DNA of 64,000 bases from Fluviicola sp. XM-24bin1 (lineage in GTDB: Bacteria > Bacteroidota > Bacteroidia > Flavobacteriales_D > Crocinitomicaceae). Made by a program: the position numbers and the translations under genes. Positions 1 through 64,000 of this stretch are shown in pieces. The notes beneath the pieces are model-generated. The model worked only from the letters and a program-made list of their open reading frames with translations. It was not told where the DNA came from and did not search any database. The DNA is taken from NCBI GenBank assembly GCA_003149635.1, contig QCWI01000005.1, forward strand, positions 186,001 to 250,000, written 5' to 3'. Position 1 is the stretch's first letter, and every line of letters begins with the position of its first letter.

Positions 1-1161
1 GTTCTTGTTCGCTTCCAATTCGGCTTTATCGACATTACCGATTTTACCACCGTAATCCTTAAGTAAATCGATGGAAGGCAGGGCATAGGTGGACAAATCC
101 AATTTCGGATCGTAATCTCCATGTTCTTTTTGAATGTCGTTGACTTCCTTTACTTCTTCTTCCGATAGCTCCGAATCCTCTTCCGTTGGAGCGGCAATGG
201 TTACAGCGAAATCGTCGTCAGATTCGATTTCTTCTTCAACCGCCGGAGTTTCTTCTTCCTCTTCTGATGGTAAATCTATAATTTCTGAAAGCGGTTCCTC
301 AACAACAGGCTCGTCTTCCAAAACATTGTCTTCCATTAAGTCAACTCGATCGGATACTTCATCTTCTACCAATTGATCTTCATCCAGAACATTTTGGACT
401 TCCATGTCTCCTTCCGTAAGAACGTCTTCGGTGCCTGCATCTGCCATTGCTGGTTCTACGTCAGATTTTCCTGAAAATAATGCTTTAATCTTCGCCCAAT
501 TGACATTGAAGAGAATCATCGCGAATATGTATCCAATACTACAGATTAGGATTAACGCGCCGAATCTTCCTAGCGTAACAGAAAGCCAATCGTTGATTTG
601 GTATCCGAATGTTCCGCCGAGATAACTGACGTGATTCGAGAAATAACCAAGGAACATGCTTCCCCAAACAATGGTCAATACAGAAACGGTAATCGTTTTG
701 CGAATCGGGAGGATAGCAATATTGAAAAGGGTGTTGAATCCAGTAATGAATAACATGAGGGCAAACGCAAATGAAGCGATTCCAAACCAACGGTAAATAA
801 GCAAGTGTGAAATCCATGCTCCAAATTTCCCAAGCCAATTGGCTACAGGTTCGTCGTTTCCATCAAATAGGAAAGCGAACAGACCTTTGTTAAGCACGCG
901 GTTTTGATCTTCTTGCCATGTAAGCAAATAAGAGAAACAAGCGAGGAAGATGTACACGGCCAATAGTACGCTGATGACACCAATGGTATTCTTTACCTTC
1001 TTACGATCAATTTGATCCAAGTATTTACCGATGGCAGAATTCGACTTTTTCTTCTTCTTTTTCGAAGCTGTCGAACTCTTGCGTTTTTTGGGCGCTTTTT
1101 TTTCCTCTTTGGGAGGATTTTCGTCGGCTCCCTTTTCTATGTATTCGTTGTCCACGCTCAT
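1..1161 (-). CDS. ftsK: DNA translocase FtsK, N-terminal part (runs off left edge)
   Basis: The first 387 residues are visible and the C-terminal motor lies outside the window. The protein opens with a Lys-rich tail (about residues 18-56), then several hydrophobic segments between about 59 and 230 that match the four-helix FtsK/SpoIIIE membrane domain, then a long Glu/Asp-rich linker (about 240-345). In the family the N-domain sits at the division septum and the missing C-terminal ATPase pumps DNA during chromosome segregation. The ATG at 1161 is the first in-frame start. The call rests on architecture, because the Walker motifs are not in view. A GLPGLI-type gene lies 69 nt upstream on the same strand. 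Confidence 0.85.
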   Translation of the reverse strand, partial: MSVDNEYIEKGADENPPKEEKKAPKKRKSSTASKKKKKKSNSAIGKYLDQIDRKKVKNTIGVISVLLAVYIFLACFSYLLTWQEDQNRVLNKGLFAFLFDGNDEPVANWLGKFGAWISHLLIYRWFGIASFAFALMLFITGFNTLFNIAILPIRKTITVSVLTIVWGSMFLGYFSNHVSYLGGTFGYQINDWLSVTLGRFGALILICSIGYIFAMILFNVNWAKIKALFSGKSDVEPAMADAGTEDVLTEGDMEVQNVLDEDQLVEDEVSDRVDLMEDNVLEDEPVVEEPLSEIIDLPSEEEEETPAVEEEIESDDDFAVTIAAPTEEDSELSEEEVKEVNDIQKEHGDYDPKLDLSTYALPSIDLLKDYGGKIGNVDKAELEANKN

Positions 1162-1230
1162 ATCTAACGAAGATAGCAGTTAAGCTGCCGCGATAAACGA
1201 CTAGTAGACGGAAGTATGCACAGTGGAATG

Positions 1231-1923
1231 TTAGTTCTGGCCTGGACCGGATTGACTGCTAGGGAACATGAAATCCATGAACTCGTCAAAGGTCACTTTT
1301 CGATAGTCTGCTGGGACGCCAAATAAATCACGATTCGGCATATAATCGCGCTTTTGAACCAATTCGTAATTCAAAACGCCATCCGGTGTGACTACGCTAT
1401 ATTTTACCAGCAACCCGGGAATCCCCTCGAAGTTGTTGAGGTATTCTCTAGAATGTTTCTTGAGGTATAAAAATTCAATAGGTTCTTCAAAATCCGGATG
1501 ATCGACCATCATTCGATTGCAGCGCATGCCCAAATGTTTCTTTTTGAACCACTTTTTCTCGTAGGTATATTTTGAGATTACTTGTCCAGTATCCGCTTTA
1601 TTTAAGTCTGTTTTAATGGCGAAATTAACCGTGTCTTGCACTGTCAATAACAAATATGATTTATTCAAAACCATGTGTCGGATCGTTGTTTGTGATCCCA
1701 GCTGCGGTGAGAAGTTCTCCATGCGCGTCAAGGTATCGTTGGTGTACAAACGCATGGCATTCGCGGGAACCAACTTGCGTAAAGCCGTATCGCGCATCAC
1801 GATGTTATATTCCAACATTCCCGTGAAAGGTTTCTTTTTCTTTTGACCGAAAGTAGGAGAGATGCACATGAAGGTGCATACAAAAATCAATAGTGTGGAG
1901 AGATGAAATTTAGGGTGCTTCAT
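1231..1923 (-). CDS. GLPGLI-family secreted protein
   Basis: A 230-residue protein with a cleavable signal peptide (hydrophobic residues about 8-22, ending SPTFGQ) followed by a Lys-rich stretch. The segment FEGIPGLLVKY near residue 165 resembles the signature of the Bacteroidota GLPGLI family, periplasmic or secreted proteins of unknown biochemical role. It lies upstream of ftsK on the same strand and is divergent from the arginase gene. In many flavobacteria a LolA-type carrier gene neighbours ftsK, but this sequence lacks obvious LolA features. The function is unknown. Confidence 0.6.
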   Translation of the reverse strand: MKHPKFHLSTLLIFVCTFMCISPTFGQKKKKPFTGMLEYNIVMRDTALRKLVPANAMRLYTNDTLTRMENFSPQLGSQTTIRHMVLNKSYLLLTVQDTVNFAIKTDLNKADTGQVISKYTYEKKWFKKKHLGMRCNRMMVDHPDFEEPIEFLYLKKHSREYLNNFEGIPGLLVKYSVVTPDGVLNYELVQKRDYMPNRDLFGVPADYRKVTFDEFMDFMFPSSQSGPGQN

Positions 1924-2004
1924 AGTTCTAGAACGGAAACGCTTCGATTTGTTACTTGTGTAAAAGTAATGGAATAATTGGGCTTTCTCCGTTTCGAATT
2001 ATGC

Positions 2005-2012
2005 TATTTTTG
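2005..2012 (+). promoter_or_regulatory. Putative -7 element for the arginase gene
   Basis: TATTTTTG fits the Bacteroidota -7 consensus TAnnTTTG and lies 18 nt before the ATG at 2031. A weak TTG at 1978-1980 could be the -33 element, but the spacing is long, so only the -7 box is proposed. Confidence 0.35.
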
Positions 2013-2030
2013 TTGGTCAAAATCAGGAGT

Positions 2031-2984
2031 ATGAATCGCACAATTGAGTTGCTGATAAATAAATCGGAAATTACCGCTGGAACGCGTGGGGCATCATTGG
2101 GGCCAGAAGCCATGATGACCGCAGCTCGCGCTCAGGAAAGTCATTTCTTTAGCAGGTTTCCGATCCGTTACATACAGGATAGAAACGACGCGTTAGACCG
2201 TCCAAATAAATACCCGAATGCCAAGCACATAGATGCATTGGTAGAAGTTTTCGAAAACGTAAGTACTGCAGTAAAAGAAACATTGAATGAAGGCAAGTTT
2301 CCTTTGCTCATCGCTGCAGATCACGGTTCAGCCGGAGGTACGATTGCTGGAATCAAAGCCGCACATCCGGATAAACGCATCGGAGTTATTTGGATTGATG
2401 CGCATGCTGATATTCATACGCCGTACACAACGCCATCAGGAAACATGCACGGAATGCCATTGGCGACAGCACTTTCTGAGGATAATCTGGAAAGTAAAAT
2501 CAATGAACCTGCGCCTGAAGTTGCATCCATGTGGAGTCAACTTAAGGATACTGGTGTTTCCGGGGCGAAGATCAATTCTGAGGATATCGTTTACATCGCC
2601 GTGCGAGATACAGAAGCTCCAGAGAATGAAATCATGGAGCGCTTGAACATTCGCAATTATAAAGTGGAAGAGGTACGAGCAGAAGGAGTGGAGGCCATTG
2701 CGAACGCTACGCTGCAACAATTGAATGATTGTGACATCATATATGTTTCCTTCGATGTGGATTCTATGGATCCATCGCATACTTCACACGGAACAGGAAC
2801 GCCTGTAGGAAATGGGTTGATGCCCGATGAGGCGAAATATTTCTTGCAAGAATTCGCAAAACAAGAGAAAACGGCATGTATTGAGTTCGTGGAAGTGAAC
2901 CCATGCTTGGATGAAAAATTAAATACAATGGCAGAAGTGGCTTTCGAAATGTTGGAAGCTACGGTCGCCGAACTGGATAAATAA
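2031..2984 (+). CDS. Arginase family protein
   Basis: A 317-residue ureohydrolase-fold enzyme. Manganese-ligand motifs are visible: AADHGS (residues 95-100, the GGDHS equivalent), DAHADIHTP (123-131) and FDVDSMDPS (241-249), with TGTPVGNGL and EVNP after them. Arginase hydrolyses arginine to ornithine and urea; the family also includes agmatinase and formimidoylglutamase. The length and the DAHADIHTP motif favour arginase. The ATG at 2031 is chosen over one at 1956 because a ribosome site (CAGGAG) precedes it and the upstream codons look non-coding. The stop is one base before the argS start, so the two are probably co-transcribed. Confidence 0.8.
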   Translation: MNRTIELLINKSEITAGTRGASLGPEAMMTAARAQESHFFSRFPIRYIQDRNDALDRPNKYPNAKHIDALVEVFENVSTAVKETLNEGKFPLLIAADHGSAGGTIAGIKAAHPDKRIGVIWIDAHADIHTPYTTPSGNMHGMPLATALSEDNLESKINEPAPEVASMWSQLKDTGVSGAKINSEDIVYIAVRDTEAPENEIMERLNIRNYKVEEVRAEGVEAIANATLQQLNDCDIIYVSFDVDSMDPSHTSHGTGTPVGNGLMPDEAKYFLQEFAKQEKTACIEFVEVNPCLDEKLNTMAEVAFEMLEATVAELDK

Positions 2985-2985
2985 A

Positions 2986-4893
2986 ATGGAAGCTACAATT
3001 AAGCAACTACTTTTGGACAACGCCGAAGAGCTCCTCGGACAAACTATTGATGAAAAATTAATACAGTTCCAAAAAACGCGTAAAGATGTGGAAGGCGATT
3101 TAACGCTGGTCATCTTTCCGTTTGTAAAAGCATTGCGCTGTTCTCCGGTAGAAGCGGGAGAAAAAATTGGAAACTTCCTACAGGAACGCATGCAGCACAT
3201 TGAGCGTTTCAACGTTGTAAGCGGATTCCTGAACTTTGTCATTGATGGATCGCACTGGTTGTCGCAGTTGGAAGTCATGGACGGGGTAGAGAAATACGGT
3301 TTTATCGAACCAAACTCGAAACCAACGATGATGGTGGAATATTCTTCCCCAAATACCAATAAACCTTTGCACCTGGGACACCTCCGAAATATCTTTCTAG
3401 GATATTCCGTTGCCGAAATTTTGAAGGCCAATGGTCATAAAGTCGTCAAAACGCAGATCATCAACGACCGAGGAATCCACATCTGTAAGAGCATGTTGGC
3501 CTGGGAAAGATTTTCTCCGGTAAATGAAAAAGGAGAACGCGAAACTCCAGCAAACACAGGAATGAAGGGCGATAAGCTTGTTGGTAAATACTACGTCGAA
3601 TTCGATAAAAAATCCAATGAGGAAGTCGAAGAGATTCTAAAAGCTTGGGAAAACGGTGATTTCTCAGGAATTGACGAAGCGACTGAAGAGGAAGTACAGC
3701 GTTTAATGTCGTCCCGTGAAGGAAAAGAGGAAGATGCCGTAAAAGGAATCAACGCGAAAATCAAAGGAATAGCAAAGAACCAGACGACCTTGTTGCGCGA
3801 TGCCAAGGAAATGCTCATCAAATGGGAAGCGCGTGATCCTCAAACCTATTTGTTGTGGAACACCATGAACGGATGGGTGTACGAAGGATTCGACAAGACT
3901 TACAAAACAATGGGCGTCGATTTCGACAAGTTGTATTACGAATCGGATACCTTCCTTCTCGGAAAAGATTTGACGATGGACGGCCTCAAGAAAGGATTGT
4001 TCTATCAAAAGGAAGATGGATCTATTTGGGCCGACCTTTCAGCGCACAATATCGACGATAAATTACTCCTCCGTTCAGACGGAACCGCTGTATATATGAC
4101 ACAAGATGTTGGTACGGCAGTAGATCGTTACAAGGATTATCCAGATTTAAGTGGGATGATCTATACGGTTGGAAATGAGCAAGATCATCACTTTAAAGTA
4201 TTGTTCTTGATTCTCCAGCAATTAGGATACTCATGGGCAGATAATTGTCACCATCTTTCGTACGGAATGGTGGAACTTCCGAAAGGAATGGGCCGAATGA
4301 AATCTCGTGAAGGAACGGTTGTAGATGCCGATGATTTAATGCAAGGTGTGATTGATATGGCCCGCGAAATGACGAAAGAACGCGGTCATATAGAAGGGAT
4401 GTCCGAAGAGGAGCAAGAAGCGTTGTTCGAAAAAATCGGATTGGGTGGATTGAAATACTTCCTCTTGAAAGTGGATCCTTCGAAGAAATTGATTTTCGAT
4501 CCAACAGATGAGGAAGCGATCAAATTGCAAGGAAACACAGGGCCTTTCATGCAATATACGCACGCTCGAATTCAATCGCTCTTGAGAAAAGGAGGAGAAG
4601 TGGGATCGTGGAATGCAGCGACTTTGGAACCGGAGGAAAAGGAGATTTTAAAGCATCTTTCTTTGTTCCCAGAGATTTTGAAGGAGGCCGGAACTTCGTA
4701 TTCTCCTGCATTGATCGCTAATTACTTGTACGAATTAGCGAAACTGTATAACACCTTCTTCCAAAGTATTTCTATCTTGAAGGAGGAAAACGACGACCTT
4801 CGAAACATGCGACTTGTTATGAGTCGTAATGTAGCCAAGGTGATTAATCTGGGAATGGGCTTGCTAGGAATTGGCGTGCCGAACAAAATGTAA
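2986..4893 (+). CDS. argS: Arginyl-tRNA synthetase
   Basis: A 635-residue class I aminoacyl-tRNA synthetase that charges tRNA-Arg in the cytoplasm. The N-terminal Add1-type domain is followed by the HIGH motif as HLGH (residues 129-132) within SSPNTNKPLHLGH. The KMSKS region appears as GRMKSREG, and a C-terminal anticodon-binding DALR region ends the protein. The length is slightly over the usual 550-600 because of a charged insertion near residues 185-260. It starts one base after the arginase stop, so an arginine-degrading and an arginine-activating enzyme share a transcript. The DUF389 gene starts 1 nt after its stop. Confidence 0.95.
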   Translation: MEATIKQLLLDNAEELLGQTIDEKLIQFQKTRKDVEGDLTLVIFPFVKALRCSPVEAGEKIGNFLQERMQHIERFNVVSGFLNFVIDGSHWLSQLEVMDGVEKYGFIEPNSKPTMMVEYSSPNTNKPLHLGHLRNIFLGYSVAEILKANGHKVVKTQIINDRGIHICKSMLAWERFSPVNEKGERETPANTGMKGDKLVGKYYVEFDKKSNEEVEEILKAWENGDFSGIDEATEEEVQRLMSSREGKEEDAVKGINAKIKGIAKNQTTLLRDAKEMLIKWEARDPQTYLLWNTMNGWVYEGFDKTYKTMGVDFDKLYYESDTFLLGKDLTMDGLKKGLFYQKEDGSIWADLSAHNIDDKLLLRSDGTAVYMTQDVGTAVDRYKDYPDLSGMIYTVGNEQDHHFKVLFLILQQLGYSWADNCHHLSYGMVELPKGMGRMKSREGTVVDADDLMQGVIDMAREMTKERGHIEGMSEEEQEALFEKIGLGGLKYFLLKVDPSKKLIFDPTDEEAIKLQGNTGPFMQYTHARIQSLLRKGGEVGSWNAATLEPEEKEILKHLSLFPEILKEAGTSYSPALIANYLYELAKLYNTFFQSISILKEENDDLRNMRLVMSRNVAKVINLGMGLLGIGVPNKM

Positions 4894-4894
4894 C

Positions 4895-6220
4895 ATGAGA
4901 GAAGATTCTTGGCTTGCTAGTGTGTTTAAATTCTTGCGACTGACTCACGAAGAGGAAGATCCGCAAGTAATTCATGATACCATCGAAAAAGGGATCGTAT
5001 TCCGCGGGACGAATCTATGGATTCTCGTTTTCGCGATTCTCGTGGCTTCCGTAGGATTGAACATGAACTCTCCGGCGGTAATTATTGGAGCCATGTTGAT
5101 TTCACCACTCATGGGACCGATCAACGGTGTAGGTTACAGTGTCGCTACGTACAACTTCGAATTGCTCCGTCGATCCTTAAAGAATCTGGCTTTTGCCGCA
5201 TCTACTGGACTTGTTGCTTCTACAATTTATTTTTTCGTAACACCAGTACACGGCGAATATTCCGAGTTATTGGCAAGAACCAGTCCTACCATTTATGATG
5301 TAATGATCGCCACATTTGGTGGATTGGCAGGAATTGTCGCGATAAGCAGCAAAAACAAAGGAAATGTCATTCCCGGAGTAGCCATTGCGACAGCTTTGAT
5401 GCCTCCGTTGTGTACCGCAGGATTTGGAATTGCCAGTGGAAACTTGAATTATTTCGCCGGAGCGATGTTCTTGTTCCTGATTAATTCTGTGTTTATCGCT
5501 TTATCGGCAATGGTGGTTTCGCAATTGTTGAAGCTTCCCAAGAAGTCCTTCTTGCTCTCACGCGAGATTAAAAACAAAAACATTGTTGTTGGAATCGTTG
5601 TAGCTGTAACGGTGTTACCGAGTGTGTATTTGGGAATCACCTTGGTACAAAAGGAGAAATTTCAAGAAGCCGCGGAAAAATATGTAGCCAGAGTAGGAGT
5701 ATGGGAAGGTAATTACTTGTTAAAAAGCGACATCAATGCGGAGGAGCGAAAAATCGTTTTGACATACGCTGGGAACGAGATCGACAAAGACTCGGAATCA
5801 AAGTTGATTGAGCGCGCAGGAGACTTCGGAATGGAAGATTACAAAGTAATTGTAAAGCAAGGCTTGAAGTTGAGCGATCAAGGGTTGATTCAACGTTCGA
5901 ATGAGCAATTGAGCGCGAAAGAAAACGAAATCAATCGATTAAGAGCTGCGTTGCTGAATGAGGAGAAAGCCGCTGACAGTATACGGATGCTTCCAAAGAA
6001 AGGGGAGTACCTGTTGAACGAAATCCGATCCATTTACCCTCAATTACAATCGTGTTCGTACGCTACGACTTTGGAATATGTAGATTCATTGGATAAACCA
6101 CGCTCTGCCGATATCGTTTATTTCGAAGTTTCTGATTCGCTTACCTCCGAAGAACAATACAAAATCCGTCGTTGGTTGATTCACCGCTTGAAATCAGATC
6201 GATTGATTTTGAAGTTTTAG
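4895..6220 (+). CDS. DUF389 family integral membrane protein
   Basis: A 441-residue protein with about six hydrophobic segments between residues 35 and 255. It carries the DUF389 signature GAMLISPLMGPI and the later block ATALMPPLCTAGFG. The C-terminal half (about 265-441) is soluble, with a charged coiled-coil-like stretch and no family I recognise. DUF389 proteins have no established biochemical role. The ATG at 4895 is chosen because it lies just after the argS stop; an earlier in-frame ATG at 4871 would be inside argS. Confidence 0.8.
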   Translation: MREDSWLASVFKFLRLTHEEEDPQVIHDTIEKGIVFRGTNLWILVFAILVASVGLNMNSPAVIIGAMLISPLMGPINGVGYSVATYNFELLRRSLKNLAFAASTGLVASTIYFFVTPVHGEYSELLARTSPTIYDVMIATFGGLAGIVAISSKNKGNVIPGVAIATALMPPLCTAGFGIASGNLNYFAGAMFLFLINSVFIALSAMVVSQLLKLPKKSFLLSREIKNKNIVVGIVVAVTVLPSVYLGITLVQKEKFQEAAEKYVARVGVWEGNYLLKSDINAEERKIVLTYAGNEIDKDSESKLIERAGDFGMEDYKVIVKQGLKLSDQGLIQRSNEQLSAKENEINRLRAALLNEEKAADSIRMLPKKGEYLLNEIRSIYPQLQSCSYATTLEYVDSLDKPRSADIVYFEVSDSLTSEEQYKIRRWLIHRLKSDRLILKF

Positions 6221-6272
6221 TTCGAGAATTTTAGGAGGTTTCTGAAATTTTAATCCTGCGCCAGACTTCTCC

Positions 6273-6560
6273 TCACACTTGAATTTCTACTGTAAAGTGT
6301 TCGTCTGTAATTTCCATATTCCGAATAGTGTCTAAGCGGAATTCGATGTTCTGTTTTTCGTTTCCAATTGAAACCATTCCACCGCTAATGCGTGCGAATA
6401 TTTCCTCGACTTCAATTTCTAACTGTCCGAAAGAGGTAAAATGTCTATCATAGTTCGTTTCGCACACGCATAGCCAATCTTCTACGAAAATAGTTTTGCC
6501 TTTCGGTTGATACAACTGCTCTAGCAATATGTCAATGTTAATTCGTGAATCAGGCCTCAA
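6273..6560 (-). CDS. Hypothetical protein, 95 aa
   Basis: An acidic 95-residue soluble protein with no signal peptide or membrane segment. It begins with MRPDSRINIDILLEQLY and ends in a run of alternating hydrophobic residues typical of small alpha/beta proteins. It follows a 42-residue ORF on the same strand by 4 nt. I do not recognise the family. Its place in a patch of tiny genes with cassette-like repeats makes an accessory role possible, but nothing in the protein itself shows one. Confidence 0.55.
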   Translation of the reverse strand: MRPDSRINIDILLEQLYQPKGKTIFVEDWLCVCETNYDRHFTSFGQLEIEVEEIFARISGGMVSIGNEKQNIEFRLDTIRNMEITDEHFTVEIQV

Positions 6561-6564
6561 AATA

Positions 6565-6693
6565 TTACTTCAACTTCTCCAACATTTCATCGGCAATGTC
6601 TTCTGAATAGATGCCGTAAGAGTTTACCATAATGCCTTTCAATAGATTATTGCCAATTGATTTAAACTGATATTTTGAAATGTATGAATCCAT
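6565..6693 (-). CDS. Small ORF, 42 aa, possible remnant or peptide
   Basis: Reads MDSYISKYQF to DEMLEKLK, an amphipathic peptide with normal codon use, ending 4 nt before the 95-residue gene. It could be a true small gene co-expressed with its neighbour or the remains of a longer one. It has no hydrophobic segment. Support is coding-like composition and tight spacing only. Confidence 0.4.
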   Translation of the reverse strand: MDSYISKYQFKSIGNNLLKGIMVNSYGIYSEDIADEMLEKLK

Positions 6694-6712
6694 TATTATT
6701 TAGTTCTTACTA

Positions 6713-6850
6713 ATTGCGTGCAACGTTCGGCAGCTACGCAACGTGCGGATTTCTGCCAAGATTTAGATTTAAAGTTAGGAATAGTTTCTAACCTAAAATT
6801 GGGTTTATAAAACATAAACTCGCATGGTGTGTGAGGTGCTGTTATGTGCA
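6713..6850. repeat. Cassette-border-like repeat region
   Basis: A non-coding stretch with a near-direct repeat, CAACGTTCGG (6721-6730) and CAACGTGCGG (6739-6748), and at its right end GGTGCTGTTATGTGCA (6835-6850). The right end, reverse-complemented, partly matches the left (TGCACATAAC against TGCGTGCAAC), giving an imperfect inverted-repeat layout over about 140 nt. Parts of the right-end motif recur at 7559-7568 (TGCACATAAC) and 7631-7639 (AACAGCACC). Whether this is an integron-like attC site is not established. Confidence 0.4.
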
Positions 6851-6852
6851 TC

Positions 6853-6882
6853 AAAAAAGCCCTATCTGTAGTAGTAGGGCTT
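6853..6882 (-). terminator. Rho-independent terminator
   Basis: A perfect 8-bp stem, AAGCCCTA (6857-6864) with TAGGGCTT (6875-6882), followed on the minus strand by a T run. It would end transcription of the two small membrane-protein genes at 6962-7305. Confidence 0.75.
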
Positions 6883-6961
6883 AAAGTACTAATCCTAGAT
6901 CCAACAGTAAGATTTCTTCGAACAAACGATTTGCTGAACTTAATCTATCGGGGATCAAATT

Positions 6962-7132
6962 CTAAGATGCGAGTTTCTCTTCTTCGTCGTCATTCATCTC
7001 CAATTTCAAATAATTTGAACCATTATTTGTACGCTTTTGAATGCTATGTTGGCGCCATATCATTCTTAAGAGAAAAAACATGTAAGAAGTGAAAATAATA
7101 AAACCAAAGATGAAAATTGTCAAATTGCTCAT
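6962..7132 (-). CDS. Small membrane protein, 56 aa
   Basis: One strongly hydrophobic N-terminal helix (residues about 3-23, MSNLTIFIFGF onward) is followed by a basic stretch and an acidic tail (NDDEEEKLAS). The ATG at 7132 is 2 nt after the stop of the preceding gene at 7135, which suggests translational coupling, and a good terminator follows at 6853-6882. I do not recognise the family; a single-helix inner-membrane peptide is the plain reading. Confidence 0.6.
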   Translation of the reverse strand: MSNLTIFIFGFIIFTSYMFFLLRMIWRQHSIQKRTNNGSNYLKLEMNDDEEEKLAS

Positions 7133-7134
7133 AA

Positions 7135-7305
7135 CTAACTGTTTTTAACAAGCTTCATGTAAATTGAGAAACACAAAATGGAAGGAACCCAGATACCTAC
7201 GAACATACCTTCATCTTTTTGACCACTGAACCAAAGGGAAACAGAGAGAACAAAACTTATAAAAGCAAGAACAATTGGATAGTATTTTTCAAAGAATGTA
7301 AGCAT
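7135..7305 (-). CDS. Small two-helix membrane protein, 56 aa
   Basis: Reads MLTFFEKYYPIVLAF, with two hydrophobic helices separated by a short polar loop (SGQKDEG). The ATG at 7305 is preferred to one at 7338 because the extra residues are polar and unlike the rest. Similar small two-helix proteins of unknown function occur in Bacteroidota. It forms a two-gene unit with the 56-residue gene at 6962-7132. Confidence 0.55.
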   Translation of the reverse strand: MLTFFEKYYPIVLAFISFVLSVSLWFSGQKDEGMFVGIWVPSILCFSIYMKLVKNS

Positions 7306-7664
7306 GTGTTGATTGTTTTGTTTAATGATTACTCTCAAAAGTTAAACAAAAAATCACTAACTAGCTAATTACTAGGTTGAAAACTTTTATTTTGAGATTG
7401 GAATTGAGCAAATGCACGGTCCCAATTATTAAAAATGTCGATGATGGATTCTACCCTCCACAATTAGTCCGTTGTTGCAAACAAAAGATTCAAGCTATAT
7501 TTACGCAATCATTGAAGTTGAAAACAGCATACATTCCACTTAGGGAAACCTTCAATGCTGCACATAACTTGCTTATATAAGTCATTAAAGTAATGCTTTA
7601 GTGCCTCATATACATCCAAATTTGGATATAAACAGCACCGTAACTATCCAAGTGTGCGCTAAAA
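7306..7664. other. Intergenic region without a convincing gene
   Basis: About 360 nt of AT-rich sequence. It holds TGCACATAAC at 7559-7568 and AACAGCACC at 7631-7639, both matching pieces of the border motif near 6835-6850, and a perfect 14-nt palindrome ATCCAAATTTGGAT at 7614-7627. A 67-codon reading frame at 7377-7580 starts with TTG and does not look coding. A promoter for the small minus-strand genes should lie near 7310-7345 but is not clear. Confidence 0.5.
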
Positions 7665-9347
7665 CTAAAAACCCGCCGGCACCGTAACCGTTATCCTTTC
7701 CCGAGTCCTCGGATGCACAAACGTGATCTCCTCCGCATGAAGGTGAAGCCGCTTATCCCGTTTTCCGTAGAGTTCATCACCAATGATGGGCATGTTCAAA
7801 CCTTCGGGATGGGCTGCATGAACGCGTAATTGATGCGTACGGCCTGTGATAGGGAAGAAGTGAATCCGCGTTTGACCGTACAACCGATCCACCACCTTGT
7901 ATTTTGTTTTGGCTTCCTTTCCATATTCGTAGCAGACGAGTTGGCGCGGGCGATCGTCCAGATCAAGACGTAAGGGCAGATCGACTTCTCCTTCATCAGA
8001 TTCTAAATTGCCATCCAGCAAAGCGACATAGCGTTTTGAGATCGTTTTCTTGATGAACTGCTGTTGCATGAACTTGTTCGCTTCCTTCGTCTTTGTAAAG
8101 AGAAGTGCTCCAGAGGTCGCCATATCCAGGCGATGTACAATCATGGGGTCTTCTGCATTGGGATATTTTTCGCGCATCATCGAATACATGTCCGGCAAAT
8201 CAGATTTTCCTGGTACAGACAAGAAACCGGCAGGCTTGTTGATGATCACCAAATAATCGTCTTCGTAAGCGATACTCAAAGGAGGAATAAAATCGGGCTT
8301 CTTGAGAATCGGATTTGGCTCAACGTCCAATCCTTCTAGCATGTGTCCCAAAATCGGTTCGCATTTGCCTCGGCAAGAAGGGTAGAACTGACCGTGCTTT
8401 CTGATCTCCGATTTCGGCGATGAACCCCACCAGAACTCTGCCATGCAAATAGGAGTGAGTTGATGTTTGAAGGCGTATTGGAGCAATTTCGGTGCGGCAC
8501 ATTCTCCCGCTCCTGCTGGTGGATCAACTTTTAAATTTTCAAAGATGTCTAGCAAATTCTTGGCGCGTCCGTGAGCATTGAGAAATGCATATTCGCTAAA
8601 AATCTGGTGTTGTAGATGATTAGACAAGGCTTTTCGCTGCTCTTTCAAATTGTCTAGAACGGCAATTTCTGTATCGATCTTAACTTTTGAGATTTCTTTT
8701 TTCGTATTCCACTCCGCCACCAAAATGCGTAATTGGTGTTTGTAGGAAAGACTTTCCCGAATCAGTTCGTTTTCGATGATCGCACGCTCTGTGGCATTCA
8801 TATCTGGCGACAGCGATTCCCGTTTTTCCTTTCGAAGGCGTTTTCTGGTGCGCATTTCTTCCCGCAAGGCTTCAATTTCCGCTTCAGCTTGTTTCTCCAG
8901 AGCTTCATGATCCGATTGCATGGAAAGAAAGGCCTCGCTGGATTCTTTATCCCGCACTTTCTGATTGATTTCCTTCAAATCCTTCATGCCTTCCAAAAAG
9001 AAGTTGCCTTTTTCCAGCATATCAAACACTGGCGGAACAAATCCAGGATGGTGATTCGAATTCCCCATTTTTCCTGAGAATCCCGAGAGGTAGCCCAATT
9101 CGCCCAATCGATTCTTTACTACGAGAACACCGAACATTTTTCCGATAACTCTTCCTTCAGGATCGCCCTCTGCACCAAAATTGTGCTGAAAATCTTCGGT
9201 TTTCAATCGTTCCTGCAATTCTTGCGCTGCCAACCGACTCAATTCATGCGGTTCGTAATAAAATGGAAAGGTAAACTGCGCAGGCAAAGGGATAGCAGCG
9301 GTACTACTCCGAAATCGGGTAAAACAAGAAGGGGAGGCGTCCGTCAT
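7665..9347 (-). CDS. RluA-family pseudouridine synthase with N-terminal extension
   Basis: A 560-residue protein. The C-terminal part (about 355-560) is a pseudouridine synthase domain with the catalytic motif HRLDMATSG (405-413; Asp408 the nucleophile) and the preceding NKPAGFLSVPG. The N-terminal 350 residues include a long charged coiled-coil (about 120-250) and a Cys-containing stretch (CRGKCE near 325). The family converts uridine to pseudouridine in tRNA and 23S rRNA; this long form resembles proteins annotated as dual tRNA U32/23S U746 synthases. It is the last gene of the queE-porE-ubiA-maf run. Confidence 0.85.
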   Translation of the reverse strand: MTDASPSCFTRFRSSTAAIPLPAQFTFPFYYEPHELSRLAAQELQERLKTEDFQHNFGAEGDPEGRVIGKMFGVLVVKNRLGELGYLSGFSGKMGNSNHHPGFVPPVFDMLEKGNFFLEGMKDLKEINQKVRDKESSEAFLSMQSDHEALEKQAEAEIEALREEMRTRKRLRKEKRESLSPDMNATERAIIENELIRESLSYKHQLRILVAEWNTKKEISKVKIDTEIAVLDNLKEQRKALSNHLQHQIFSEYAFLNAHGRAKNLLDIFENLKVDPPAGAGECAAPKLLQYAFKHQLTPICMAEFWWGSSPKSEIRKHGQFYPSCRGKCEPILGHMLEGLDVEPNPILKKPDFIPPLSIAYEDDYLVIINKPAGFLSVPGKSDLPDMYSMMREKYPNAEDPMIVHRLDMATSGALLFTKTKEANKFMQQQFIKKTISKRYVALLDGNLESDEGEVDLPLRLDLDDRPRQLVCYEYGKEAKTKYKVVDRLYGQTRIHFFPITGRTHQLRVHAAHPEGLNMPIIGDELYGKRDKRLHLHAEEITFVHPRTRERITVTVPAGF

Positions 9348-9388
9348 GATGCTGCAAAATTACAAAGAGAAACGCGCTTTATGGAGTT

Positions 9389-9592
9389 TTAATTCTTCTC
9401 TTCTTTTGGGATCGTTATTTCGTACTCCTTTCTTTCGACCGGTTCAATCTGGATTTGCTTTATACTATCGATCTTATCCATAGTTTCTTCGATCCTCTTT
9501 CGTTGCAACTCTTCAGGAGTTTCCCTCGAATTAGAATTGCAAGCAATAAAAGTGAAAGATGTCAGCAGTAAGAGTAGCAAGATGATCTTCAT
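9389..9592 (-). CDS. Small putative lipoprotein, 67 aa
   Basis: A very hydrophobic leader (residues 3-16) ends in a lipobox, FIAC, with Cys18, followed by a charged helix rich in Glu, Lys and Arg. It starts 4 nt after the maf stop and lies before the RluA-type gene, so it sits inside a minus-strand operon. No family is recognised. The lipobox supports envelope anchoring; which membrane is unknown. Confidence 0.65.
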   Translation of the reverse strand: MKIILLLLLLTSFTFIACNSNSRETPEELQRKRIEETMDKIDSIKQIQIEPVERKEYEITIPKEEKN

Positions 9593-9596
9593 ATCT

Positions 9597-10163
9597 CTAA
9601 AACGACTTCAGGGCCTTGTACAAATCATGTAAAGGTAAGCCCATGACGTTATAATAACAACCCTCTATTTTGGAAACTCCGATGTAACCTAGCCACTCCT
9701 GAATTCCATAAGAACCCGCTTTATCAAAAGGCTGGTGCGCATCTACATAGTGCAAAATGTCTTCTTCTGAAATCTCCGAGAAATACACTTCCGTAACAGA
9801 GGAGAAGTGATCCTTCTTATCCTTGGATGCTAAATGAACCCCTGTGATCACCGTGTGTGATCGGCCGGACAAACTTCTTAACATGGCAATGGAATCGTCT
9901 CGGTCTTTGGGTTTTCCCACTACTTTTCCGTCCAACAAAACGATTGTGTCAGAGGTAACCAGAATTTCGTTTTCCTTCAATGTGGGAATCAGCGGTTGTG
10001 CTTTTAGTTTCGCTAAATATGCGGGTACTTTTTCCGGAGCGAGGTCTTTCGGGTAAATTTCTTCAATTTCATCTGTGCGAATTTCGACTGGAAATCTGAG
10101 TTCGCCGATCAGTGCTTGTCGTCTAGGAGATTTTGATCCCAGAACGAGGGTTTTATGCGTCAT
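9597..10163 (-). CDS. maf: Maf-family nucleotide pyrophosphatase
   Basis: A 188-residue protein starting MTHKTLVLGSKSPRRQALIG, the hallmark SxSPRR opening of Maf/YhdE. Later blocks SDTIVLLDGKVVGKPKD and LSGRSHTVITGV also match. Maf proteins hydrolyse non-canonical or modified nucleoside triphosphates (such as dTTP, UTP or m5UTP) and are tied to cell-division control in some bacteria. It overlaps the 3' end of the ubiA-like gene by 11 nt, indicating translational coupling. Confidence 0.9.
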   Translation of the reverse strand: MTHKTLVLGSKSPRRQALIGELRFPVEIRTDEIEEIYPKDLAPEKVPAYLAKLKAQPLIPTLKENEILVTSDTIVLLDGKVVGKPKDRDDSIAMLRSLSGRSHTVITGVHLASKDKKDHFSSVTEVYFSEISEEDILHYVDAHQPFDKAGSYGIQEWLGYIGVSKIEGCYYNVMGLPLHDLYKALKSF

Positions 10164-11109
10164 AATAAAATAACAGCCTCCAAATAACTGGTGTGAGCAG
10201 ACCAGCGACCATCGCTAGCTTTAACCAGTTGTTGGCAAGTTTGTAGTGTTGTTTCGTTTCACCGAGAAAAATAGTGATTATCGCAACAACTACCAAGATG
10301 CCAGCGGCTATCAAAGACAAAAAGCCAAGCGTTCCCACCCTAGGGAACATAAGGATAAGCAACATGGTAAGCAATGCTGCAAAAGATAAAATCACCGTAA
10401 CAATCCAACGCGAACTACTGATTCCCAGAACGATAGGAATGGTGCGTGCTTTCAAAACTTCATCTCCTGGAATGTCTTCCATGTCCTTAATGATTTCGCG
10501 TCCCAAATTGATGATAAAAGCAAATCCAGCTAATGCGATGGAGATCACGAAAATCATGATTTTGACAGAAATGAAGGTCAAGCCATCATTGAAATTTCCA
10601 ACTTCTAAAGCTCCAGATGCAATGGATTGATCATAATAGAAGCCAACGAGTAGGGGAACCATGGCCGTCAAACCGGCGATCATTACGTTTCCAATGAGGA
10701 ATTTGCGCTTGAAGTACATGGAGTAGAACCAGAGCATGTTGATCGACATCAGGTGGATGAAGACGTAACCAAAGGTTTCTAGTTTCCAGCTCAGATATCC
10801 CGCAATACTAAAAGCTACAAAGTTGATGAGCGTATGCGTAAGAATTGCTACACGTCTTTTGACAAACTTGCCGATGATCAATTTCTCCGGCTTGTTGATG
10901 CGGTCAGCCTTGCGATCAAAATAATCGTTAATGATATTTCCGGCTGCGGCGATGAGCGTTGTACTGAATACCAACAGAAAGAAATCCATGGACTTAATCC
11001 CAGCGGCATCATTTTTCAGCATTCCATCGAAAAACCACCCAAGTCCATACATCGTCAATGCGATGATGATCATATTGAGGGGCCTCGTGAGCCGGATGAA
11101 GTGTATCAT
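10153..11109 (-). CDS. UbiA-superfamily prenyltransferase
   Basis: A 318-residue membrane protein with about eight or nine hydrophobic helices. The two Asp-rich motifs are visible: NDYFDRKADRIN (about residues 61-72) and KDMEDIPGD. UbiA enzymes transfer prenyl chains to acceptors such as quinone precursors, chlorophyllide or glycerophospholipids. Proteins of this type in Bacteroidota are often annotated as geranylgeranylglycerol-phosphate geranylgeranyltransferase; the substrate cannot be read from the sequence. Its start overlaps the porE-like stop by 4 nt, and its end overlaps maf. Confidence 0.8.
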   Translation of the reverse strand: MIHFIRLTRPLNMIIIALTMYGLGWFFDGMLKNDAAGIKSMDFFLLVFSTTLIAAAGNIINDYFDRKADRINKPEKLIIGKFVKRRVAILTHTLINFVAFSIAGYLSWKLETFGYVFIHLMSINMLWFYSMYFKRKFLIGNVMIAGLTAMVPLLVGFYYDQSIASGALEVGNFNDGLTFISVKIMIFVISIALAGFAFIINLGREIIKDMEDIPGDEVLKARTIPIVLGISSSRWIVTVILSFAALLTMLLILMFPRVGTLGFLSLIAAGILVVVAIITIFLGETKQHYKLANNWLKLAMVAGLLTPVIWRLLFYYDA

Positions 11110-13121
11110 TTGCTTACAATTGTATATTCAACGCGGCGGTTTTGCTGGTGCGCGGCCTCTTTTTCGGAATTCGAAGTCATGGCAGCAATCGCCTGGTCTG
11201 TATTAATCGGCTTGGTACTACCGTATCCTTTGGAAGTTAGTCGATCGGCCGAAATACCTTTTGAAATTAAGAAATCCATTACAGCTTTCGCTCGATCTTC
11301 TGAAAGTTGTTGGTTATTGTTACCACGTGAATCAGTATGTCCTCCAATTTCAAAATTGTATTCAGGATTTTCTTTCATAAATGAAACCAGCTTGTTCAGT
11401 TCGATGTAGGATTTCTGTCGCAAGGTTGATTTGTCTAAATCGAAGAAAACGTTCGCAAGCGGAATTCCTGTTCCTGAAGATCCAATTGGAACCATGGGTA
11501 CATCTTTATGAAATGCATCCATTCCTTCTGGTTCCAGCATGTTAAAGTTGTCAGAGTAGAACGCATAGCCCGGATATTCTACCGTTAACGCGTATTCTTT
11601 ATTCACAGGAAGTGAAACGGTAAACTCTCCCGTAATCGGATCGGCTTCAGAGTAAATCACTTCTTTTCCAGTTTCAATATCGACAAGTTTAAACTTACCC
11701 GGAATAGGACGCTTTGTATTGATGTCGTAGACCAATCCCTCGAAGTACAAGGTCTTCGTCGGACGCATGTTTTCCGGCATAATGAAGTAGTAAATGTCTA
11801 AATCGCCGTATCCACCTTCGCGATCCGAAGCGAAAAAGGCAACTTCTCCGTCAGGCCCTACCATCAAGGAATTCTCGTCGTATTTCGTGTTGATCGGATA
11901 CCCTAAGTTCTCTGGCATTGACCAGTTTCCGTTGTCGTCCAAACGCGTTACGTAGATGTCTGATCCTCCCATTCCGATATGACCGCGAGAAGCAAAGTAC
12001 AAGGTTTTGCCGTCTGGGTGAATCACAACAGATTCCTCACGATCCGGCGTATTGATATGATCCGGTAATTTTTCTGGAGTCGACCACTCTCCGTTCACTT
12101 GCAAATGCGAAACGTAGATGTCTGAGTTGTTTGTAGCATTTCTTCCTCGGATTCCTCGGATGAAATACAAAGTTTTTCCATCAGATGACAGGGAAGGTTG
12201 TGTTTCCCAATGAATGGAATTCAACGTTCCAGGCAGGTTCTCAGGATCTGTCCAACGACTTCCCAATTTCTTAGTGATAAACAAATCACAACTTCCGCGA
12301 CCTCCACGGTTTTCTCCATACGATCCGAATTGATCGGCACAACCAACGAAAATGAGCGTGCGACCATCGGCTGCAATGGTTGGAGCTCCTTCGTTATTCA
12401 CTGTATTCACGTTAGGCGGCATGGGAATGGCATTCTGCCACATTCTATTTTCCAGTTGAGAAACGAAGAAGTCCTCTTGTTCTTTGAAGCGTCCTTGAAC
12501 ACGGCCGTCTTTGATGCGTCGCGTGAACAAAATCGTTTCGCCATCCACTGTAATTGTAGGGAAGTACTCCGGGTTCTCCGTGTTAATTCCCGGCCCAACG
12601 TTCACAGGCTCAAAAGGTAGAGGATTCGCAATCGCTTCCTTAGCAAAAACGGCATTTGCACGAATCAAAGCGGCTTTTTGCTGCAAATTCGGATTGGCAT
12701 TTCTATTCTGGAGGTAGATGTCAAGATTTTTAATCGCGTTCTCATAATCCTCTGTGGCGTGCTGCAAATTCCCGAGGAAGAAGTACGTTACTCCTGAACG
12801 GAGGTAGTTCGGATTGATCTCCAAAGATTTCTTGTAATGATCAATCGCCTGATCGTATTCCGTTTTGTATTCATGGAATTCTGCCTTCAATAAATGAGCC
12901 TCAATGAAATTTGGATCACGCTCTAAGGCTTTCTCCATGTACTCAATTCCAGCCTGATAATTTGGTTCCCGAGACCCTTCTTCACGTTGGGTGTTCGGAG
13001 CTTCTTTTCCGGCTTCAAAGAACTTGATCGCCTTTTTGTCCTTGGTGCTGTATCGAATTTGTGCTTCGGCACAGCTAATGACTGAAATTGCCAGAATTAA
13101 GGTGTAAATGTATTTTACCAT
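11106..13121 (-). CDS. PorE-like OmpA-family lipoprotein (TPR, PD40 propeller, CRD, OmpA)
   Basis: A 671-residue protein with a lipobox leader (VISC, Cys17). Domain order: TPR repeats (about 55-150), WD40-like PD40 beta-propeller repeats (about 185-420), a carboxypeptidase-regulatory-like domain (about 448-540), and a C-terminal OmpA peptidoglycan-binding domain (about 548-671) with NVFFDLDKSTL and GHTDSRGNN. This order is that of PorE, the outer-membrane lipoprotein reported to tether the type IX secretion machine to peptidoglycan. Other OmpA-PD40 paralogues exist, so PorE identity is likely but unproven. It starts 2 nt after queE and overlaps the ubiA-like gene by 4 nt. Confidence 0.8.
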   Translation of the reverse strand: MVKYIYTLILAISVISCAEAQIRYSTKDKKAIKFFEAGKEAPNTQREEGSREPNYQAGIEYMEKALERDPNFIEAHLLKAEFHEYKTEYDQAIDHYKKSLEINPNYLRSGVTYFFLGNLQHATEDYENAIKNLDIYLQNRNANPNLQQKAALIRANAVFAKEAIANPLPFEPVNVGPGINTENPEYFPTITVDGETILFTRRIKDGRVQGRFKEQEDFFVSQLENRMWQNAIPMPPNVNTVNNEGAPTIAADGRTLIFVGCADQFGSYGENRGGRGSCDLFITKKLGSRWTDPENLPGTLNSIHWETQPSLSSDGKTLYFIRGIRGRNATNNSDIYVSHLQVNGEWSTPEKLPDHINTPDREESVVIHPDGKTLYFASRGHIGMGGSDIYVTRLDDNGNWSMPENLGYPINTKYDENSLMVGPDGEVAFFASDREGGYGDLDIYYFIMPENMRPTKTLYFEGLVYDINTKRPIPGKFKLVDIETGKEVIYSEADPITGEFTVSLPVNKEYALTVEYPGYAFYSDNFNMLEPEGMDAFHKDVPMVPIGSSGTGIPLANVFFDLDKSTLRQKSYIELNKLVSFMKENPEYNFEIGGHTDSRGNNNQQLSEDRAKAVMDFLISKGISADRLTSKGYGSTKPINTDQAIAAMTSNSEKEAAHQQNRRVEYTIVSK

Positions 13122-13123
13122 GG

Positions 13124-13747
13124 TTAAGGTATGTTCATAAATTTATGCGTCTGCAACGAAACACGCCATTGCGGATGCGATTTAATATAGTCAATTATCA
13201 AAGGCAAAAACCGTTCCTGTTTCGACCATTCGGGCTGAAGATAGAGCTGACAATCTTCTGAAACCTTGGAAGCATGTCCCTCGGCCCACTCAAAATCAGA
13301 GGGGTGCGCAATGACAGCTTTGAGCTCATTTGCTCGTTCGTACGCTTCGTCTGTCGGTGCCTTAAATTTCTTTGGGGAAAAGCAGTACCAGTCAATATCA
13401 CCTTCCAATGGGTAACAACCCGAAGTTTCGATCGCAGTTTCGATTCCGTGGGATTTGAGGGCATCAATTAGTGTATTCAAAGGGTACATGGCTGGTTCTC
13501 CACCTGTAATAACGCAGAACTCCGTATTGGTTTCAACCACGTTGTTTACCAGCTCTGCGATAGGCGTAATTTGATGTTCGCCCGCATCCCAGCTTTCCTT
13601 CACATCGCACCAAACACACCCGACATCGCATCCAGCCAAACGAATAAAATATGCCGGTCGACCGCTATAACTTCCTTCGCCTTGAATGGTATAAAACCGC
13701 TCCATTACAGGCAATTCGACGGTGCTATCAAAATCTGTTTTCTTCAC
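13124..13747 (-). CDS. queE: 7-carboxy-7-deazaguanine synthase
   Basis: A 207-residue radical SAM enzyme of the queuosine pathway, converting 6-carboxytetrahydropterin to 7-carboxy-7-deazaguanine. The N-terminal GCDVGCVWCD carries the iron-sulfur cysteines in a CX3CX2C pattern after MERFYTIQGEGSYSGRPAYF-type sequence. The block VITGGEPAMYP is the glycine-rich SAM-binding motif. QueE-type proteins are often shorter than other radical SAM enzymes, as here. It is the first gene of a minus-strand run ending with the RluA-type gene; no other queuosine gene is adjacent. Confidence 0.9.
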   Translation of the reverse strand: MKKTDFDSTVELPVMERFYTIQGEGSYSGRPAYFIRLAGCDVGCVWCDVKESWDAGEHQITPIAELVNNVVETNTEFCVITGGEPAMYPLNTLIDALKSHGIETAIETSGCYPLEGDIDWYCFSPKKFKAPTDEAYERANELKAVIAHPSDFEWAEGHASKVSEDCQLYLQPEWSKQERFLPLIIDYIKSHPQWRVSLQTHKFMNIP

Positions 13748-13751
13748 GAAT

Positions 13752-13776
13752 CAAAAGTAAGAAAAACTTGATCCAA
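13752..13776 (-). promoter_or_regulatory. Putative queE promoter
   Basis: On the minus strand TACTTTTG (13759-13752) fits the TAnnTTTG -7 box, with a TTG at 13776-13774 upstream. The spacer is about 14 nt, shorter than the usual 19-21, so the -33 assignment is doubtful. Confidence 0.35.
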
Positions 13777-13807
13777 TAGTTAGGACTTTTTGTTTCAGAA
13801 TAATCTT

Positions 13808-13886
13808 GTCCCCCCCTTTGATTCTCCCCTCAAGGGGAGAGAGTGATAAGCCCCTCCTCCCTTGAGGGAGGTCTCGGGAGGGTGAC
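13808..13886. repeat. Palindromic dispersed element, copy 1
   Basis: Contains CTCCCCTCAAGGGGAGA, then CCTCCTCCCTTGAGGGAGGT, and ends GGGAGGGTGAC. The same order of blocks recurs at 45587-45670, with substitutions in the spacer. Ends are GTC-CCC and GGGTGAC, so the unit is an imperfect palindrome that could fold into hairpins, like REP or MITE-type elements. Confidence 0.7.
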
Positions 13887-13931
13887 TGAATAAGAATTGT
13901 TTACCACAGAGGCACGGTGGAACGAAAATAG

Positions 13932-13997
13932 CCACTACATCGAGGTGCACCAAGGATTATGACAACGTCATAATCTTGCGAACTTAAAAAATAGTGG
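13932..13997. repeat. Nested inverted repeats
   Basis: An outer pair CCACTA (13932-13937) and TAGTGG (13992-13997) encloses a perfect 9-bp inverted repeat, GATTATGAC (13955-13963) and GTCATAATC (13967-13975), with a 3-nt loop. There is no T-run typical of a terminator. Confidence 0.5.
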
Positions 13998-14019
13998 ATG
14001 TCGACGCGCTCTCAGCGTT

Positions 14020-14044
14020 CCTTGCGCCCCTTGCGGTTAAAAAA
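14020..14044 (-). repeat. AACCGCAA-type dispersed repeat, copy 1
   Basis: On the minus strand this reads TTTTTTAACCGCAAGG followed by GGCGCAAGG. A close copy lies at 48419-48442 on the plus strand. Both sit just beyond gene ends. Confidence 0.5.
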
Positions 14045-14056
14045 GAAATACACTGA

Positions 14057-14980
14057 TTATTCCTTCTCCAACGGAATCACATTATCCAACTCGTCAATGT
14101 GCAATTCCAGCATTCCATCGGCGCCTCCGCGGAAATTACGGTCGAATTTGTATCCTTCTAGCCATTGTTCACCGCCATAACCGTGTTTCTCTTTCACGCT
14201 TTGGCCGTGGGTTTCATCGAATGCTTCTACTAGCACAAGAACTTCCGCATTTCTTTTCTTTAGCTGTTCGACCGTCAATCCTTTGAAAGGAGATTCATCT
14301 GAAATTGCGTGAACGATCGTCCAAGAAAGCGGGAAGAAATGAATGGACTCTAATTCCAATTCCAATCGATAGAAGTCTTTGTTGAATTGATTGGCGTCCG
14401 ACCCTCCCTTATCCATGAATAGAATCACTTTCACTTCGGCATTCAACAATGTGGAGTCTCTCTTATTAACCAATTTGAACATCATCGCTTCGCCGTCTTT
14501 AAAATCGGTTATTAATATGTTATTGGAGAAGGCGATTTTCGCTGTGGGACGGGAGAAACGTCCGTAAAGTAATCCAGTAATGAGCGCAATACTCATCAAT
14601 CCTACGAAGGATTCTACTGCTGCAACGACATTAGTACTCAAACTCATCGGCGAAACAGAACCATATCCAACGGATGTGAAAGTTTGTACAGAGAAGAAAA
14701 ATGCATCCAGAAAATCAGGAATATCGGTGGTGCTAATGGATAACCCATCCAATCCGACAGCTAGGAACAATCCGGCAAAGATGCAATTGATAACAATGTA
14801 ATAGAGTAGGGCGTAGAGCAAAAACATGCCCCAGGAAATTTCAATCAGGAGTTTGTAAAAGTCGCGCATTCCAGTTAATGCACCTTTTCTGCGGATGTTA
14901 TAACTTCCGTCAGGATTTACAAAACGTTTGACCTCAGTACTATAATTCGTACCTAAACCAGGATCGCCATTCTTTGCCAT
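14057..14980 (-). CDS. Inward-rectifier potassium channel (KirBac type)
   Basis: A 307-residue channel subunit. TM1 spans about residues 48-75, then a pore helix and the selectivity filter TSVGYG (102-107), then TM2 (about 114-140). A C-terminal beta-rich cytoplasmic domain (about 145-300) matches the Kir domain, including SNNILITDFKDGEAMMFKLVNKR-type sequence. KirBac channels conduct potassium as tetramers and are gated by membrane lipids and ligands. Full length for the family, with no missing pore residues. An unknown gene at 15004-15360 lies 23 nt upstream on the same strand. Confidence 0.92.
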   Translation of the reverse strand: MAKNGDPGLGTNYSTEVKRFVNPDGSYNIRRKGALTGMRDFYKLLIEISWGMFLLYALLYYIVINCIFAGLFLAVGLDGLSISTTDIPDFLDAFFFSVQTFTSVGYGSVSPMSLSTNVVAAVESFVGLMSIALITGLLYGRFSRPTAKIAFSNNILITDFKDGEAMMFKLVNKRDSTLLNAEVKVILFMDKGGSDANQFNKDFYRLELELESIHFFPLSWTIVHAISDESPFKGLTVEQLKKRNAEVLVLVEAFDETHGQSVKEKHGYGGEQWLEGYKFDRNFRGGADGMLELHIDELDNVIPLEKE

Positions 14981-15003
14981 CCTGCTAATTTAATGAAGTA
15001 TGA

Positions 15004-15360
15004 TTAATTCGCTTGAATCAGGCCCCAGTTCCTTTGCAATCGATCGTGCTCTCGTAAGAATTGAATCAAGGGTCGCGAATAATTCTTTTTGCTTCGATGC
15101 TTGCGTTCAGAGATGTTCTCAAATGATTTCTTGATCAACTCTAAGACATCCGAATTCATAAGCACGCGAGATGTTTGCGTATCGAATTCATAGTTGCGGT
15201 ACACCGCTATGATCTTTTCACGACTTTTCAAGTCATGCATTGTTGGCGCCTTTTTGCGCTCAAGTTCATCCAGAAACGGAAGCAACTTCGCACTCAATTC
15301 AACGAAGTGCCTCAAAACTAAAATTGCTTCATTTACGTCGCTTATATGTTTGGCTCTCAT
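15004..15360 (-). CDS. Hypothetical protein, 118 aa
   Basis: A basic, mostly helical protein (starts MRAKHISDVNEAIL) with no signal peptide or membrane helix. Heptad-like leucines in the first 40 residues and Arg/Lys clusters later could suit nucleic-acid or protein contact, but this is speculation. It precedes the KirBac gene by 23 nt and may share its transcript. The family is not recognised. Confidence 0.5.
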   Translation of the reverse strand: MRAKHISDVNEAILVLRHFVELSAKLLPFLDELERKKAPTMHDLKSREKIIAVYRNYEFDTQTSRVLMNSDVLELIKKSFENISERKHRSKKNYSRPLIQFLREHDRLQRNWGLIQAN

Positions 15361-15572
15361 CTTATTGATATAAAAGGTTCTTATAAATTACAACGCCCAA
15401 GGCCAGTAATGTGTTGGTAGAGAATGGGGTAAATGAATATCCATGCATTTGCAGTTATCAAAGCAACTTTCAGACTGAACCCCGTTTACTCAATGAGATG
15501 TCAAATACTTCGCTTTTACTGAACTGTTGATATCTGCAGATTTCACTTTCGATACAATTATGCCGAATATCC

Positions 15573-15580
15573 TATATTTG
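15573..15580 (+). promoter_or_regulatory. Putative -7 element for the T9SS protein gene
   Basis: TATATTTG fits the -7 consensus and lies 20 nt before the ATG at 15601. A possible -33 element is CTTTCG at 15546-15551, about 21 nt upstream. Confidence 0.5.
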
Positions 15581-15600
15581 TCTTTCAAACCTTTACGCTC

Positions 15601-16542
15601 ATGAAACAATTATTACTATCAGCATCGGTAGCGATGTTCTCTTTCTGTGGATTTGCACAGACTCAAATTGGAAATTCTGACTTCGAACAATGGGAAGCCG
15701 TTTCATCAGGAGAAGAACCTGTAAACTGGAACAGCTTTATGACAGCTTCTGGAAGCTTTAACTCATTCGCTGATGCTCAGGTGGCTCAGGATACTGACGT
15801 ACGTCCTGGAACTTCAGGAACTACAAGTGCACGCATTTGGTCGCGTGATGCAGGATTTGGTGTAACAGCCAATGGAAACCTAACGCTTGGACAGGTGAAC
15901 ATGGGGGCGATTGTAGCAAGTGATCCAGCGAACCATAACATTACAAGAACAGGTGATGCGGAGTTCTCTGAAGCATTTACTGATATGCCTGACTCCATTG
16001 TATTTTGGGTGAAATACGAGGCGCAAGGAAGCCAAGAGCAAGCTCGCATGAAGGCAACGTTGCACGATGATTACGATTACCGTGATCCAGAAGATGTTGC
16101 ATCTTCGGCAGAAGTGGTAGCAACAGCTGAAATGAACTTCTCACCTACTGATTGGGTTCGAATGGCAGTAGCATTTGATTACAGCGGGCCAGCATCCAAT
16201 GTTGCATATATCCTTGTGACTTTCGCGTCTAACGCAACACCAGGAGGTGGAGATCCTAACGATCAAGTATGGATTGATGACATTGAGTTGATCTATAACA
16301 ACAACGGATTGTCGGAAGGAAACGAATTCCCAGTAAACTTATTCATGAACAATGAAACAAACGAGTTGAACTTCCAAGTAGAAGGAGAACCAGCTCAGTT
16401 TGAAGTGATTGACATGACAGGTGCAGTGGTGCTTTCGGGAGAAACTTCTCCGTCAGTGGCATTCGACGCACCAACAGGAATCTACATGGTGAACGTACTT
16501 GTAGGAAACGAATCCAAGCGTTTCAAGGTATATCACCAATAA
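15601..16542 (+). CDS. T9SS-sorted secreted protein, PCMD-like domain
   Basis: A 313-residue protein with a signal peptide (residues 1-19, ending FCGFAQ). The mature body opens IGNSDFEQW and has the layout of the putative carbohydrate metabolism (PCMD) domain, ending near DDIELIYN (about residue 237). The last 70 residues form a type A T9SS sorting domain (VIDMTGAVVLSG to GNESKRFKVYHQ), so the protein is likely exported across the outer membrane and attached to the cell surface. A terminator follows at 16564-16592 before a TonB receptor gene. The PCMD assignment is moderate; the sorting domain is clearer. Confidence 0.75.
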   Translation: MKQLLLSASVAMFSFCGFAQTQIGNSDFEQWEAVSSGEEPVNWNSFMTASGSFNSFADAQVAQDTDVRPGTSGTTSARIWSRDAGFGVTANGNLTLGQVNMGAIVASDPANHNITRTGDAEFSEAFTDMPDSIVFWVKYEAQGSQEQARMKATLHDDYDYRDPEDVASSAEVVATAEMNFSPTDWVRMAVAFDYSGPASNVAYILVTFASNATPGGGDPNDQVWIDDIELIYNNNGLSEGNEFPVNLFMNNETNELNFQVEGEPAQFEVIDMTGAVVLSGETSPSVAFDAPTGIYMVNVLVGNESKRFKVYHQ

Positions 16543-16563
16543 GAATAATCAAAGAATTCTTAC

Positions 16564-16592
16564 GGGCTGAGCAGCAATGTTCGGCCCTTTTT
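16564..16592 (+). terminator. Rho-independent terminator
   Basis: GGGCTGA (16564-16570) pairs with TCGGCCC (16581-16587), with one G-U pair, followed by TTTTT. It lies between the T9SS protein gene and the TonB receptor 9 nt before the receptor ATG and may attenuate rather than fully stop transcription. Confidence 0.7.
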
Positions 16593-16600
16593 ATCTCAAT

Positions 16601-19024
16601 ATGAAGCAGATTTTCGTATTTCTTTTTACGTGTCTGAGCTTTTACGGATGGGCTCAAGATGAAAACGTGGGAACACTGCAAGGTAAGGTAACAGATGCCG
16701 ACGGTGAGGTGCTAATTGGTGCAGCGATTGTGTACAAAGCCGATGTTACCATTGGAGCATTGACCGATTTAGACGGAAACTACACCATTGAACTTCCAGC
16801 AGGCGATGTACGCGTTGTGTGTCGTTATACCGGAATGGTCACAGACACCCTGGATCTTACCATAATCAAAGGAAATACGATTACGCGCGATATCGTGCTA
16901 AAGCCATTCATTGATCCAGATGTGAAACAATTGGATGACGTAACGGTACGCGTAGGAAAGTTCGACAAACCTTTCGAAGATCAAACGGTTTCCATGGAAA
17001 TTTTGAAACCAGAGCTTATTGAGAATAAGAACACACGAAGCATTGAAACGGCTTTGGATCAAACACCAGGATTGAACATCCTTGATGGTGAACCGCAAAT
17101 TCGCGGAGGAAGTGGATTTACCTTTGGGGTAGGATCGAAAGTTGCGGTTATCGTAGATGATATGCCGATGCTCTCTGGGGATGCCGGCAGACCTGAATGG
17201 GGATTCATCCCGGTAGAAAACATTCACCAAGTAGAGGTTACCAAAGGTGCGGCGTCGGTACTTTCAGGAAGTTCCGCTTTATCTGGATCGATTCATATCC
17301 GTACAGCTTATCCTGGTTTGAAGCCAAAGACGAAGGTAAATGTGTATACTGGATTGTATTCCAATCCAGGGGTAGAAGGTGGAACTTGGTGGACAGGCGT
17401 TCCATTGATCAGCGGGGCAAACTTTTTGCACACGCGTCGCGCCGGACAGTGGGATATCGTTTTGGGAGGAAATGTGAACTACGATCATGGCTATCTCGGC
17501 CCACCAGTTACCGATCCGGGAATTGTAGATACAGTTTCCAATTTCACCGAAAGTCAGATGTCCATGCAACGCATTCGCGGAAATTACAATATTCGTCGCC
17601 GTTCGAAAAAGTACAAAGGATTGAACTACGGAATTAACGGGAATGTAATGTACTCGGAATCCAACTTAACGTTTGCGTGGTTGAACGATTCTTCCGGATT
17701 GTATCAAGGATATCCCGGTGCCGTTTTCTTGCAAGAGCAGTTCATTTTCAACGTCGATCCCTTCGTTAACTTCTTCACGAAAGCTAGTGGGAAGCACAGT
17801 TTCCGTATGCGCATGTTGTACACGGATAACGAACTTACGGCCAATCAATCCAATCAATCAGAGGTCTATTACGGAGACTACATGTTCAAGAAGCGCTACG
17901 CGAGTTTGAATGATTTGGATTTCATTGGTGGAGTCACCAGTACATTCACTAATTCCTTCGCCAATTTGTACGCAGGAGGGGGGAGTCCGAACAATCAATT
18001 GCTCAACATTTCCTCGTACATGCAATTGGAGAAAAAGGTGCGTCAAACCTTGAACTTATCCATAGGGGGACGTCTGGAATATTTCCAATTGAACAATTCG
18101 ATCACCGCCTTGAAACCAATTTTCCGTGCAGGAGCGAGTATTAAGTTGTATCAGGAAACGTATTTGCGCGGATCGTACGGTCAGGGATACCGATTCCCGA
18201 CCATCACAGAGCGTTACATTCGAACGGGAGTAGGAAACTTTGGAGTCTTCCCGAATCCAGATTTGCAACCAGAAAGTAGCTGGAACGCTGAAGTGGGAAT
18301 CAAGCAAGGATTGAAGTTTGGTGAACTCTTAGGTTATTTGGACGTGGCAGCATTCTGGCAAGAGTACGACAATACCATAGAATACCTATTCGGCTTCTGG
18401 GGAGATGATCCAACCGATCCATCCAATGCCTACGGATTCCAGTTCATGAACACGGGGGAATCACGCGTACTCGGAATTGACTTGTCCTTCTCGGGTAAAG
18501 CAAAATTGGGCAAGAATGCCGAATTGACCTTCATTACCGGATACAATTACATTCTGCCGAGAACGCTAACGCCAGACGAGGTGTACGCAACAGATATTCT
18601 AGGACGTGAATACAGTTTCAATGCAACGTCATTGGATTCTACAGACGGAATATTGAAATACCGCTTCCTTCATAATGTGAAAATGGATGCTGAGGTAGTT
18701 ATTAAGAAGAAATTGGCGATTGGAGCCAGTGCGCGTTACTTCAGTAAAATCTTGAATTTGGATGGGGTAATTGAAGAATTTGAAACAAGTACCACGCCAC
18801 CCTTTATTCAGAACATCCGATTCATGGATTACTTCAATAACAACCGAAACGGAAACTGGATCTTCGATGCGCGCATCTCCTATCAAATCAGTGAGGTACA
18901 GAAAATTGCGGTGATCAGTTCCAACATCATGAACCGGGTATATTCGCTACGTCCATTGAAGATTGAAGCCCCAAGAACGATCATGCTTCAATACACTTAT
19001 AAGCTGGATAGGAACAAGAAATAG
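16601..19024 (+). CDS. TonB-dependent receptor with CarboxypepD-like N-terminal domain
   Basis: An 807-residue outer-membrane receptor. A signal peptide (1-19, ending YGWAQ) is followed by a carboxypeptidase-regulatory-like domain (about 25-110), a plug domain (about 120-225, with PQIRGGSGFTFG and VTKGAASVLSGSSALSG) and a C-terminal beta-barrel ending in an aromatic-rich strand. Such receptors import large or scarce ligands using TonB energy. The ATG at 16601 is chosen because the signal peptide starts there; an upstream ATG at 16577 would sit inside the terminator. The ligand is unknown. The neighbouring T9SS and CotH proteins suggest a surface-capture cluster. Confidence 0.88.
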   Translation: MKQIFVFLFTCLSFYGWAQDENVGTLQGKVTDADGEVLIGAAIVYKADVTIGALTDLDGNYTIELPAGDVRVVCRYTGMVTDTLDLTIIKGNTITRDIVLKPFIDPDVKQLDDVTVRVGKFDKPFEDQTVSMEILKPELIENKNTRSIETALDQTPGLNILDGEPQIRGGSGFTFGVGSKVAVIVDDMPMLSGDAGRPEWGFIPVENIHQVEVTKGAASVLSGSSALSGSIHIRTAYPGLKPKTKVNVYTGLYSNPGVEGGTWWTGVPLISGANFLHTRRAGQWDIVLGGNVNYDHGYLGPPVTDPGIVDTVSNFTESQMSMQRIRGNYNIRRRSKKYKGLNYGINGNVMYSESNLTFAWLNDSSGLYQGYPGAVFLQEQFIFNVDPFVNFFTKASGKHSFRMRMLYTDNELTANQSNQSEVYYGDYMFKKRYASLNDLDFIGGVTSTFTNSFANLYAGGGSPNNQLLNISSYMQLEKKVRQTLNLSIGGRLEYFQLNNSITALKPIFRAGASIKLYQETYLRGSYGQGYRFPTITERYIRTGVGNFGVFPNPDLQPESSWNAEVGIKQGLKFGELLGYLDVAAFWQEYDNTIEYLFGFWGDDPTDPSNAYGFQFMNTGESRVLGIDLSFSGKAKLGKNAELTFITGYNYILPRTLTPDEVYATDILGREYSFNATSLDSTDGILKYRFLHNVKMDAEVVIKKKLAIGASARYFSKILNLDGVIEEFETSTTPPFIQNIRFMDYFNNNRNGNWIFDARISYQISEVQKIAVISSNIMNRVYSLRPLKIEAPRTIMLQYTYKLDRNKK

Positions 19025-19093
19025 ATCCATGGTCGCGTAATTGTACTTCATACACTTAGATTCAAAAGTCGTATTTTAGTGCTTGATCGAACT

Positions 19094-21166
19094 ATGAAAA
19101 AAGCGAAGAATCTTCTATCGACTAGTATTCTCTGTATATGTACGTATCTTGTTTTCGCGCAGGCGGGAGGTGAGGATTGTGCAACAGCGACCGTCATCAG
19201 CAGTCTTCCTTTTTCAGGTCAAGGTTCAACATTAGGGGCCAATGATGATTACTTTGAAAGCTGTCCCGATGTTGGAAATCAAGGGGGCGCTCCCGATCAC
19301 GTGTATCGATACGATAATGGCAATGCACCTTTAATCATCGATGTCAGTCTTTGCGAAGCCGTGACCAATTACGACTCCCAATTGTACGTCTACGAAGGCA
19401 CTTGCGGCGGAAACTTGATCGGATGTCAGGAAGATGGATGTCAATCACCCGCATATACAGCGCAATACAATTCGAGCATTACAGCCATTCCTTTGCAGCC
19501 CAATACTTCATATTACTTCGTGATTGATGGTTATGACGTTGGATCATTAGGGAATTATCAGATTGACATTACCGTGAACGATATCGCGGCACCGGATTCG
19601 AGTGAGATTCCACTCGTGTACATCAATTCAACGGTATATCCGATTCCAGACGAGCCTAAAGTTTTCGGGTCGATGCAGATCATTGATAACGGGCCGGGGA
19701 ATATGAATCACGCCACTGATCCACCCTTCGGATACAGTGGTTTTATTGGAATTGAGCAACGCGGAAGCTCTTCAACCATGTTCCCGAAGAAAGGGTACGG
19801 CTTGGAAACCAGAGACGAATTTGGATTGAATAGAAATGTCTCCCTCTTCGGGATGCCCACTGAAAACGATTGGGTACTGCATGGGCCTTACAGCGATAAA
19901 ACATTGATGCGCAACGAACTCTCATATTACCTAGGGCGACAGCTGACAGAATATGCGCCAAGAACCCAATTGTGCGAGTTGATCATAAACGGCATCTACC
20001 AGGGCGTCTATCTTTTTACAGAGAAAATTAAGCGAGACGACGATCGCGTGGATATCGATCGTATGCTCCAAACAGATATTATCGGGGATGAACTTACCGG
20101 AGGGTACATCATTAAAATTGATAAGGGTTCAGGTGGAAACAATGGCTTCTGGACATCTCAATATCAGTCTGTATCGACGCAACCAGAACCTATTAATTTT
20201 TACTACCATTATCCAAAGCCTGATTCGATCGTACCAGCCCAGCAAACCTACATTGCGGCTTACGTCGATGCTTTCGAAGATTGTTTGGCAGGCCCGAATT
20301 ATCAAGATCCATCGTTAGGCTATCAGGCATTGGCGGATATCAATTCATTCGTAGATTATTTCCTGCTCACGGAGCTGGTCAAAAACGTAGATGGATATCG
20401 AATCAGTACGTTTTTAACCAAGAATAAAGACAGCAATTACGGCAAACTGCGCATGGGCCCTTTTTGGGATTATAATCTGGCCTTTGGAAATGCAGACTAT
20501 TGCCAAGGCGGTAGCTTTACGGGCTGGGCTTATAGAATCCATGATATTTGTCCGGGAGGGCAGTGGCATGTCCCTTTTTGGTGGGAACGCTTGATGAGTG
20601 ATCCTGAATTTACCAATCGTGCACGATGTCGTTGGGATGAATTGCGAGCAGGGCCGTATCATACTGATTCTATATTAGCACACATCGATTCCAATGTAGC
20701 TTTGATGGGAGAGGCAAAAGACCGTAATTTTGAACGCTGGGATATTCTGAACGACTACGTTTGGCCGAATAATACTGTTACTGGCTCCTACGATCAAGAA
20801 ATCGCTTACATGAAAAACTGGATCATCAATCGTATGGTTTGGCTGGATAATAACCTGCCTGGATCGAATGGAGATTGTTCATTCTTATCGTTGGAAGAAT
20901 CTGAATTGCCACCTGAAATAAACGTATTTCCAAATCCCACTGAAGGTGATTTCTACGTGGAGTTTACTTCTGCAACCGACAATTATTTGATTTCCTTTAC
21001 CGACATTAATGGAAGATTGCTGTGGCAAGAAAGTCGAAGTAATATCGGACTTCATGTCATTGAAAGCTCTCAAATTTCAACCCTTCAAAATCTCGAGTCT
21101 GGGATTTATTTTGTTACGTTAACTTCTGGAAGTCAGTCGGTTTCACAGAAGGTTGTTCGTAAGTAG
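19094..21166 (+). CDS. CotH-kinase family protein with T9SS sorting domain
   Basis: A 690-residue secreted protein. After a signal peptide (about 1-23) comes a beta-rich N-terminal domain (about 27-155), then a CotH protein-kinase-like domain (about 175-580) with RGSSSTMFPKKGYGLE, DKTLMRNELSYYLG and IKRDDDRVDIDRM. A C-terminal type A T9SS sorting domain closes it (VFPNPTEGDF to SQKVVRK). CotH homologues in Bacillus phosphorylate spore-coat proteins; here the likely site is the cell surface. The ATG at 19094 gives a good signal peptide. The ORF lies between a TonB receptor gene and the cobalamin riboswitch. Confidence 0.85.
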   Translation: MKKAKNLLSTSILCICTYLVFAQAGGEDCATATVISSLPFSGQGSTLGANDDYFESCPDVGNQGGAPDHVYRYDNGNAPLIIDVSLCEAVTNYDSQLYVYEGTCGGNLIGCQEDGCQSPAYTAQYNSSITAIPLQPNTSYYFVIDGYDVGSLGNYQIDITVNDIAAPDSSEIPLVYINSTVYPIPDEPKVFGSMQIIDNGPGNMNHATDPPFGYSGFIGIEQRGSSSTMFPKKGYGLETRDEFGLNRNVSLFGMPTENDWVLHGPYSDKTLMRNELSYYLGRQLTEYAPRTQLCELIINGIYQGVYLFTEKIKRDDDRVDIDRMLQTDIIGDELTGGYIIKIDKGSGGNNGFWTSQYQSVSTQPEPINFYYHYPKPDSIVPAQQTYIAAYVDAFEDCLAGPNYQDPSLGYQALADINSFVDYFLLTELVKNVDGYRISTFLTKNKDSNYGKLRMGPFWDYNLAFGNADYCQGGSFTGWAYRIHDICPGGQWHVPFWWERLMSDPEFTNRARCRWDELRAGPYHTDSILAHIDSNVALMGEAKDRNFERWDILNDYVWPNNTVTGSYDQEIAYMKNWIINRMVWLDNNLPGSNGDCSFLSLEESELPPEINVFPNPTEGDFYVEFTSATDNYLISFTDINGRLLWQESRSNIGLHVIESSQISTLQNLESGIYFVTLTSGSQSVSQKVVRK

Positions 21167-21178
21167 ATAAAATTCGAA

Positions 21179-21209
21179 TTGCCCGACCATTCTTAATGTT
21201 GTATATTTG
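21179..21209 (+). promoter_or_regulatory. Promoter for the cobalamin operon
   Basis: TTG (21179-21181), a 20-nt spacer and TATATTTG (21202-21209) match the Bacteroidota consensus. The expected start site falls near 21216, close to the start of the riboswitch. Confidence 0.65.
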
Positions 21210-21212
21210 CCC

Positions 21213-21387
21213 TGACTTTGGTTCTACAATTTGGTTGGGATTAAAAAGGAATCCGGTGTAAATCCGGAACTGTATCTGCAGCTGTGAGTTCTAAAAGTCG
21301 GTTTCAAGAATGTCACTGTGAATGCTCCCCGCGTTCATGGGAAGGCGAAACCGATACGGTACGAGTCAGAATACTTGCCTTGGTCAT
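21213..21387 (+). promoter_or_regulatory. Cobalamin riboswitch
   Basis: Conserved elements of the B12 aptamer are visible: AATCCGGTGTAAATCCGG (about 21250-21267) followed by AACTGTATCTGCAGCTGTGA (about 21268-21287), then GGGAAGGCGAAACC (about 21339-21352) and GAGTCAGAATACTTGCCTTGG near the 3' end. End points are estimated because pairing was not computed. It precedes the T9SS protein, TonB receptor and lipoprotein genes and would lower their expression when adenosylcobalamin is plentiful. Confidence 0.85.
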
Positions 21388-21497
21388 TTAATGAAGACTT
21401 CAGATTAAAGTCGGATTTATGATGATTGCTGCGTACGGGCAACACCATATCTCTTATTTACCTGATTCTTCAACGTTGAACACATCAAATTGACACG

Positions 21498-22484
21498 ATG
21501 AAGAAAATTTACTTATCAATGATCGCCCTTGCAGTGGGTGGAACAGTAGCTGCACAATCTACTTTTGATTTTGAATCGCATAGTTTGGCGAGCGAATCGT
21601 ATGACAATGGTGGCCCTGTGCAGGGAGGAGCCGATTTTATCCTTACGGACAACGAATCCATTCGTTTAGATAACACCTACGATACCACGTATGGAAGTTG
21701 GACAGGTTTTTCGATTTCGAACGTTACCGACAACACAACGATGGACTATACGAATCAATATTCGACGGCGTCTGGAACCGGAGCAGGAGGCTCTGCGAAC
21801 TTTGGAGTGTATCACTCAAGCGGATCTCTGTCTGCTGAGAGTGCAAATACGCAAATTACCGAGTTCAAAATTACGAATACAGCCTATGCTAAATTGGCAA
21901 TGGAAAACGGTTATTTCGTAGCAAAACAATTCGGTTCTCCTTATAACTCTAACGGTCAGCTGGACGGAACCAACGGAGAAGACTGGTTCAAAGTTTGGAT
22001 CTATGCATCATCTGATCAAGGAGATTTAGATTCGATGGAATTTTACCTAGCTGATTACCGTTTTGCGGACAGTACACAAGATTACATCATAGATACATGG
22101 GAAACAATTGATTTGACTCAGGAATTCAGCTTTCCAGTAAGTTCATTGAGTTTTTCTTTAGAGTCTACCGATAACGATCCAATGTTTGGGATGAATACGC
22201 CAGCATATTTTGCAATCGACGACATCAAAACGATGGGATCCGTTGGATTGGCGACTAACGAGTCATTGGATATCGAAGTATATCCGAATCCAGCGACTGA
22301 TTTTGTAAAAGTAAATGCTCCAGAAGGGAAGATCACACTAGTGGATCTGCAAGGAAACATCCTTCTGCAACAAGAGCATAAAGGACAATCTTCTATTGAC
22401 GTTTCAAATTTAGTAACGGGTGTTTATGTAATCCGTTGGAGCAATGCATCTGATTCTTATACGAATCGGATTCTTGTACAATAA
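21498..22484 (+). CDS. DUF4465-like secreted protein with T9SS sorting domain (B12 locus)
   Basis: A 328-residue protein with a signal peptide (1-19, ending GGTVAAQ). The body (STFDFESHSL, then WTGFSISNVTDNTT) matches DUF4465-type proteins often found in cobalamin-riboswitch operons. The last 70 residues (VYPNPATDFVKV to YTNRILVQ) are a T9SS sorting domain, so it is probably displayed at the cell surface. Gut Bacteroides have riboswitch-controlled surface B12 binders such as BtuH; a similar binding role here is inference. Its stop overlaps the next start by 1 nt. Confidence 0.75.
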   Translation: MKKIYLSMIALAVGGTVAAQSTFDFESHSLASESYDNGGPVQGGADFILTDNESIRLDNTYDTTYGSWTGFSISNVTDNTTMDYTNQYSTASGTGAGGSANFGVYHSSGSLSAESANTQITEFKITNTAYAKLAMENGYFVAKQFGSPYNSNGQLDGTNGEDWFKVWIYASSDQGDLDSMEFYLADYRFADSTQDYIIDTWETIDLTQEFSFPVSSLSFSLESTDNDPMFGMNTPAYFAIDDIKTMGSVGLATNESLDIEVYPNPATDFVKVNAPEGKITLVDLQGNILLQQEHKGQSSIDVSNLVTGVYVIRWSNASDSYTNRILVQ

Positions 22485-24511
22485 TGAAATGTAGTTGGTT
22501 AAAAAATTGTTTGTTCGCCGGGGGATTGGTTCTCCCGGCTTTCGCCTTTGCGCAAGTAAAGGTAGACACGAATCTCGTGCCAGTCAAAAGCCTTGAAGCG
22601 GTGCGAATTCCGGCAGAGTTAGTCATTTATCATTTGCCACTTTTCGATAAACTCTCGAAAGAAGATATCGAACAGCTCAATACGGATGACGTAGCAGGTC
22701 TTGTTGCCAAAACACCGGGGGCTACCATTCGTTCTTATGGTGGATTGGGTGGATTGAAAACGGTTTCCATGCGAGGGCTAGGGGGGCAGCATACTGCGGT
22801 TCTCATTGATAATTTCTTGGTAACGAATGCTCAAGCAGGCCAGATGAATTTGGGGCAATTGCAATCAGAAGGTTTGATTTCCGTAAAGTCGGGTGTTCTT
22901 CAAAATTCAATGAATCTTGCTCCGATTTCATCCAGTTTTTCCAGTAACTATCTTCAGTTTCGAACGTTCATGGACATTCGATCTCCGGAGAGAACGCGCG
23001 TGAATACCTCCATTCGATATGGTTCTTTCATGCGAAGAGAAGTGTACGCGCAAGGAAGCCGAGGGAAAGGCCACTGGAATTTCGGTGCTTTTGGAAAGTA
23101 TCGCGATGCCAATGGTGCTTACCCATATCAATTTGTAAACGGATCAACACCGGATAGCGGAGTTCGGGGTAATAACGATTATCAAGACATGCACTTTGGT
23201 GCTTCCATGAGTCGTCAGATGGGGCACTTGGGTAAACTTCGATTGATTTATAGATCGTCAAGAATTGATCAGGGATTACCGGGTGCGGTAATCTTTTACA
23301 ATGAATCAGCGGACGAACGTATGAATACCCAGGATCATAGAATTATGCTGGATTATGCAAAGCACGATTATGATCAAAACAGTTATCGTCTTTACTTGAA
23401 TGGGGGAATGAATGATTTGGAATATTTCGATCCAACCCATTTGAATGCTGAAGGGTTTGTTCACGATGCCTTCCGAAATTATTCCATCACTGGAGGATAC
23501 GTACACAGCAAGAAAATTCCGGAGAAAGAAGAGGATTATTACAGCGAAAGCCGCCTGTTTTATGTAAAATGGGGAGCAGAGCAGAGGATTGAAATGCTGG
23601 AAAGTAATAGAACCACTTTGGGACGGCCGTTTCGCGCTTCCACCTATGGTTTGGTAGCCGGAAAGTATGAGAAATACAAACTTATGGTCGAAGCAACCGC
23701 CGGAGCCCAGCTCGTTGTTGACGAAAATAATCTAGGTCGAAATACACATATTCAGTTTACGCCAAATGCGCGAACGACGTATGAATTCAAATCCAGAGGT
23801 AAAAGAAAGGCGGAGCTGATTTACAAGCGAAATTTCCGTTTGCCTTCGTTCAATGAATTGTATTTTGGAGAAGTTGGAAACAGCGACTTACAACCTGAAA
23901 TCGCGCATCAATTAGATTTGGGCTATCACTGGAAAATCTTTGAAAGATACATAGGCTGGCATTGGGAGTTAAAAGGACAGGGATTCTACAATCACGTAAA
24001 GAATAAAATTGTCGCAATTCCAACGAAGAACCTCTTCATTTGGTCAATGCAGAACGTTGATAGAGCTATGATTTACGGAGGTTTGGTGGAATCCGGAGCG
24101 ATTCGACGATTTAACGATAACCACCGCATCGAATTTATGGCCAACTATACGTGGCAACGCGTCATCGACATTACTCCGGATGCCATCACATACGGGCATC
24201 AGGTGGCATATGCTCCCGAGCACACAGCCAACGCCGATGTCATGTACTTTTACAAAGGCTTCAGTTTCCGAGCTTCAAACAACTTTGTTTCGTCGCGATA
24301 CGCGTTGAATCAGAATGTTCCAGCGAATTATTTGGATCCATTTTGGACGATGGATGTGGCCATCGGGTACAAGCATACATTAAAAAGAAGACACAAAATT
24401 GGCGTACAGTTAAATGTGCGTAACTTAACAAACGCATCCTACGCATTTATCCGATCCTACGTAATGCCAGGACGTCACTACTTATTGACTTTGAATTATG
24501 AAATATTTTAG
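22484..24511 (+). CDS. TonB-dependent receptor, likely cobalamin uptake (BtuB-like)
   Basis: A 675-residue receptor with a signal peptide (about 1-23), a plug domain (about 55-170, with KTPGATIRSYGGLGGLKTVSMRG) and a barrel with characteristic NELYFGEVGNSDLQPE-type late strands. It has no CarboxypepD domain. The cobalamin riboswitch and the flanking B12-type surface proteins make BtuB function likely; the sequence alone shows only a TonB receptor. It overlaps the next gene by 14 nt and the previous by 1 nt. Confidence 0.82.
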   Translation: MKCSWLKNCLFAGGLVLPAFAFAQVKVDTNLVPVKSLEAVRIPAELVIYHLPLFDKLSKEDIEQLNTDDVAGLVAKTPGATIRSYGGLGGLKTVSMRGLGGQHTAVLIDNFLVTNAQAGQMNLGQLQSEGLISVKSGVLQNSMNLAPISSSFSSNYLQFRTFMDIRSPERTRVNTSIRYGSFMRREVYAQGSRGKGHWNFGAFGKYRDANGAYPYQFVNGSTPDSGVRGNNDYQDMHFGASMSRQMGHLGKLRLIYRSSRIDQGLPGAVIFYNESADERMNTQDHRIMLDYAKHDYDQNSYRLYLNGGMNDLEYFDPTHLNAEGFVHDAFRNYSITGGYVHSKKIPEKEEDYYSESRLFYVKWGAEQRIEMLESNRTTLGRPFRASTYGLVAGKYEKYKLMVEATAGAQLVVDENNLGRNTHIQFTPNARTTYEFKSRGKRKAELIYKRNFRLPSFNELYFGEVGNSDLQPEIAHQLDLGYHWKIFERYIGWHWELKGQGFYNHVKNKIVAIPTKNLFIWSMQNVDRAMIYGGLVESGAIRRFNDNHRIEFMANYTWQRVIDITPDAITYGHQVAYAPEHTANADVMYFYKGFSFRASNNFVSSRYALNQNVPANYLDPFWTMDVAIGYKHTLKRRHKIGVQLNVRNLTNASYAFIRSYVMPGRHYLLTLNYEIF

Positions 24512-25547
24512 TCTCATTATCGCAGCAACGCTTGTTTTAGCGTCGTGTAAAGAAGATCCGCAAGAACCTTTTGTGCCTAACGTGCAGAATCTAGAAGGTG
24601 GGATGCTCGTTCTTTGCGAAGGACTGTTTCAACATAACAATGCTGCAATTAACTGGGTTTCGTTACCAAGTGGCAGTAGCGATCCCAACTTTTTTGAAAC
24701 GAAAACGGGTCGTGCTTTGGGCGATACTGGAAACGATATGATGCGCTATGGAGATAAGATTTACGTCGTTGTGAATGTTTCTTCTACTATTGAAATAATG
24801 AGTGCGATAGATTTCACACCCATTCTGCAAATTGAAATGACAGACAATGGTCAACCAAAGCAGCCGAGATCGTTGGCTTCTGCAAATGGGAAAGTGTACA
24901 TTACTTGCTACGATGGATTCGTGGACGTATTGGATACTGCGACCTTGAGTATCGATCAGCGAATTGCTGTAGGAGAGAATCCGGAAGGATTGGCCGTGAG
25001 TAATAACAAGCTGTATGTCGCGAATTCAGGAGGCTTGAATTTTCCCGATGTGGATTCGACGGTATCTGTGATTGATTTGAACACGCTCAACGAATTGCAG
25101 AAAATTACGGTTGGATTGAATCCAGGGGGTGTGATGGTAAACGACGCCGGAGATGTATTCGTGATTTCCCGAGGAGATTATGGCGCGAATCCTTCGCGTT
25201 TGCGCAAGATTGATCCAACTACGGATCAAGTGATAAATGCCAGTTACACATTCGATATCAGCGCAATGACTTCCATGTCCGCCACGGATATGCTGGTGTA
25301 TGATGCAGCTGGAGTCTATCAATTTAACTTTCAAACGGACGCTATCACGACTACGATTCCAATGAATATGGCAACGATTCAGACGCTGTACGGCTTGGCT
25401 TACCATCCAACGGAAAATGCATTGTACGTAATGGATGCGATGGGCTATACTAATGAAGGTGTAATTCGCAAATACGATATAAACGGAAATTACCTAACGG
25501 GATATCCTGCCGGTTTGAATCCATCGAAGATTCTCTTTTTTGATTAA
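24498..25547 (+). CDS. YncE-like beta-propeller lipoprotein (BtuG-like)
   Basis: A 349-residue protein with a lipobox (LASC, Cys17). The body has repeated YncE/surface-layer propeller blades (GKVYITCYDGFVDVLDT, NKLYVANSGG, VSVIDLNTLNELQKITVG). In Bacteroides the related BtuG is a surface lipoprotein that binds B12 very tightly and passes it to BtuB. Here the operon order is T9SS protein, BtuB-like, BtuG-like. Identity as BtuG is supported by fold and context, not by direct comparison. It overlaps the receptor gene by 14 nt. Confidence 0.8.
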   Translation: MKYFSLIIAATLVLASCKEDPQEPFVPNVQNLEGGMLVLCEGLFQHNNAAINWVSLPSGSSDPNFFETKTGRALGDTGNDMMRYGDKIYVVVNVSSTIEIMSAIDFTPILQIEMTDNGQPKQPRSLASANGKVYITCYDGFVDVLDTATLSIDQRIAVGENPEGLAVSNNKLYVANSGGLNFPDVDSTVSVIDLNTLNELQKITVGLNPGGVMVNDAGDVFVISRGDYGANPSRLRKIDPTTDQVINASYTFDISAMTSMSATDMLVYDAAGVYQFNFQTDAITTTIPMNMATIQTLYGLAYHPTENALYVMDAMGYTNEGVIRKYDINGNYLTGYPAGLNPSKILFFD

Positions 25548-25556
25548 TTTTTCTAC

Positions 25557-26141
25557 GTGAAGCATCTATCAGAAGAATTTTGGGCCAGCCGATACGTAGC
25601 TGGAACGACGGGGTGGGACTTAGGAGAAGTAAGCCCGCCGATTAAAGCGTACATTGATCAACTTACCGATAAGAGTATTCGAATTCTCATTCCCGGATGT
25701 GGAAATGGATACGAAGCGGAATATCTTTGGAATCAAGGTTTCGAAAATGTCCATGTCATTGATCTAGCGAAAGAACCCTTAGAAAATCTCCAAAAGCGAT
25801 GTCCGGGCATTCCCTCAGGCCAACTACATCAAGGGGACTTTTTTGATCATTCTGGCGAATATGATCTCATCTTCGAGCAAACGATGTTCTGTGCGATCGA
25901 TCCTGTATTGCGACAGAAATATGCAGATAAGGTGCACGAGTTATTAGTTCCAAATGGAAAATTGGTGGGTGTTTTGTTCGATCGTCATTTTGATGGAGGC
26001 CCGCCCTACGGTGGAGACAAAGAAGAGTACGTGACGTATTTCTCAGCTTTTGAAAAAGTGAAGATGGAGCCGTGTTACAATTCGATAGCGCCTCGCCAGG
26101 GAAGTGAGTTGTTCATTAATTTGGTGAAAAGTGAAAAGTGA
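25557..26141 (+). CDS. TPMT-family SAM-dependent methyltransferase (GTG start)
   Basis: A 194-residue protein that opens MKHLSEEFWASRY and matches the thiopurine methyltransferase-type family in length and sequence: GTTGWDLGEVSPPI, the SAM-binding IPGCGNGYEAEYL (about residues 46-58) and FEQTMFCAIDP. Bacterial members methylate thiols, halides, selenium or tellurium compounds. The start is the GTG at 25557, 9 nt after the stop of the B12 lipoprotein, so it may be a fourth gene of that operon, though a role in cobalamin use is not indicated by sequence. Confidence 0.8.
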   Translation: MKHLSEEFWASRYVAGTTGWDLGEVSPPIKAYIDQLTDKSIRILIPGCGNGYEAEYLWNQGFENVHVIDLAKEPLENLQKRCPGIPSGQLHQGDFFDHSGEYDLIFEQTMFCAIDPVLRQKYADKVHELLVPNGKLVGVLFDRHFDGGPPYGGDKEEYVTYFSAFEKVKMEPCYNSIAPRQGSELFINLVKSEK

Positions 26142-26208
26142 GAAGTTCCTTCAACTTTTAACTTTCAGCCTTCAACTTTCTGCATTCTACCAACCCAGCA
26201 CTTCCAAT

Positions 26209-27081
26209 TCACTCTTCCTCCGGCGCTGAGAACATCATGTTATTGTCAATTCCAAGGGTGTTTACCACAATCGCGTTCCATTTCAGGAATTCTTCTTCTC
26301 TGTTTCCACGTCCTACTTCCTTGAAGTACAGTTCCATTTTCTGACGGGTTTCCTTCATATGAGCTTCGTAGATTGTCGTCCAGATTTCACGCGTTGGATT
26401 TTCAATAGCATCTAATTTTACCACCAATTCACGTCGAGCGATTTCCATGAGATCAAAATAGACGTTGTGAAACGCTACAGAACGCGGAGTTCTCTCGAAC
26501 TTATAAAAACTCTGAAAAGGATCGAAGATAGTGACTGTGCGGTAGGCAAGTGAATCACATTGATCATCGATTTCGAACAAAATTTGGGCAACCAATTCGT
26601 ACTTCTGAGAATTCGGCGTTACTCCGTCCTGAACCATCGGTATTGCCTCAGTAGTATCCTTCGGTGGACGCATATACACGCGCTTTTTACTCCACATGCG
26701 ATATGGAAACTCGTACATCCCCATATCCGATAATTGAGAAGCTTTGTACAGTCCTTCATGTGTCACGGTTCTAGAATCTCTGAGGAATTCTTCTTTTTTC
26801 TCGGTTTTGCCTACGCGGAAGGTTTTATAGCAATCCCAAAAACTGCCATTGTGCCCAAAGGCCATCATCTTGCGGTAAACGGCGAAATCTTCTGGGAGAA
26901 CCAGAATATCGTCCAATAATTTTTCAAGCGGATCCAATTTTACCTCGGAATCGATGTCACCTGCGGCTAATTTTTTCTTCTCAAATCCTGCGAAATAGAA
27001 TATGATGGTATCGTTTTCAGAAACGTTATTCAATTCAAATCTTCCATCCAGATCCGTAATCGTCCCACGGCGATTCTCCAA
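26209..27081 (-). CDS. CarboxypepD-like domain protein, 5' end frameshifted
   Basis: The 290 residues from the TTG at 27081 include the second half of a CarboxypepD-regulatory-like domain (RRGTITDLDGRFEL, then NDTIIFYFAGFEKKKL), followed by a helical region with DDQCDSLAYRTVTIFDPF and no known domain. The frame continues upstream of 27081 with sensible sequence (SLRSRVIESETGAPIP) but reaches no start. The ATG at 27218, in another frame, encodes a signal peptide beginning MQTVGLRTLLF. One extra A in the A5 run at 27176-27180 would join both into a 336-residue secreted protein with a leader ending YSISQ. This is either a real lesion, slippage-based switching or a sequencing error. Confidence 0.65.
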   Translation of the reverse strand: MENRRGTITDLDGRFELNNVSENDTIIFYFAGFEKKKLAAGDIDSEVKLDPLEKLLDDILVLPEDFAVYRKMMAFGHNGSFWDCYKTFRVGKTEKKEEFLRDSRTVTHEGLYKASQLSDMGMYEFPYRMWSKKRVYMRPPKDTTEAIPMVQDGVTPNSQKYELVAQILFEIDDQCDSLAYRTVTIFDPFQSFYKFERTPRSVAFHNVYFDLMEIARRELVVKLDAIENPTREIWTTIYEAHMKETRQKMELYFKEVGRGNREEEFLKWNAIVVNTLGIDNNMMFSAPEEE

Positions 27082-27331
27082 TGTATAAACGGAAGCATAG
27101 GGGATAGGGGCGCCTGTTTCGGATTCAATTACACGAGAACGAAGAGAGTCCTGCGAGATAGAATATTGAATACAGAAAAATGAATGAATAGTAGCGTACG
27201 CAGTCCGACAGTTTGCATGATGCCGAATGCGGACATTTCCTTAATCGTGTTTTTCGTAGTAATCAAAGTGACACTAAGATACAGATTGCTCTACGAAAAG
27301 CAGGTACCGAAGAATCAATGAGAGGTGCCGT

Positions 27332-27955
27332 TTATTCTTCCAACATAGGGCGCACGAACCACGTTCCTGAAATCTTTCGAGAAATTCCATCTGGGCCTTT
27401 GACCATGGCTTCAATGGTGAATTCGGTGAGTTCCGTGAAATTCTGCAGGATGTCGTCTATTGCTGCAATGTATTGTCCCTCACCGGAAAACATTTCACCA
27501 TTGTACATCGCTTCCCACGAGGTAACGTTGAATTCAGGGTCGAAAGGATAGTATTTGCCATATCCCGCGCTCAAAACTGGTTTCTGATTTTGTACCGCTT
27601 TGCCAGATTCAGCCCATCCCCAGTACAATTTTGGGTCAGGTAAGTTAGAGATTCGAAATTCCTTGGAACGTAGCGTTACTTCCGTGCCATCATCTTTAAC
27701 AGCAATTATTTCCAGCGTGGCTGTTTTACCGTTTCCGGGACGCACCACATAATGATCGCCATTTAAAGTGGCAGTGGCGTTGTGAGCGGAAATATACAAA
27801 CGAGAGAAGTCCGTATCGCCTGAACCGATGACAATTTTGTTATCAAATCCACGATAAAGAACATTCATGTTCATGTGTTCAATAGATGCCGTTGATTCCT
27901 GCGCCACGCTACGAATTGTAATAAGGAGGAGTAATAACGAAAGAATAGTTTTCAT
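27332..27955 (-). CDS. Secreted GldM C-terminal-domain-like protein
   Basis: A 207-residue protein with a signal peptide (about 1-18, ending RSVAQ). The body resembles the C-terminal beta domains of GldM: MNVLYRGFDNKIVIGSG, HNATATLNGDHYVVRPGNGKTATL and ISNLPDPKLYWG. GldM is a periplasmic part of the T9SS and gliding motor; this short protein has only the end domain and no N-terminal membrane helix, so it is not a full GldM. It is the third in a row of minus-strand envelope genes, 47 nt after the barrel gene at 28003. Its own partner is unknown. Confidence 0.6.
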   Translation of the reverse strand: MKTILSLLLLLITIRSVAQESTASIEHMNMNVLYRGFDNKIVIGSGDTDFSRLYISAHNATATLNGDHYVVRPGNGKTATLEIIAVKDDGTEVTLRSKEFRISNLPDPKLYWGWAESGKAVQNQKPVLSAGYGKYYPFDPEFNVTSWEAMYNGEMFSGEGQYIAAIDDILQNFTELTEFTIEAMVKGPDGISRKISGTWFVRPMLEE

Positions 27956-28002
27956 AATGTCTGTTTACCATGAAAATGCAAATTCGAAAATAAGTAACAA
28001 AA

Positions 28003-28704
28003 TTACTGTCCGCCTTTCTTCTTGTACTTGCGAGATCGCTTGTTGACCCACTTGTGCTGGCGCTTGTTGGGCGAACGGTACGTTGATTGATCCGGTGTTC
28101 TAAACACGATTCCGGCGTTGTATTGCAGATAATTATTTGAGGTGTCCCAGAATCCAGGGAAGACGCTAAACTTTGCCGTTGACGACAGTCGGATTCCCAT
28201 CCAATTGATGAACCAGAAATTTACACCTCCTCCAATGTTCGCTGTAACCACATAAGGATCGGCGGTACCTGTTCGGTAGGTAAAACCTGGCCCTGCAACG
28301 AGGTAAGGATCAATCCAACGGGCGCGCGGTGCATACAGATTGTAGAAGCTGTACTTTGCATGAAGATCTGCTGAAAGGTTCATTCCAGTAACGTTCATCG
28401 TATCGTTTACCAATCGATTTCCCGCATACTGACCGTAATTTGCTGTGAATTCTGCACTCCAACCGTAGACGAAATAACGATCGATCGTCAACATGGTCGG
28501 GTAGGGTTTCAAATTCCATGACTGATTGACATTGAACATACCTCCGAATTTGTTCCCGTCATCCTCAATTGCCGACCAGTGCAATCCGAACATCCATTTA
28601 TACGGTTTGTAAGGCTTCACAGTCTTGTAAGGCTGGGCATACGCTTGCGCGGAAACAAGCAAAACAATTAGGGCTAGTGTTCTTTTCAGCATGTTCATCT
28701 TCAC
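28003..28704 (-). CDS. Putative outer-membrane beta-barrel protein
   Basis: A 233-residue protein with a signal peptide (about 1-23, ending AQAYAQ). Alternating aromatic and small residues through the middle (VTANIGGGVNFWFINW, GIRLSSTAKFSVFPGFW) suit a small beta-barrel. The tail is strongly basic (about the last 25 residues, with many Lys and Arg), unlike typical barrels, and could lie in the periplasm or bind nucleic acid or LPS. It sits between the DUF1684 gene (34 nt upstream) and the GldM-C-like gene. No defined family is recognised. Confidence 0.6.
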   Translation of the reverse strand: MKMNMLKRTLALIVLLVSAQAYAQPYKTVKPYKPYKWMFGLHWSAIEDDGNKFGGMFNVNQSWNLKPYPTMLTIDRYFVYGWSAEFTANYGQYAGNRLVNDTMNVTGMNLSADLHAKYSFYNLYAPRARWIDPYLVAGPGFTYRTGTADPYVVTANIGGGVNFWFINWMGIRLSSTAKFSVFPGFWDTSNNYLQYNAGIVFRTPDQSTYRSPNKRQHKWVNKRSRKYKKKGGQ

Positions 28705-28738
28705 AGAATAACGAAATTACGATTAAAAGTTGCACCAA

Positions 28739-29335
28739 CTAATGTGCCAGAGGGATTTTCTCTCCAGCCTTGATGGAAATTTTCAATGTATTTTCTGCAG
28801 GCGGAATAGGGCAAGACCATTTGTGAGAGTAAGCACAGTACGGATTGTAGGCTTGATTAAAGTCGATTTGCATCTCTTTTTTTTCCGGAATTCTGACATC
28901 CATATACCGACCACCTCCATAGGTCTCTTTGCCGCTGGTTGCATCTCGGAAAGGTATAAAAAGGTAATCTTCGAAGCCTTCTCGTTTCGTTAATTCAACA
29001 TTTTGATAGACCGTCAAACGGTATTCGACGCCTTCAATCTCGAAGTAGATGTAGCCATATCTTCGGTACACCGGCAATCGATCTGTGGATGTAGGCATTT
29101 CAAATTTCGGCCCTTTCTTCTTTTTGAAGCGAGCAGTTACTTGATACGTAGTATCGAAATCGTAGTAATCCAATCCTTGCCATTCGGCCCGTTCCATGGA
29201 ATCCAACATATGGAGGGAAGTATCGCGAAGTTCCGCTTCATGTTCGGCACGATTTTCCAGAGTTTCGGTTTCAGAGAGCTGTGCATGGCTGAAAGCCGAA
29301 ATTAGAAGGCAGAAGGAAATGATTGCTACTTTCAT
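28739..29335 (-). CDS. DUF1684 family protein
   Basis: A 198-residue protein with a signal peptide (about 1-18, ending SHAQ). It carries the DUF1684 signature series: LFIPFRDATSGKETYGGGRY, then DFNQAYNPYCAYS and SCPIPPAENTL. DUF1684 proteins are widespread in Bacteroidota and have no known function. It starts 2 nt after the yggS stop and ends the serC-serA-DUF1015-yggS gene run. Confidence 0.85.
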   Translation of the reverse strand: MKVAIISFCLLISAFSHAQLSETETLENRAEHEAELRDTSLHMLDSMERAEWQGLDYYDFDTTYQVTARFKKKKGPKFEMPTSTDRLPVYRRYGYIYFEIEGVEYRLTVYQNVELTKREGFEDYLFIPFRDATSGKETYGGGRYMDVRIPEKKEMQIDFNQAYNPYCAYSHKWSCPIPPAENTLKISIKAGEKIPLAH

Positions 29336-29337
29336 AA

Positions 29338-30000
29338 TTAATTTCTTGCTCCGAAAATAGCACTTCCGACACGAACCATAGTACTGCCTTCTTCGATAGC
29401 GATAGGGTAATCCCCGCTCATTCCCATGGAAATGTGTTGGAATCCGTCGTTGAATTTGAAATAGTGACTTTTGATGATTTGGAAGTAGTTTTCGAGGTTT
29501 CTGAACTCTTCGCGGATTTGTTCTGTATTGTCCGTGAACGTTGCCATTCCCATCAATCCTGCGATGTTGATGTTGCGCAATTCGATGAATTCATCCGACT
29601 CCAATAGATCCTTCACCTCATTGAAGTTCATTCCAAACTTGGTGTCTTCCTCGGCAATATGAAACTGCAACAAGCAATCGATTACACGATCGTGCTTGGC
29701 CGCTTGCTTGTTGATCTCTTTTAAGAGTTTCATGCTATCCACCGCATGAATCATGGAAACAAACGAAGCTATGTACTTCACCTTATTCGTCTGTAAGTGA
29801 CCGATTAAGTGCCATTCGATATCCTGAGGTAATTGCTCATATTTCTCGGCCAATTCCTGAACGCGATTTTCTCCGAATACGCGCTGTCCTTGATTATATG
29901 CCTCCTGAATTGAAGCAACGGGTTTGGTTTTTGAAACGGCCACCAATGTTACTCCTTCGGGAATTTCTTCTCTAACTTTATCTAATGCTTCTTTGATCAT
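29338..30000 (-). CDS. YggS/PLPBP-family pyridoxal-phosphate-binding protein
   Basis: A 220-residue protein, alanine-racemase-like barrel, with VTLVAVSKTKP (the PLP lysine in SKTK), GENRVQEL, WHLIGHLQTNK and LMGMATFTDN. YggS proteins buffer PLP and affect amino-acid balance. The ATG at 30000 is chosen because it overlaps the DUF1015 stop by 4 nt (ATGA). An upstream ATG at 30051 is in the same frame but inside DUF1015 and adds a polar stretch. PLP use by serC in the same operon suggests linked homeostasis, which is inference. Confidence 0.88.
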   Translation of the reverse strand: MIKEALDKVREEIPEGVTLVAVSKTKPVASIQEAYNQGQRVFGENRVQELAEKYEQLPQDIEWHLIGHLQTNKVKYIASFVSMIHAVDSMKLLKEINKQAAKHDRVIDCLLQFHIAEEDTKFGMNFNEVKDLLESDEFIELRNINIAGLMGMATFTDNTEQIREEFRNLENYFQIIKSHYFKFNDGFQHISMGMSGDYPIAIEEGSTMVRVGSAIFGARN

Positions 30001-31235
30001 TCGTTGATGTTGTAAATGGTCAGCCCACTGCGAAGTTTCGGTTCTACCCATGTCGATTTCGGAGGCATGGTCAAGTTATGATCCGCCACGCGCTTGATGT
30101 CGTCAATTTCCACTGGATAGAGGAAGAATGCGGCTTTGAACTCGCCTGAGGCTATTTTTGAAACCACTTTTTCCAAATCTTGCGTTCCGGGAATAAAGTC
30201 GATGTCTTCGCTTGTTTTCAAATCTTCAATGCCCAAAATAGGAGAGAGGACGTGCTCTGTCAAAATCTCAGGATCCAATACTTTAACCGGATCATCCGTG
30301 TAGAACAATGAATCTTTGCAACGCATTTTTATCCAACGACCTTCCACGCAAGCTGTAATTTCGTGTCGTTGCGTTGGTTTTGCCGGTACCATCATTGGTT
30401 CTACCTCAAATTGACTTTCTAATTGCTCAATGAACTCATCGGGTGTCAACCCATTCAAATGCTTCACCAAACGATTGAATTCCAGAATGTGCAAACGCTT
30501 TTCGTTGAGGAAAAAAGCCAAGAAGAAATCTTCGTTGGGAAAATGTCCTTGCCCTAATTGCTCTCTCCATCCCTTCAACCCCACAGAAGATGCGCTTCGA
30601 TGGTGTCCGTCGCAGATGTACAATTCTTCCACCATTTCGAAGGCATGTTGAACCGTGGCAGATTCTTCTTCATCGAAAATCCACAACTCGTGTTTTACGC
30701 GATCGGTAGTCGTGTATTCGTATTCCGGACGTTCTTTGACTTTGTTGTACATCAAAGGCTCAATGCGATGTTCCAAATCAGAATAGGAGAGCACTACGGG
30801 TTCAGCGTTATATCCAACGACATTCAAATAGCGCGTAAACATTTCTTCACGAGAGGTGATAGTCGCTTCGTGCTTCTTGATTTGATCGTTCTGATATTCT
30901 TTAATACTCGCTCCAGCTACGATCCCCATATATTCGTGCCCTTCTTTCGTTTGACGGTACAAGTAAATATGAGGCTGTTCATCTTGGAGCAGAATTCCTT
31001 CATCGATGAATTCCTGATAGGCATCACTCACCAAAGCGAAACGCTCTAATGAATTGGGTTCGGTGCGTTCTTTTTCACCAAACTCAGGATTAATAATGTG
31101 AAGGAAGGTATAAGGATTGTCCTCAAGTTTGGCCTTGAGGACATTCTCCTTATAAGTATAATAGGGACGTGTGGCCACCAAATGAACGAGGTCACGCGTC
31201 GGTCGTATTGCTTTAAATGGGCTTATTTTAGCCAT
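29997..31235 (-). CDS. DUF1015 family protein
   Basis: A 412-residue cytoplasmic protein matching DUF1015: AKISPFKAIRPTRDLVHLVA at the start, then YNKVKERP, LYICDGHHRSASSV and the late block SEDIDFIPGTQDL. DUF1015 genes often lie beside serine biosynthesis genes, as here, and a regulatory or metabolic role in that pathway has been proposed without a proven activity. The gene starts 15 nt after the serA stop and overlaps yggS by 4 nt. Confidence 0.85.
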   Translation of the reverse strand: MAKISPFKAIRPTRDLVHLVATRPYYTYKENVLKAKLEDNPYTFLHIINPEFGEKERTEPNSLERFALVSDAYQEFIDEGILLQDEQPHIYLYRQTKEGHEYMGIVAGASIKEYQNDQIKKHEATITSREEMFTRYLNVVGYNAEPVVLSYSDLEHRIEPLMYNKVKERPEYEYTTTDRVKHELWIFDEEESATVQHAFEMVEELYICDGHHRSASSVGLKGWREQLGQGHFPNEDFFLAFFLNEKRLHILEFNRLVKHLNGLTPDEFIEQLESQFEVEPMMVPAKPTQRHEITACVEGRWIKMRCKDSLFYTDDPVKVLDPEILTEHVLSPILGIEDLKTSEDIDFIPGTQDLEKVVSKIASGEFKAAFFLYPVEIDDIKRVADHNLTMPPKSTWVEPKLRSGLTIYNINE

Positions 31236-31250
31236 AGAAGTACGTCGAAA

Positions 31251-32207
31251 TTAGAACGTACCAAAATTAGCAATAATTGTTTCTGCAAGTTCTGTTCCGA
31301 TCCGTGCTTGCGCTTCAACCGTAGCGGCTCCAATATGCGGAGTTGCCGCGATCAACTCATGCTCTAACAAATCCTGACGTGGATTCGGCTCGTTTTCAAA
31401 TACATCCAATGCAATAGAAGCTACTTTTCCTGAGCTCAATGCGTCGATCAAAGCATCTTCGTCTACAACTCCGCCGCGAGCAGCATTTACAATGCGAACT
31501 CCGTCTTTCATTTGAGCAAATTCAGCTGCTCCGAATACCGCAGAACCATCTGCTTGTTTTGGAACGTGCAGCGAGATGAAATCAGCGGAAGCAAGTACAT
31601 CGGATACATTTGCTTTAGGTGTGATTTCAGCAGATGCAGTCAATCCGTTCCCCAACTGAACGTCAATCGTTCTAGGATCTGTGATCATATCTACCGCTTC
31701 GACATTCATTCCAGCGCCAAGAGCGTATCCCGCCAAACTTTGACCGATACGTCCAAATCCGACGATTGCCAATGTTTTTCCGCGCAACTCAACACCTTTT
31801 CCGTATTTCTTTTTCAATGTTTTGAAATCACCTGTGGCCATGTTCTTTGCAGAATCATGCAATGAACGTGAGATAGAGAACATTTGTCCCATTACCAATT
31901 CCGCTACCGATTGACTAGAAGCTGCAGGAGTGTTCGCTACGATACGTCCGTTATCACGTCCGTATTGTACGTCGATATTGTCCATTCCAACGCCTCCGCG
32001 ACCCACGAATTTCAATCCTGGACATGCGTCAAATACCTCTTTACGAACCGTTGTGGCACTTCGAACCAACAATACTTCAATGTTCTGCGCATTGATTTCC
32101 TGGATCAAGTTATCCTGTTCAATTTTATCTGTCAATACGGTGTATCCAGCCGCTTCTAGAGCGTCAATTCCTTGTTGCGAGATTCCGTCGTTTGCTAATA
32201 CTTTCAT
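31251..32207 (-). CDS. serA: D-3-phosphoglycerate dehydrogenase
   Basis: A 318-residue NAD-dependent dehydrogenase that makes 3-phosphohydroxypyruvate, the first step of serine synthesis. Substrate and cofactor motifs are visible: VRSATTVRKEV, FVGRGGVGMDNID, the NAD-binding VGFGRIGQSLAGYA and AARGGVVDEDAL. The short length shows the form without ACT or intervening regulatory domains, so feedback control by serine is not expected from sequence. It starts 3 nt after the serC stop and 15 nt before DUF1015. Confidence 0.92.
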   Translation of the reverse strand: MKVLANDGISQQGIDALEAAGYTVLTDKIEQDNLIQEINAQNIEVLLVRSATTVRKEVFDACPGLKFVGRGGVGMDNIDVQYGRDNGRIVANTPAASSQSVAELVMGQMFSISRSLHDSAKNMATGDFKTLKKKYGKGVELRGKTLAIVGFGRIGQSLAGYALGAGMNVEAVDMITDPRTIDVQLGNGLTASAEITPKANVSDVLASADFISLHVPKQADGSAVFGAAEFAQMKDGVRIVNAARGGVVDEDALIDALSSGKVASIALDVFENEPNPRQDLLEHELIAATPHIGAATVEAQARIGTELAETIIANFGTF

Positions 32208-32210
32208 TCT

Positions 32211-33278
32211 TTATGCTTTAACACGTGCAAATTCATTCATCACTTCTGTCAACACCTTCACGCTGTCCAATGTCAATGCATTGTACATTGATGCACGGTA
32301 TCCTCCAACCGAGCGGTGTCCTTTCAATCCAACGATTCCAGCGTCGTTCCATATTTTGTCGAATTCTTCTTTCGCCGCGTCGTCATTCAATAGGAACGTT
32401 ACGTTCATTTTAGAGCGATCCTCAACCGCTGTAGTTCCTTTGAAGAGTGGATTGTTATCGATTTCAGCGTATAAAGCATCAGCTTTCGCCTTGTTGCGAT
32501 CAGCAGCACCCTGAACACCTCCAGTTGCCATCAAATCGCGCAAGTTCAGCATAGATGCGTACACAGAGAATACAGGCGGTGTGTTCATCATGGATCCTTT
32601 ATCCACGTGATTTTTCAAGTTCAAGTACTTCGGCATGAACTCAGAAGTTGACTTCCCAAGGATCTCATCTTTCACGATAAACAACGTTGCTCCTGCAGGC
32701 CCCATGTTCTTTTGAGCTCCAGCGTAAATGATATCAAACTTAGAAACGTCTACCGGCTTTGAAAAGATGTCAGAAGACATATCGCAAACCAAAGGAGCAT
32801 TTACTTCTGGAATATCTTGGAATTGCGTTCCGAAGATGGTGTTGTTTGAAGTGTAGTGAATGTAATCCACATCCTCAGGTGCAGTCCATCCTTTTGGGAT
32901 GTAAGAGAAGTTTTGGTCTTCAGACGACGCAAATACGTTTACATCAATACCAACAGCTTTTGCTTCACCAATGGCTCCTTTCGCCCAAGTACCTGTATTG
33001 ATGTACCCGGCCTTTTTGTTGTTGCGCATCATGTTCAATGCTGTGATGGTAAAACCAAGTGATGCTCCACCTTGTAAGAATAGAACCGAGTACCCTTCTG
33101 GTACATTAAGTGCCTTTTTTACGAGGTCTTGTGCTTCTTCCATTACAGCCACGAAGTCAGGGCTGCGGTGGGAGATTTCTAGAATCGACAATCCGTTGAA
33201 ATCAAGGACTCCTGCTGCTGCCTCTTTAAATACGTTTTGCGGCAAAATACAAGGTCCGGCTCCAAAGTTGTGTTTCAT
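32211..33278 (-). CDS. serC: Phosphoserine aminotransferase
   Basis: A 355-residue PLP enzyme converting 3-phosphohydroxypyruvate and glutamate to phosphoserine. It begins MKHNFGAGPCILPQNVF and has LFLQGGASLGF and AGAQKNMGPAGAT, the latter holding the PLP lysine. The ATG at 33278 gives the usual family start; an in-frame ATG at 33326 would begin inside the bTHX terminator. serC is the first gene of a run serC-serA-DUF1015-yggS-DUF1684. No serB-like phosphatase is in view. Confidence 0.93.
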   Translation of the reverse strand: MKHNFGAGPCILPQNVFKEAAAGVLDFNGLSILEISHRSPDFVAVMEEAQDLVKKALNVPEGYSVLFLQGGASLGFTITALNMMRNNKKAGYINTGTWAKGAIGEAKAVGIDVNVFASSEDQNFSYIPKGWTAPEDVDYIHYTSNNTIFGTQFQDIPEVNAPLVCDMSSDIFSKPVDVSKFDIIYAGAQKNMGPAGATLFIVKDEILGKSTSEFMPKYLNLKNHVDKGSMMNTPPVFSVYASMLNLRDLMATGGVQGAADRNKAKADALYAEIDNNPLFKGTTAVEDRSKMNVTFLLNDDAAKEEFDKIWNDAGIVGLKGHRSVGGYRASMYNALTLDSVKVLTEVMNEFARVKA

Positions 33279-33298
33279 TTTATGAGGATTATGGTTAT

Positions 33299-33324
33299 AA
33301 AAAAAGGCCGCCAATAAGGCAGCC
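33299..33324 (-). terminator. Rho-independent terminator after bTHX
   Basis: On the minus strand GGCTGCC and GGCGGCC form a 7-bp stem with loop TTATT, followed by a run of seven T. It ends the bTHX transcript just before serC. Confidence 0.8.
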
Positions 33325-33334
33325 ATTAAATGTG

Positions 33335-33568
33335 TTACTCTTCTGTTTTTTCTTTAGCTTTTTTAGCCGGAGCTTTTTTCGCTGTCGTTTTCTTAGCTGC
33401 TGGTTTGTCTTCTGCCGCTGCTTTTTTCGGTGCCGCTTTCTTTGGCGCCGCTTTTTTCTTCGGCTTGGCTTCGGCTACGGTTGGAGTAGATTTCTTGCGT
33501 TTTCTCGTATTTCCATACGTTCCGAGAATTCGTTTTCCTTTCGTTGTTCTTCTATCTCCTTTTCCCAT
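33335..33568 (-). CDS. Small ribosomal subunit protein bTHX with AK-rich tail
   Basis: The first 26 residues (MGKGDRRTTKGKRILGTYGN to RKRKK) match the short Thx protein of the 30S head. After this comes an unusual Ala/Lys/Pro-rich tail of about 50 residues (AAPKKAAPKKAAAED-type repeats) like histone H1 or the tails of some DNA-binding proteins. Normal Thx is about 26-30 residues. Promoter and terminator are its own. The tail is probably disordered and nucleic-acid binding; its role is unknown. Confidence 0.75.
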   Translation of the reverse strand: MGKGDRRTTKGKRILGTYGNTRKRKKSTPTVAEAKPKKKAAPKKAAPKKAAAEDKPAAKKTTAKKAPAKKAKEKTEE

Positions 33569-33594
33569 AGGTTGTCTTGTTTTATAGTTCGTTA

Positions 33595-33602
33595 CAAATA
33601 TA
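33595..33602 (-). promoter_or_regulatory. Putative -7 element for bTHX
   Basis: TATATTTG on the minus strand at 33602-33595 lies 26 nt before the bTHX ATG, just beyond the end of the preceding SpoU-type gene. No clear -33 element is seen. Confidence 0.5.
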
Positions 33603-34283
33603 TTATTCTTTTTCTAAAACACGCCTGCGAATCTCCCTCTCAACTGCCTCACCGTTACGTATAATTTTCGTGCACCATTTAATTTTGAGTCGTACTTGAT
33701 CGTCGTGAGATAGTCTCCAATCGATATCCGATTTTTCCAATCGGTTTCGCAAGGTGTTTAAGGATAGAGCAGCGGTCACAGAAACATTAAAGCTTTCTGT
33801 AAAACCGTACATCGGCAAACGAACCGTTTGATCTGCTACTTCAAAAATATCATCAGAAATCCCGTGAATCTCCGTTCCAAATACTAATGCCGTTGGTTGT
33901 TCTAACGAGATGTCATCTAGCGTTTGCTCTGTATGCGGACTTGTACAGATAATTTGATAGCCCTGCTTCTTCAAACTATTGATGCATTCCAAACCGGGAT
34001 TTTCACCTGTTGAATGAGAATGAAGATCGATCCATGTACTTGCTCCTTTTGAAATTTCGCGCTGTACGACATATTCTACGTTTTTCTCAATGGTATGCAG
34101 GTCTTGAATTCCGAAACAATCACACGTGCGCATGACGGCGGAAGCATTGTGATCCTTTCGAATGTTCTCCATTACCACCACCAAATGTCGCGTTCGGTCA
34201 GCTGCAATGCGATCATACATTTCCTGTTTGCTTTCGGAGATGATATCGTAAAAGGCAGCTAGTACTTTTTCGTCAACGGTCAT
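33603..34283 (-). CDS. TrmH/SpoU-family RNA 2'-O-methyltransferase
   Basis: A 226-residue protein with the SpoU knot motifs: HNASAVMRTCDCFGIQDL, ALVFGTEIHGIS and the SAM-loop block IPMYGFTESFNVSVTAAL-like sequence. These enzymes methylate ribose 2'-O positions in tRNA or rRNA. The length and lack of an N-terminal substrate domain suggest a TrmH-type tRNA enzyme (for example Gm18), but the target cannot be fixed here. The ATG at 34283 is chosen over one at 34301, which adds six unlikely residues. Confidence 0.82.
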   Translation of the reverse strand: MTVDEKVLAAFYDIISESKQEMYDRIAADRTRHLVVVMENIRKDHNASAVMRTCDCFGIQDLHTIEKNVEYVVQREISKGASTWIDLHSHSTGENPGLECINSLKKQGYQIICTSPHTEQTLDDISLEQPTALVFGTEIHGISDDIFEVADQTVRLPMYGFTESFNVSVTAALSLNTLRNRLEKSDIDWRLSHDDQVRLKIKWCTKIIRNGEAVEREIRRRVLEKE

Positions 34284-34365
34284 TTTGAAATTGAGATACA
34301 CGAGTCACACTTCGGTACCATCAGAAGCAATGCTTCTTCTTGCTCAGTGTGCTATAATCAAACAT

Positions 34366-34387
34366 ACACTGAGCGGAGTCGAAGTGT
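34366..34387. repeat. CACTTCGACT-type dispersed repeat, copy 1
   Basis: ACACTGAGCGGAGTCGAAGTGT; its reverse complement matches 51817-51836 in 19 of 20 bases (CACTTCGACT-C/A-CGCTCAGTG). Both copies lie in intergenic sequence. Confidence 0.55.
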
Positions 34388-34413
34388 ACATATATTCCTT
34401 AATTTTTTAAACT

Positions 34414-34445
34414 AAAAAAGGGAGCAACCGTGAAGTGCCCCCTTT
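34414..34445 (-). terminator. Rho-independent terminator after HU
   Basis: On the minus strand AAAGGGGGCA pairs with TGCTCCCTTT (one mismatch) and is followed by TTTTT. It lies about 20 nt after the HU stop. Confidence 0.7.
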
Positions 34446-34464
34446 AATAATCTTAGAGTTCAGA

Positions 34465-34737
34465 TTAGTTTACTTTCTCAGAAAGCTCTGAACCTGCTTT
34501 GAAACGAACAACGTTTTTCGCAGCGATTTGAATTTCTTTACCTGTTTGTGGGTTACGTCCAGTACGTGCAGCACGCTCAGACACGGAGAAAGATCCGAAT
34601 CCTACCAAAGAAATACGGTCTCCTTTTTTCAACGCAGCTGTAGTTGCGTTAACAAATCCGTCCAATGCGCGTTTTGCGTCTGCTTTAGACAATCCAGCTG
34701 ACTCAGCCATTGCATCAATCAATTCTGCTTTGTTCAT
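34465..34737 (-). CDS. HU-family DNA-binding protein
   Basis: A 90-residue protein that starts [19 protein letters not shown] and has the HU arm motif [12 protein letters not shown] proteins bend and compact DNA and bind as dimers. The gene has its own promoter (34777-34806) and terminator and no close neighbour on the transcript. The AT-rich leader between promoter and ATG is long (about 40 nt). HU against IHF cannot be separated by eye, but the length and lack of extra domains favour HU. Confidence 0.92.
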
Positions 34738-34776
34738 AAGTTTTGGTTTTTTAGTTTGTTAAAAAATCGTTGAAAA

Positions 34777-34806
34777 CAAATATATCGTAATATCCTTGCC
34801 ACGCAA
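34777..34806 (-). promoter_or_regulatory. HU promoter
   Basis: On the minus strand TTG (34806-34804), a 19-nt spacer and TATATTTG (34784-34777). A 6-bp inverted repeat (CCTTGC and GCAAGG, 34794-34808) overlaps the -33 element and part of the spacer. Confidence 0.65.
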
Positions 34807-34936
34807 GGAATACAGGCCAAAAAAGGTGTATTTTGTGGATAAGTACGTTAATTTGTTAATAAAACACCCCGAAAACGGCATTATTACAGGGTTTTTCGAC
34901 GAATAACCCAAAATTATCGTTAAAACCGTTAAGTAC

Positions 34937-35896
34937 TTATACCCAAGAGATGATAAGGTTTTCGACAGAATTACCCGCTAAAAATTCTTTGAATTGCATT
35001 CGGCGTTTTCCTTCTGGCTGAATTTCGGTTACCCGTATGTAGAAATCTGAACAGGGGAATAAGAGTCCTTCTGAATCAGAAAGAATGGAATCAGTATCGC
35101 TAACTGTCTTATCCGAAATCTTGGTGCCAAAAATCTTAAAAGTCTTCGTTTCCTCCTTAGATGTATCGGTGAGCTTACACCATGCCGCTGGGTAAGGTGA
35201 AAGTCCTCTGCAGAAGTTGTGGACAGTTTGAACACTTTGACTAAAATCAATCTCGCAATCCTGCTTGAAGATTTTAGGTGCCGGTTTGAAGTTAGGCTGC
35301 ATGAGATCGTCTTGTGTTTTTGCATTGGCCATTCCTTCGTCTAGATTCATCAATGTATGATGCATCACATCTGCTCCTAAATGCATAAGACGCCCGTACA
35401 ATTCACCAACAGTTTCATCCGAGCCAATGGAAACCTTCGATTGCTCAATGATTTTACCGGTATCGATTTCCTTTTCTATACAGAAGGTAGTAACGCCACT
35501 TTCTGACTCGCCATTTATTATTGCCCAATTGATAGGCGCCGCTCCACGATAGTTCGGTAGGAGAGAAGCATGCAGGTTGATAGTTCCTTTCGGAGGCATG
35601 GCCCAAACAACTTCAGGTAACATGCGGAAGGCAACCACCACAAATACATCAGCATTCAACGATTGCAATTCATCTACAAAGGCAGCATCTTTCAGATTGG
35701 TTGGTTGCAGGATGTTTAATTCGTGCTCCACTGCATATTGCTTCACAGCACTCTGATTGATCTTGCGTCCACGCCCTGCAGGTTTGTCGGGTGCAGTCAC
35801 GACTCCAACGACATCCATCTTCTCTTGCACCAACTTGTCCAAAATGGTCACGGCAAATTCAGGGGTTCCCATAAATACTACACGCAGATCGCTCAT
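34937..35896 (-). CDS. fmt: Methionyl-tRNA formyltransferase
   Basis: A 319-residue enzyme that formylates initiator Met-tRNA. It begins LRVVFMGTPEFAVTILDKL and has the catalytic loop HASLLPNYRGAAPINWAI, with the C-terminal domain after about residue 205. It is the last gene of the rlmI-like-MATE-fmt set, starting 3 nt after the MATE stop, so translational coupling is likely. Full length for the family; the catalytic Asn-His-Asp set cannot be fully assigned by eye. Confidence 0.93.
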   Translation of the reverse strand: MSDLRVVFMGTPEFAVTILDKLVQEKMDVVGVVTAPDKPAGRGRKINQSAVKQYAVEHELNILQPTNLKDAAFVDELQSLNADVFVVVAFRMLPEVVWAMPPKGTINLHASLLPNYRGAAPINWAIINGESESGVTTFCIEKEIDTGKIIEQSKVSIGSDETVGELYGRLMHLGADVMHHTLMNLDEGMANAKTQDDLMQPNFKPAPKIFKQDCEIDFSQSVQTVHNFCRGLSPYPAAWCKLTDTSKEETKTFKIFGTKISDKTVSDTDSILSDSEGLLFPCSDFYIRVTEIQPEGKRRMQFKEFLAGNSVENLIISWV

Positions 35897-35899
35897 CCT

Positions 35900-37228
35900 T
35901 TAAATGCTTTTAGTTTTCCAATCGAAAAGGCGAAGATAACCAACGCTCAACAATCCCATAATTATAAAGTACACATATTCCACCGTCCATACCGAATAAA
36001 TGTCCCATTGGAACACCTTTATAAATAGGTATGCCGATACTATATATATAGCCACGGAAATTGTTTCTATATAAAAGGTCACGCGCGTATTGCCACTTCC
36101 TGAGATGGTTTGGAAGTACACCGAGGCAATTCCATAGATCAAAATGGAGCCAGAAATGTATTGAAGTAGTTCAGCGCTCCCTTGGATATATTCTTCTTTC
36201 GGATTGATTAATCCAACGAGAAACTCTGGATAAAAGATCGCTCCATGGAAGAGGCCAAACAAGAATACCACCGTGAGGATTTGAATTCTTTTGTGGATGG
36301 TTTTAATGTCGTCGTAGGATTTGTTCCCTAAGTACTGACTGATATAAGTCTTCGTGGTAGAAGAGAACCCCCAAATGGGAACGAAGGCCAAGAAGTACAA
36401 GGTTCTTATTGTTTGGGATACCGTGAGTTCGTATTCTCCCTTTTGTTCGATCCAGATAAAGAAGACTGTCCAGGTGATTAGCGCAACCAATAACTGAAGT
36501 GTGATAGGAGATCCAATCTTCAAAAGTGATTTCAGGGAATCCGTGTTATATCGAAGCCCCTTGAAAAGTTTGTGTCTCTTTCTATCATTACTTGCAATCA
36601 GCGCTAAGCTAATAAAAACCATTCCAGCTCCGTCTGCCAGCATCGATGCATACGCTGCCCCAGCAATTCCCATACTTGGCATCCCTAGATTTCCAAAAAT
36701 CAATCCGTAATCAAGAAGGATGTTCGTAACGGCAATGATGGCGGCACTCACTAGAATCATATACGTTTTTCCCATTGCCAAGAAATACGAATTGATCGAC
36801 AAGGTGATCATGCTGAAGAGTAACCCGAAACTTCGAATCCGAACAAAAACAATTTCTGATTCTGCAATTGCGTGATTGTGCGTGAAGCTTCGGATTAAAT
36901 CGGGGAGGAATAATTGAATGCCGATCAAGAGTACCGCAGCTATTATCAGATTAATAAGGAGTGTGGTACCAAAAATCTGTGCCAGCAGATGTTCTTTCTT
37001 CTCACCGATTCTGCGCGCCATTAAAATTTGAGAACCATCGCTCATTCCCATCAGTGCCACAAATAAGGTTACGAAGATCATTCCTCCGTTTCCCGCCGCA
37101 TCGTATGCAACGATTCCATAACGACTCAAAAAAGACGAGTCTGTGATCATCACAATGGATTGGATGAAGGAAGATGCCATCAATGGGATAGCGACAGATA
37201 ATATGGTGCGATACCTTAAATCAAGCAT
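35900..37228 (-). CDS. MATE-family efflux transporter
   Basis: A 442-residue protein with about 12 hydrophobic helices in two similar halves, typical of multi-antimicrobial extrusion proteins. Visible blocks include SVAIPLMASSFIQSI near the start and later GSPITLQLLVALITW. Members exchange cations for drugs or metabolites; the substrate is not shown by sequence. It overlaps the preceding methyltransferase stop by 1 nt and is followed by fmt after 3 nt. Confidence 0.85.
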   Translation of the reverse strand: MLDLRYRTILSVAIPLMASSFIQSIVMITDSSFLSRYGIVAYDAAGNGGMIFVTLFVALMGMSDGSQILMARRIGEKKEHLLAQIFGTTLLINLIIAAVLLIGIQLFLPDLIRSFTHNHAIAESEIVFVRIRSFGLLFSMITLSINSYFLAMGKTYMILVSAAIIAVTNILLDYGLIFGNLGMPSMGIAGAAYASMLADGAGMVFISLALIASNDRKRHKLFKGLRYNTDSLKSLLKIGSPITLQLLVALITWTVFFIWIEQKGEYELTVSQTIRTLYFLAFVPIWGFSSTTKTYISQYLGNKSYDDIKTIHKRIQILTVVFLFGLFHGAIFYPEFLVGLINPKEEYIQGSAELLQYISGSILIYGIASVYFQTISGSGNTRVTFYIETISVAIYIVSAYLFIKVFQWDIYSVWTVEYVYFIIMGLLSVGYLRLFDWKTKSI

Positions 37229-38400
37229 TAGTCCACTTGAATTACGAGACCTTTTAGATATTCTCCTTCAGGGTGAAAAGCGCTAATCGGGTGATCCATC
37301 GGTTGGTGCAATTGCTCCAGAATTCGAACGTTTCTTCCGGTTTCGATAGCCGCAGCGATTACCGTATTCGTGAATAACTGTTTGTCCACGACCTGAGAAC
37401 AAGAGAAAGTGAAAATGATTCCACCCGGTTTGATCTGACGAATCGTATGTGCGTTCAATCGTTTGTACCCTTGTACCGCCTTATGTCGTTTGTTTCTGTG
37501 CTTCGCAAATGCCGGAGGATCCAGAACGATGATATCGTAGTCTTCTGGTAAATCCTTCATGTAGTTCATCGCGTCCGCAACAATCGATTTGTGTTGATCT
37601 GTGAATCCGTTCAAATCAATATTGGCGTCTGTCAATTCAATGGCCTTTTTCGAACTGTCCAACGAGTGCACCAAATTCGCTCCATTCTGAAGTGCTAAAA
37701 GGCTAAATCCTCCAGAATAGCAGAAGGTGTTTAAGACTTTCTTCCCTTTGGCGTACTTAGCGAGTAGCAAACGATTTTCACGTTGATCGATAAAGAATCC
37801 TGTCTTCTGACCGGTGATCCAATCGATGTTGAATTTTACGCCATTCTCTAGCGCTATATGCGGCGTTTCGCATTCCCCATGTAAATAGCCGTCTTCAACA
37901 TCTGAACGATCCGGTAAGGTTTCGCTAGATTTCGAATACACAGCAATCAAGTCATCGCCCAAAGCACTTACTAATGCAGGGACAATTTTATCCAATTCGC
38001 GATACATTCCAATGCTATGACATTGTACTACCGCAACTCCGGCGTAGTAATCTACGATAAGCCCAGGAAGTCCGTCTCCTTCTCCATGAATGATGCGGCA
38101 AATGGAATTATCATCTCGGAACAAATCACTGTTCCTGCGAGTTTGCACAGCATTTGAAACGCGATTCTTAAAGAAAACGTGATCAATGGGCTTATCCCCG
38201 AAGTTGAGAATTCGCACCGCGATTGTCGCATGCTGGAAATGTCCACGTGCTAGAATGGTTCCTTTGGAATCGGTTAAAGCCACCAAATCACCATCTTCAA
38301 AAGCGTCTGTTTTCGAAGTAATGGCGCCTGAAAAAATCCATGGGTGCTTACGCTCGATGGAATGTAGTTTCTTTGGGTGTATGCTGACTGTGCGTTTCAT
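37228..38400 (-). CDS. RlmI-like 23S rRNA (cytosine-5-)-methyltransferase
   Basis: A 390-residue protein. The N-terminal PUA domain begins VSIHPKKLHSIERKHPWIFSGAI, and the Rossmann domain has NTFCYSGGFSLLAL (SAM motif), VHSLDSSKKA and LDPPAFAKHRNK. RlmI-type enzymes methylate a cytosine of 23S rRNA. The ATG at 38400 is the family start; an upstream ATG at 38481 adds hydrophobic residues that look non-coding. It heads the RlmI-MATE-fmt run and is divergent from the gene at 38487. Confidence 0.87.
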   Translation of the reverse strand: MKRTVSIHPKKLHSIERKHPWIFSGAITSKTDAFEDGDLVALTDSKGTILARGHFQHATIAVRILNFGDKPIDHVFFKNRVSNAVQTRRNSDLFRDDNSICRIIHGEGDGLPGLIVDYYAGVAVVQCHSIGMYRELDKIVPALVSALGDDLIAVYSKSSETLPDRSDVEDGYLHGECETPHIALENGVKFNIDWITGQKTGFFIDQRENRLLLAKYAKGKKVLNTFCYSGGFSLLALQNGANLVHSLDSSKKAIELTDANIDLNGFTDQHKSIVADAMNYMKDLPEDYDIIVLDPPAFAKHRNKRHKAVQGYKRLNAHTIRQIKPGGIIFTFSCSQVVDKQLFTNTVIAAAIETGRNVRILEQLHQPMDHPISAFHPEGEYLKGLVIQVD

Positions 38401-38486
38401 AATGCGAAGAGCAAAAATAGTGGCTCCGGCGAAACTGTACCTACGAATCCTCAGAAAGTTGATATTTTTGCCGTAAATCATAGATT

Positions 38487-38918
38487 ATGACGTGTCGCAT
38501 CCATTTCTATTTGTTGAACGATCACTACTCGCAGGAGTATGCTGATGAACATAACAATGGTGAACCTTCAGAGATGAATCGAAAGTTTTTGTGGGAGGAT
38601 GAATTTGCGATTAAAACCAACGTAACCAAAGTCGATTCGCGGGATTACGAAATGTATCCCCTACAGGGCAAAAATGGCGAAGAAGCGTTCACGGAAGAAA
38701 TTGCTGATATGCGTTTGTTCTATCTAATGGATATGGATACGCCTGTTGCAGTAGTAGGATGTTCCGAGGTTTTGCTGGATTCATATTTCATAGAGGAAAA
38801 TGATGATGAAATCGTTTTGGAGGCTTACATGAAAGGGGAGGAACCGTTGGCAAACCCTGTGACAGGCATCTACATCGCCTCACGTTATTTCCCAGAATCG
38901 TTGATTAGAACGAAATGA
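38487..38918 (+). CDS. Hypothetical protein, 143 aa, in ABC/YihY operon
   Basis: An acidic 143-residue cytoplasmic protein that starts MTCRIHFYLLNDHYSQE and ends with SRYFPESLIRTK. There is no signal peptide, helix or known motif. Its stop overlaps the ABC ATPase start by 4 nt. It lies divergent from the RlmI-like gene; a weak -7 candidate (TATTTTTG, 38463-38470) precedes it. The position as first gene of a coupled ABC operon may mean it acts with that ATPase, for example as a regulator or adaptor. Confidence 0.6.
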   Translation: MTCRIHFYLLNDHYSQEYADEHNNGEPSEMNRKFLWEDEFAIKTNVTKVDSRDYEMYPLQGKNGEEAFTEEIADMRLFYLMDMDTPVAVVGCSEVLLDSYFIEENDDEIVLEAYMKGEEPLANPVTGIYIASRYFPESLIRTK

Positions 38919-39835
38919 TTCGCGTCGACAACATAGGTGTCCTGCGAGACGACTGGATTCTACGCAATGTATCTTTCGATTTACCAGAGGGTAAGCTTTT
39001 GGGGGTGATTGGCGACAGTGGAACCGGTAAAACGACATTATTAAAGGCAATTTCAGGTTTTTTAGACATCGTTGAGGGCGAAGTTTCTTTGGACGGAAAA
39101 AAACTCATTGGGCCTGCTGAAAAGTTGGTTCCCGGTTACGAAGAAATTCAATTGGTCAATCAGGATTTTCAATTGGATACCTTTCATACGGTCGCCGAAA
39201 ACATCAAGGAGAAAGTACTGCATCTTCCTAAGAAGGATCAACTAGAAATGGTCACTGAAATGCTGGATTTGCTGGAACTGAATTATCTGAAAGATCGTCA
39301 AGTACGCTGGATTTCCGGAGGAGAGCAACAACGCGTGGCCATTGCTCGCGCATTGGCTTGCGAACCAAGATATTTGCTTTTAGATGAACCATTTGTGCAT
39401 CTGGATCAGCGACTTCGTTTAAAGGTGATGTCGTATCTGAAATCTTTGAATGCAATTCGGAATACGACAATCGTTCTGGTGTCTCATGACGGGGCAGAAA
39501 TGATGGGGTTTGTGGATGAGGTGATGCACCTTTCAGAAGGAACGGTAAAGCGCGTAGCTTCCGCCAATGATATGTATTATCATCCTGAAAGTGAGCGGCA
39601 GGCGGCCTTGATGGGAATTGCCAATAAGTTGATCATTGAAGGAGAGGAAGTCCTTTTTCGACCGTCAGAATACAGTTTGGAAGATCCCAATGTTCCTGTG
39701 AAATTTGAGTCGTGTTTTGATACGGGCATCGTTGTATTTAATTATTTTTCGACTGAAACGAACGATAGAATCGTCCTTTCCTCTTCAGAAGCGATGCGAG
39801 AAGTAAAGGCAATTCGAATTCAAAAACACTCATGA
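38915..39835 (+). CDS. ABC transporter ATP-binding protein without adjacent permease
   Basis: A 306-residue ATPase with Walker A GDSGTGKTT (33-41), Q-loop near Gln83, signature SGGEQ (134-138), Walker B YLLLDEP (153-159) and switch His191. The last 90 residues (about 215-306) look like a TOBE-type or other small regulatory domain. This resembles the polyamine or metal-importer ATPase group, but no permease or binding-protein gene is next to it. It overlaps the previous gene by 4 nt and the YihY gene by 4 nt. Confidence 0.82.
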   Translation: MIRVDNIGVLRDDWILRNVSFDLPEGKLLGVIGDSGTGKTTLLKAISGFLDIVEGEVSLDGKKLIGPAEKLVPGYEEIQLVNQDFQLDTFHTVAENIKEKVLHLPKKDQLEMVTEMLDLLELNYLKDRQVRWISGGEQQRVAIARALACEPRYLLLDEPFVHLDQRLRLKVMSYLKSLNAIRNTTIVLVSHDGAEMMGFVDEVMHLSEGTVKRVASANDMYYHPESERQAALMGIANKLIIEGEEVLFRPSEYSLEDPNVPVKFESCFDTGIVVFNYFSTETNDRIVLSSSEAMREVKAIRIQKHS

Positions 39836-40698
39836 CCCTAAGCGAACTTGGAAGTTTGTTAAAGACTACCGCAGTTGAATTCTCGCGGGAAGCCCCCTTG
39901 CATCACGGAGCGGCGTTGTCGTACTATGCTCTAATGGCCCTGATTCCCATTCTGTATTTGAGTGTTTCCTTCTTTGGAACTTTCGTTGGGCAAGAGACGA
40001 TGCAAGAAATTATCCGCGAGTTGTTGCATGAAAATGTCGGAATCAGCGATGTCGGTGGGATTATTGAGTTCTTGGGGCAGGTGGATTTAACCGGAAATGC
40101 AGCATTGAAAACCATCGGAATCATCGCCTTAATGCTATCGTCTACAGCCATTTTAAATTCCTTGAAGCGCAGTATTATGGAGTTCTACGATCTTGATAAG
40201 CGCAAGTTAGGTCGTAGAAAGAAAATCGTTCGAAACATAATCTTTCGACTGGTCTCGATGGTCGTTATTGGTACCATGACAAGCGTTGTGATTGCCTTGT
40301 ATTTCTTGGAGACCCTGGTAATCAGCCTAGAGCAAACCTATTTCGCAGACAACGAATTCATTAGTTGGATGTTCTCGGGATTCGCGCATCACGTGTTGCC
40401 GATCATTTTGAACTTCTTCGTTTTTACTTTCATCTTTAAATACCTCCACGATGGGATTGTCCGCTGGAAAGTAGCAATTACGGGAGGCGTTGTTACCGGA
40501 ATCTTCCTCTATTTAGGGCAATTGCTGATCAAGTATTATCTGGCAAATTTCTTTTTCGCTGCGCAGGGTGGAGTTGCCGGAACGCTGCTTGTGATCCTCG
40601 TTTGGGTGTATTATTCCTCTCAAATATTATTTTTGGGAGCGAAGTTTTCCTTCGTTTATGCCAAGTTCATTGGTTCACCGATTCAAACCAAAGAATAA
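39832..40698 (+). CDS. YihY/BrkB-family membrane protein
   Basis: A 288-residue protein with about six hydrophobic segments. The block APLHHGAALSYYALMALIPILY near residue 20 is the BrkB signature region. The family has been linked loosely to serum resistance and cell-envelope functions; no transport activity is proven. It starts within the ABC ATPase gene (4-nt overlap), so the two are probably made together. Whether YihY is the membrane partner of that ATPase cannot be told from sequence. Confidence 0.85.
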   Translation: MTLSELGSLLKTTAVEFSREAPLHHGAALSYYALMALIPILYLSVSFFGTFVGQETMQEIIRELLHENVGISDVGGIIEFLGQVDLTGNAALKTIGIIALMLSSTAILNSLKRSIMEFYDLDKRKLGRRKKIVRNIIFRLVSMVVIGTMTSVVIALYFLETLVISLEQTYFADNEFISWMFSGFAHHVLPIILNFFVFTFIFKYLHDGIVRWKVAITGGVVTGIFLYLGQLLIKYYLANFFFAAQGGVAGTLLVILVWVYYSSQILFLGAKFSFVYAKFIGSPIQTKE

Positions 40699-40723
40699 AT
40701 GTTGATTAATTATTTATCAATAC

Positions 40724-40754
40724 TTGTTTAATTTCTAAGAAGTTATTACATTCG
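40724..40754 (+). promoter_or_regulatory. Putative promoter of the XRE-S24 repressor gene
   Basis: TTG (40724-40726), a 20-nt spacer and TACATTCG (40747-40754), near the TAnnTTTG consensus. The ATG at 40779 lies 24 nt further. Confidence 0.45.
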
Positions 40755-40778
40755 ATCTGTTAAAAGGTCAAACTTGGT

Positions 40779-41594
40779 ATGGAAATCGGAAAAAATTTAA
40801 AGCTTTTAAGAAATCGATTAAAGAAGTCTCAGGAAGAGGTGGCAACGGATTTGAACTTGACTAGAAGTTCGTATTCTGGTTATGAGAATGGAGTCGCGCA
40901 GCCGAATCTAGAGAGTTTGGTTTTGTTCAGCGATTATTACAAAGTCACAATTGACGATTTAGTACGCAAGGATCTCACTACGTTTAAAGAGAGCGATTGG
41001 AAGCGGGTGGATCAAGGTTTGCACGCCGATGTGAAGGGGCAGAAGTTGCGCGTTTTGACTGCTACAGTTGATGCGAACAACGACGAGCTGATTGAGTTAG
41101 TACCGTTGAAAGCGAGTGCTGGTTATACCGCTGGTTACGCTGATCCAGACTACATCAAAGTGTTGCCGACATTCCACTTGCCTTTCCTTTCAAAAGACAG
41201 AAAATACCGTTCATTCCCCATCAGAGGAGACTCCATGCCACCAGTGGTAGAAGGATCTTTCGTAATCGGTGAATTTGTCCAGAACTGGATGTCCATTCGT
41301 AACGGGACGCCGTGTATCGTGGTAACCAAAGATGAAGGAATCGTATTCAAAGTATTGCACAACCTTTTGAGTTCGGAGCAATCTTTCCAATTGTGTTCAA
41401 CGAATACATTCTATGAGCCTTACATCGTTCACGCCAATGACATCCTCGAAATCTGGAAATTTGTGAACTACATCTCACCAGAACTTCCTGACGTTCGCAT
41501 GGACGACAGCGGATTATCACAATCCATTAAATCCTTGCAGAAAGAAGTGCATGATTTGAAGGGGATGATCAAAGGAGAGCAAGCTGCGGATTGA
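40779..41594 (+). CDS. XRE-family repressor with S24 (LexA-like) peptidase domain
   Basis: A 271-residue protein: an N-terminal XRE helix-turn-helix (about 5-60, with SSYSGYENG), a linker, an S24 peptidase domain (about 120-215) with catalytic Ser152 in FPIRGDSM and likely Lys191 in IVFKV, and a C-terminal coiled-coil. An Ala114-Gly115 pair before the domain (KASAGYT) fits a self-cleavage site. LexA- and CI-type repressors cleave themselves on DNA damage; this short-HTH form is known in Bacteroidota as an S24-type regulator. Targets are not visible. Confidence 0.83.
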   Translation: MEIGKNLKLLRNRLKKSQEEVATDLNLTRSSYSGYENGVAQPNLESLVLFSDYYKVTIDDLVRKDLTTFKESDWKRVDQGLHADVKGQKLRVLTATVDANNDELIELVPLKASAGYTAGYADPDYIKVLPTFHLPFLSKDRKYRSFPIRGDSMPPVVEGSFVIGEFVQNWMSIRNGTPCIVVTKDEGIVFKVLHNLLSSEQSFQLCSTNTFYEPYIVHANDILEIWKFVNYISPELPDVRMDDSGLSQSIKSLQKEVHDLKGMIKGEQAAD

Positions 41595-41688
41595 TAAATT
41601 AGCATATTTCCTGTCATCATTAGACATGGCAAAATTCGAAACTTACTAGATGTTGAAGGAGGATAATCAATTCATAATTCCTGATTCA

Positions 41689-43584
41689 TCATTCATAATT
41701 TTCAAAGCAAAGTGAATTTGCTTTGAAATACGTTCCTTCTTCGTAATAGATAATTTCATCGTGCATCATCGCGCGAATGGCATTCTGCAGTAAATCGCGA
41801 GAAGCTGGAATCTCTTGTTCCAATTGAGCGAACGAATTGGGCAGTTTCGCCAGAATGATCTCGTGCAGCGATTTCGAATCGAATTCTTGACGCAGACAAT
41901 TGTCGCATATCCCGCAGCCTCTGGGCTCTCCGCCGAAATAGACAGAAATGAGTTTCGACCGACATTCGTCGGATTGAACAAAATCAATGAGGGCTTGCAA
42001 TTTCGACTCCTCCCGTTCTTTGCGCTGCACATATACCGATGGTGTCAAGGTGAGCTGTGTGTCCGCAATGCGTTCCTGTAAAAACGTGATTTTTGGCAAG
42101 TTCGATTGGAATTGTACATCAATCACTCCATACTGTTCTAAGCGTTCCAAGTGCTTTCGCAACTGATTCTCCGATATATTCAGACGTTTGGCAAGTTTGC
42201 CTTCGTGCAAAGTTGTGAATCGATCGAAAATACCAGGGTAGCTTCGCGTCAATAAAGTGATCAACGGCGCCAAACTATCATGCGCCACTTGGAATGTGTA
42301 GAGCGCTTTATTACCAACGAGAATGCGCAATCGGGTAGGGAAGAAGCTAGATTCGGTAAAACCGATCGTTTCGTTCAATTGTAAAATTCGCAGGGCGTAA
42401 TACGTTTCGCTAGCGGATATCTCGAATGTGTTTGAAAAAGCCGGAAGATTGAAAGGGTAGGTTTCGTCTTTTCCTGACCCAATGGCTACCTGAAGATAAT
42501 TGCAAATCGCGTTGTAGATCGTTTTGATGCGTTCCTTCGTTGGATATTGCGCTTCCAAACGCTCTTTCATCCAGTCTAGATCCTTATCGTTCCAATAACC
42601 AATGGCCTGGGAAGGTTGTCCGTCTCGCCCAGCTCGCCCAGCTTCCTGGTAGTATGCTTCCAAATTATTAGGCAACTCGTAATGCAGTACAAAGCGAACA
42701 TCCGGCTTGTCAATTCCCATTCCGAACGCATTGGTGGCTACCATAATCTTCAAGCGATCTTGCATCCATTCGTCGAGCATATAGCTGCGATCTTCTGACG
42801 ACATTCCGCCATGATAAATCCCCGCTGGTATCTTATAGGCTCGCAATTGCGTCACGACTTCCTTCACGCTTCTTCGCGTCTGACAATAAACGATCCCTGT
42901 TTCATTGGGATGTTTCTGGCAATGTTCCAAAACGCGCTGCATCTTATTCTCCGCGTTATGCAGACTGTACATGACATTCTTTCGCTCCAAGGATCCCGCA
43001 AACTCTTTGGGCTGCTTCAATCCCAATTGAGAAACGATGTCCGTTTTTACCTGATCGGTTGCGGATGCAGTAACCGCAATAATTGGCGTGTTTGGATGGT
43101 ATTCTCGAATTCCAGCAATATCGCGATACGAAGGACGGAAATCATGTCCCCATTCCGAAATACAATGGGCTTCATCGACAACGATCAATCCAACATTCAT
43201 TCGTTTGAACCGCTCAATAAACAAGTCTGATTTCAGTCGTTCTGGTGAAGTGTACAGGAATTTCGTGGTTCCAAATCGCGCGTTATCTAGGGCAATGTCA
43301 ATCTCGCGATACGAAAGTCCACTTGAGATCAATGCAGCACGAATTCCACGTTGCTCTAACTGATTGACTTGGTCTTGCATCAAAGCGATCAATGGAGAAA
43401 TAACCAGCGTGATTCCATCCAATGCTAATCCAGGAACTTGGAAGCAAATAGATTTACCGCCACCCGTTGGAAGAATCGCCAAAGTATCGTGCCCATAAAT
43501 CACACTATCAACAATCTCTTCTTGCAGTGGTCGGAAACTGGGATATCCCCAGATTTTTTGCAATATCTCGCGACTTTTCTCCAA
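41689..43584 (-). CDS. RecQ-family ATP-dependent DNA helicase (TTG start)
   Basis: A 631-residue helicase with Walker A LPTGGGKSICFQ, DEAH box VVDEAHCISEWGHDF and QEAGRAGRDG motif VI, then a RecQ C-terminal zinc cluster (CGICDNC with CRSK before it) near residues 550-575. A winged-helix region is present, but no HRDC domain is seen after it. In-frame TGA lies just upstream, so the start must be the TTG at 43584 or an ATT; there is no ATG before the Walker motif. Helicases of this type unwind DNA with 3' to 5' polarity in repair. Confidence 0.88.
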   Translation of the reverse strand: MEKSREILQKIWGYPSFRPLQEEIVDSVIYGHDTLAILPTGGGKSICFQVPGLALDGITLVISPLIALMQDQVNQLEQRGIRAALISSGLSYREIDIALDNARFGTTKFLYTSPERLKSDLFIERFKRMNVGLIVVDEAHCISEWGHDFRPSYRDIAGIREYHPNTPIIAVTASATDQVKTDIVSQLGLKQPKEFAGSLERKNVMYSLHNAENKMQRVLEHCQKHPNETGIVYCQTRRSVKEVVTQLRAYKIPAGIYHGGMSSEDRSYMLDEWMQDRLKIMVATNAFGMGIDKPDVRFVLHYELPNNLEAYYQEAGRAGRDGQPSQAIGYWNDKDLDWMKERLEAQYPTKERIKTIYNAICNYLQVAIGSGKDETYPFNLPAFSNTFEISASETYYALRILQLNETIGFTESSFFPTRLRILVGNKALYTFQVAHDSLAPLITLLTRSYPGIFDRFTTLHEGKLAKRLNISENQLRKHLERLEQYGVIDVQFQSNLPKITFLQERIADTQLTLTPSVYVQRKEREESKLQALIDFVQSDECRSKLISVYFGGEPRGCGICDNCLRQEFDSKSLHEIILAKLPNSFAQLEQEIPASRDLLQNAIRAMMHDEIIYYEEGTYFKANSLCFENYE

Positions 43585-43640
43585 TTCAATGCTCTTAGAT
43601 CAAAGCTAACAAATAAAAAAAAGTGAAAATCAATACTCTA

Positions 43641-43671
43641 TTGCATTAATAGGAGAATCTCAGTATCTTTG
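43641..43671 (+). promoter_or_regulatory. ilvE promoter
   Basis: TTG (43641-43643), a 20-nt spacer and TATCTTTG (43664-43671), a near-perfect match to the Bacteroidota consensus, 17 nt before the ilvE ATG at 43689. Confidence 0.65.
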
Positions 43672-43688
43672 CACCACATTTCAAGGGT

Positions 43689-44759
43689 ATGATTAAAGAC
43701 ACTATTTCCGTAAAGGTCAACAAAACTGAGCATTCTAGAATTTCAGAAGTGGATTGGGACAACTTGCCGTTCGGTAAGGTGTTCTCTGATCACATGTTGG
43801 TCATGGATTACAAAGATGGTGCTTGGCAAGAGCCAGAAATCATGCCATTTGGAGCTTTGTCGTTGCACCCTGCGACTTCTGCGATTCACTACGGACAGTC
43901 AATTTTCGAAGGAATGAAGGCGTACCGCGCTGAGAACGGAGATGTAATGATCTTCCGCCCAGACATGAACGAGAAGCGATTTGCTGAGTCTTGTGAGCGC
44001 ATGTGCATGCCTGTGCTTCCGGAAGGTTTGTTCACGGAGTTGATTAGCAGAACGGTAGATATCGATCGCGATTGGGTTCCTCAGAAAGACGGATACTCTT
44101 TATACATCCGTCCTTTCTTGTTTGCGACAGACGATTTCATCGGAATCAAACCTTCTGATAATTATAAGTTCATCATTTTCACGTGTCCGGTTGGAGCATA
44201 CTATTCGCAACCAGTGAATGTGAAGATTGAAGAATACTACACGCGTGCTGCAGAAGGTGGAGTAGGACGAGCGAAAACTGCAGGGAACTATGCAGCTTCC
44301 TTGTATCCAGCGAAATTGGCACAAGAACAAGGATTCCACCAATTGGTTTGGACAGATGGGAAAGAGCACAAATACATTGAGGAATCAGGGACGATGAACA
44401 TCGTTTTTGAAATTGATAGAAAGTTGATCACGCCAGCAGAAGATTCAGATACGATTTTGAGAGGAGTGACGAAACGCTCAGTAGTTGAAATCGCTGAGAG
44501 TTGGGGAGTTCCTGTTGAAGAACGCAAGGTAACGGTAGAAGAAATCGTGAATGCGGCACGTGAAGGAAGACTTACTGATGCTTTTGGAGCGGGAACGGCA
44601 GCTACGATTGCACCAATTGCTAAAATCGGCTATAGAGAAGAGATGTTCGAACTTCCAGGAGTTGAGACACGAACGACATCGAATAAGATCAAGAAATACT
44701 TAACGGATTTGAAATCCGGCGCCATAGAAGACGAATTCAATTGGATGCTGAGATTCTAA
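43689..44759 (+). CDS. ilvE: Branched-chain amino acid aminotransferase
   Basis: A 356-residue fold-type IV PLP enzyme that interconverts leucine, isoleucine or valine with their keto acids. Blocks visible: HYGQSIFEGMKAYR, GVGRAKTAGNYAAS (PLP lysine in RAKTAGNY) and GVTKRSVVEIAESWG. The length and the EGMKAYR block suit the IlvE type 2 form. It has its own promoter and terminator. The reading frame starts at the ATG at 43689 after a good purine-rich site (CAAGGG). Confidence 0.92.
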   Translation: MIKDTISVKVNKTEHSRISEVDWDNLPFGKVFSDHMLVMDYKDGAWQEPEIMPFGALSLHPATSAIHYGQSIFEGMKAYRAENGDVMIFRPDMNEKRFAESCERMCMPVLPEGLFTELISRTVDIDRDWVPQKDGYSLYIRPFLFATDDFIGIKPSDNYKFIIFTCPVGAYYSQPVNVKIEEYYTRAAEGGVGRAKTAGNYAASLYPAKLAQEQGFHQLVWTDGKEHKYIEESGTMNIVFEIDRKLITPAEDSDTILRGVTKRSVVEIAESWGVPVEERKVTVEEIVNAAREGRLTDAFGAGTAATIAPIAKIGYREEMFELPGVETRTTSNKIKKYLTDLKSGAIEDEFNWMLRF

Positions 44760-44776
44760 CGAAGACATGTTTATAA

Positions 44777-44805
44777 AAGCCCTGATATTTTTCGGGGCTT
44801 TTTTT
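44777..44805 (+). terminator. Rho-independent terminator after ilvE
   Basis: AAGCCCTG pairs with CGGGGCTT (8 bp including a G-U pair) and is followed by TTTTT. Confidence 0.75.
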
Positions 44806-44827
44806 ATGATGCTAATCGTTTGAGCAC

Positions 44828-44835
44828 TATATTTG
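44828..44835 (+). promoter_or_regulatory. Putative -7 element for the response regulator gene
   Basis: TATATTTG, 30 nt before the GTG start at 44866. A -33 TTG at the right distance would lie in the T-run of the ilvE terminator and is not clear. Confidence 0.5.
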
Positions 44836-44865
44836 CCTTAACTAGAATAATTCTAAATAAGTGCA

Positions 44866-45546
44866 GTGAAAATCGTCTTAGCAGATACCAATGAATTGAT
44901 TCGATTAGGAATTCGCGTCTTGCTGAACTCCGAATTGCAATGCGAAATCGTTGGAGAAGCTTCTAATTCACCGGAACTTGTAGAGATTTTAGAATCTTTT
45001 GACGTTGATGTCATCATCATGGATTTCACCTCTGCCGGGTTTGAAATTGACGACATTGCCTTAATCAAGCGAGAATTTCCGAAAATTAAAATGTTGGCCA
45101 TTACGCCAGAGCAGTCTGCACAGGTACTGGTGGATGCTTTGCGAGCAGGAGTAACGAGTTACGTCAAGAAAGACTGTTCGTTCCCTGAAATTTTGGAAGC
45201 TGTGAAAGAGACTTCCAAGGAGAATAAATTCTTTTGCGGTCAAATTTTGGAAACAATCCAAGAGGCCAATCTGAATATCGACGATATCGAATTGGATTCT
45301 TTCACGTGTGAACCGGTTTTGATTTCAAAACGCGAAAGTGAGATTATCACCTTGATCGCAGAGGGAAATACCAATACGCAAATCGCTGATAAGTTGTTTT
45401 TGAGTTCTCACACAATTAATACGCATCGTAAAAACATCATGTCGAAGCTGGGGGTGAAGAATACTGCTGGAATCGTCATGTACGCTGTAAAAACGAATCT
45501 CATTTCTCCGAACAAATTCTTGTTCACTTCCGACGCAATTTCGTGA
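44866..45546 (+). CDS. LuxR/NarL-type response regulator (orphan; GTG start)
   Basis: A 226-residue protein. The receiver domain has phospho-acceptor Asp53 (IIMDFTS), Thr80 (AIT) and Lys101 (SYVKK), but the usual second acidic residue after Asp7 is replaced by Thr8 (LADTNELIR). The C-terminal LuxR helix-turn-helix spans about 152-208 (RESEIITLIAEGNTNTQIAD). The start is the GTG at 44866. No histidine kinase gene is near. The changed acidic pocket may alter phosphorylation; the gene follows an ilvE terminator and precedes an ECF unit. Confidence 0.85.
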   Translation: MKIVLADTNELIRLGIRVLLNSELQCEIVGEASNSPELVEILESFDVDVIIMDFTSAGFEIDDIALIKREFPKIKMLAITPEQSAQVLVDALRAGVTSYVKKDCSFPEILEAVKETSKENKFFCGQILETIQEANLNIDDIELDSFTCEPVLISKRESEIITLIAEGNTNTQIADKLFLSSHTINTHRKNIMSKLGVKNTAGIVMYAVKTNLISPNKFLFTSDAIS

Positions 45547-45586
45547 TTTGTACCTATTACTGTCAACTAATTATTATTTCCAGTTT

Positions 45587-45670
45587 GTCACCCCTCTTTA
45601 TTTCTCCCCTCAAGCGGAGAGGGCGGCTTTCCCTCCTCCCTTGAGGGAGGTGCCGAAGGTGGAGGGTGAC
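45587..45670. repeat. Palindromic dispersed element, copy 2
   Basis: GTCACCCCTC at the left and GGAGGGTGAC at the right end form an imperfect terminal inverted repeat around CTCCCCTCAAGCGGAGA and CCTCCTCCCTTGAGGGAGGT. It shares order and sequence blocks with 13808-13886. Confidence 0.7.
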
Positions 45671-45701
45671 AGGTAGCCTGATATTTAAATCTCACTGGCA
45701 T

Positions 45702-45709
45702 CATCTTTG
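45702..45709 (+). promoter_or_regulatory. Possible -7 element before the ECF unit
   Basis: CATCTTTG, one base off the TATCTTTG consensus, just after the palindromic element. No clear -33 element; weak support. Confidence 0.3.
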
Positions 45710-45793
45710 CTCGAAACTTTTCTGAAATTTTTTTTTCAAAGAATTGAACGTATTTTTAATTCGGTTGTACAATACATCAAACCGACGAAGGGT

Positions 45794-47155
45794 ATGCTTA
45801 GACTTTTGCAAATATGTATTCTGATTTTCAGCGTTTTCAGTGCTTCAGCACAAGAGGAATCGCCTGTGCCGGCTACGAATAATAGTACGAATACAAACAG
45901 CGGTGGAACAGAGTTGAATTCAAATATGTTCAACACGACCGTGGAAGAGGAAGAAACAATGGAGTTGGATTCTGTTTCCGTGGATAAGGATGCCGAGAAG
46001 CTGAAAGAAGTGAAAGGCGTTTCTGTAGAAAAAGAGCGGAAATTGAAAAAAGCACAGACTCGTGCACTGAAACAAACACAGCAATATGAAGTAGAACCAC
46101 TAAAGGTGGAGGCGACTGAAGCTGAAGATATGTCGACTGGTGCAACCATTACTTTAGATGATGCAGCGGCACCACCTAGCCAAAGTGCTTATCAATTAGC
46201 GCCTGGATATCAGGATGCCAATTACGGATTTACAAATTCTAAAAACGAAGCTTCACAACAACCGATGCAACGCACGCCTTCAGTGGCGCAACAACAGGAA
46301 ATGGATAAGGCAGTGGGATATTTCGCGACCAATGCACCGAATTCTTTCGAGTATCACTATTTTGCCTATACCGCAGGTAATCATGATGTTACACGTATCG
46401 AAAACCTTCGAGCTGCCGAGGAAATCATGCCAGAGAACAGTGATGTACACGCACAAATGGCTGCTTATAATATTATCACGCGAGATGCTGATAGCGCTGA
46501 GATGTACATCGATAAAATGCTCAATTCAGATCGTTTGAATGCGAACACCTTATTGTATGCGGAGGATTTGCTGCTTTCCGTACCGGATAACGGCGTATTG
46601 ATTACCCATGGATTCGATGATACTTACAGTGTATATAAAAAACAACAAGCGGACGGCGTTCGTGAGGACGTAATCTTGATCTCTTTGGATTTTCTGCAAA
46701 GTGAATTCTACAGAACCTTGTTGAAGGAAGATGGGTTTCAATTCCCAGAGCAAGAAGTCATCGATGTTGATTTCTTGAAGGTCTTTTGCGAATTGAACGC
46801 ATCAAAATCGATCAGTATTTCAATGACTACGCCGAAAGAATATTTCCTACCCCTTCAATCGAATTTGTACGTCACTGGTTTGGTATTCGAGTACCATCAA
46901 GAGGTGTACAATAACTTTGATAGGAACGAAGAATTATGGAATACGCGACTTTCCAAGCATCTGATTAATGATGCTGAAGATGAGAAGTCGAAACAATTGT
47001 CGTCCAATTACTTACCAATGCTCCTGCAACTCAGGAAAGTGTATGGACAAAAAGAACAGAAGGAAAAAGTAAAAGAAATAGACAAAGCCATTGACAAGGT
47101 CAGTCTGCAATGCAGAAAATACGATCAGGTTCAAAAGCTTAAGTCGAGTTATTAA
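45794..47155 (+). CDS. Secreted protein of unknown family, first gene of the ECF unit
   Basis: A 453-residue protein with a signal peptide (1-20, ending SASAQ). The first half has low-complexity acidic and coiled-coil-prone stretches (Glu/Lys-rich about 35-110) and a Gln-rich segment. The C-terminal half (about 165-453) resembles helical repeat proteins and contains a block TLLYAEDLLLSVPDNGVLIT. No family is recognised. The ATG at 45794 starts the signal peptide; an upstream frame from 45707 adds a basic tail and looks like readthrough of leader sequence. Its stop overlaps the sigma-factor start by 1 nt. Confidence 0.65.
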   Translation: MLRLLQICILIFSVFSASAQEESPVPATNNSTNTNSGGTELNSNMFNTTVEEEETMELDSVSVDKDAEKLKEVKGVSVEKERKLKKAQTRALKQTQQYEVEPLKVEATEAEDMSTGATITLDDAAAPPSQSAYQLAPGYQDANYGFTNSKNEASQQPMQRTPSVAQQQEMDKAVGYFATNAPNSFEYHYFAYTAGNHDVTRIENLRAAEEIMPENSDVHAQMAAYNIITRDADSAEMYIDKMLNSDRLNANTLLYAEDLLLSVPDNGVLITHGFDDTYSVYKKQQADGVREDVILISLDFLQSEFYRTLLKEDGFQFPEQEVIDVDFLKVFCELNASKSISISMTTPKEYFLPLQSNLYVTGLVFEYHQEVYNNFDRNEELWNTRLSKHLINDAEDEKSKQLSSNYLPMLLQLRKVYGQKEQKEKVKEIDKAIDKVSLQCRKYDQVQKLKSSY

Positions 47156-47745
47156 TGCGCTTAGTAAAACCGCGATATCAAGAAATGACTGACGAGTCAT
47201 TGATGGTAGCTATCTCCAAAGGGGACAAGCGTGCTTTTGATGAAATCTACCATCGTTACTCAGGCCCATTGTTGGGCTACTTTATGCGCATGCTCTGGCG
47301 TGACAGAGAAAAGGCGGAAGATTTCGTACACGATATTTTCGCGAAGATTATTCGTAAGCCGGAATTGTTCGATCCCAAAAGAACCTTCAAAACCTGGCTG
47401 TATTCTGTTGCCAATAACATGTGCAAGAACGAGTACAAGAAGCAGGAGGTTCGTAAGAACACATCGAATGGATTGGATGAAAACTACGCGGTGGAAGATC
47501 ATAATTCCAATGTACTGTCGGAAGTGGCAGACAACCAATTCAGAGATCAGTTTGAGCAAAGTCTCGAAGATTTAGATAAAAAACATAGCGAAGTATTCCG
47601 ATTGCGACATCTGGACGGGCTGTCAATAAAGGAAATCGCAGACATACTTGACATTAGCGATGGAACGGTAAAATCAAGACTGTTCTACGCGACAAAATAT
47701 TTGGCTTCCAGTTTGGAGGCGTTTAACCCCGTATTAAACAGGTAA
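47155..47745 (+). CDS. RNA polymerase sigma-70 factor, ECF subfamily
   Basis: A 196-residue sigma factor: region 2 (about 15-95, DEIYHRYSGPLLGYF, KTWLYSVANNMCKNE) and region 4 (about 125-185, LRHLDGLSIKEIADILDISDGTVKSRL). It lacks regions 1 and 3, as ECF factors do. Such factors direct transcription in response to envelope signals and are usually held by an anti-sigma factor. It starts at the stop of the secreted protein gene and is followed 1 nt later by a single-helix membrane protein that could be that anti-sigma. Confidence 0.9.
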   Translation: MRLVKPRYQEMTDESLMVAISKGDKRAFDEIYHRYSGPLLGYFMRMLWRDREKAEDFVHDIFAKIIRKPELFDPKRTFKTWLYSVANNMCKNEYKKQEVRKNTSNGLDENYAVEDHNSNVLSEVADNQFRDQFEQSLEDLDKKHSEVFRLRHLDGLSIKEIADILDISDGTVKSRLFYATKYLASSLEAFNPVLNR

Positions 47746-47746
47746 G

Positions 47747-48418
47747 ATGAAGAAAGATTTGATCGATATCATCATGGAGAAAGAGTTTCACGCATTGTCG
47801 CAGGCAGAGCGGGAAGAATTAGCGTCCTATTGTTCAAACGAAGATGAATACAATCAGATGAGAGATGTATTCATTGGAGTGGAGCAGATGACCTGGGATC
47901 ATCCACAGCCAAAAGCGGAAACAAAACAACGTTTGGATGATTTGTTTGATTCTACCTATCCAAAAGCAGCACCGGTTTGGTATAATTCCGTACTAGCGGT
48001 TGTTGTTCCGAATGAAAAGCCCTTGCACCGTCAACCATTGGCTCAAATTGCCGCGGTTGCTTTAATTGCCTTTTTGACCATTCCGTTTTTTGGATCCGAT
48101 TCTGAAATTACCGAGAAACCTGCTGCTAGCCAGCAATTGGCACAAGTCGAAAAGCCGGCAACTACACCTAGTTCTGATGTAAAAGCTGATCCCGAGAATG
48201 AGGTGAAAAATGAAGAGCCGATCGTTGAGGAAGATCCAATCACGAGATCTAACGATGTGCCAGTTTTGGTCGCTTCTGCTGAACCAATGCCGGGTGCTCC
48301 ATCTGTAGGGGCAACTTCCGCAGGTAGCTCTGGACATCCGGACGGTGTTTTTATCGCAGTATCTCAACCCGCAAGCGAAGCCCCAGAAATGTTTGATTTG
48401 TTGACTGCAACATTCTAG
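47747..48418 (+). CDS. Single-pass membrane protein, putative anti-sigma factor
   Basis: A 223-residue protein. Residues about 96-115 are one hydrophobic helix, so a cytoplasmic part (about 1-95) faces the sigma factor and a Pro/Glu/Ser-rich part (about 120-223) would lie in the periplasm. This matches the usual shape of anti-sigma factors that bind ECF factors, but there is no recognisable FecR or zinc-anti-sigma motif. It starts 1 nt after the ECF stop and ends the unit. Confidence 0.6.
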   Translation: MKKDLIDIIMEKEFHALSQAEREELASYCSNEDEYNQMRDVFIGVEQMTWDHPQPKAETKQRLDDLFDSTYPKAAPVWYNSVLAVVVPNEKPLHRQPLAQIAAVALIAFLTIPFFGSDSEITEKPAASQQLAQVEKPATTPSSDVKADPENEVKNEEPIVEEDPITRSNDVPVLVASAEPMPGAPSVGATSAGSSGHPDGVFIAVSQPASEAPEMFDLLTATF

Positions 48419-48442
48419 TTTTTTAACCGCAAAGGCGCAAGG
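48419..48442 (+). repeat. AACCGCAA-type dispersed repeat, copy 2
   Basis: TTTTTTAACCGCAA then AGGCGCAAGG, matching the reverse complement of 14020-14044 apart from a small gap. Confidence 0.5.
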
Positions 48443-48464
48443 TATATTTTTGTGTTAAGTTGAT

Positions 48465-49211
48465 CTATATTAGAATATCGAAATGCTCCTTTTCTTGCTG
48501 CGGTCGCTTTAAAACCATTCCCATTCGGAACAAATCAATCGTAACGTGAAAGCCCTCATCGTGCTGTAATTGCTCCCAAGCGGCCTTCATCGAAGGGCTC
48601 CAACGGATATCATCAAGAATCCAAAACGTGTCATCATGAGAATGAGGAAGCAGCATTTTAATGTATCGGAGCATCGCCTCACCGTCGTGGTGACCATCAA
48701 TGAAAATCAAATCATAGGTTGATTCAGGCAATGTCGGAATGACGTCGGCAAAAGTTCCCCCCAACGACTGAATATTTTCAATGCCTAAAGCTTCAAAATT
48801 GGAGAGCGCCTCTTTTCGCGTATTCGGACATCCTTCAATTGTGGTGACTACTGCATTTTTGTTTCCAGTTGCCATGCTTACGGATCCTATTCCAACAGAA
48901 GTTCCGAGTTCTAACGCCGATTCTAAATTGTAATGCTGCATTAATTGGAAAAGCATCTGCCCGTACTTCCCTTTGCTGCTGCTGTTTTTATACAACTGTC
49001 CTAAGCTTCGAAGGTCACCCATTCGTTTGGAACCAACGCCGTGATCGGTAATTTGAATTGATTTTTTGTTGCCTTTCATTCGACTTTTCAGCGTCGACAT
49101 CCGTTCTATAAATAAAGGTGAAATTGAGGAACGAAAACATTTGTCCGTAAGTTCGTACACAAACGGCGAATGAACGCCATGACGGCGCTTTGCGTTCCAT
49201 CTATATTTCAT
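48465..49211 (-). CDS. Class I SAM-dependent methyltransferase
   Basis: A 248-residue protein that opens MKYRWNAKRRHGVHSPFVYE, a start seen in some Bacteroidota O-methyltransferase-like proteins. The SAM motif is ALELGTSVGIGSVSMA and the acidic-loop region is DLIFIDGHHDGE; a late WILDDIRWSPSM supports the fold. The substrate is unknown. The ATG at 49211 is preferred over 49298 because the extra residues are not conserved-looking and would overlap the divergent DUF4301 gene, whose start is at 49263. Confidence 0.75.
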   Translation of the reverse strand: MKYRWNAKRRHGVHSPFVYELTDKCFRSSISPLFIERMSTLKSRMKGNKKSIQITDHGVGSKRMGDLRSLGQLYKNSSSKGKYGQMLFQLMQHYNLESALELGTSVGIGSVSMATGNKNAVVTTIEGCPNTRKEALSNFEALGIENIQSLGGTFADVIPTLPESTYDLIFIDGHHDGEAMLRYIKMLLPHSHDDTFWILDDIRWSPSMKAAWEQLQHDEGFHVTIDLFRMGMVLKRPQQEKEHFDILI

Positions 49212-49262
49212 ATATTCGAAGCCCAAAAACATGAATCGGGAGAAGGATTCTCTCGCGAAGAT

Positions 49263-50636
49263 ATGAGTACATCCGTAAAAACGTCCATCGAACAACAAAA
49301 AAGCGATATTTCTGGAGGTTCAAACACCGTAAAATTATCGGGTTCGTGCGTTGTAGGAAAAGGTATTCTACGCCTCAGCGATCATGAGAAAGAGCACTTC
49401 GCTCATCGCTACTCTATTTGGAATGGAGATGCTTCGTTTTTTATTCCGGCGTCAGGTTCGGGATCCCGTATGTTTACGGAATTGGTTCAATTCGTTGAAT
49501 CGAAGAAGGAGACGGCAGCCATTGCCAAATTTTTTGAAGAGCTCCCGAAATTGGCTTTATTTCATGAGCTTCCGTTGGTCGTGCGTGAAAAAGTGGCCTC
49601 GTTGCAATCGATTTATCTTGCCGAGTATCTCATTAGTGGAGATGGAATGAAATTTCCAGATCGCCCGAAAGGATTGATTCCCTTTCATGTTACCCAAGAA
49701 GGTGTAATTAACCCGTTCCAGGAGCAGTTGAAACAAGCACTGAAATTGCTGGGGGAGAACGGTAAGGTACATTACACCATTCAAAAGAACTTCGAAGGGC
49801 AAATTTGGGACAGTCTTCAGTCCGTCGGAATTGAAAACTTGGAAGAGAAGGTTTCGTTCTCACATCAGGACAATGCTACCGATGCGTATTGTTTCAATGC
49901 AGATGGTGAGATGGTGATGGAAGACGGGAATCCAGTTCGTCGACCTGCCGGTCATGGCGCATTATTGAAGAATTTGAATGCCATCGATTCTGATATTGTT
50001 TTTATCAAGAATATTGACAACGTGCAGCATGTGAATAAGTCCGAGCTCAATCAAAGGGTTTGGAAATATTGCGCTGGATTGTTGTTGGAATTTAAAAGTG
50101 ATTTGCAGCTCTTGGTCAATGACTTCAGTAAGGAAGGATTGGCAGAGTTGAACGACAAATACCAATTCCTTTCGGAACAAGAAGAAGCGGATTGCGATGT
50201 GGTTAAATTGACAGAATATTCAAAACGACCTTTCCGCGTTTGTGGTATGGTAGAGAATGAAGGAGCACCTGGCGGCGGGCCATTTTGGATTGAAGATGAG
50301 GGAATCGTTTCCAAACAAATTGTTGAGAAAGTCCAAATCTCAGACGACGATAAATTATTGGTAGAGGAGAGCAGTCATTTCAATCCTGTATTCATCGCAT
50401 TGTCGAAAACAGATGTGGATGGCAATCGTTTGGATTTGGAAGAGTTTGTAGATCCTTCGAAGTTCCTGCTAGTCAATAAGCCATACAAAAATGGAACCTT
50501 GCGTTATCGTGAACTTCCGGGTCTTTGGAACGGAAGCATGCATTTCTGGAATACGGTATTTTTAGAAATTCCTAAAGAAGTTTTCTCTCCGGTAAAATCC
50601 GTTTTTGATTTAATTAAAGAAGCACACCAGCCGTAG
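49263..50636 (+). CDS. DUF4301 family protein
   Basis: A 457-residue protein with the nucleotide-binding-like start FFIPASGSGSRMF (about 57-69), RPKGLIPFHVTQEG, and VCGMVENEGAPGGGPFW. DUF4301 proteins have an NTP-transferase-like fold by motif resemblance but no known reaction. The ATG at 49263 is 52 nt from the divergent methyltransferase start; a frame from 49170 would overlap that gene. It is followed by a short gap and the convergent DUF58 gene. Confidence 0.8.
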   Translation: MSTSVKTSIEQQKSDISGGSNTVKLSGSCVVGKGILRLSDHEKEHFAHRYSIWNGDASFFIPASGSGSRMFTELVQFVESKKETAAIAKFFEELPKLALFHELPLVVREKVASLQSIYLAEYLISGDGMKFPDRPKGLIPFHVTQEGVINPFQEQLKQALKLLGENGKVHYTIQKNFEGQIWDSLQSVGIENLEEKVSFSHQDNATDAYCFNADGEMVMEDGNPVRRPAGHGALLKNLNAIDSDIVFIKNIDNVQHVNKSELNQRVWKYCAGLLLEFKSDLQLLVNDFSKEGLAELNDKYQFLSEQEEADCDVVKLTEYSKRPFRVCGMVENEGAPGGGPFWIEDEGIVSKQIVEKVQISDDDKLLVEESSHFNPVFIALSKTDVDGNRLDLEEFVDPSKFLLVNKPYKNGTLRYRELPGLWNGSMHFWNTVFLEIPKEVFSPVKSVFDLIKEAHQP

Positions 50637-50737
50637 GCAGTTTTGAGTACGAGAGTTGAGGGTGAAGGTGTGATTTTACCGATGATTTTCATCCTTCTAC
50701 CTCGTCCTTCCAGACTCGCACCCACACTCTAATCCTG

Positions 50738-51658
50738 TCAATGTAGTTTCTGTCGCTTCAATAAATACTGCAATAAAACGTGATTGTATCCTTCATTGAT
50801 ATCCGCAGGCATGAAGTCGATGGCGTAATCAGAGCAACGCATTTCAATTTCACGGAAATAACTCCCAACCGCGGTGGTATAGGCCTCTTTTAATTGATTC
50901 GGTTGTAATTTGATGGATTCTCCCGACTCCATATCAATGATGTTGTAAGGACGATTCTCCAATTCGAAATTCAATTCCGTTCGCTTGTCAATCGTATGGA
51001 AGACAATTACTTCGTGCTTATTATGTTTCAAATGCTGAAGCGCTTGAAAGAACTCATCCATTTCATCAGGATTGTCCAGTAAATCCGAGAAAATAACGAC
51101 CAAGCTTCTTTTGTGCGTCAATTCCGCAATATCATGCAAAGTTTGAATCGTTGAAGTCGTTTTTCGATCCGTTTTTTCATACTGATGCAAGTGCTTTTCC
51201 ATCTCGCTGTATAAATAACGATGGTGCCGAACCGAAGATTTCGCAGGTGTATGCACTTCCACACGATCTGTAAACAACGAAAGTCCGACGGCATCGCGCT
51301 GGCGTTTCAATAATTCGATAATAGAAGCCGCGGCGTAAATCGAAAAGCTGAGTTTCGTTTGATCCTCACCCACGGGAAACAACATAGAGCTAGAGCAATC
51401 AATAACAATCTGACAACGAAGGTTTGTTTCTTCCTCGTACTTTTTCGTGAATAGTTTTCCCGTACGCGCATACAACTTCCAGTCGATATGACGCGTTGAT
51501 TCACCTTTATTATAAAGTCGATGCTCGGCAAATTCTACCGAGAAACCGTGGAAGGGACTTTTGTGCAATCCAGTGATGAATCCCTCAACTACTTGTCTGG
51601 CCAACAATTCGAGGTTTCCGAATCGTGCAATCTTCCCCTGATTGATTCTTGATTCCAT
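50738..51658 (-). CDS. DUF58 family von Willebrand A-type protein
   Basis: A 306-residue protein with the DUF58 block YNKGESTRHIDWKLYARTGKLFTKKYEEE and a von Willebrand A-like domain whose metal site is IVIDCSSSMLF. DUF58 proteins are usually encoded with MoxR-type ATPases and may act in envelope or respiratory complex maturation, but no MoxR gene is adjacent here. The ATG at 51658 is preferred; the frame from 51667 adds only three residues. It is convergent with DUF4301. Confidence 0.85.
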   Translation of the reverse strand: MESRINQGKIARFGNLELLARQVVEGFITGLHKSPFHGFSVEFAEHRLYNKGESTRHIDWKLYARTGKLFTKKYEEETNLRCQIVIDCSSSMLFPVGEDQTKLSFSIYAAASIIELLKRQRDAVGLSLFTDRVEVHTPAKSSVRHHRYLYSEMEKHLHQYEKTDRKTTSTIQTLHDIAELTHKRSLVVIFSDLLDNPDEMDEFFQALQHLKHNKHEVIVFHTIDKRTELNFELENRPYNIIDMESGESIKLQPNQLKEAYTTAVGSYFREIEMRCSDYAIDFMPADINEGYNHVLLQYLLKRQKLH

Positions 51659-51779
51659 AGCGAACACAATTTACAAAAATCGAACGCTGGTTATTGCCAA
51701 TTTTCCATAAGATTCTTGATCTGAATTCAATTCATTCATTTTCAGTCCAATTATTCCTTATTAAATATTTCCTACACTT

Positions 51780-51813
51780 CATAACTCATAACTCATAACT
51801 CATAACTCATAAC
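51780..51813. repeat. Heptanucleotide tandem repeat
   Basis: Four copies of CATAACT followed by CATAAC, in intergenic sequence between the DUF58 and EamA genes. Confidence 0.7.
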
Positions 51814-51816
51814 CCG

Positions 51817-51836
51817 CACTTCGACTACGCTCAGTG
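51817..51836. repeat. CACTTCGACT-type dispersed repeat, copy 2
   Basis: CACTTCGACTACGCTCAGTG, matching 34366-34387 in reverse complement apart from one base. It lies directly after the heptamer repeat. Confidence 0.55.
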
Positions 51837-51883
51837 CTCCGATATTCCTTATTCATAATTCATCATTCATTATTCCTCATTCC

Positions 51884-52774
51884 TCAACTTTTCTGTCTCA
51901 AAATCGAATTCACAACCACTCCAAACAGCACCAGCACCATTCCGACTATCAGTGTATTACTGAGTGATTCAAGGAAAATAAAATACCCAACGAGGAATCC
52001 GTAAATGGCGCCAAGATATTGGAATGGGACGATCGTTGCTGCATTTCCTGAGTGCAAAGCGCGTGTCATGGTGATTTGAGCGAGTTGGGTAAACACCCCG
52101 ATAATCAAAAGAAATAGCCATTCAATTCCTTGCGGCACGGTAAATTGCCAGAGACAAAGCAAGATCATAAACGGAATCGCAATCATCGGAAAGTACATCA
52201 CGATGGTAATGGGTTCATCCGTAGGTTTGAGTTTCATAATCGCAACGTAAGCTACCCCAGATAGAACCGCGGCAATCATTCCCGCTCCCAGCCAAAGCGG
52301 AGATAATCCCGCGAGATCGGTGTCGCCATTCGGGTTCCTAATAACCAATAGCAGTGTACCACCAAAGGCCATGGCAATAAAGGGCCATTGAATCCAACGG
52401 ATGCGCTCTTTTAATAAAATCATCGCAAAAATGATTGTAAAGATAGGAGCGAGGTATTGAATCGTTAATGCTACTGCCAGCGGAAGATAGTGCATCGTGT
52501 AAAAGAAAATGGTCAACGCAGCCGTTCCTGCAAGTCCACGAATCAACAACCACTTTTTGTTCACCCCATAAACAGGAAGTTTTTTTCTGCGGATGATCAC
52601 ATAGCTCATCGCGAAGGAAACAATAGAACGAGCTAAGACCAACTCATGGGCCGGATACTTCTGTAAATTCAAATGATCCGTGAGGATGTTACTCTGTCCA
52701 GGCCCCAGGGTTTTGACAAAAAAATTCACAATCAAAAAGCAAATTCCCGACAGGATGATATACACAATTCCCAT
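51884..52774 (-). CDS. EamA-family transporter (DMT)
   Basis: A 296-residue protein with about ten hydrophobic helices in two EamA repeats; blocks include FYTMHYLPLAVALTIQYLAPIFTII in the first half and ALHSGNAATIVPFQYLGAIYGFL in the second. EamA proteins of the drug/metabolite transporter family export amino acids or small metabolites; the substrate is unknown. The ATG at 52774 is chosen; a GTG six bases upstream would add two residues. Divergent from the gene at 52857. Confidence 0.85.
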   Translation of the reverse strand: MGIVYIILSGICFLIVNFFVKTLGPGQSNILTDHLNLQKYPAHELVLARSIVSFAMSYVIIRRKKLPVYGVNKKWLLIRGLAGTAALTIFFYTMHYLPLAVALTIQYLAPIFTIIFAMILLKERIRWIQWPFIAMAFGGTLLLVIRNPNGDTDLAGLSPLWLGAGMIAAVLSGVAYVAIMKLKPTDEPITIVMYFPMIAIPFMILLCLWQFTVPQGIEWLFLLIIGVFTQLAQITMTRALHSGNAATIVPFQYLGAIYGFLVGYFIFLESLSNTLIVGMVLVLFGVVVNSILRQKS

Positions 52775-52856
52775 GTTCACGGTAACAAAAGTACTCAGGA
52801 AATTGTTCTAATTAGGATTAAAATTTAATTGGTAGTTTAGCGTTGTACTAGTAACT

Positions 52857-53515
52857 ATGAAAAGAGGTTTATTACTACTCATATTCGTTATCGCAAGTTT
52901 TGCCGGACGTGCTCAAGGGGAATACCAGCCCAAGTACACTTGGAACTTGGAATTGGGATTGCCTGTTGCGACATCCAATCAACCATTTCGAGACATCATG
53001 CAAGGCTTGGTTACAGTCAATACGTATCAACAATACAGCTTTCCCTTTCATTTGAACGTTGGACTCGGCTTGAAATATTCGTACTTCAATGTAAATGAAT
53101 TTGCTATTTCGCAGCCCGTTTTTGGAGGATTGCACACCGGTGGAACCTTTGCCAAAGTAGGTTGGGATAAGTTTTACGGTCAATCGTTTGCAGTTGATTT
53201 CGGGGTGAAGATTGGTTACGCGGAACATTTCGTGAATACGGTAGTGCAACCGTCCAACGAACCTGAATTCAGATACAATACACGCTATTCCAATGTGTTC
53301 GTTGAGCCTGTTTTTAGTTTGATTTTGAAAGCAGATGAACGCAATTCCTACCGTTTCAACGTGGGGTACACTTTCTACGGATTCCCATATGAGCCAGTAG
53401 ATATCGGTCTGTCATCAAATGGTGATTACCTTCCAGATGTATTGGATAATTCGACCCAGTATTTCTTCGTTGGATTCGGCTATTCCTTCTATTTTGGCGA
53501 GAAAGTAAGCGAATA

Positions 53516-53516
<1 letters not shown>
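52857..53516 (+). CDS. Putative outer-membrane beta-barrel protein
   Basis: A 219-residue protein with a signal peptide (about 1-19, ending FAGRAQ). The body is made of alternating hydrophobic and polar segments with many aromatic residues (LNLGLKYSYFNVN-type strands) and ends in an aromatic strand (FFVGFGYSFYFG), consistent with a small barrel. The function is unknown. Its stop overlaps the prmC start by 1 nt. Confidence 0.65.
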
Positions 53517-56852
<3,336 letters not shown>

Positions 56853-56853
<1 letters not shown>

Positions 56854-57734
56854 TGAACAATCCATTCTCAGGATCTGGTGTGGCTTTGGTTACACCGTTC
56901 AACGAAGATTTTAGCATCGATTTTGATGCACTCAGAAAGCTGGTTCGTTATCAAATCGATAATGGAACCGATTTTCTCGTAGTTCAAGGAACGACGGGAG
57001 AATCTCCAACATTGTCATGGGACGAAAAATTGGCTGTTTTAAAGGCGGTGCAGGAAGAGAATAACGGAAAGCTAAAGATCGTTTTTGGAATTGGTGGAAA
57101 CAATACTGTTGAAGTTGGAAATACGCTCAAATCTCTTGATTCATCAGGAATAGATGGAATTCTCTCCGTATCTCCCTATTACAACAAGCCGACACAAGCT
57201 GGAATCATCGTACATTACAAACACTTGGCGACTTGTACAGATTTACCAATCATTTTGTATAATGTTCCGGGAAGAACGGGATCGAATGTTTCCGCGGCTA
57301 CTACCTTAGAATTGGCGAAGATCGATAACATCGTAGCAATGAAAGAAGCTTCTGGAGATTTCGCACGAATCATGGAGATCATTCAGAACAAACCGGAAGG
57401 ATTCGGATTGCTTTCTGGAGATGATGCGATAACCATGCCGATGATTGCTGCCGGAGCCGATGGAGTAATATCCGTTGTTGCTAATGCATTCCCTGAGCGA
57501 TTTGCGAAAATGGTGCATGCGTCCCAAAAAGGTGATTTGCAAGTAGCGCGTGAAGCACATTACGATTTACTTCCGGTAACGCACATGCTTTTTGAAGAAG
57601 GAAACCCGGGGGGAGTGAAAGCATCGTTAACAAAACAAAAAATCATGAAACCAATGATGCGCTTGCCGTTATATCCGATATCAGCGGATTTGCAAGGACG
57701 CATCGAAAAAGAAACAGAACGTATCCTTTCTTAG
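56853..57734 (+). CDS. dapA: 4-hydroxy-tetrahydrodipicolinate synthase
   Basis: A 293-residue aldolase of the lysine and diaminopimelate pathway, condensing pyruvate with aspartate semialdehyde. Schiff-base Lys164 is in VAMKEASGD, Tyr136 in LYNVPGRTG, and GTTGESPTLS is the substrate loop. The full-length barrel is present. It shares an operon with DUF6913 and, by overlap, ligA and prmC. A 63-nt gap follows before nrnA. Confidence 0.95.
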
Positions 57735-57797
57735 GATGAACGAAGACTGAGAATGCTGAGGCTCTCGAAGCGCCGAAGTCCGAGTGAATAGAATAGA

Positions 57798-58793
57798 ATG
57801 AAACAAGCCTACGAAATAATTAAGAGTGCTCAACAAGCCAAGAATGTGGTGATTACCAGTCATAAATCGCCAGATGGAGATTCCATTGGGAGTTCTTTGG
57901 GATTGTATCGATTCCTGAGAAGTTTAGGAATTGAAGCGACCATTTGTCATCCTGATCCTTGTCCGAATTTTCTTGAGTGGGCGAAGCACTCCGATGTAAT
58001 TGTTGATTTTGAGAAAAATAAAGCTGCTGTAACCGAAGCAATGGCAAATGCCGATTTGATCTTCTCGTTAGATTACAATGGTGCCCGCCGATTGGGTGAT
58101 GAAATGGGAACTTTGTTATCCGAAGCAACGGCCAAAAAAGTGATGATCGATCACCATCTGAATCCAGACGATATCTTTGATATTGCCGTTTCACAGCCAG
58201 AGGTAGGATCGACTTCCCAGTTAATCTTTGAATTGATCGAAGCTTCTGGGAATTTGGATCAGATTAACGCCGAAATGGTTGAGCCGCTGTATTTAGGAAT
58301 CATGACCGATACAGGTTCATTCCGATTTGATTCAGTAGATGCACAAACGCATCAGATCGTTTCTAAAATGCTGGAAACAGGATTGAATCACACAGCCATC
58401 CACGAGAATACATTCGATGGAAATCGTTTGGATAAGTTGAAATTACGAGGTTACGCCATTTCCGAAAAGTTGGAAATTATTTCCGATTTGAAAACGGCGA
58501 TCGTATCCTTGACCGATGAAGAATTACAACGATTCAACTTCATTAAAGGAGATACAGAAGGCTTGGTGAATGTGGCGTTGTCCGTCGAAGGCGTAGAGAT
58601 GGCGGCGTTTTTCGCAGAGAAAGACGGTAAGATCAAAATCTCCTTCCGATCGAAAGGCCCAGCTGTAAATGAAATTGCATCCGATCATTTTGAAGGAGGT
58701 GGCCATAAATTTGCAGCAGGTGGTGTAAGCTTCGATGGCATGGATTCAGCGATCGCAAAGTTCAAATCAGTTCTAGCGGATTATGTCAAGTAA
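57798..58793 (+). CDS. nrnA: Bifunctional oligoribonuclease/PAP phosphatase NrnA
   Basis: A 331-residue DHH-DHHA1 phosphoesterase: the N-terminal domain has SHKSPDGDSIGSSLGLY and MIDHHLNPDD, and the C-terminal nucleic-acid-binding part has GGGHKFAAGG. NrnA degrades short RNA and converts 3'-phosphoadenosine 5'-phosphate to AMP. Overlaps the GldI-like gene by 11 nt. Confidence 0.9.
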   Translation: MKQAYEIIKSAQQAKNVVITSHKSPDGDSIGSSLGLYRFLRSLGIEATICHPDPCPNFLEWAKHSDVIVDFEKNKAAVTEAMANADLIFSLDYNGARRLGDEMGTLLSEATAKKVMIDHHLNPDDIFDIAVSQPEVGSTSQLIFELIEASGNLDQINAEMVEPLYLGIMTDTGSFRFDSVDAQTHQIVSKMLETGLNHTAIHENTFDGNRLDKLKLRGYAISEKLEIISDLKTAIVSLTDEELQRFNFIKGDTEGLVNVALSVEGVEMAAFFAEKDGKIKISFRSKGPAVNEIASDHFEGGGHKFAAGGVSFDGMDSAIAKFKSVLADYVK

Positions 58794-59313
58794 GTGGGTC
58801 TATATAGCGCTGTTTTTAGGAGTGGCATCCTGCGGAGAAGAAAAAGTCGAACAACCGAAAGATCAACCGATCCAATGGGATACCAAGAAATCCAGTGATT
58901 TAAACCGCGGAATCTCTGATAGAGAAGCGGATAATATTCAATTGTACCTAGAAATGCGTCCTGATTGGCAGATGACCAAAACGGGGAGCGGATTGCAATA
59001 CTGGGTGTATAAAAAAGGTGACGGGGCCACCCCACAACCCGACGATTTCGCAGAGATCGAATACGAGATTACCTTGCTTACGGGCGAACCTTGCTACAAA
59101 ACGGAAAATGACGAATACGAAGAGGTTCGCGTAGACCGAAGTGATATTGAGACCGGGATTCAGGAAGCATTGAAATTGCTGAAAGTCGGAGATGAAGCAA
59201 AATTGATCATTCCTAGTCATCTCGGATGGGGATTGCTCGGCGATTTCGACAAGATTCCGCCGCTCAAAACATTGGTAGTTGACATTAAACTAATTGGAAT
59301 TAAGAACAAATGA
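58783..59313 (+). CDS. GldI-like FKBP-type lipoprotein
   Basis: A 176-residue lipoprotein (Cys17 in VASC) with an FKBP-type peptidyl-prolyl isomerase domain (about 60-176: SGLQYWVYKKGDGATPQPDD, IIPSHLGWGLLGDFDKIPP). GldI is an FKBP-type lipoprotein of the flavobacterial gliding and T9SS set; identity is likely from shape and neighbourhood. The FKBP catalytic residues are partly changed, so isomerase activity is uncertain. Starts inside the nrnA end (11-nt overlap) and overlaps the next gene by 4 nt. Confidence 0.75.
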   Translation: MSSKWVYIALFLGVASCGEEKVEQPKDQPIQWDTKKSSDLNRGISDREADNIQLYLEMRPDWQMTKTGSGLQYWVYKKGDGATPQPDDFAEIEYEITLLTGEPCYKTENDEYEEVRVDRSDIETGIQEALKLLKVGDEAKLIIPSHLGWGLLGDFDKIPPLKTLVVDIKLIGIKNK

Positions 59314-60194
59314 TTAGAGTAATTAGTCTTATAGCATTGATTGCGCTTTTGGCAGCGTGTGATACGGAAGGAGTGAAGACCACAAACGACGAAACGGGTC
59401 AGAAAAAATCCGATCAGCCGAGCGAACGCGTTGGTATGGATGTGAAAGATTCTACGAAGATTGATTTGGAAGCAAAGCATGATGTTGTGGATGAAATGAC
59501 ATTGAGTAACGGTATCACAATCAAGTGGTTCAAGCATGGTAATGGAGCAGTGGTGAAAGATGGCGACATGATCAATATTGACTACAAAGTGTATTTGGAA
59601 GATGGGAAATTGATCGATGCGAATTCACTGAAAAATTTAGCGAGCGTTCCATTCATGGTTGGATTTCAAATGCAGCCGGGCTGGGATTTTGCATTGCGCG
59701 AATTGCGTCTTGGAGATCATGTAGAAGTATTCTTGCCATATCAATTAGGGCGTGGTGAAAAAGGAATTAAAGGAGTGATGCCTCCGAAATCCAACAACAT
59801 TATCAAGATGCACATCATGGGGTTGAAGGAACCCGATCGCGAAATTGATGGTACACGTGTTTGGATGTTCGCTCAAAACGACCAGAATACTGAGGTCTTT
59901 GGGCCGAACAAGCGGGTAGCATTCCATGCCTATATTTCCAGTCCTTCGCATCCATTGTATTACGATTCTCAACAATTGAACAATCCGTTTAACTACGGAT
60001 TTGGCGAGCCAGGACTGGTTCCTGGACTCAAGAAAGCGTTAAATAACGCTAAAAGATCCGATCTAATGCTCGTCCATGTGCCTTCAAATCAGGCGTATGG
60101 AAGTCAAGGATATTTAGACTACGTCAAGCCTAACGAAGATTTATTCTATCGAATTATGGTCTTGGATGTTGCAGATAATAAACCAGAAAACTAG
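59310..60194 (+). CDS. FKBP-type lipoprotein with two FKBP-like domains
   Basis: A 294-residue lipoprotein (Cys17 in LAAC) with an N-terminal low-complexity linker, then two FKBP-like domains (about 70-170 and 180-290; blocks MLSNGITIKWFKHGNG-type and VFGPNKRVAFHAYISS). FKBP lipoproteins fold outer-membrane or periplasmic proteins. The pair with the GldI-like gene looks like a duplication. It overlaps the GldI-like stop by 4 nt. Function is not known in detail. Confidence 0.78.
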   Translation: MIRVISLIALIALLAACDTEGVKTTNDETGQKKSDQPSERVGMDVKDSTKIDLEAKHDVVDEMTLSNGITIKWFKHGNGAVVKDGDMINIDYKVYLEDGKLIDANSLKNLASVPFMVGFQMQPGWDFALRELRLGDHVEVFLPYQLGRGEKGIKGVMPPKSNNIIKMHIMGLKEPDREIDGTRVWMFAQNDQNTEVFGPNKRVAFHAYISSPSHPLYYDSQQLNNPFNYGFGEPGLVPGLKKALNNAKRSDLMLVHVPSNQAYGSQGYLDYVKPNEDLFYRIMVLDVADNKPEN

Positions 60195-60247
60195 TACAAA
60201 TGCTTATCTTTGGGCCGCAAGCGAACAATAGCCAGAATACACGAACT

Positions 60248-61186
60248 ATGCGATTCTTCTTATTTTCTTTCTTCCTTCTGAATCTTTCAGTGGGATATTC
60301 GCAAAAAATTATCGACAGTATTCCTTCCGAACATGGAATGATGTACATCTTTTCCAATAGAACATGGATGTACAAAGAAGACATGAATTTTGATGGAGTA
60401 ATGAACGATCACTTAGATCAATTGGTTCGAGAGGATTCAAGCATCAACTTCTATCAAGACTGGGATATTGATGTATGTTATACTTCGAATTTGGCGAACG
60501 ACCCGAATCAAATTAAAGACACACTTTGGATTTGTTTGGAAGACAAAGAGTCTGATAGCTTGGATAACACCTTCCGAATGCCATTCAACGGGCGCGTAAC
60601 GTCGCATTTTGGATGGAGAAGAGGAAGAATGCACAATGGTACAGATATCGATCTCAACACGGGTGACACGGTTCGTGCCGCTTGGGGTGGAAAAGTGCGT
60701 TACGCCAAATACAACGATGGAGGATTTGGAAACTTGGTAGTTGTCCGTCATCACAATGGATTGGAAACGTTCTACGCACACCTTTCGAAGCATTTGGTAG
60801 TGCCGAATCAAATTGTTGAACCTGGTGAGCCGCTTGGATTAGGAGGAAATACCGGACATTCATACGGATCTCACCTCCACTTTGAAGTTCGTTTCTACGA
60901 TATTCCAATCGATCCTGAATCCATCATTGACTTTGATAAAAAAGAAGTGCGCAACGAAAATCTTTTGGTACACCGCGGTACTTTCCGTCCGGGAGCGCAC
61001 AAAACGAATATGGGTAACGTCGCAAGTAGCGGATCATCCGGTGGAAAATATTACAGAATTCGTTCTGGAGACACCTTATCAGCGATTGCCGCGAGAAACA
61101 GAACGACCGTCTCACGCCTATGTCAACTCAACGGAATTCGTCCAACAACCGTTCTTCAGATCGGTCGTAACCTCAGAATCCGATAA
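60248..61186 (+). CDS. M23-family peptidase with C-terminal LysM domain
   Basis: A 312-residue secreted protein with a signal peptide (1-18, ending VGYSQ). The M23 domain has HFGWRRGRMHNGTDIDL and HLHFEVRFYD, including the metal-binding residues, and the C-terminal LysM has YRIRSGDTLSAIAARNRTTV. M23 enzymes cut cell-wall cross-links; LysM binds peptidoglycan. The ATG at 60248 is chosen because the signal peptide starts there. It follows the FKBP gene after 53 nt. Confidence 0.88.
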   Translation: MRFFLFSFFLLNLSVGYSQKIIDSIPSEHGMMYIFSNRTWMYKEDMNFDGVMNDHLDQLVREDSSINFYQDWDIDVCYTSNLANDPNQIKDTLWICLEDKESDSLDNTFRMPFNGRVTSHFGWRRGRMHNGTDIDLNTGDTVRAAWGGKVRYAKYNDGGFGNLVVVRHHNGLETFYAHLSKHLVVPNQIVEPGEPLGLGGNTGHSYGSHLHFEVRFYDIPIDPESIIDFDKKEVRNENLLVHRGTFRPGAHKTNMGNVASSGSSGGKYYRIRSGDTLSAIAARNRTTVSRLCQLNGIRPTTVLQIGRNLRIR

Positions 61187-61218
61187 CAATAAAAGAAACA
61201 AAACTGCGTAATTCCTCT

Positions 61219-62124
61219 ATGAAGTCTAAATTCTACAGCGCACTTATAATCAGCATCGCATTTGCTTTTACCTCATGTTCAGAGTTCAATGAAGTTCTGA
61301 AAGGAGATGATTACGCGAAGAAAATTGAAAAAGCCGACGAGTACTATCAGGCAGGTGTAACGCCAAAGATTAAGTACCGCAAATCGGAAAAGGCGATCGA
61401 AAAGAAAGGGCCTATTCGCAAGCAGAAATTTAGAACAGGGTCTTTGCAGCGATCTGTTGCCTTGTACGAGCAAATTTACCAGCGCATGCCGAAAGGAGCA
61501 GAAGGTGAGTTATCATACTTCCGAATTGGTAAAGCGTATTATTACTCGAACGATTTTTACATGGCTGGATACTATTTGGCGCAGTTCCCGCAACGTTTCC
61601 CTTTCTCAGCGAAAGGAGAAGAAGCGATGTTCCTAAGTGCCATGTGTTCGGTAAACAATTCCCCAGATCCATCGTTGGATCAAACGGATACAGAATTGGC
61701 CATTCGAGATTTGCAATTGTTCATTGATCAGTACCCACAGTCTAACCTTGTCGATTCGTGTAACAACTTAATTGACGGATTACGTTTCAAGCTAGAGCAG
61801 AAGGATTATGAATCTGTCTTACTTTACGCGAAGACGGCGAATTACAATGCTGCGGTGACATCGGCGGAAACATTTTTAGAGGATTACCCAATTTCCCGCT
61901 ACAAAGAGGAAGTGATGCGAGTAGCAGTAGAAAACTCGTATTTATTGGCTAAGAATAGCGTAGACAGCAAAAAAGCAGAGCGAATTGGCAATACTATCGA
62001 AAGATATAATACCTTTGTAGCCCAATTTCCCGAATCTGGTGAATTGAGTCGTTTGGAGAAAATGATCGAAGAACTGAATGATTTGAACAAGGAATTGGCG
62101 GCTGGAAAGTCAAATAAGAATTAA
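61219..62124 (+). CDS. bamD: Outer-membrane protein assembly factor BamD
   Basis: A 301-residue lipoprotein (Cys20 in FTSC) with TPR-like repeats (QRSVALYEQIYQRMPKGAEG, FYMAGYYLAQFPQRFPFSAKGEEA, LQLFIDQYPQSN). BamD works with BamA to insert barrels into the outer membrane. Length and repeat spacing match the family. It starts 32 nt after the peptidase gene, with rpoZ following 14 nt later. Confidence 0.9.
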   Translation: MKSKFYSALIISIAFAFTSCSEFNEVLKGDDYAKKIEKADEYYQAGVTPKIKYRKSEKAIEKKGPIRKQKFRTGSLQRSVALYEQIYQRMPKGAEGELSYFRIGKAYYYSNDFYMAGYYLAQFPQRFPFSAKGEEAMFLSAMCSVNNSPDPSLDQTDTELAIRDLQLFIDQYPQSNLVDSCNNLIDGLRFKLEQKDYESVLLYAKTANYNAAVTSAETFLEDYPISRYKEEVMRVAVENSYLLAKNSVDSKKAERIGNTIERYNTFVAQFPESGELSRLEKMIEELNDLNKELAAGKSNKN

Positions 62125-62138
62125 GCAAACACAGATAT

Positions 62139-62468
62139 ATGAGCTTCAAGAATAGCACAGCGGAGAAAACAACAGTAACACGTGATACGATTGATTTAGA
62201 GGCATCAACGGATAACATTTACGAGTCTATTGTATTGTTGTCGAAGCGTTCCAACCAATTGAACGTTTCTTTGAAGGAAGAGCTTACGCAGAAATTGCAA
62301 GAGTTCGCGTCTACTACAGACAATCTGGAAGAAATTTTTGAGAACCGTGAGCAAATCGAAATTTCACGTTTCTACGAGCGTCTACCAAAACCAGTAGCAA
62401 TCGCTATTGAAGAGTTGTTGGAGGATAAGATTTACGTTCGTAATCCAGAAGCAGGAGAAGAAAAGTAA
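62139..62468 (+). CDS. rpoZ: RNA polymerase omega subunit
   Basis: A 109-residue protein with DLEASTDNIYESIVLLSKRSNQL and the end block PKPVAIAIEELLEDKIY. Bacteroidota omega subunits have this shape and are encoded just before coaBC, as here. It lies between bamD and coaBC in a transcript with short gaps (14 nt and 2 nt). Confidence 0.85.
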   Translation: MSFKNSTAEKTTVTRDTIDLEASTDNIYESIVLLSKRSNQLNVSLKEELTQKLQEFASTTDNLEEIFENREQIEISRFYERLPKPVAIAIEELLEDKIYVRNPEAGEEK

Positions 62469-62470
62469 AC

Positions 62471-63676
62471 ATGCGAGGTAAACGCGTCCTTCTCGGAATT
62501 ACCGGAGGAATTGCGGCTTACAAAATCGCGTTCCTGATACGCTTATTGAAAAAGAATGGGGCAGAAGTCAAAGTAATTATGACTCCTGCCTCTTGTGATT
62601 TTATAAGCCCCCTTGTTGTATCTACACTTTCTGGAAATGCCGTTGGAATTGAATTCTGGAATAAGAAGGACGGAACCTGGAACAATCACGTTGAATACGG
62701 TCTTTGGGCCGATGTCATGGTCATTGCACCGCTTACTGCTAATACGTTGAGCAAAATGGCGAATGGCGCGTGTGATAATTTATTGTTGGCGACTTGGCTC
62801 TCCATGAAATCGAATACGATGGTGGCCCCAGCGATGGATCTAGACATGTATGCACATCCATCCACAAAAGAAAATCTTGAACGTTTGGAATCGTTTGGAG
62901 TGGATATCATTCCTGCAACTTCGGGTGAATTGGCTTCAGGATTGGAAGGAGAAGGCCGTATGGCAGAGCCTGAATCGATTTCAGATGCCATTCAAAACTA
63001 CTTCGATCGCCAATTGGAACCTTGGTTCGTTAGTAAGAAAGCTGTCATCACAGCAGGCCCAACGTATGAAGCGATCGATCCGGTGCGTTTTATCGGAAAT
63101 CACAGCAGTGGGAAAATGGGAATTGCTTTGGCGCAAAATCTCGCAGACCGAGGAATGCAAGTACAACTCGTTCTTGGGCCAACGAAAGAAGGTATCGATC
63201 ACGAACGCATTGAAGTGATCCGTGTATCCAGTGCTAACGAAATGTTGGAGGCCGTTCAGAATCGTTGGAACGATGCCGATATAGGTATTTTCTCAGCAGC
63301 TGTGGCTGATTATCGTCCTGCGGTGAAGGCAGATCAGAAGATCAAGAAATCAGAGGATGCATTACAGATCGAATTGGTGAAAAACCCTGATATCTTGCTA
63401 TGGGCGGGCGAAAACAAGAAGGAGGATCAACTCTTGGTCGGATTCGCTTTAGAAACAGAGAATTTGCTTGAAAACGGGCGTAAAAAGCTTGAGAAAAAGC
63501 ATTTGAATTGCATCGTCCTCAATACGCTGCAGGATAGTGGCGCAGGATTTGGTGTTGACACAAACAAAATAAGTATTTTAGATAACCACAATAATCTGCA
63601 GGAATTTGAGTTAAAATCAAAGACCGAAGTAGCCGCAGACATTGTGGATTACGTTAAAAACTACACGACAAAATGA
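62471..63676 (+). CDS. coaBC: Bifunctional CoaBC (phosphopantothenoylcysteine decarboxylase and synthase)
   Basis: A 401-residue two-domain enzyme of coenzyme A synthesis. The N-terminal CoaC flavin domain has VLLGITGGIAAYKIAFLI, VIAPLTANTLSKMANGACDN and AMDLDMY; the C-terminal CoaB domain has TAGPTYEAIDPVRFIGNHS and ALETENLL. All parts are present. It starts 2 nt after rpoZ and overlaps the PorD-like start by 4 nt. Confidence 0.94.
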   Translation: MRGKRVLLGITGGIAAYKIAFLIRLLKKNGAEVKVIMTPASCDFISPLVVSTLSGNAVGIEFWNKKDGTWNNHVEYGLWADVMVIAPLTANTLSKMANGACDNLLLATWLSMKSNTMVAPAMDLDMYAHPSTKENLERLESFGVDIIPATSGELASGLEGEGRMAEPESISDAIQNYFDRQLEPWFVSKKAVITAGPTYEAIDPVRFIGNHSSGKMGIALAQNLADRGMQVQLVLGPTKEGIDHERIEVIRVSSANEMLEAVQNRWNDADIGIFSAAVADYRPAVKADQKIKKSEDALQIELVKNPDILLWAGENKKEDQLLVGFALETENLLENGRKKLEKKHLNCIVLNTLQDSGAGFGVDTNKISILDNHNNLQEFELKSKTEVAADIVDYVKNYTTK

Positions 63677-64000
63677 GAATACTGAGTGTATTTGCCGCAT
63701 TTATGCTGAGTTTGGGAGTTGCTCAAGCGCAGGAATTGAACTGTCAAGTATCGATTATCACGGATGTCAATCTCGACATTACTACCGTGGAACAAGACAT
63801 TTTCGATCAGTTGGAACAAACGGTGTTCGAATTCATGAACAACAAAGCATGGACGCAGGACAAATTCGAAGTAGAGGAGCGCATCAACTGTAATTTGCAG
63901 ATTCAGATTCGTGAGATCCCTTCAGAAGGAGTTTTCCGTGGATTCATTCAGGTGCAGTCGTCACGTCCAGCGTTCAATTCAAGCTACAACACAACATTAT
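63673..64000 (+). CDS. PorD-like (DUF4835) protein, 5' part (runs off right edge)
   Basis: The first 109 residues of a protein with a signal peptide (about 1-19, ending AQAQ) followed by LNCQVSIITDVNLDITTVEQDIFDQLEQ-type sequence. This start is typical of the DUF4835 family, named PorD, a periplasmic component needed for T9SS function, and gene order coaBC-PorD is common in Bacteroidota. The rest lies outside the window, so only the start is supported. ATGA overlap with coaBC. Confidence 0.8.
   Translation, partial: MRILSVFAAFMLSLGVAQAQELNCQVSIITDVNLDITTVEQDIFDQLEQTVFEFMNNKAWTQDKFEVEERINCNLQIQIREIPSEGVFRGFIQVQSSRPAFNSSYNTTL

Follow-up and report, generated by a model that had tools for sequence, protein, structure and literature searches.

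The operon and its leader

The locus described here lies in a 64 kb window, by which we mean the whole stretch of DNA that was analyzed, and comprises a promoter, a cobalamin riboswitch and three genes that overlap by 1 nt (genes 1 and 2) and 14 nt (genes 2 and 3) (Table 1). A first-pass annotation had placed a riboswitch ahead of three overlapping genes at this site, an arrangement that the present analysis upholds. The order riboswitch, tailed DUF4465 gene and BtuB-like gene recurs in other genomes. No BtuFCD genes lie within the operon; the genome encodes two PF01497 proteins, both away from the operon, where the matches to BtuF and BtuC fall below cut-off.

Table 1. Features of the operon and its leader (positions in the window)
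Feature	Coordinates	Strand	Details
Bacteroidota-type promoter	21179..21209	+	TTG at 21179-21181, 20 nt, TATATTTG at 21202-21209
Cobalamin riboswitch aptamer (RF00174)	21202..21396	+	91.9 bits, E 1.7e-21, full model 1-189
Possible expression platform	21392..21472	+	GAAGACTTCAG...CTGATTCTTC long-range helix versus local hairpin GACTT...AAGTC
Gene 1, DUF4465 (BtuJ-like), with a Sec signal and, at residues 261-327, a T9SS type A sorting domain	21498..22484	+	328 aa; PF14717, PF18962, DUF4465 crystal-structure matches; probable B12 capture
Gene 2, BtuB-like TonB-dependent receptor	22484..24511	+	675 aa; 8blw_A BtuB1 match
Gene 3, BtuG-like beta-propeller lipoprotein	24498..25547	+	349 aa; 8ptf_A, 8blw_B, PF16819, lipobox

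The riboswitch fold, named beforehand as a point on which the reading could fall, matches RF00174 along the entire model, against a gathering score of 31.5 bits, and is both the sole Rfam match in the window at gathering thresholds and the sole RF00174 match genome-wide. The promoter is of the Bacteroidota type, for which the consensus is TTG, about 19 nt and TAnnTTTG; within its second element, T, A, T, T and G are invariant across 13 aligned leaders. A generic sigma-70 scan includes the same site, yet it returns two sites in total against a shuffle mean of 10.0 and, yielding fewer sites than the shuffles, adds nothing to the promoter call.

Downstream of the aptamer, the stretch 21388–21475 folds with a z-score of -3.70 (0 of 200 shuffles equally stable), and a longer stretch to 21503 with a z-score of only -1.99 (10 of 200). 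Across 16 aligned sequences the long-range helix of the possible platform is predicted to form nine pairs, two of which are broken in two of the sequences, and none of which is changed on both sides. Allowing up to two edits, GAAGACTTCAG follows the riboswitch in 17 loci (L023–L039), which are near relatives of the window, and is absent from all other riboswitch-bearing loci scanned. An expression platform common to all loci was rejected on account of this distribution, as the confinement of GAAGACTTCAG to L023–L039 marks the platform as clade-bound. The helix has no support from covariation.

The importer genes

Gene 2 contains plug (PF07715) and barrel (PF00593) domains, and its best match among solved structures is 8blw_A (BtuB1; E 2.1e-59), from an entry that we take to be from Bacteroides thetaiotaomicron. 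At E 0.001 it has four PDB matches, two of them named BtuB and the other two in entries 8bmx and 8p97, where the partner chain in each matches gene 3. Against the NCBIfam TonB-B12 equivalog it scores 71.8 bits, below the cut-off of 599.7, so we describe the protein as BtuB-like and not as that equivalog. Gene 3 carries a PF16819 (DUF5074) propeller (66.2 bits) and, at its N-terminus (MKYFSLIIAATLVLASC-KEDPQEP), a lipobox (LASC); its PDB matches include 8ptf_A (E 3.1e-53) and, in third place, 8blw_B (E 6.6e-53), the partner of the chain that tops the list for gene 2. The receptor and propeller lipoprotein originally proposed are confirmed by these domains and the lipobox. In the BtuB1–BtuG1 complex (PDB 8blw), BtuG1 has a C-terminal BtuH domain, as described in PMC8941943, whereas the BtuG of the window is a propeller alone.

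The DUF4465 protein is a relative of BtuJ

Gene 1 matches PF14717 (DUF4465) with 140.8 bits over residues 64–243 (cut-off 25), and its C-terminal region matches both PF18962 (Por_Secre_tail; 48.2 bits, residues 261–327, cut-off 27) and TIGR04183 (T9SS type A sorting domain; 44.1 bits, cut-off 23), in agreement with its initial description as a DUF4465-like protein with a T9SS sorting domain. No lipoprotein signal was found in gene 1, the signal region of which (MKKIYLSMIALAVGGTVAAQS) has no cysteine, and residues 1–251 have no match among the plasmids of PLSDB.

When compared with the PDB, a profile of 38 T9SS-tailed proteins matches the DUF4465 structures 9hmu (8.8e-40), 9fct (3e-38), 9qpm (4.4e-38) and 9i2l (6.7e-17), together with 4jqr and 4e9k, the chains of which are labelled hypothetical protein. 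Searches of the PDB for gene 1, at E up to 1 with the sequence alone and up to 0.01 with the profile, yield chains of DUF4465 and of sorting tails, along with two hypothetical proteins. As neither 7biz, which we take to be BtuH2, nor 8blw_B is returned, the identification of gene 1 as BtuH was rejected; the putative role of B12 capture at the surface is nonetheless one that it would have in common with BtuH2. In the suggested comparison with BtuB, BtuG and BtuH, genes 2 and 3 resemble BtuB and BtuG, and gene 1 is by sequence kin of BtuJ and not of BtuH or BtuG.

The published corrin contacts of BtuJ1 are Tyr146, Asn241, Thr242 and Tyr245; the source prints the two Asn numbers in reverse order, and the NT order of the motif puts 241 in BtuJ1. 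These residues align with Tyr130, Asn233, Thr234 and Tyr237 of the window protein, which are conserved in 34, 35, 38 and 34 of the 38 alignment rows, respectively. The HI-loop NTPAY motif with its conserved Tyr and the DE-loop Tyr are both present, and gene 1 is a probable B12 capture protein.

Among the closest described systems are BtuJ1 and BtuJ2 of B. thetaiotaomicron (BT_1491 and BT_1957; DUF4465/IPR027828), which share the domain and the main corrin-contact residues with the window protein and likewise belong to riboswitch-led operons with btuB and btuG. They are predicted lipoproteins located on vesicles, whereas the window protein has a T9SS tail in place of the lipobox. Eight DUF4465 proteins have been reported as B12 binders, six of which were taken forward for good expression, and more than 70% of the family are predicted lipoproteins, with the rest called periplasmic (PMC13398666, 2026). 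A 2025 paper from the same group, in its section 8, counts a T9SS tail (IPR026444) on 229 of 824 DUF4465 proteins and PEP-CTERM on 88, and treats such tails as extracellular targeting motifs (PMC12751083). T9SS delivery of DUF4465 proteins is thus already in print in that section and is not new, the window protein being one of this architecture; the section gives the count, and the operon, riboswitch and host machinery are examined here. No report combining T9SS, BtuB and riboswitch was found in a literature search that had most subscription papers and all preprints outside its scope.

Tail type follows the host sorting machinery

The related loci considered here, the best 80 of at least 486 relatives, are skewed in favor of the subfamily to which the window belongs; in this set the T9SS tail is present in 56. 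All 57 proteins chosen by a profile that was built on the tail of the window protein also match PF18962. The riboswitch search took 50 of the 56 T9SS-tailed loci (leaving out L091, L093, L095, L097, L099 and L100), and in 47 of these 50, drawn from the same best 80, a cobalamin riboswitch heads the operon: in 37 it lies 30–154 nt upstream of the DUF4465 ORF, and in the other 10 it lies 47–192 nt upstream of a btuB-like gene directly preceding that ORF. The three loci without a riboswitch in place are L042 (cut by a contig end), L074 and L078, and L053 has only a weak one (33.3 bits). Among 395 evenly drawn Bacteroidota genomes, PF14717 exceeds its cut-off in nine, with ten proteins that by eye comprise four T9SS-tailed (including that of the window), five lipoprotein-like and one untyped, partial weak match.

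Both T9SS core proteins searched for in the window's genome are present, SprA with 2338.6 bits and PorU with 1265.8 bits. The wider relation between tail and machinery was followed in 48 genomes of our choosing, 28 of T9SS type (of the 56), 18 of PEP type and two of lipoprotein type. SprA is found in 26/28, 0/18 and 2/2 of these, respectively (the T9SS-type exceptions being L043 and L054), and exosortase above 150 bits in 0/28, 16/18 and 0/2, with weak exosortase-like matches in seven of the T9SS-type genomes (up to 47.2 bits) and both lipoprotein-type genomes (up to 52.0 bits). DUF4465 relatives in other phyla have C-terminal tails that are mostly PEP-CTERM-like. Across the lineages sampled, tail type tracks the sorting machinery of the host. 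A tree of 88 DUF4465 domains, on which the T9SS tails and the PEP-CTERM tails cluster, requires five changes to account for three tail types; it is a quick reconstruction that leaves 40 of 85 inner branches open. Row L018, translated out of frame (14 stops), is to be disregarded, and other lipoprotein rows lie on long branches.

Delivery of one capture protein to the surface through T9SS instead of as a lipoprotein, the central suggestion of the first-pass annotation, is accordingly favored by the sorting domain, the cysteine-free signal region, the co-occurrence of SprA and PorU in this genome, and the recurrence of the design among relatives.

Proposed mechanism and alternatives

At low cellular cobalamin the riboswitch would permit the operon to be transcribed or translated. 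By homology with Bacteroides, the BtuB-like receptor and the BtuG-like lipoprotein lid would constitute an outer-membrane importer. The DUF4465 protein would use its Sec signal and then cross the outer membrane via T9SS, whereupon the PorU sortase would remove its tail and the protein would be attached to the surface or released; its loop pocket would bind cobamide at the surface and hand it to BtuG/BtuB. This scheme builds on the observed parts and their order, the conservation of the pocket residues, the two T9SS core proteins of the host and the agreement between tail and sorting machinery in the lineages sampled. We place at about 85% the probability that the three genes form a B12-scavenging operon whose T9SS-sorted capture protein stands in for the lipoprotein BtuJ with a different route of sorting. 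Lipoproteins of gut Bacteroides are the basis of models of B12 capture, and the operon described here, together with the related loci, suggests that the same capture chemistry is run through T9SS in other Bacteroidota; loss of T9SS should then impair B12 scavenging, which can be tested.

T9SS type A cargo is either anchored or released, and the DUF4465 protein might, after export, be released to the medium as a soluble, hemophore-like B12 carrier. In favor of this, the BtuJ of B. thetaiotaomicron is carried on vesicles likened to siderophores and so acts away from the cell (PMC12751083). The sequence holds nothing that separates release from anchoring, and a freely diffusing binder would also supply neighbours having BtuB/BtuG; we consider such a carrier unlikely, if credible. 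A periplasmic DUF4465 protein with a non-functional sorting tail would accord with the supposition in PMC13398666 that non-lipoprotein members are periplasmic, but it is improbable in view of the match of every protein picked by the window-tail profile to PF18962, the agreement of tail type with host machinery and the standing of such tails in PMC12751083 as extracellular targeting motifs. A DUF4465 protein that no longer binds B12 and instead serves a different ligand or is structural would have a precedent in BtuK2 of B. thetaiotaomicron, which fails to bind cobalamin despite its likeness to the binder BtuK1 (PMC12751083). Such a loss is very improbable with the pocket residues conserved, a cobalamin riboswitch ahead of the gene and eight divergent DUF4465 members reported to bind B12 (PMC13398666).

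A companion family in related operons

A companion family without a Pfam model, possibly, from profile comparisons, distantly BtuH-like, occurs at 39 of the 80 best-ranking loci among at least 486 relatives. Its members include L054:6948-7910 and, in the host of the window's operon, L106:8885-9850. With tails included, its profile gives a weak match (E 0.0012) to the part of 8blw_B that corresponds to BtuH, a match that the trimmed profile loses. Against the ORF set, the trimmed profile reaches 1.8e-6 and 2.4e-6 for two proteins of BtuH type and finds others more weakly or not at all; profile–profile comparison with six BtuH-type proteins gives a probability of 95.8 and E 7.9e-9 over only 66 columns. 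The family as such was not found in print in a search that omitted most subscription papers and all preprints, and it is a candidate for B12 binding to which none of the curated family models searched gives a clear name.

We tentatively suggest, at somewhat less than even odds, that outside the gut many Bacteroidota use two T9SS-sorted B12-capture proteins, DUF4465/BtuJ and the possibly distantly BtuH-like companion, with BtuG alone kept as a lipoprotein by the need to sit on BtuB, and that exosortase provides the export route for the DUF4465 protein, and partly for the companion, in Planctomycetota, Verrucomicrobiota, Cyanobacteriota and some Pseudomonadota. One conserved toolkit would then be plugged into the sorting machine of each lineage.

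As a separate observation, BtuH-type and BtuH-like T9SS-tailed genes occur not in the window's operon but in related ones.

The operon and its encoded proteins

The window carries a real, conserved B12 operon whose first gene is predicted to encode a T9SS-sorted capture protein of the BtuJ type. The operon consists of a riboswitch followed by three genes that overlap by 1 nt and 14 nt. Gene 1 matches PF14717 (DUF4465; 140.8 bits) and the T9SS type A sorting domain PF18962 (48.2 bits), the latter confirmed by a second model, TIGR04183 (44.1 bits), and the host genome (3.63 Mb, 99.86% complete), in which this is the only DUF4465 gene, encodes both PorU and SprA. With this tail and this machinery, the main proposal of the first-pass annotation, that one capture protein would reach the surface by T9SS rather than as a lipoprotein, appears right as a prediction.

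PDB searches place gene 1 among solved DUF4465 proteins, including 9hmu, 9fct (BtuJ1), 9qpm and 9i2l (BtuJ2), of which 9hmu, 9fct and 9i2l are named and B12-bound (PMC13398666); 4jqr and 4e9k, deposited as hypothetical protein, rank among the DUF4465 structures in the profile search. Gene 1 shares with BtuJ1 both the domain and the main corrin-contact residues: Tyr130, Asn233, Thr234 and Tyr237 align with Tyr146, Asn241, Thr242 and Tyr245, the contacts given in PMC12751083, and these positions are kept in 34, 35, 38 and 34 of 38 T9SS-tailed proteins, respectively. Because DUF4465 structures are matched and these residues kept, we regard gene 1 as BtuJ-like on sequence grounds. The BtuG/BtuH analogy drawn earlier for this protein holds insofar as a capture-type protein is predicted, but fails in the choice of family, as neither single-sequence nor profile searches of the PDB matched gene 1 to BtuH.

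Sequence searches of the PDB upheld the other two labels. Gene 2 has four PDB matches at E 0.001 or better, the best being BtuB1 (8blw_A, 2.1e-59). Two of the four carry the name BtuB, and each of the remaining two belongs to an entry in which the partner chain is matched by gene 3. Since it scores far below the cut-off of the NCBIfam TonB-B12 equivalog (71.8 against 599.7 bits), we call it BtuB-like. Gene 3, which has a lipobox, matches 8ptf_A, 8ptd_A and 8blw_B (E 3e-53 to 7e-53).

Coordinates of the operon, its neighbours and selected genes of related loci (L-handles; numbers after a colon are within-locus)
Feature	Position	Strand	Remarks
Cobalamin riboswitch RF00174	21202-21396	+	91.9 bits, full length
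Promoter		 	TTG, 20 nt, TATATTTG; overlaps riboswitch start
Post-aptamer element	21392-21472		
Gene 1, DUF4465	21498-22484	+	328 aa
Gene 2, BtuB-like	22484-24511	+	
Gene 3, BtuG-like	24498-25547	+	
CotH-domain T9SS cargo	19079-21166		just upstream of operon
TonB receptor with carboxypeptidase-like domain	16577-19024		upstream of operon
Companion examples	L054:6948-7910; L024:4435-5391; L061:4625-5404		
Host companion	L106:8885-9850	-	other contig
BtuH-type genes	L095:6095-7489; L093:8335-9753		
Lipoprotein DUF4465	L077:9659-10642; L089:5074-6054		DUF5018-like N-terminal stretch
Split DUF4465 gene	L036:9938-10901		divided between two ORFs that overlap; from a frameshift or misassembly
Single ORFs joining DUF4465 and a companion or BtuH-type domain	L075:9104-13657; L087:2811-4628; L081:9470-12301; L097:3-2000		

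Riboswitch, leader and genomic setting

The claimed riboswitch fold is supported by a full-length match to the aptamer model, the sole RF00174 match of the whole genome. The promoter is of the Bacteroidota type, and its second element is kept across 13 leaders. Near relatives share, in the stretch linking the aptamer to the start codon, GAAGACTTCAG...AAAGTC and, further on, CTGATTTCTTC. Among the loci scanned, the post-aptamer element is confined, outside the window, to the leaders of the near relatives L023-L039. The leader segment ending at 21475 folds more stably than 200/200 shuffles (z -3.70), a longer segment reaches only z -1.99, and no helix pair in the aligned near relatives has changes on both sides.

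The upstream neighbour is a CotH-type T9SS cargo; domain annotation revealed nothing tying it, or the TonB receptor before it, to the B12 operon. A methyltransferase-like gene begins 9 nt downstream and may be cotranscribed; we left it outside the system as counted. Elsewhere, the host encodes five proteins with a B12-binding domain over cut-off and two PF01497 proteins, both outside the operon. One PF01497 gene adjoins a permease, for which BtuC is the top-scoring model (179.5 bits against a cut-off of 334), and an ATPase; the other protein matches BtuF (70.7 bits, below the cut-off of 234). As both matches fall short, the components of a route beyond the outer membrane are candidates only.

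Conservation across related loci

A profile search of genome contigs found at least 486 stretches encoding a relative, of which we analysed the best 80. A profile built on the tail of the window's protein assigns a T9SS tail to the DUF4465 protein in 56 of these 80, and PF18962 matches all 57 tail-profile proteins at E 0.001, window included (38/38 and 19/19). Of the 56 T9SS-type loci, 50 had their genomes searched for RF00174, and 48/50 genomes contain it; the riboswitch lies 30-154 nt upstream of the DUF4465 ORF in 37/50 loci, and 47-192 nt upstream of a btuB-like gene directly preceding the DUF4465 gene in 10/50. It is not in place in three: L042 itself starts inside the gene, in L074 there is none and in L078 it lies elsewhere in the locus. 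Own profiles detect a BtuB-like gene in 50/56 T9SS-type loci, a count that may include other TonB receptors, and a BtuG-like gene in 35/56, contig ends cutting many loci. A simple pattern finds a lipobox in 29 of 36 BtuG-like proteins, window included (the L065 match is probably false), and none of the 36 has a T9SS tail.

Ten proteins (L040, L044, L058, L065, L075, L080, L082, L084, L086 and L092) have tandem DUF4465 domains, which suggests two B12 sites per protein. In L039 (CP034120.1) there are a T9SS-type DUF4465 operon, SprA and four cobalamin riboswitches; the title of this record, Glaciecola amylolytica (Pseudomonadota), looks wrong for its sequence.

Published work reports that eight DUF4465 proteins bind B12, one of them from Fluviicola taffensis, that the genes frequently adjoin TonB receptors and PF16819 propellers, often beside other unnamed 'DUF' families akin to accessory B12-scavenging proteins, and that more than 70% are predicted lipoproteins and the remainder periplasmic (PMC13398666, 2026); its main text contains none of the words T9SS, type IX, sorting, secretion, PEP-CTERM or exosortase. 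PMC12751083 (2025) proposes a mainly extracellular family and gives IPR026444 (T9SS sorting domain) in 229/824 and IPR013424 (PEP-CTERM) in 88/824 DUF4465 proteins, so T9SS sorting is not new at the family level. What the present analysis adds is the linkage to a riboswitch, examined in 50 genomes, together with the comparison of tail type with host machinery and the conservation of the operon; a literature search found no publication joining T9SS, BtuB and riboswitch. The leads most worth following are a companion family and whether T9SS mutants lose B12 scavenging.

Sorting routes across lineages

The other 24 loci comprise two lipoprotein forms (L077, L089), two untyped (L071, L079) and 20 that, by record titles, belong to Planctomycetota, Verrucomicrobiota, Cyanobacteriota, Pseudomonadota, deltaproteobacterial lineages and Omnitrophota. 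Typed by eye, 18 of these 20 have a PEP-CTERM-like tail; one PEP-CTERM model matches 12/20 and every other fewer. In 48 hand-picked genomes (28 T9SS-type, 18 PEP-type and 2 lipoprotein-type), SprA is present in 26/28, 0/18 and 2/2, respectively, and an exosortase above 150 bits in 0/28, 16/18 and 0/2, with weak exosortase matches in 7/28 T9SS-type (up to 47.2 bits) and 2/2 lipoprotein-type genomes (up to 52.0 bits). Tail type fits host machinery in these 48 genomes, export itself being predicted rather than proven thereby. Since the tails group by lineage on the domain tree, this agreement is partly phylogeny. The two lipoprotein forms lie near T9SS-tailed forms on the tree.

The companion family

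Many relatives have an additional gene, the companion, located either behind btuG or in the interval separating gene 1 from btuB; in the majority of T9SS-type loci its product is about 320 aa long. Its profile exceeds 150 bits in 39 of the best 80 of at least 486 loci, a count uninformative on its frequency without DUF4465, by which the loci were picked. In these 39 it is at most 200 nt from the DUF4465 gene (25 loci), about 2.2-3.6 kb away on the same strand (12) or fused to it (2).

A T9SS tail is found in 25 of 31 aligned companions; tails aside, no Pfam model matches more than 2/31 at E 0.1. The NCBIfam LIC_13355 family lipoprotein model weakly matches 21/31 (best 4.3e-7), giving the companion a remote named relative. 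Searched directly against the PDB, the companion gave weak matches or none. Profile comparison with six BtuH-type proteins (probability 95.8, E 7.9e-9, 66 columns) suggests that the companion is possibly a distant BtuH-like capture protein. Eight weakly scoring members are unlike the rest; among them, L095 has a clear BtuH domain (7biz_A, 3.1e-40) and, by our own tail profile, a T9SS tail, and L093 resembles it, with a tail at 21.6 bits, under the Pfam cut-off of 27. Both BtuH-type genes adjoin a T9SS-tailed DUF4465 gene.

The window's operon lacks the companion. The host's one copy, T9SS-tailed, stands alone on another contig with no adjoining riboswitch, which argues against joint control in this species. 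Elsewhere, four single ORFs join DUF4465 with a companion or BtuH-type domain.
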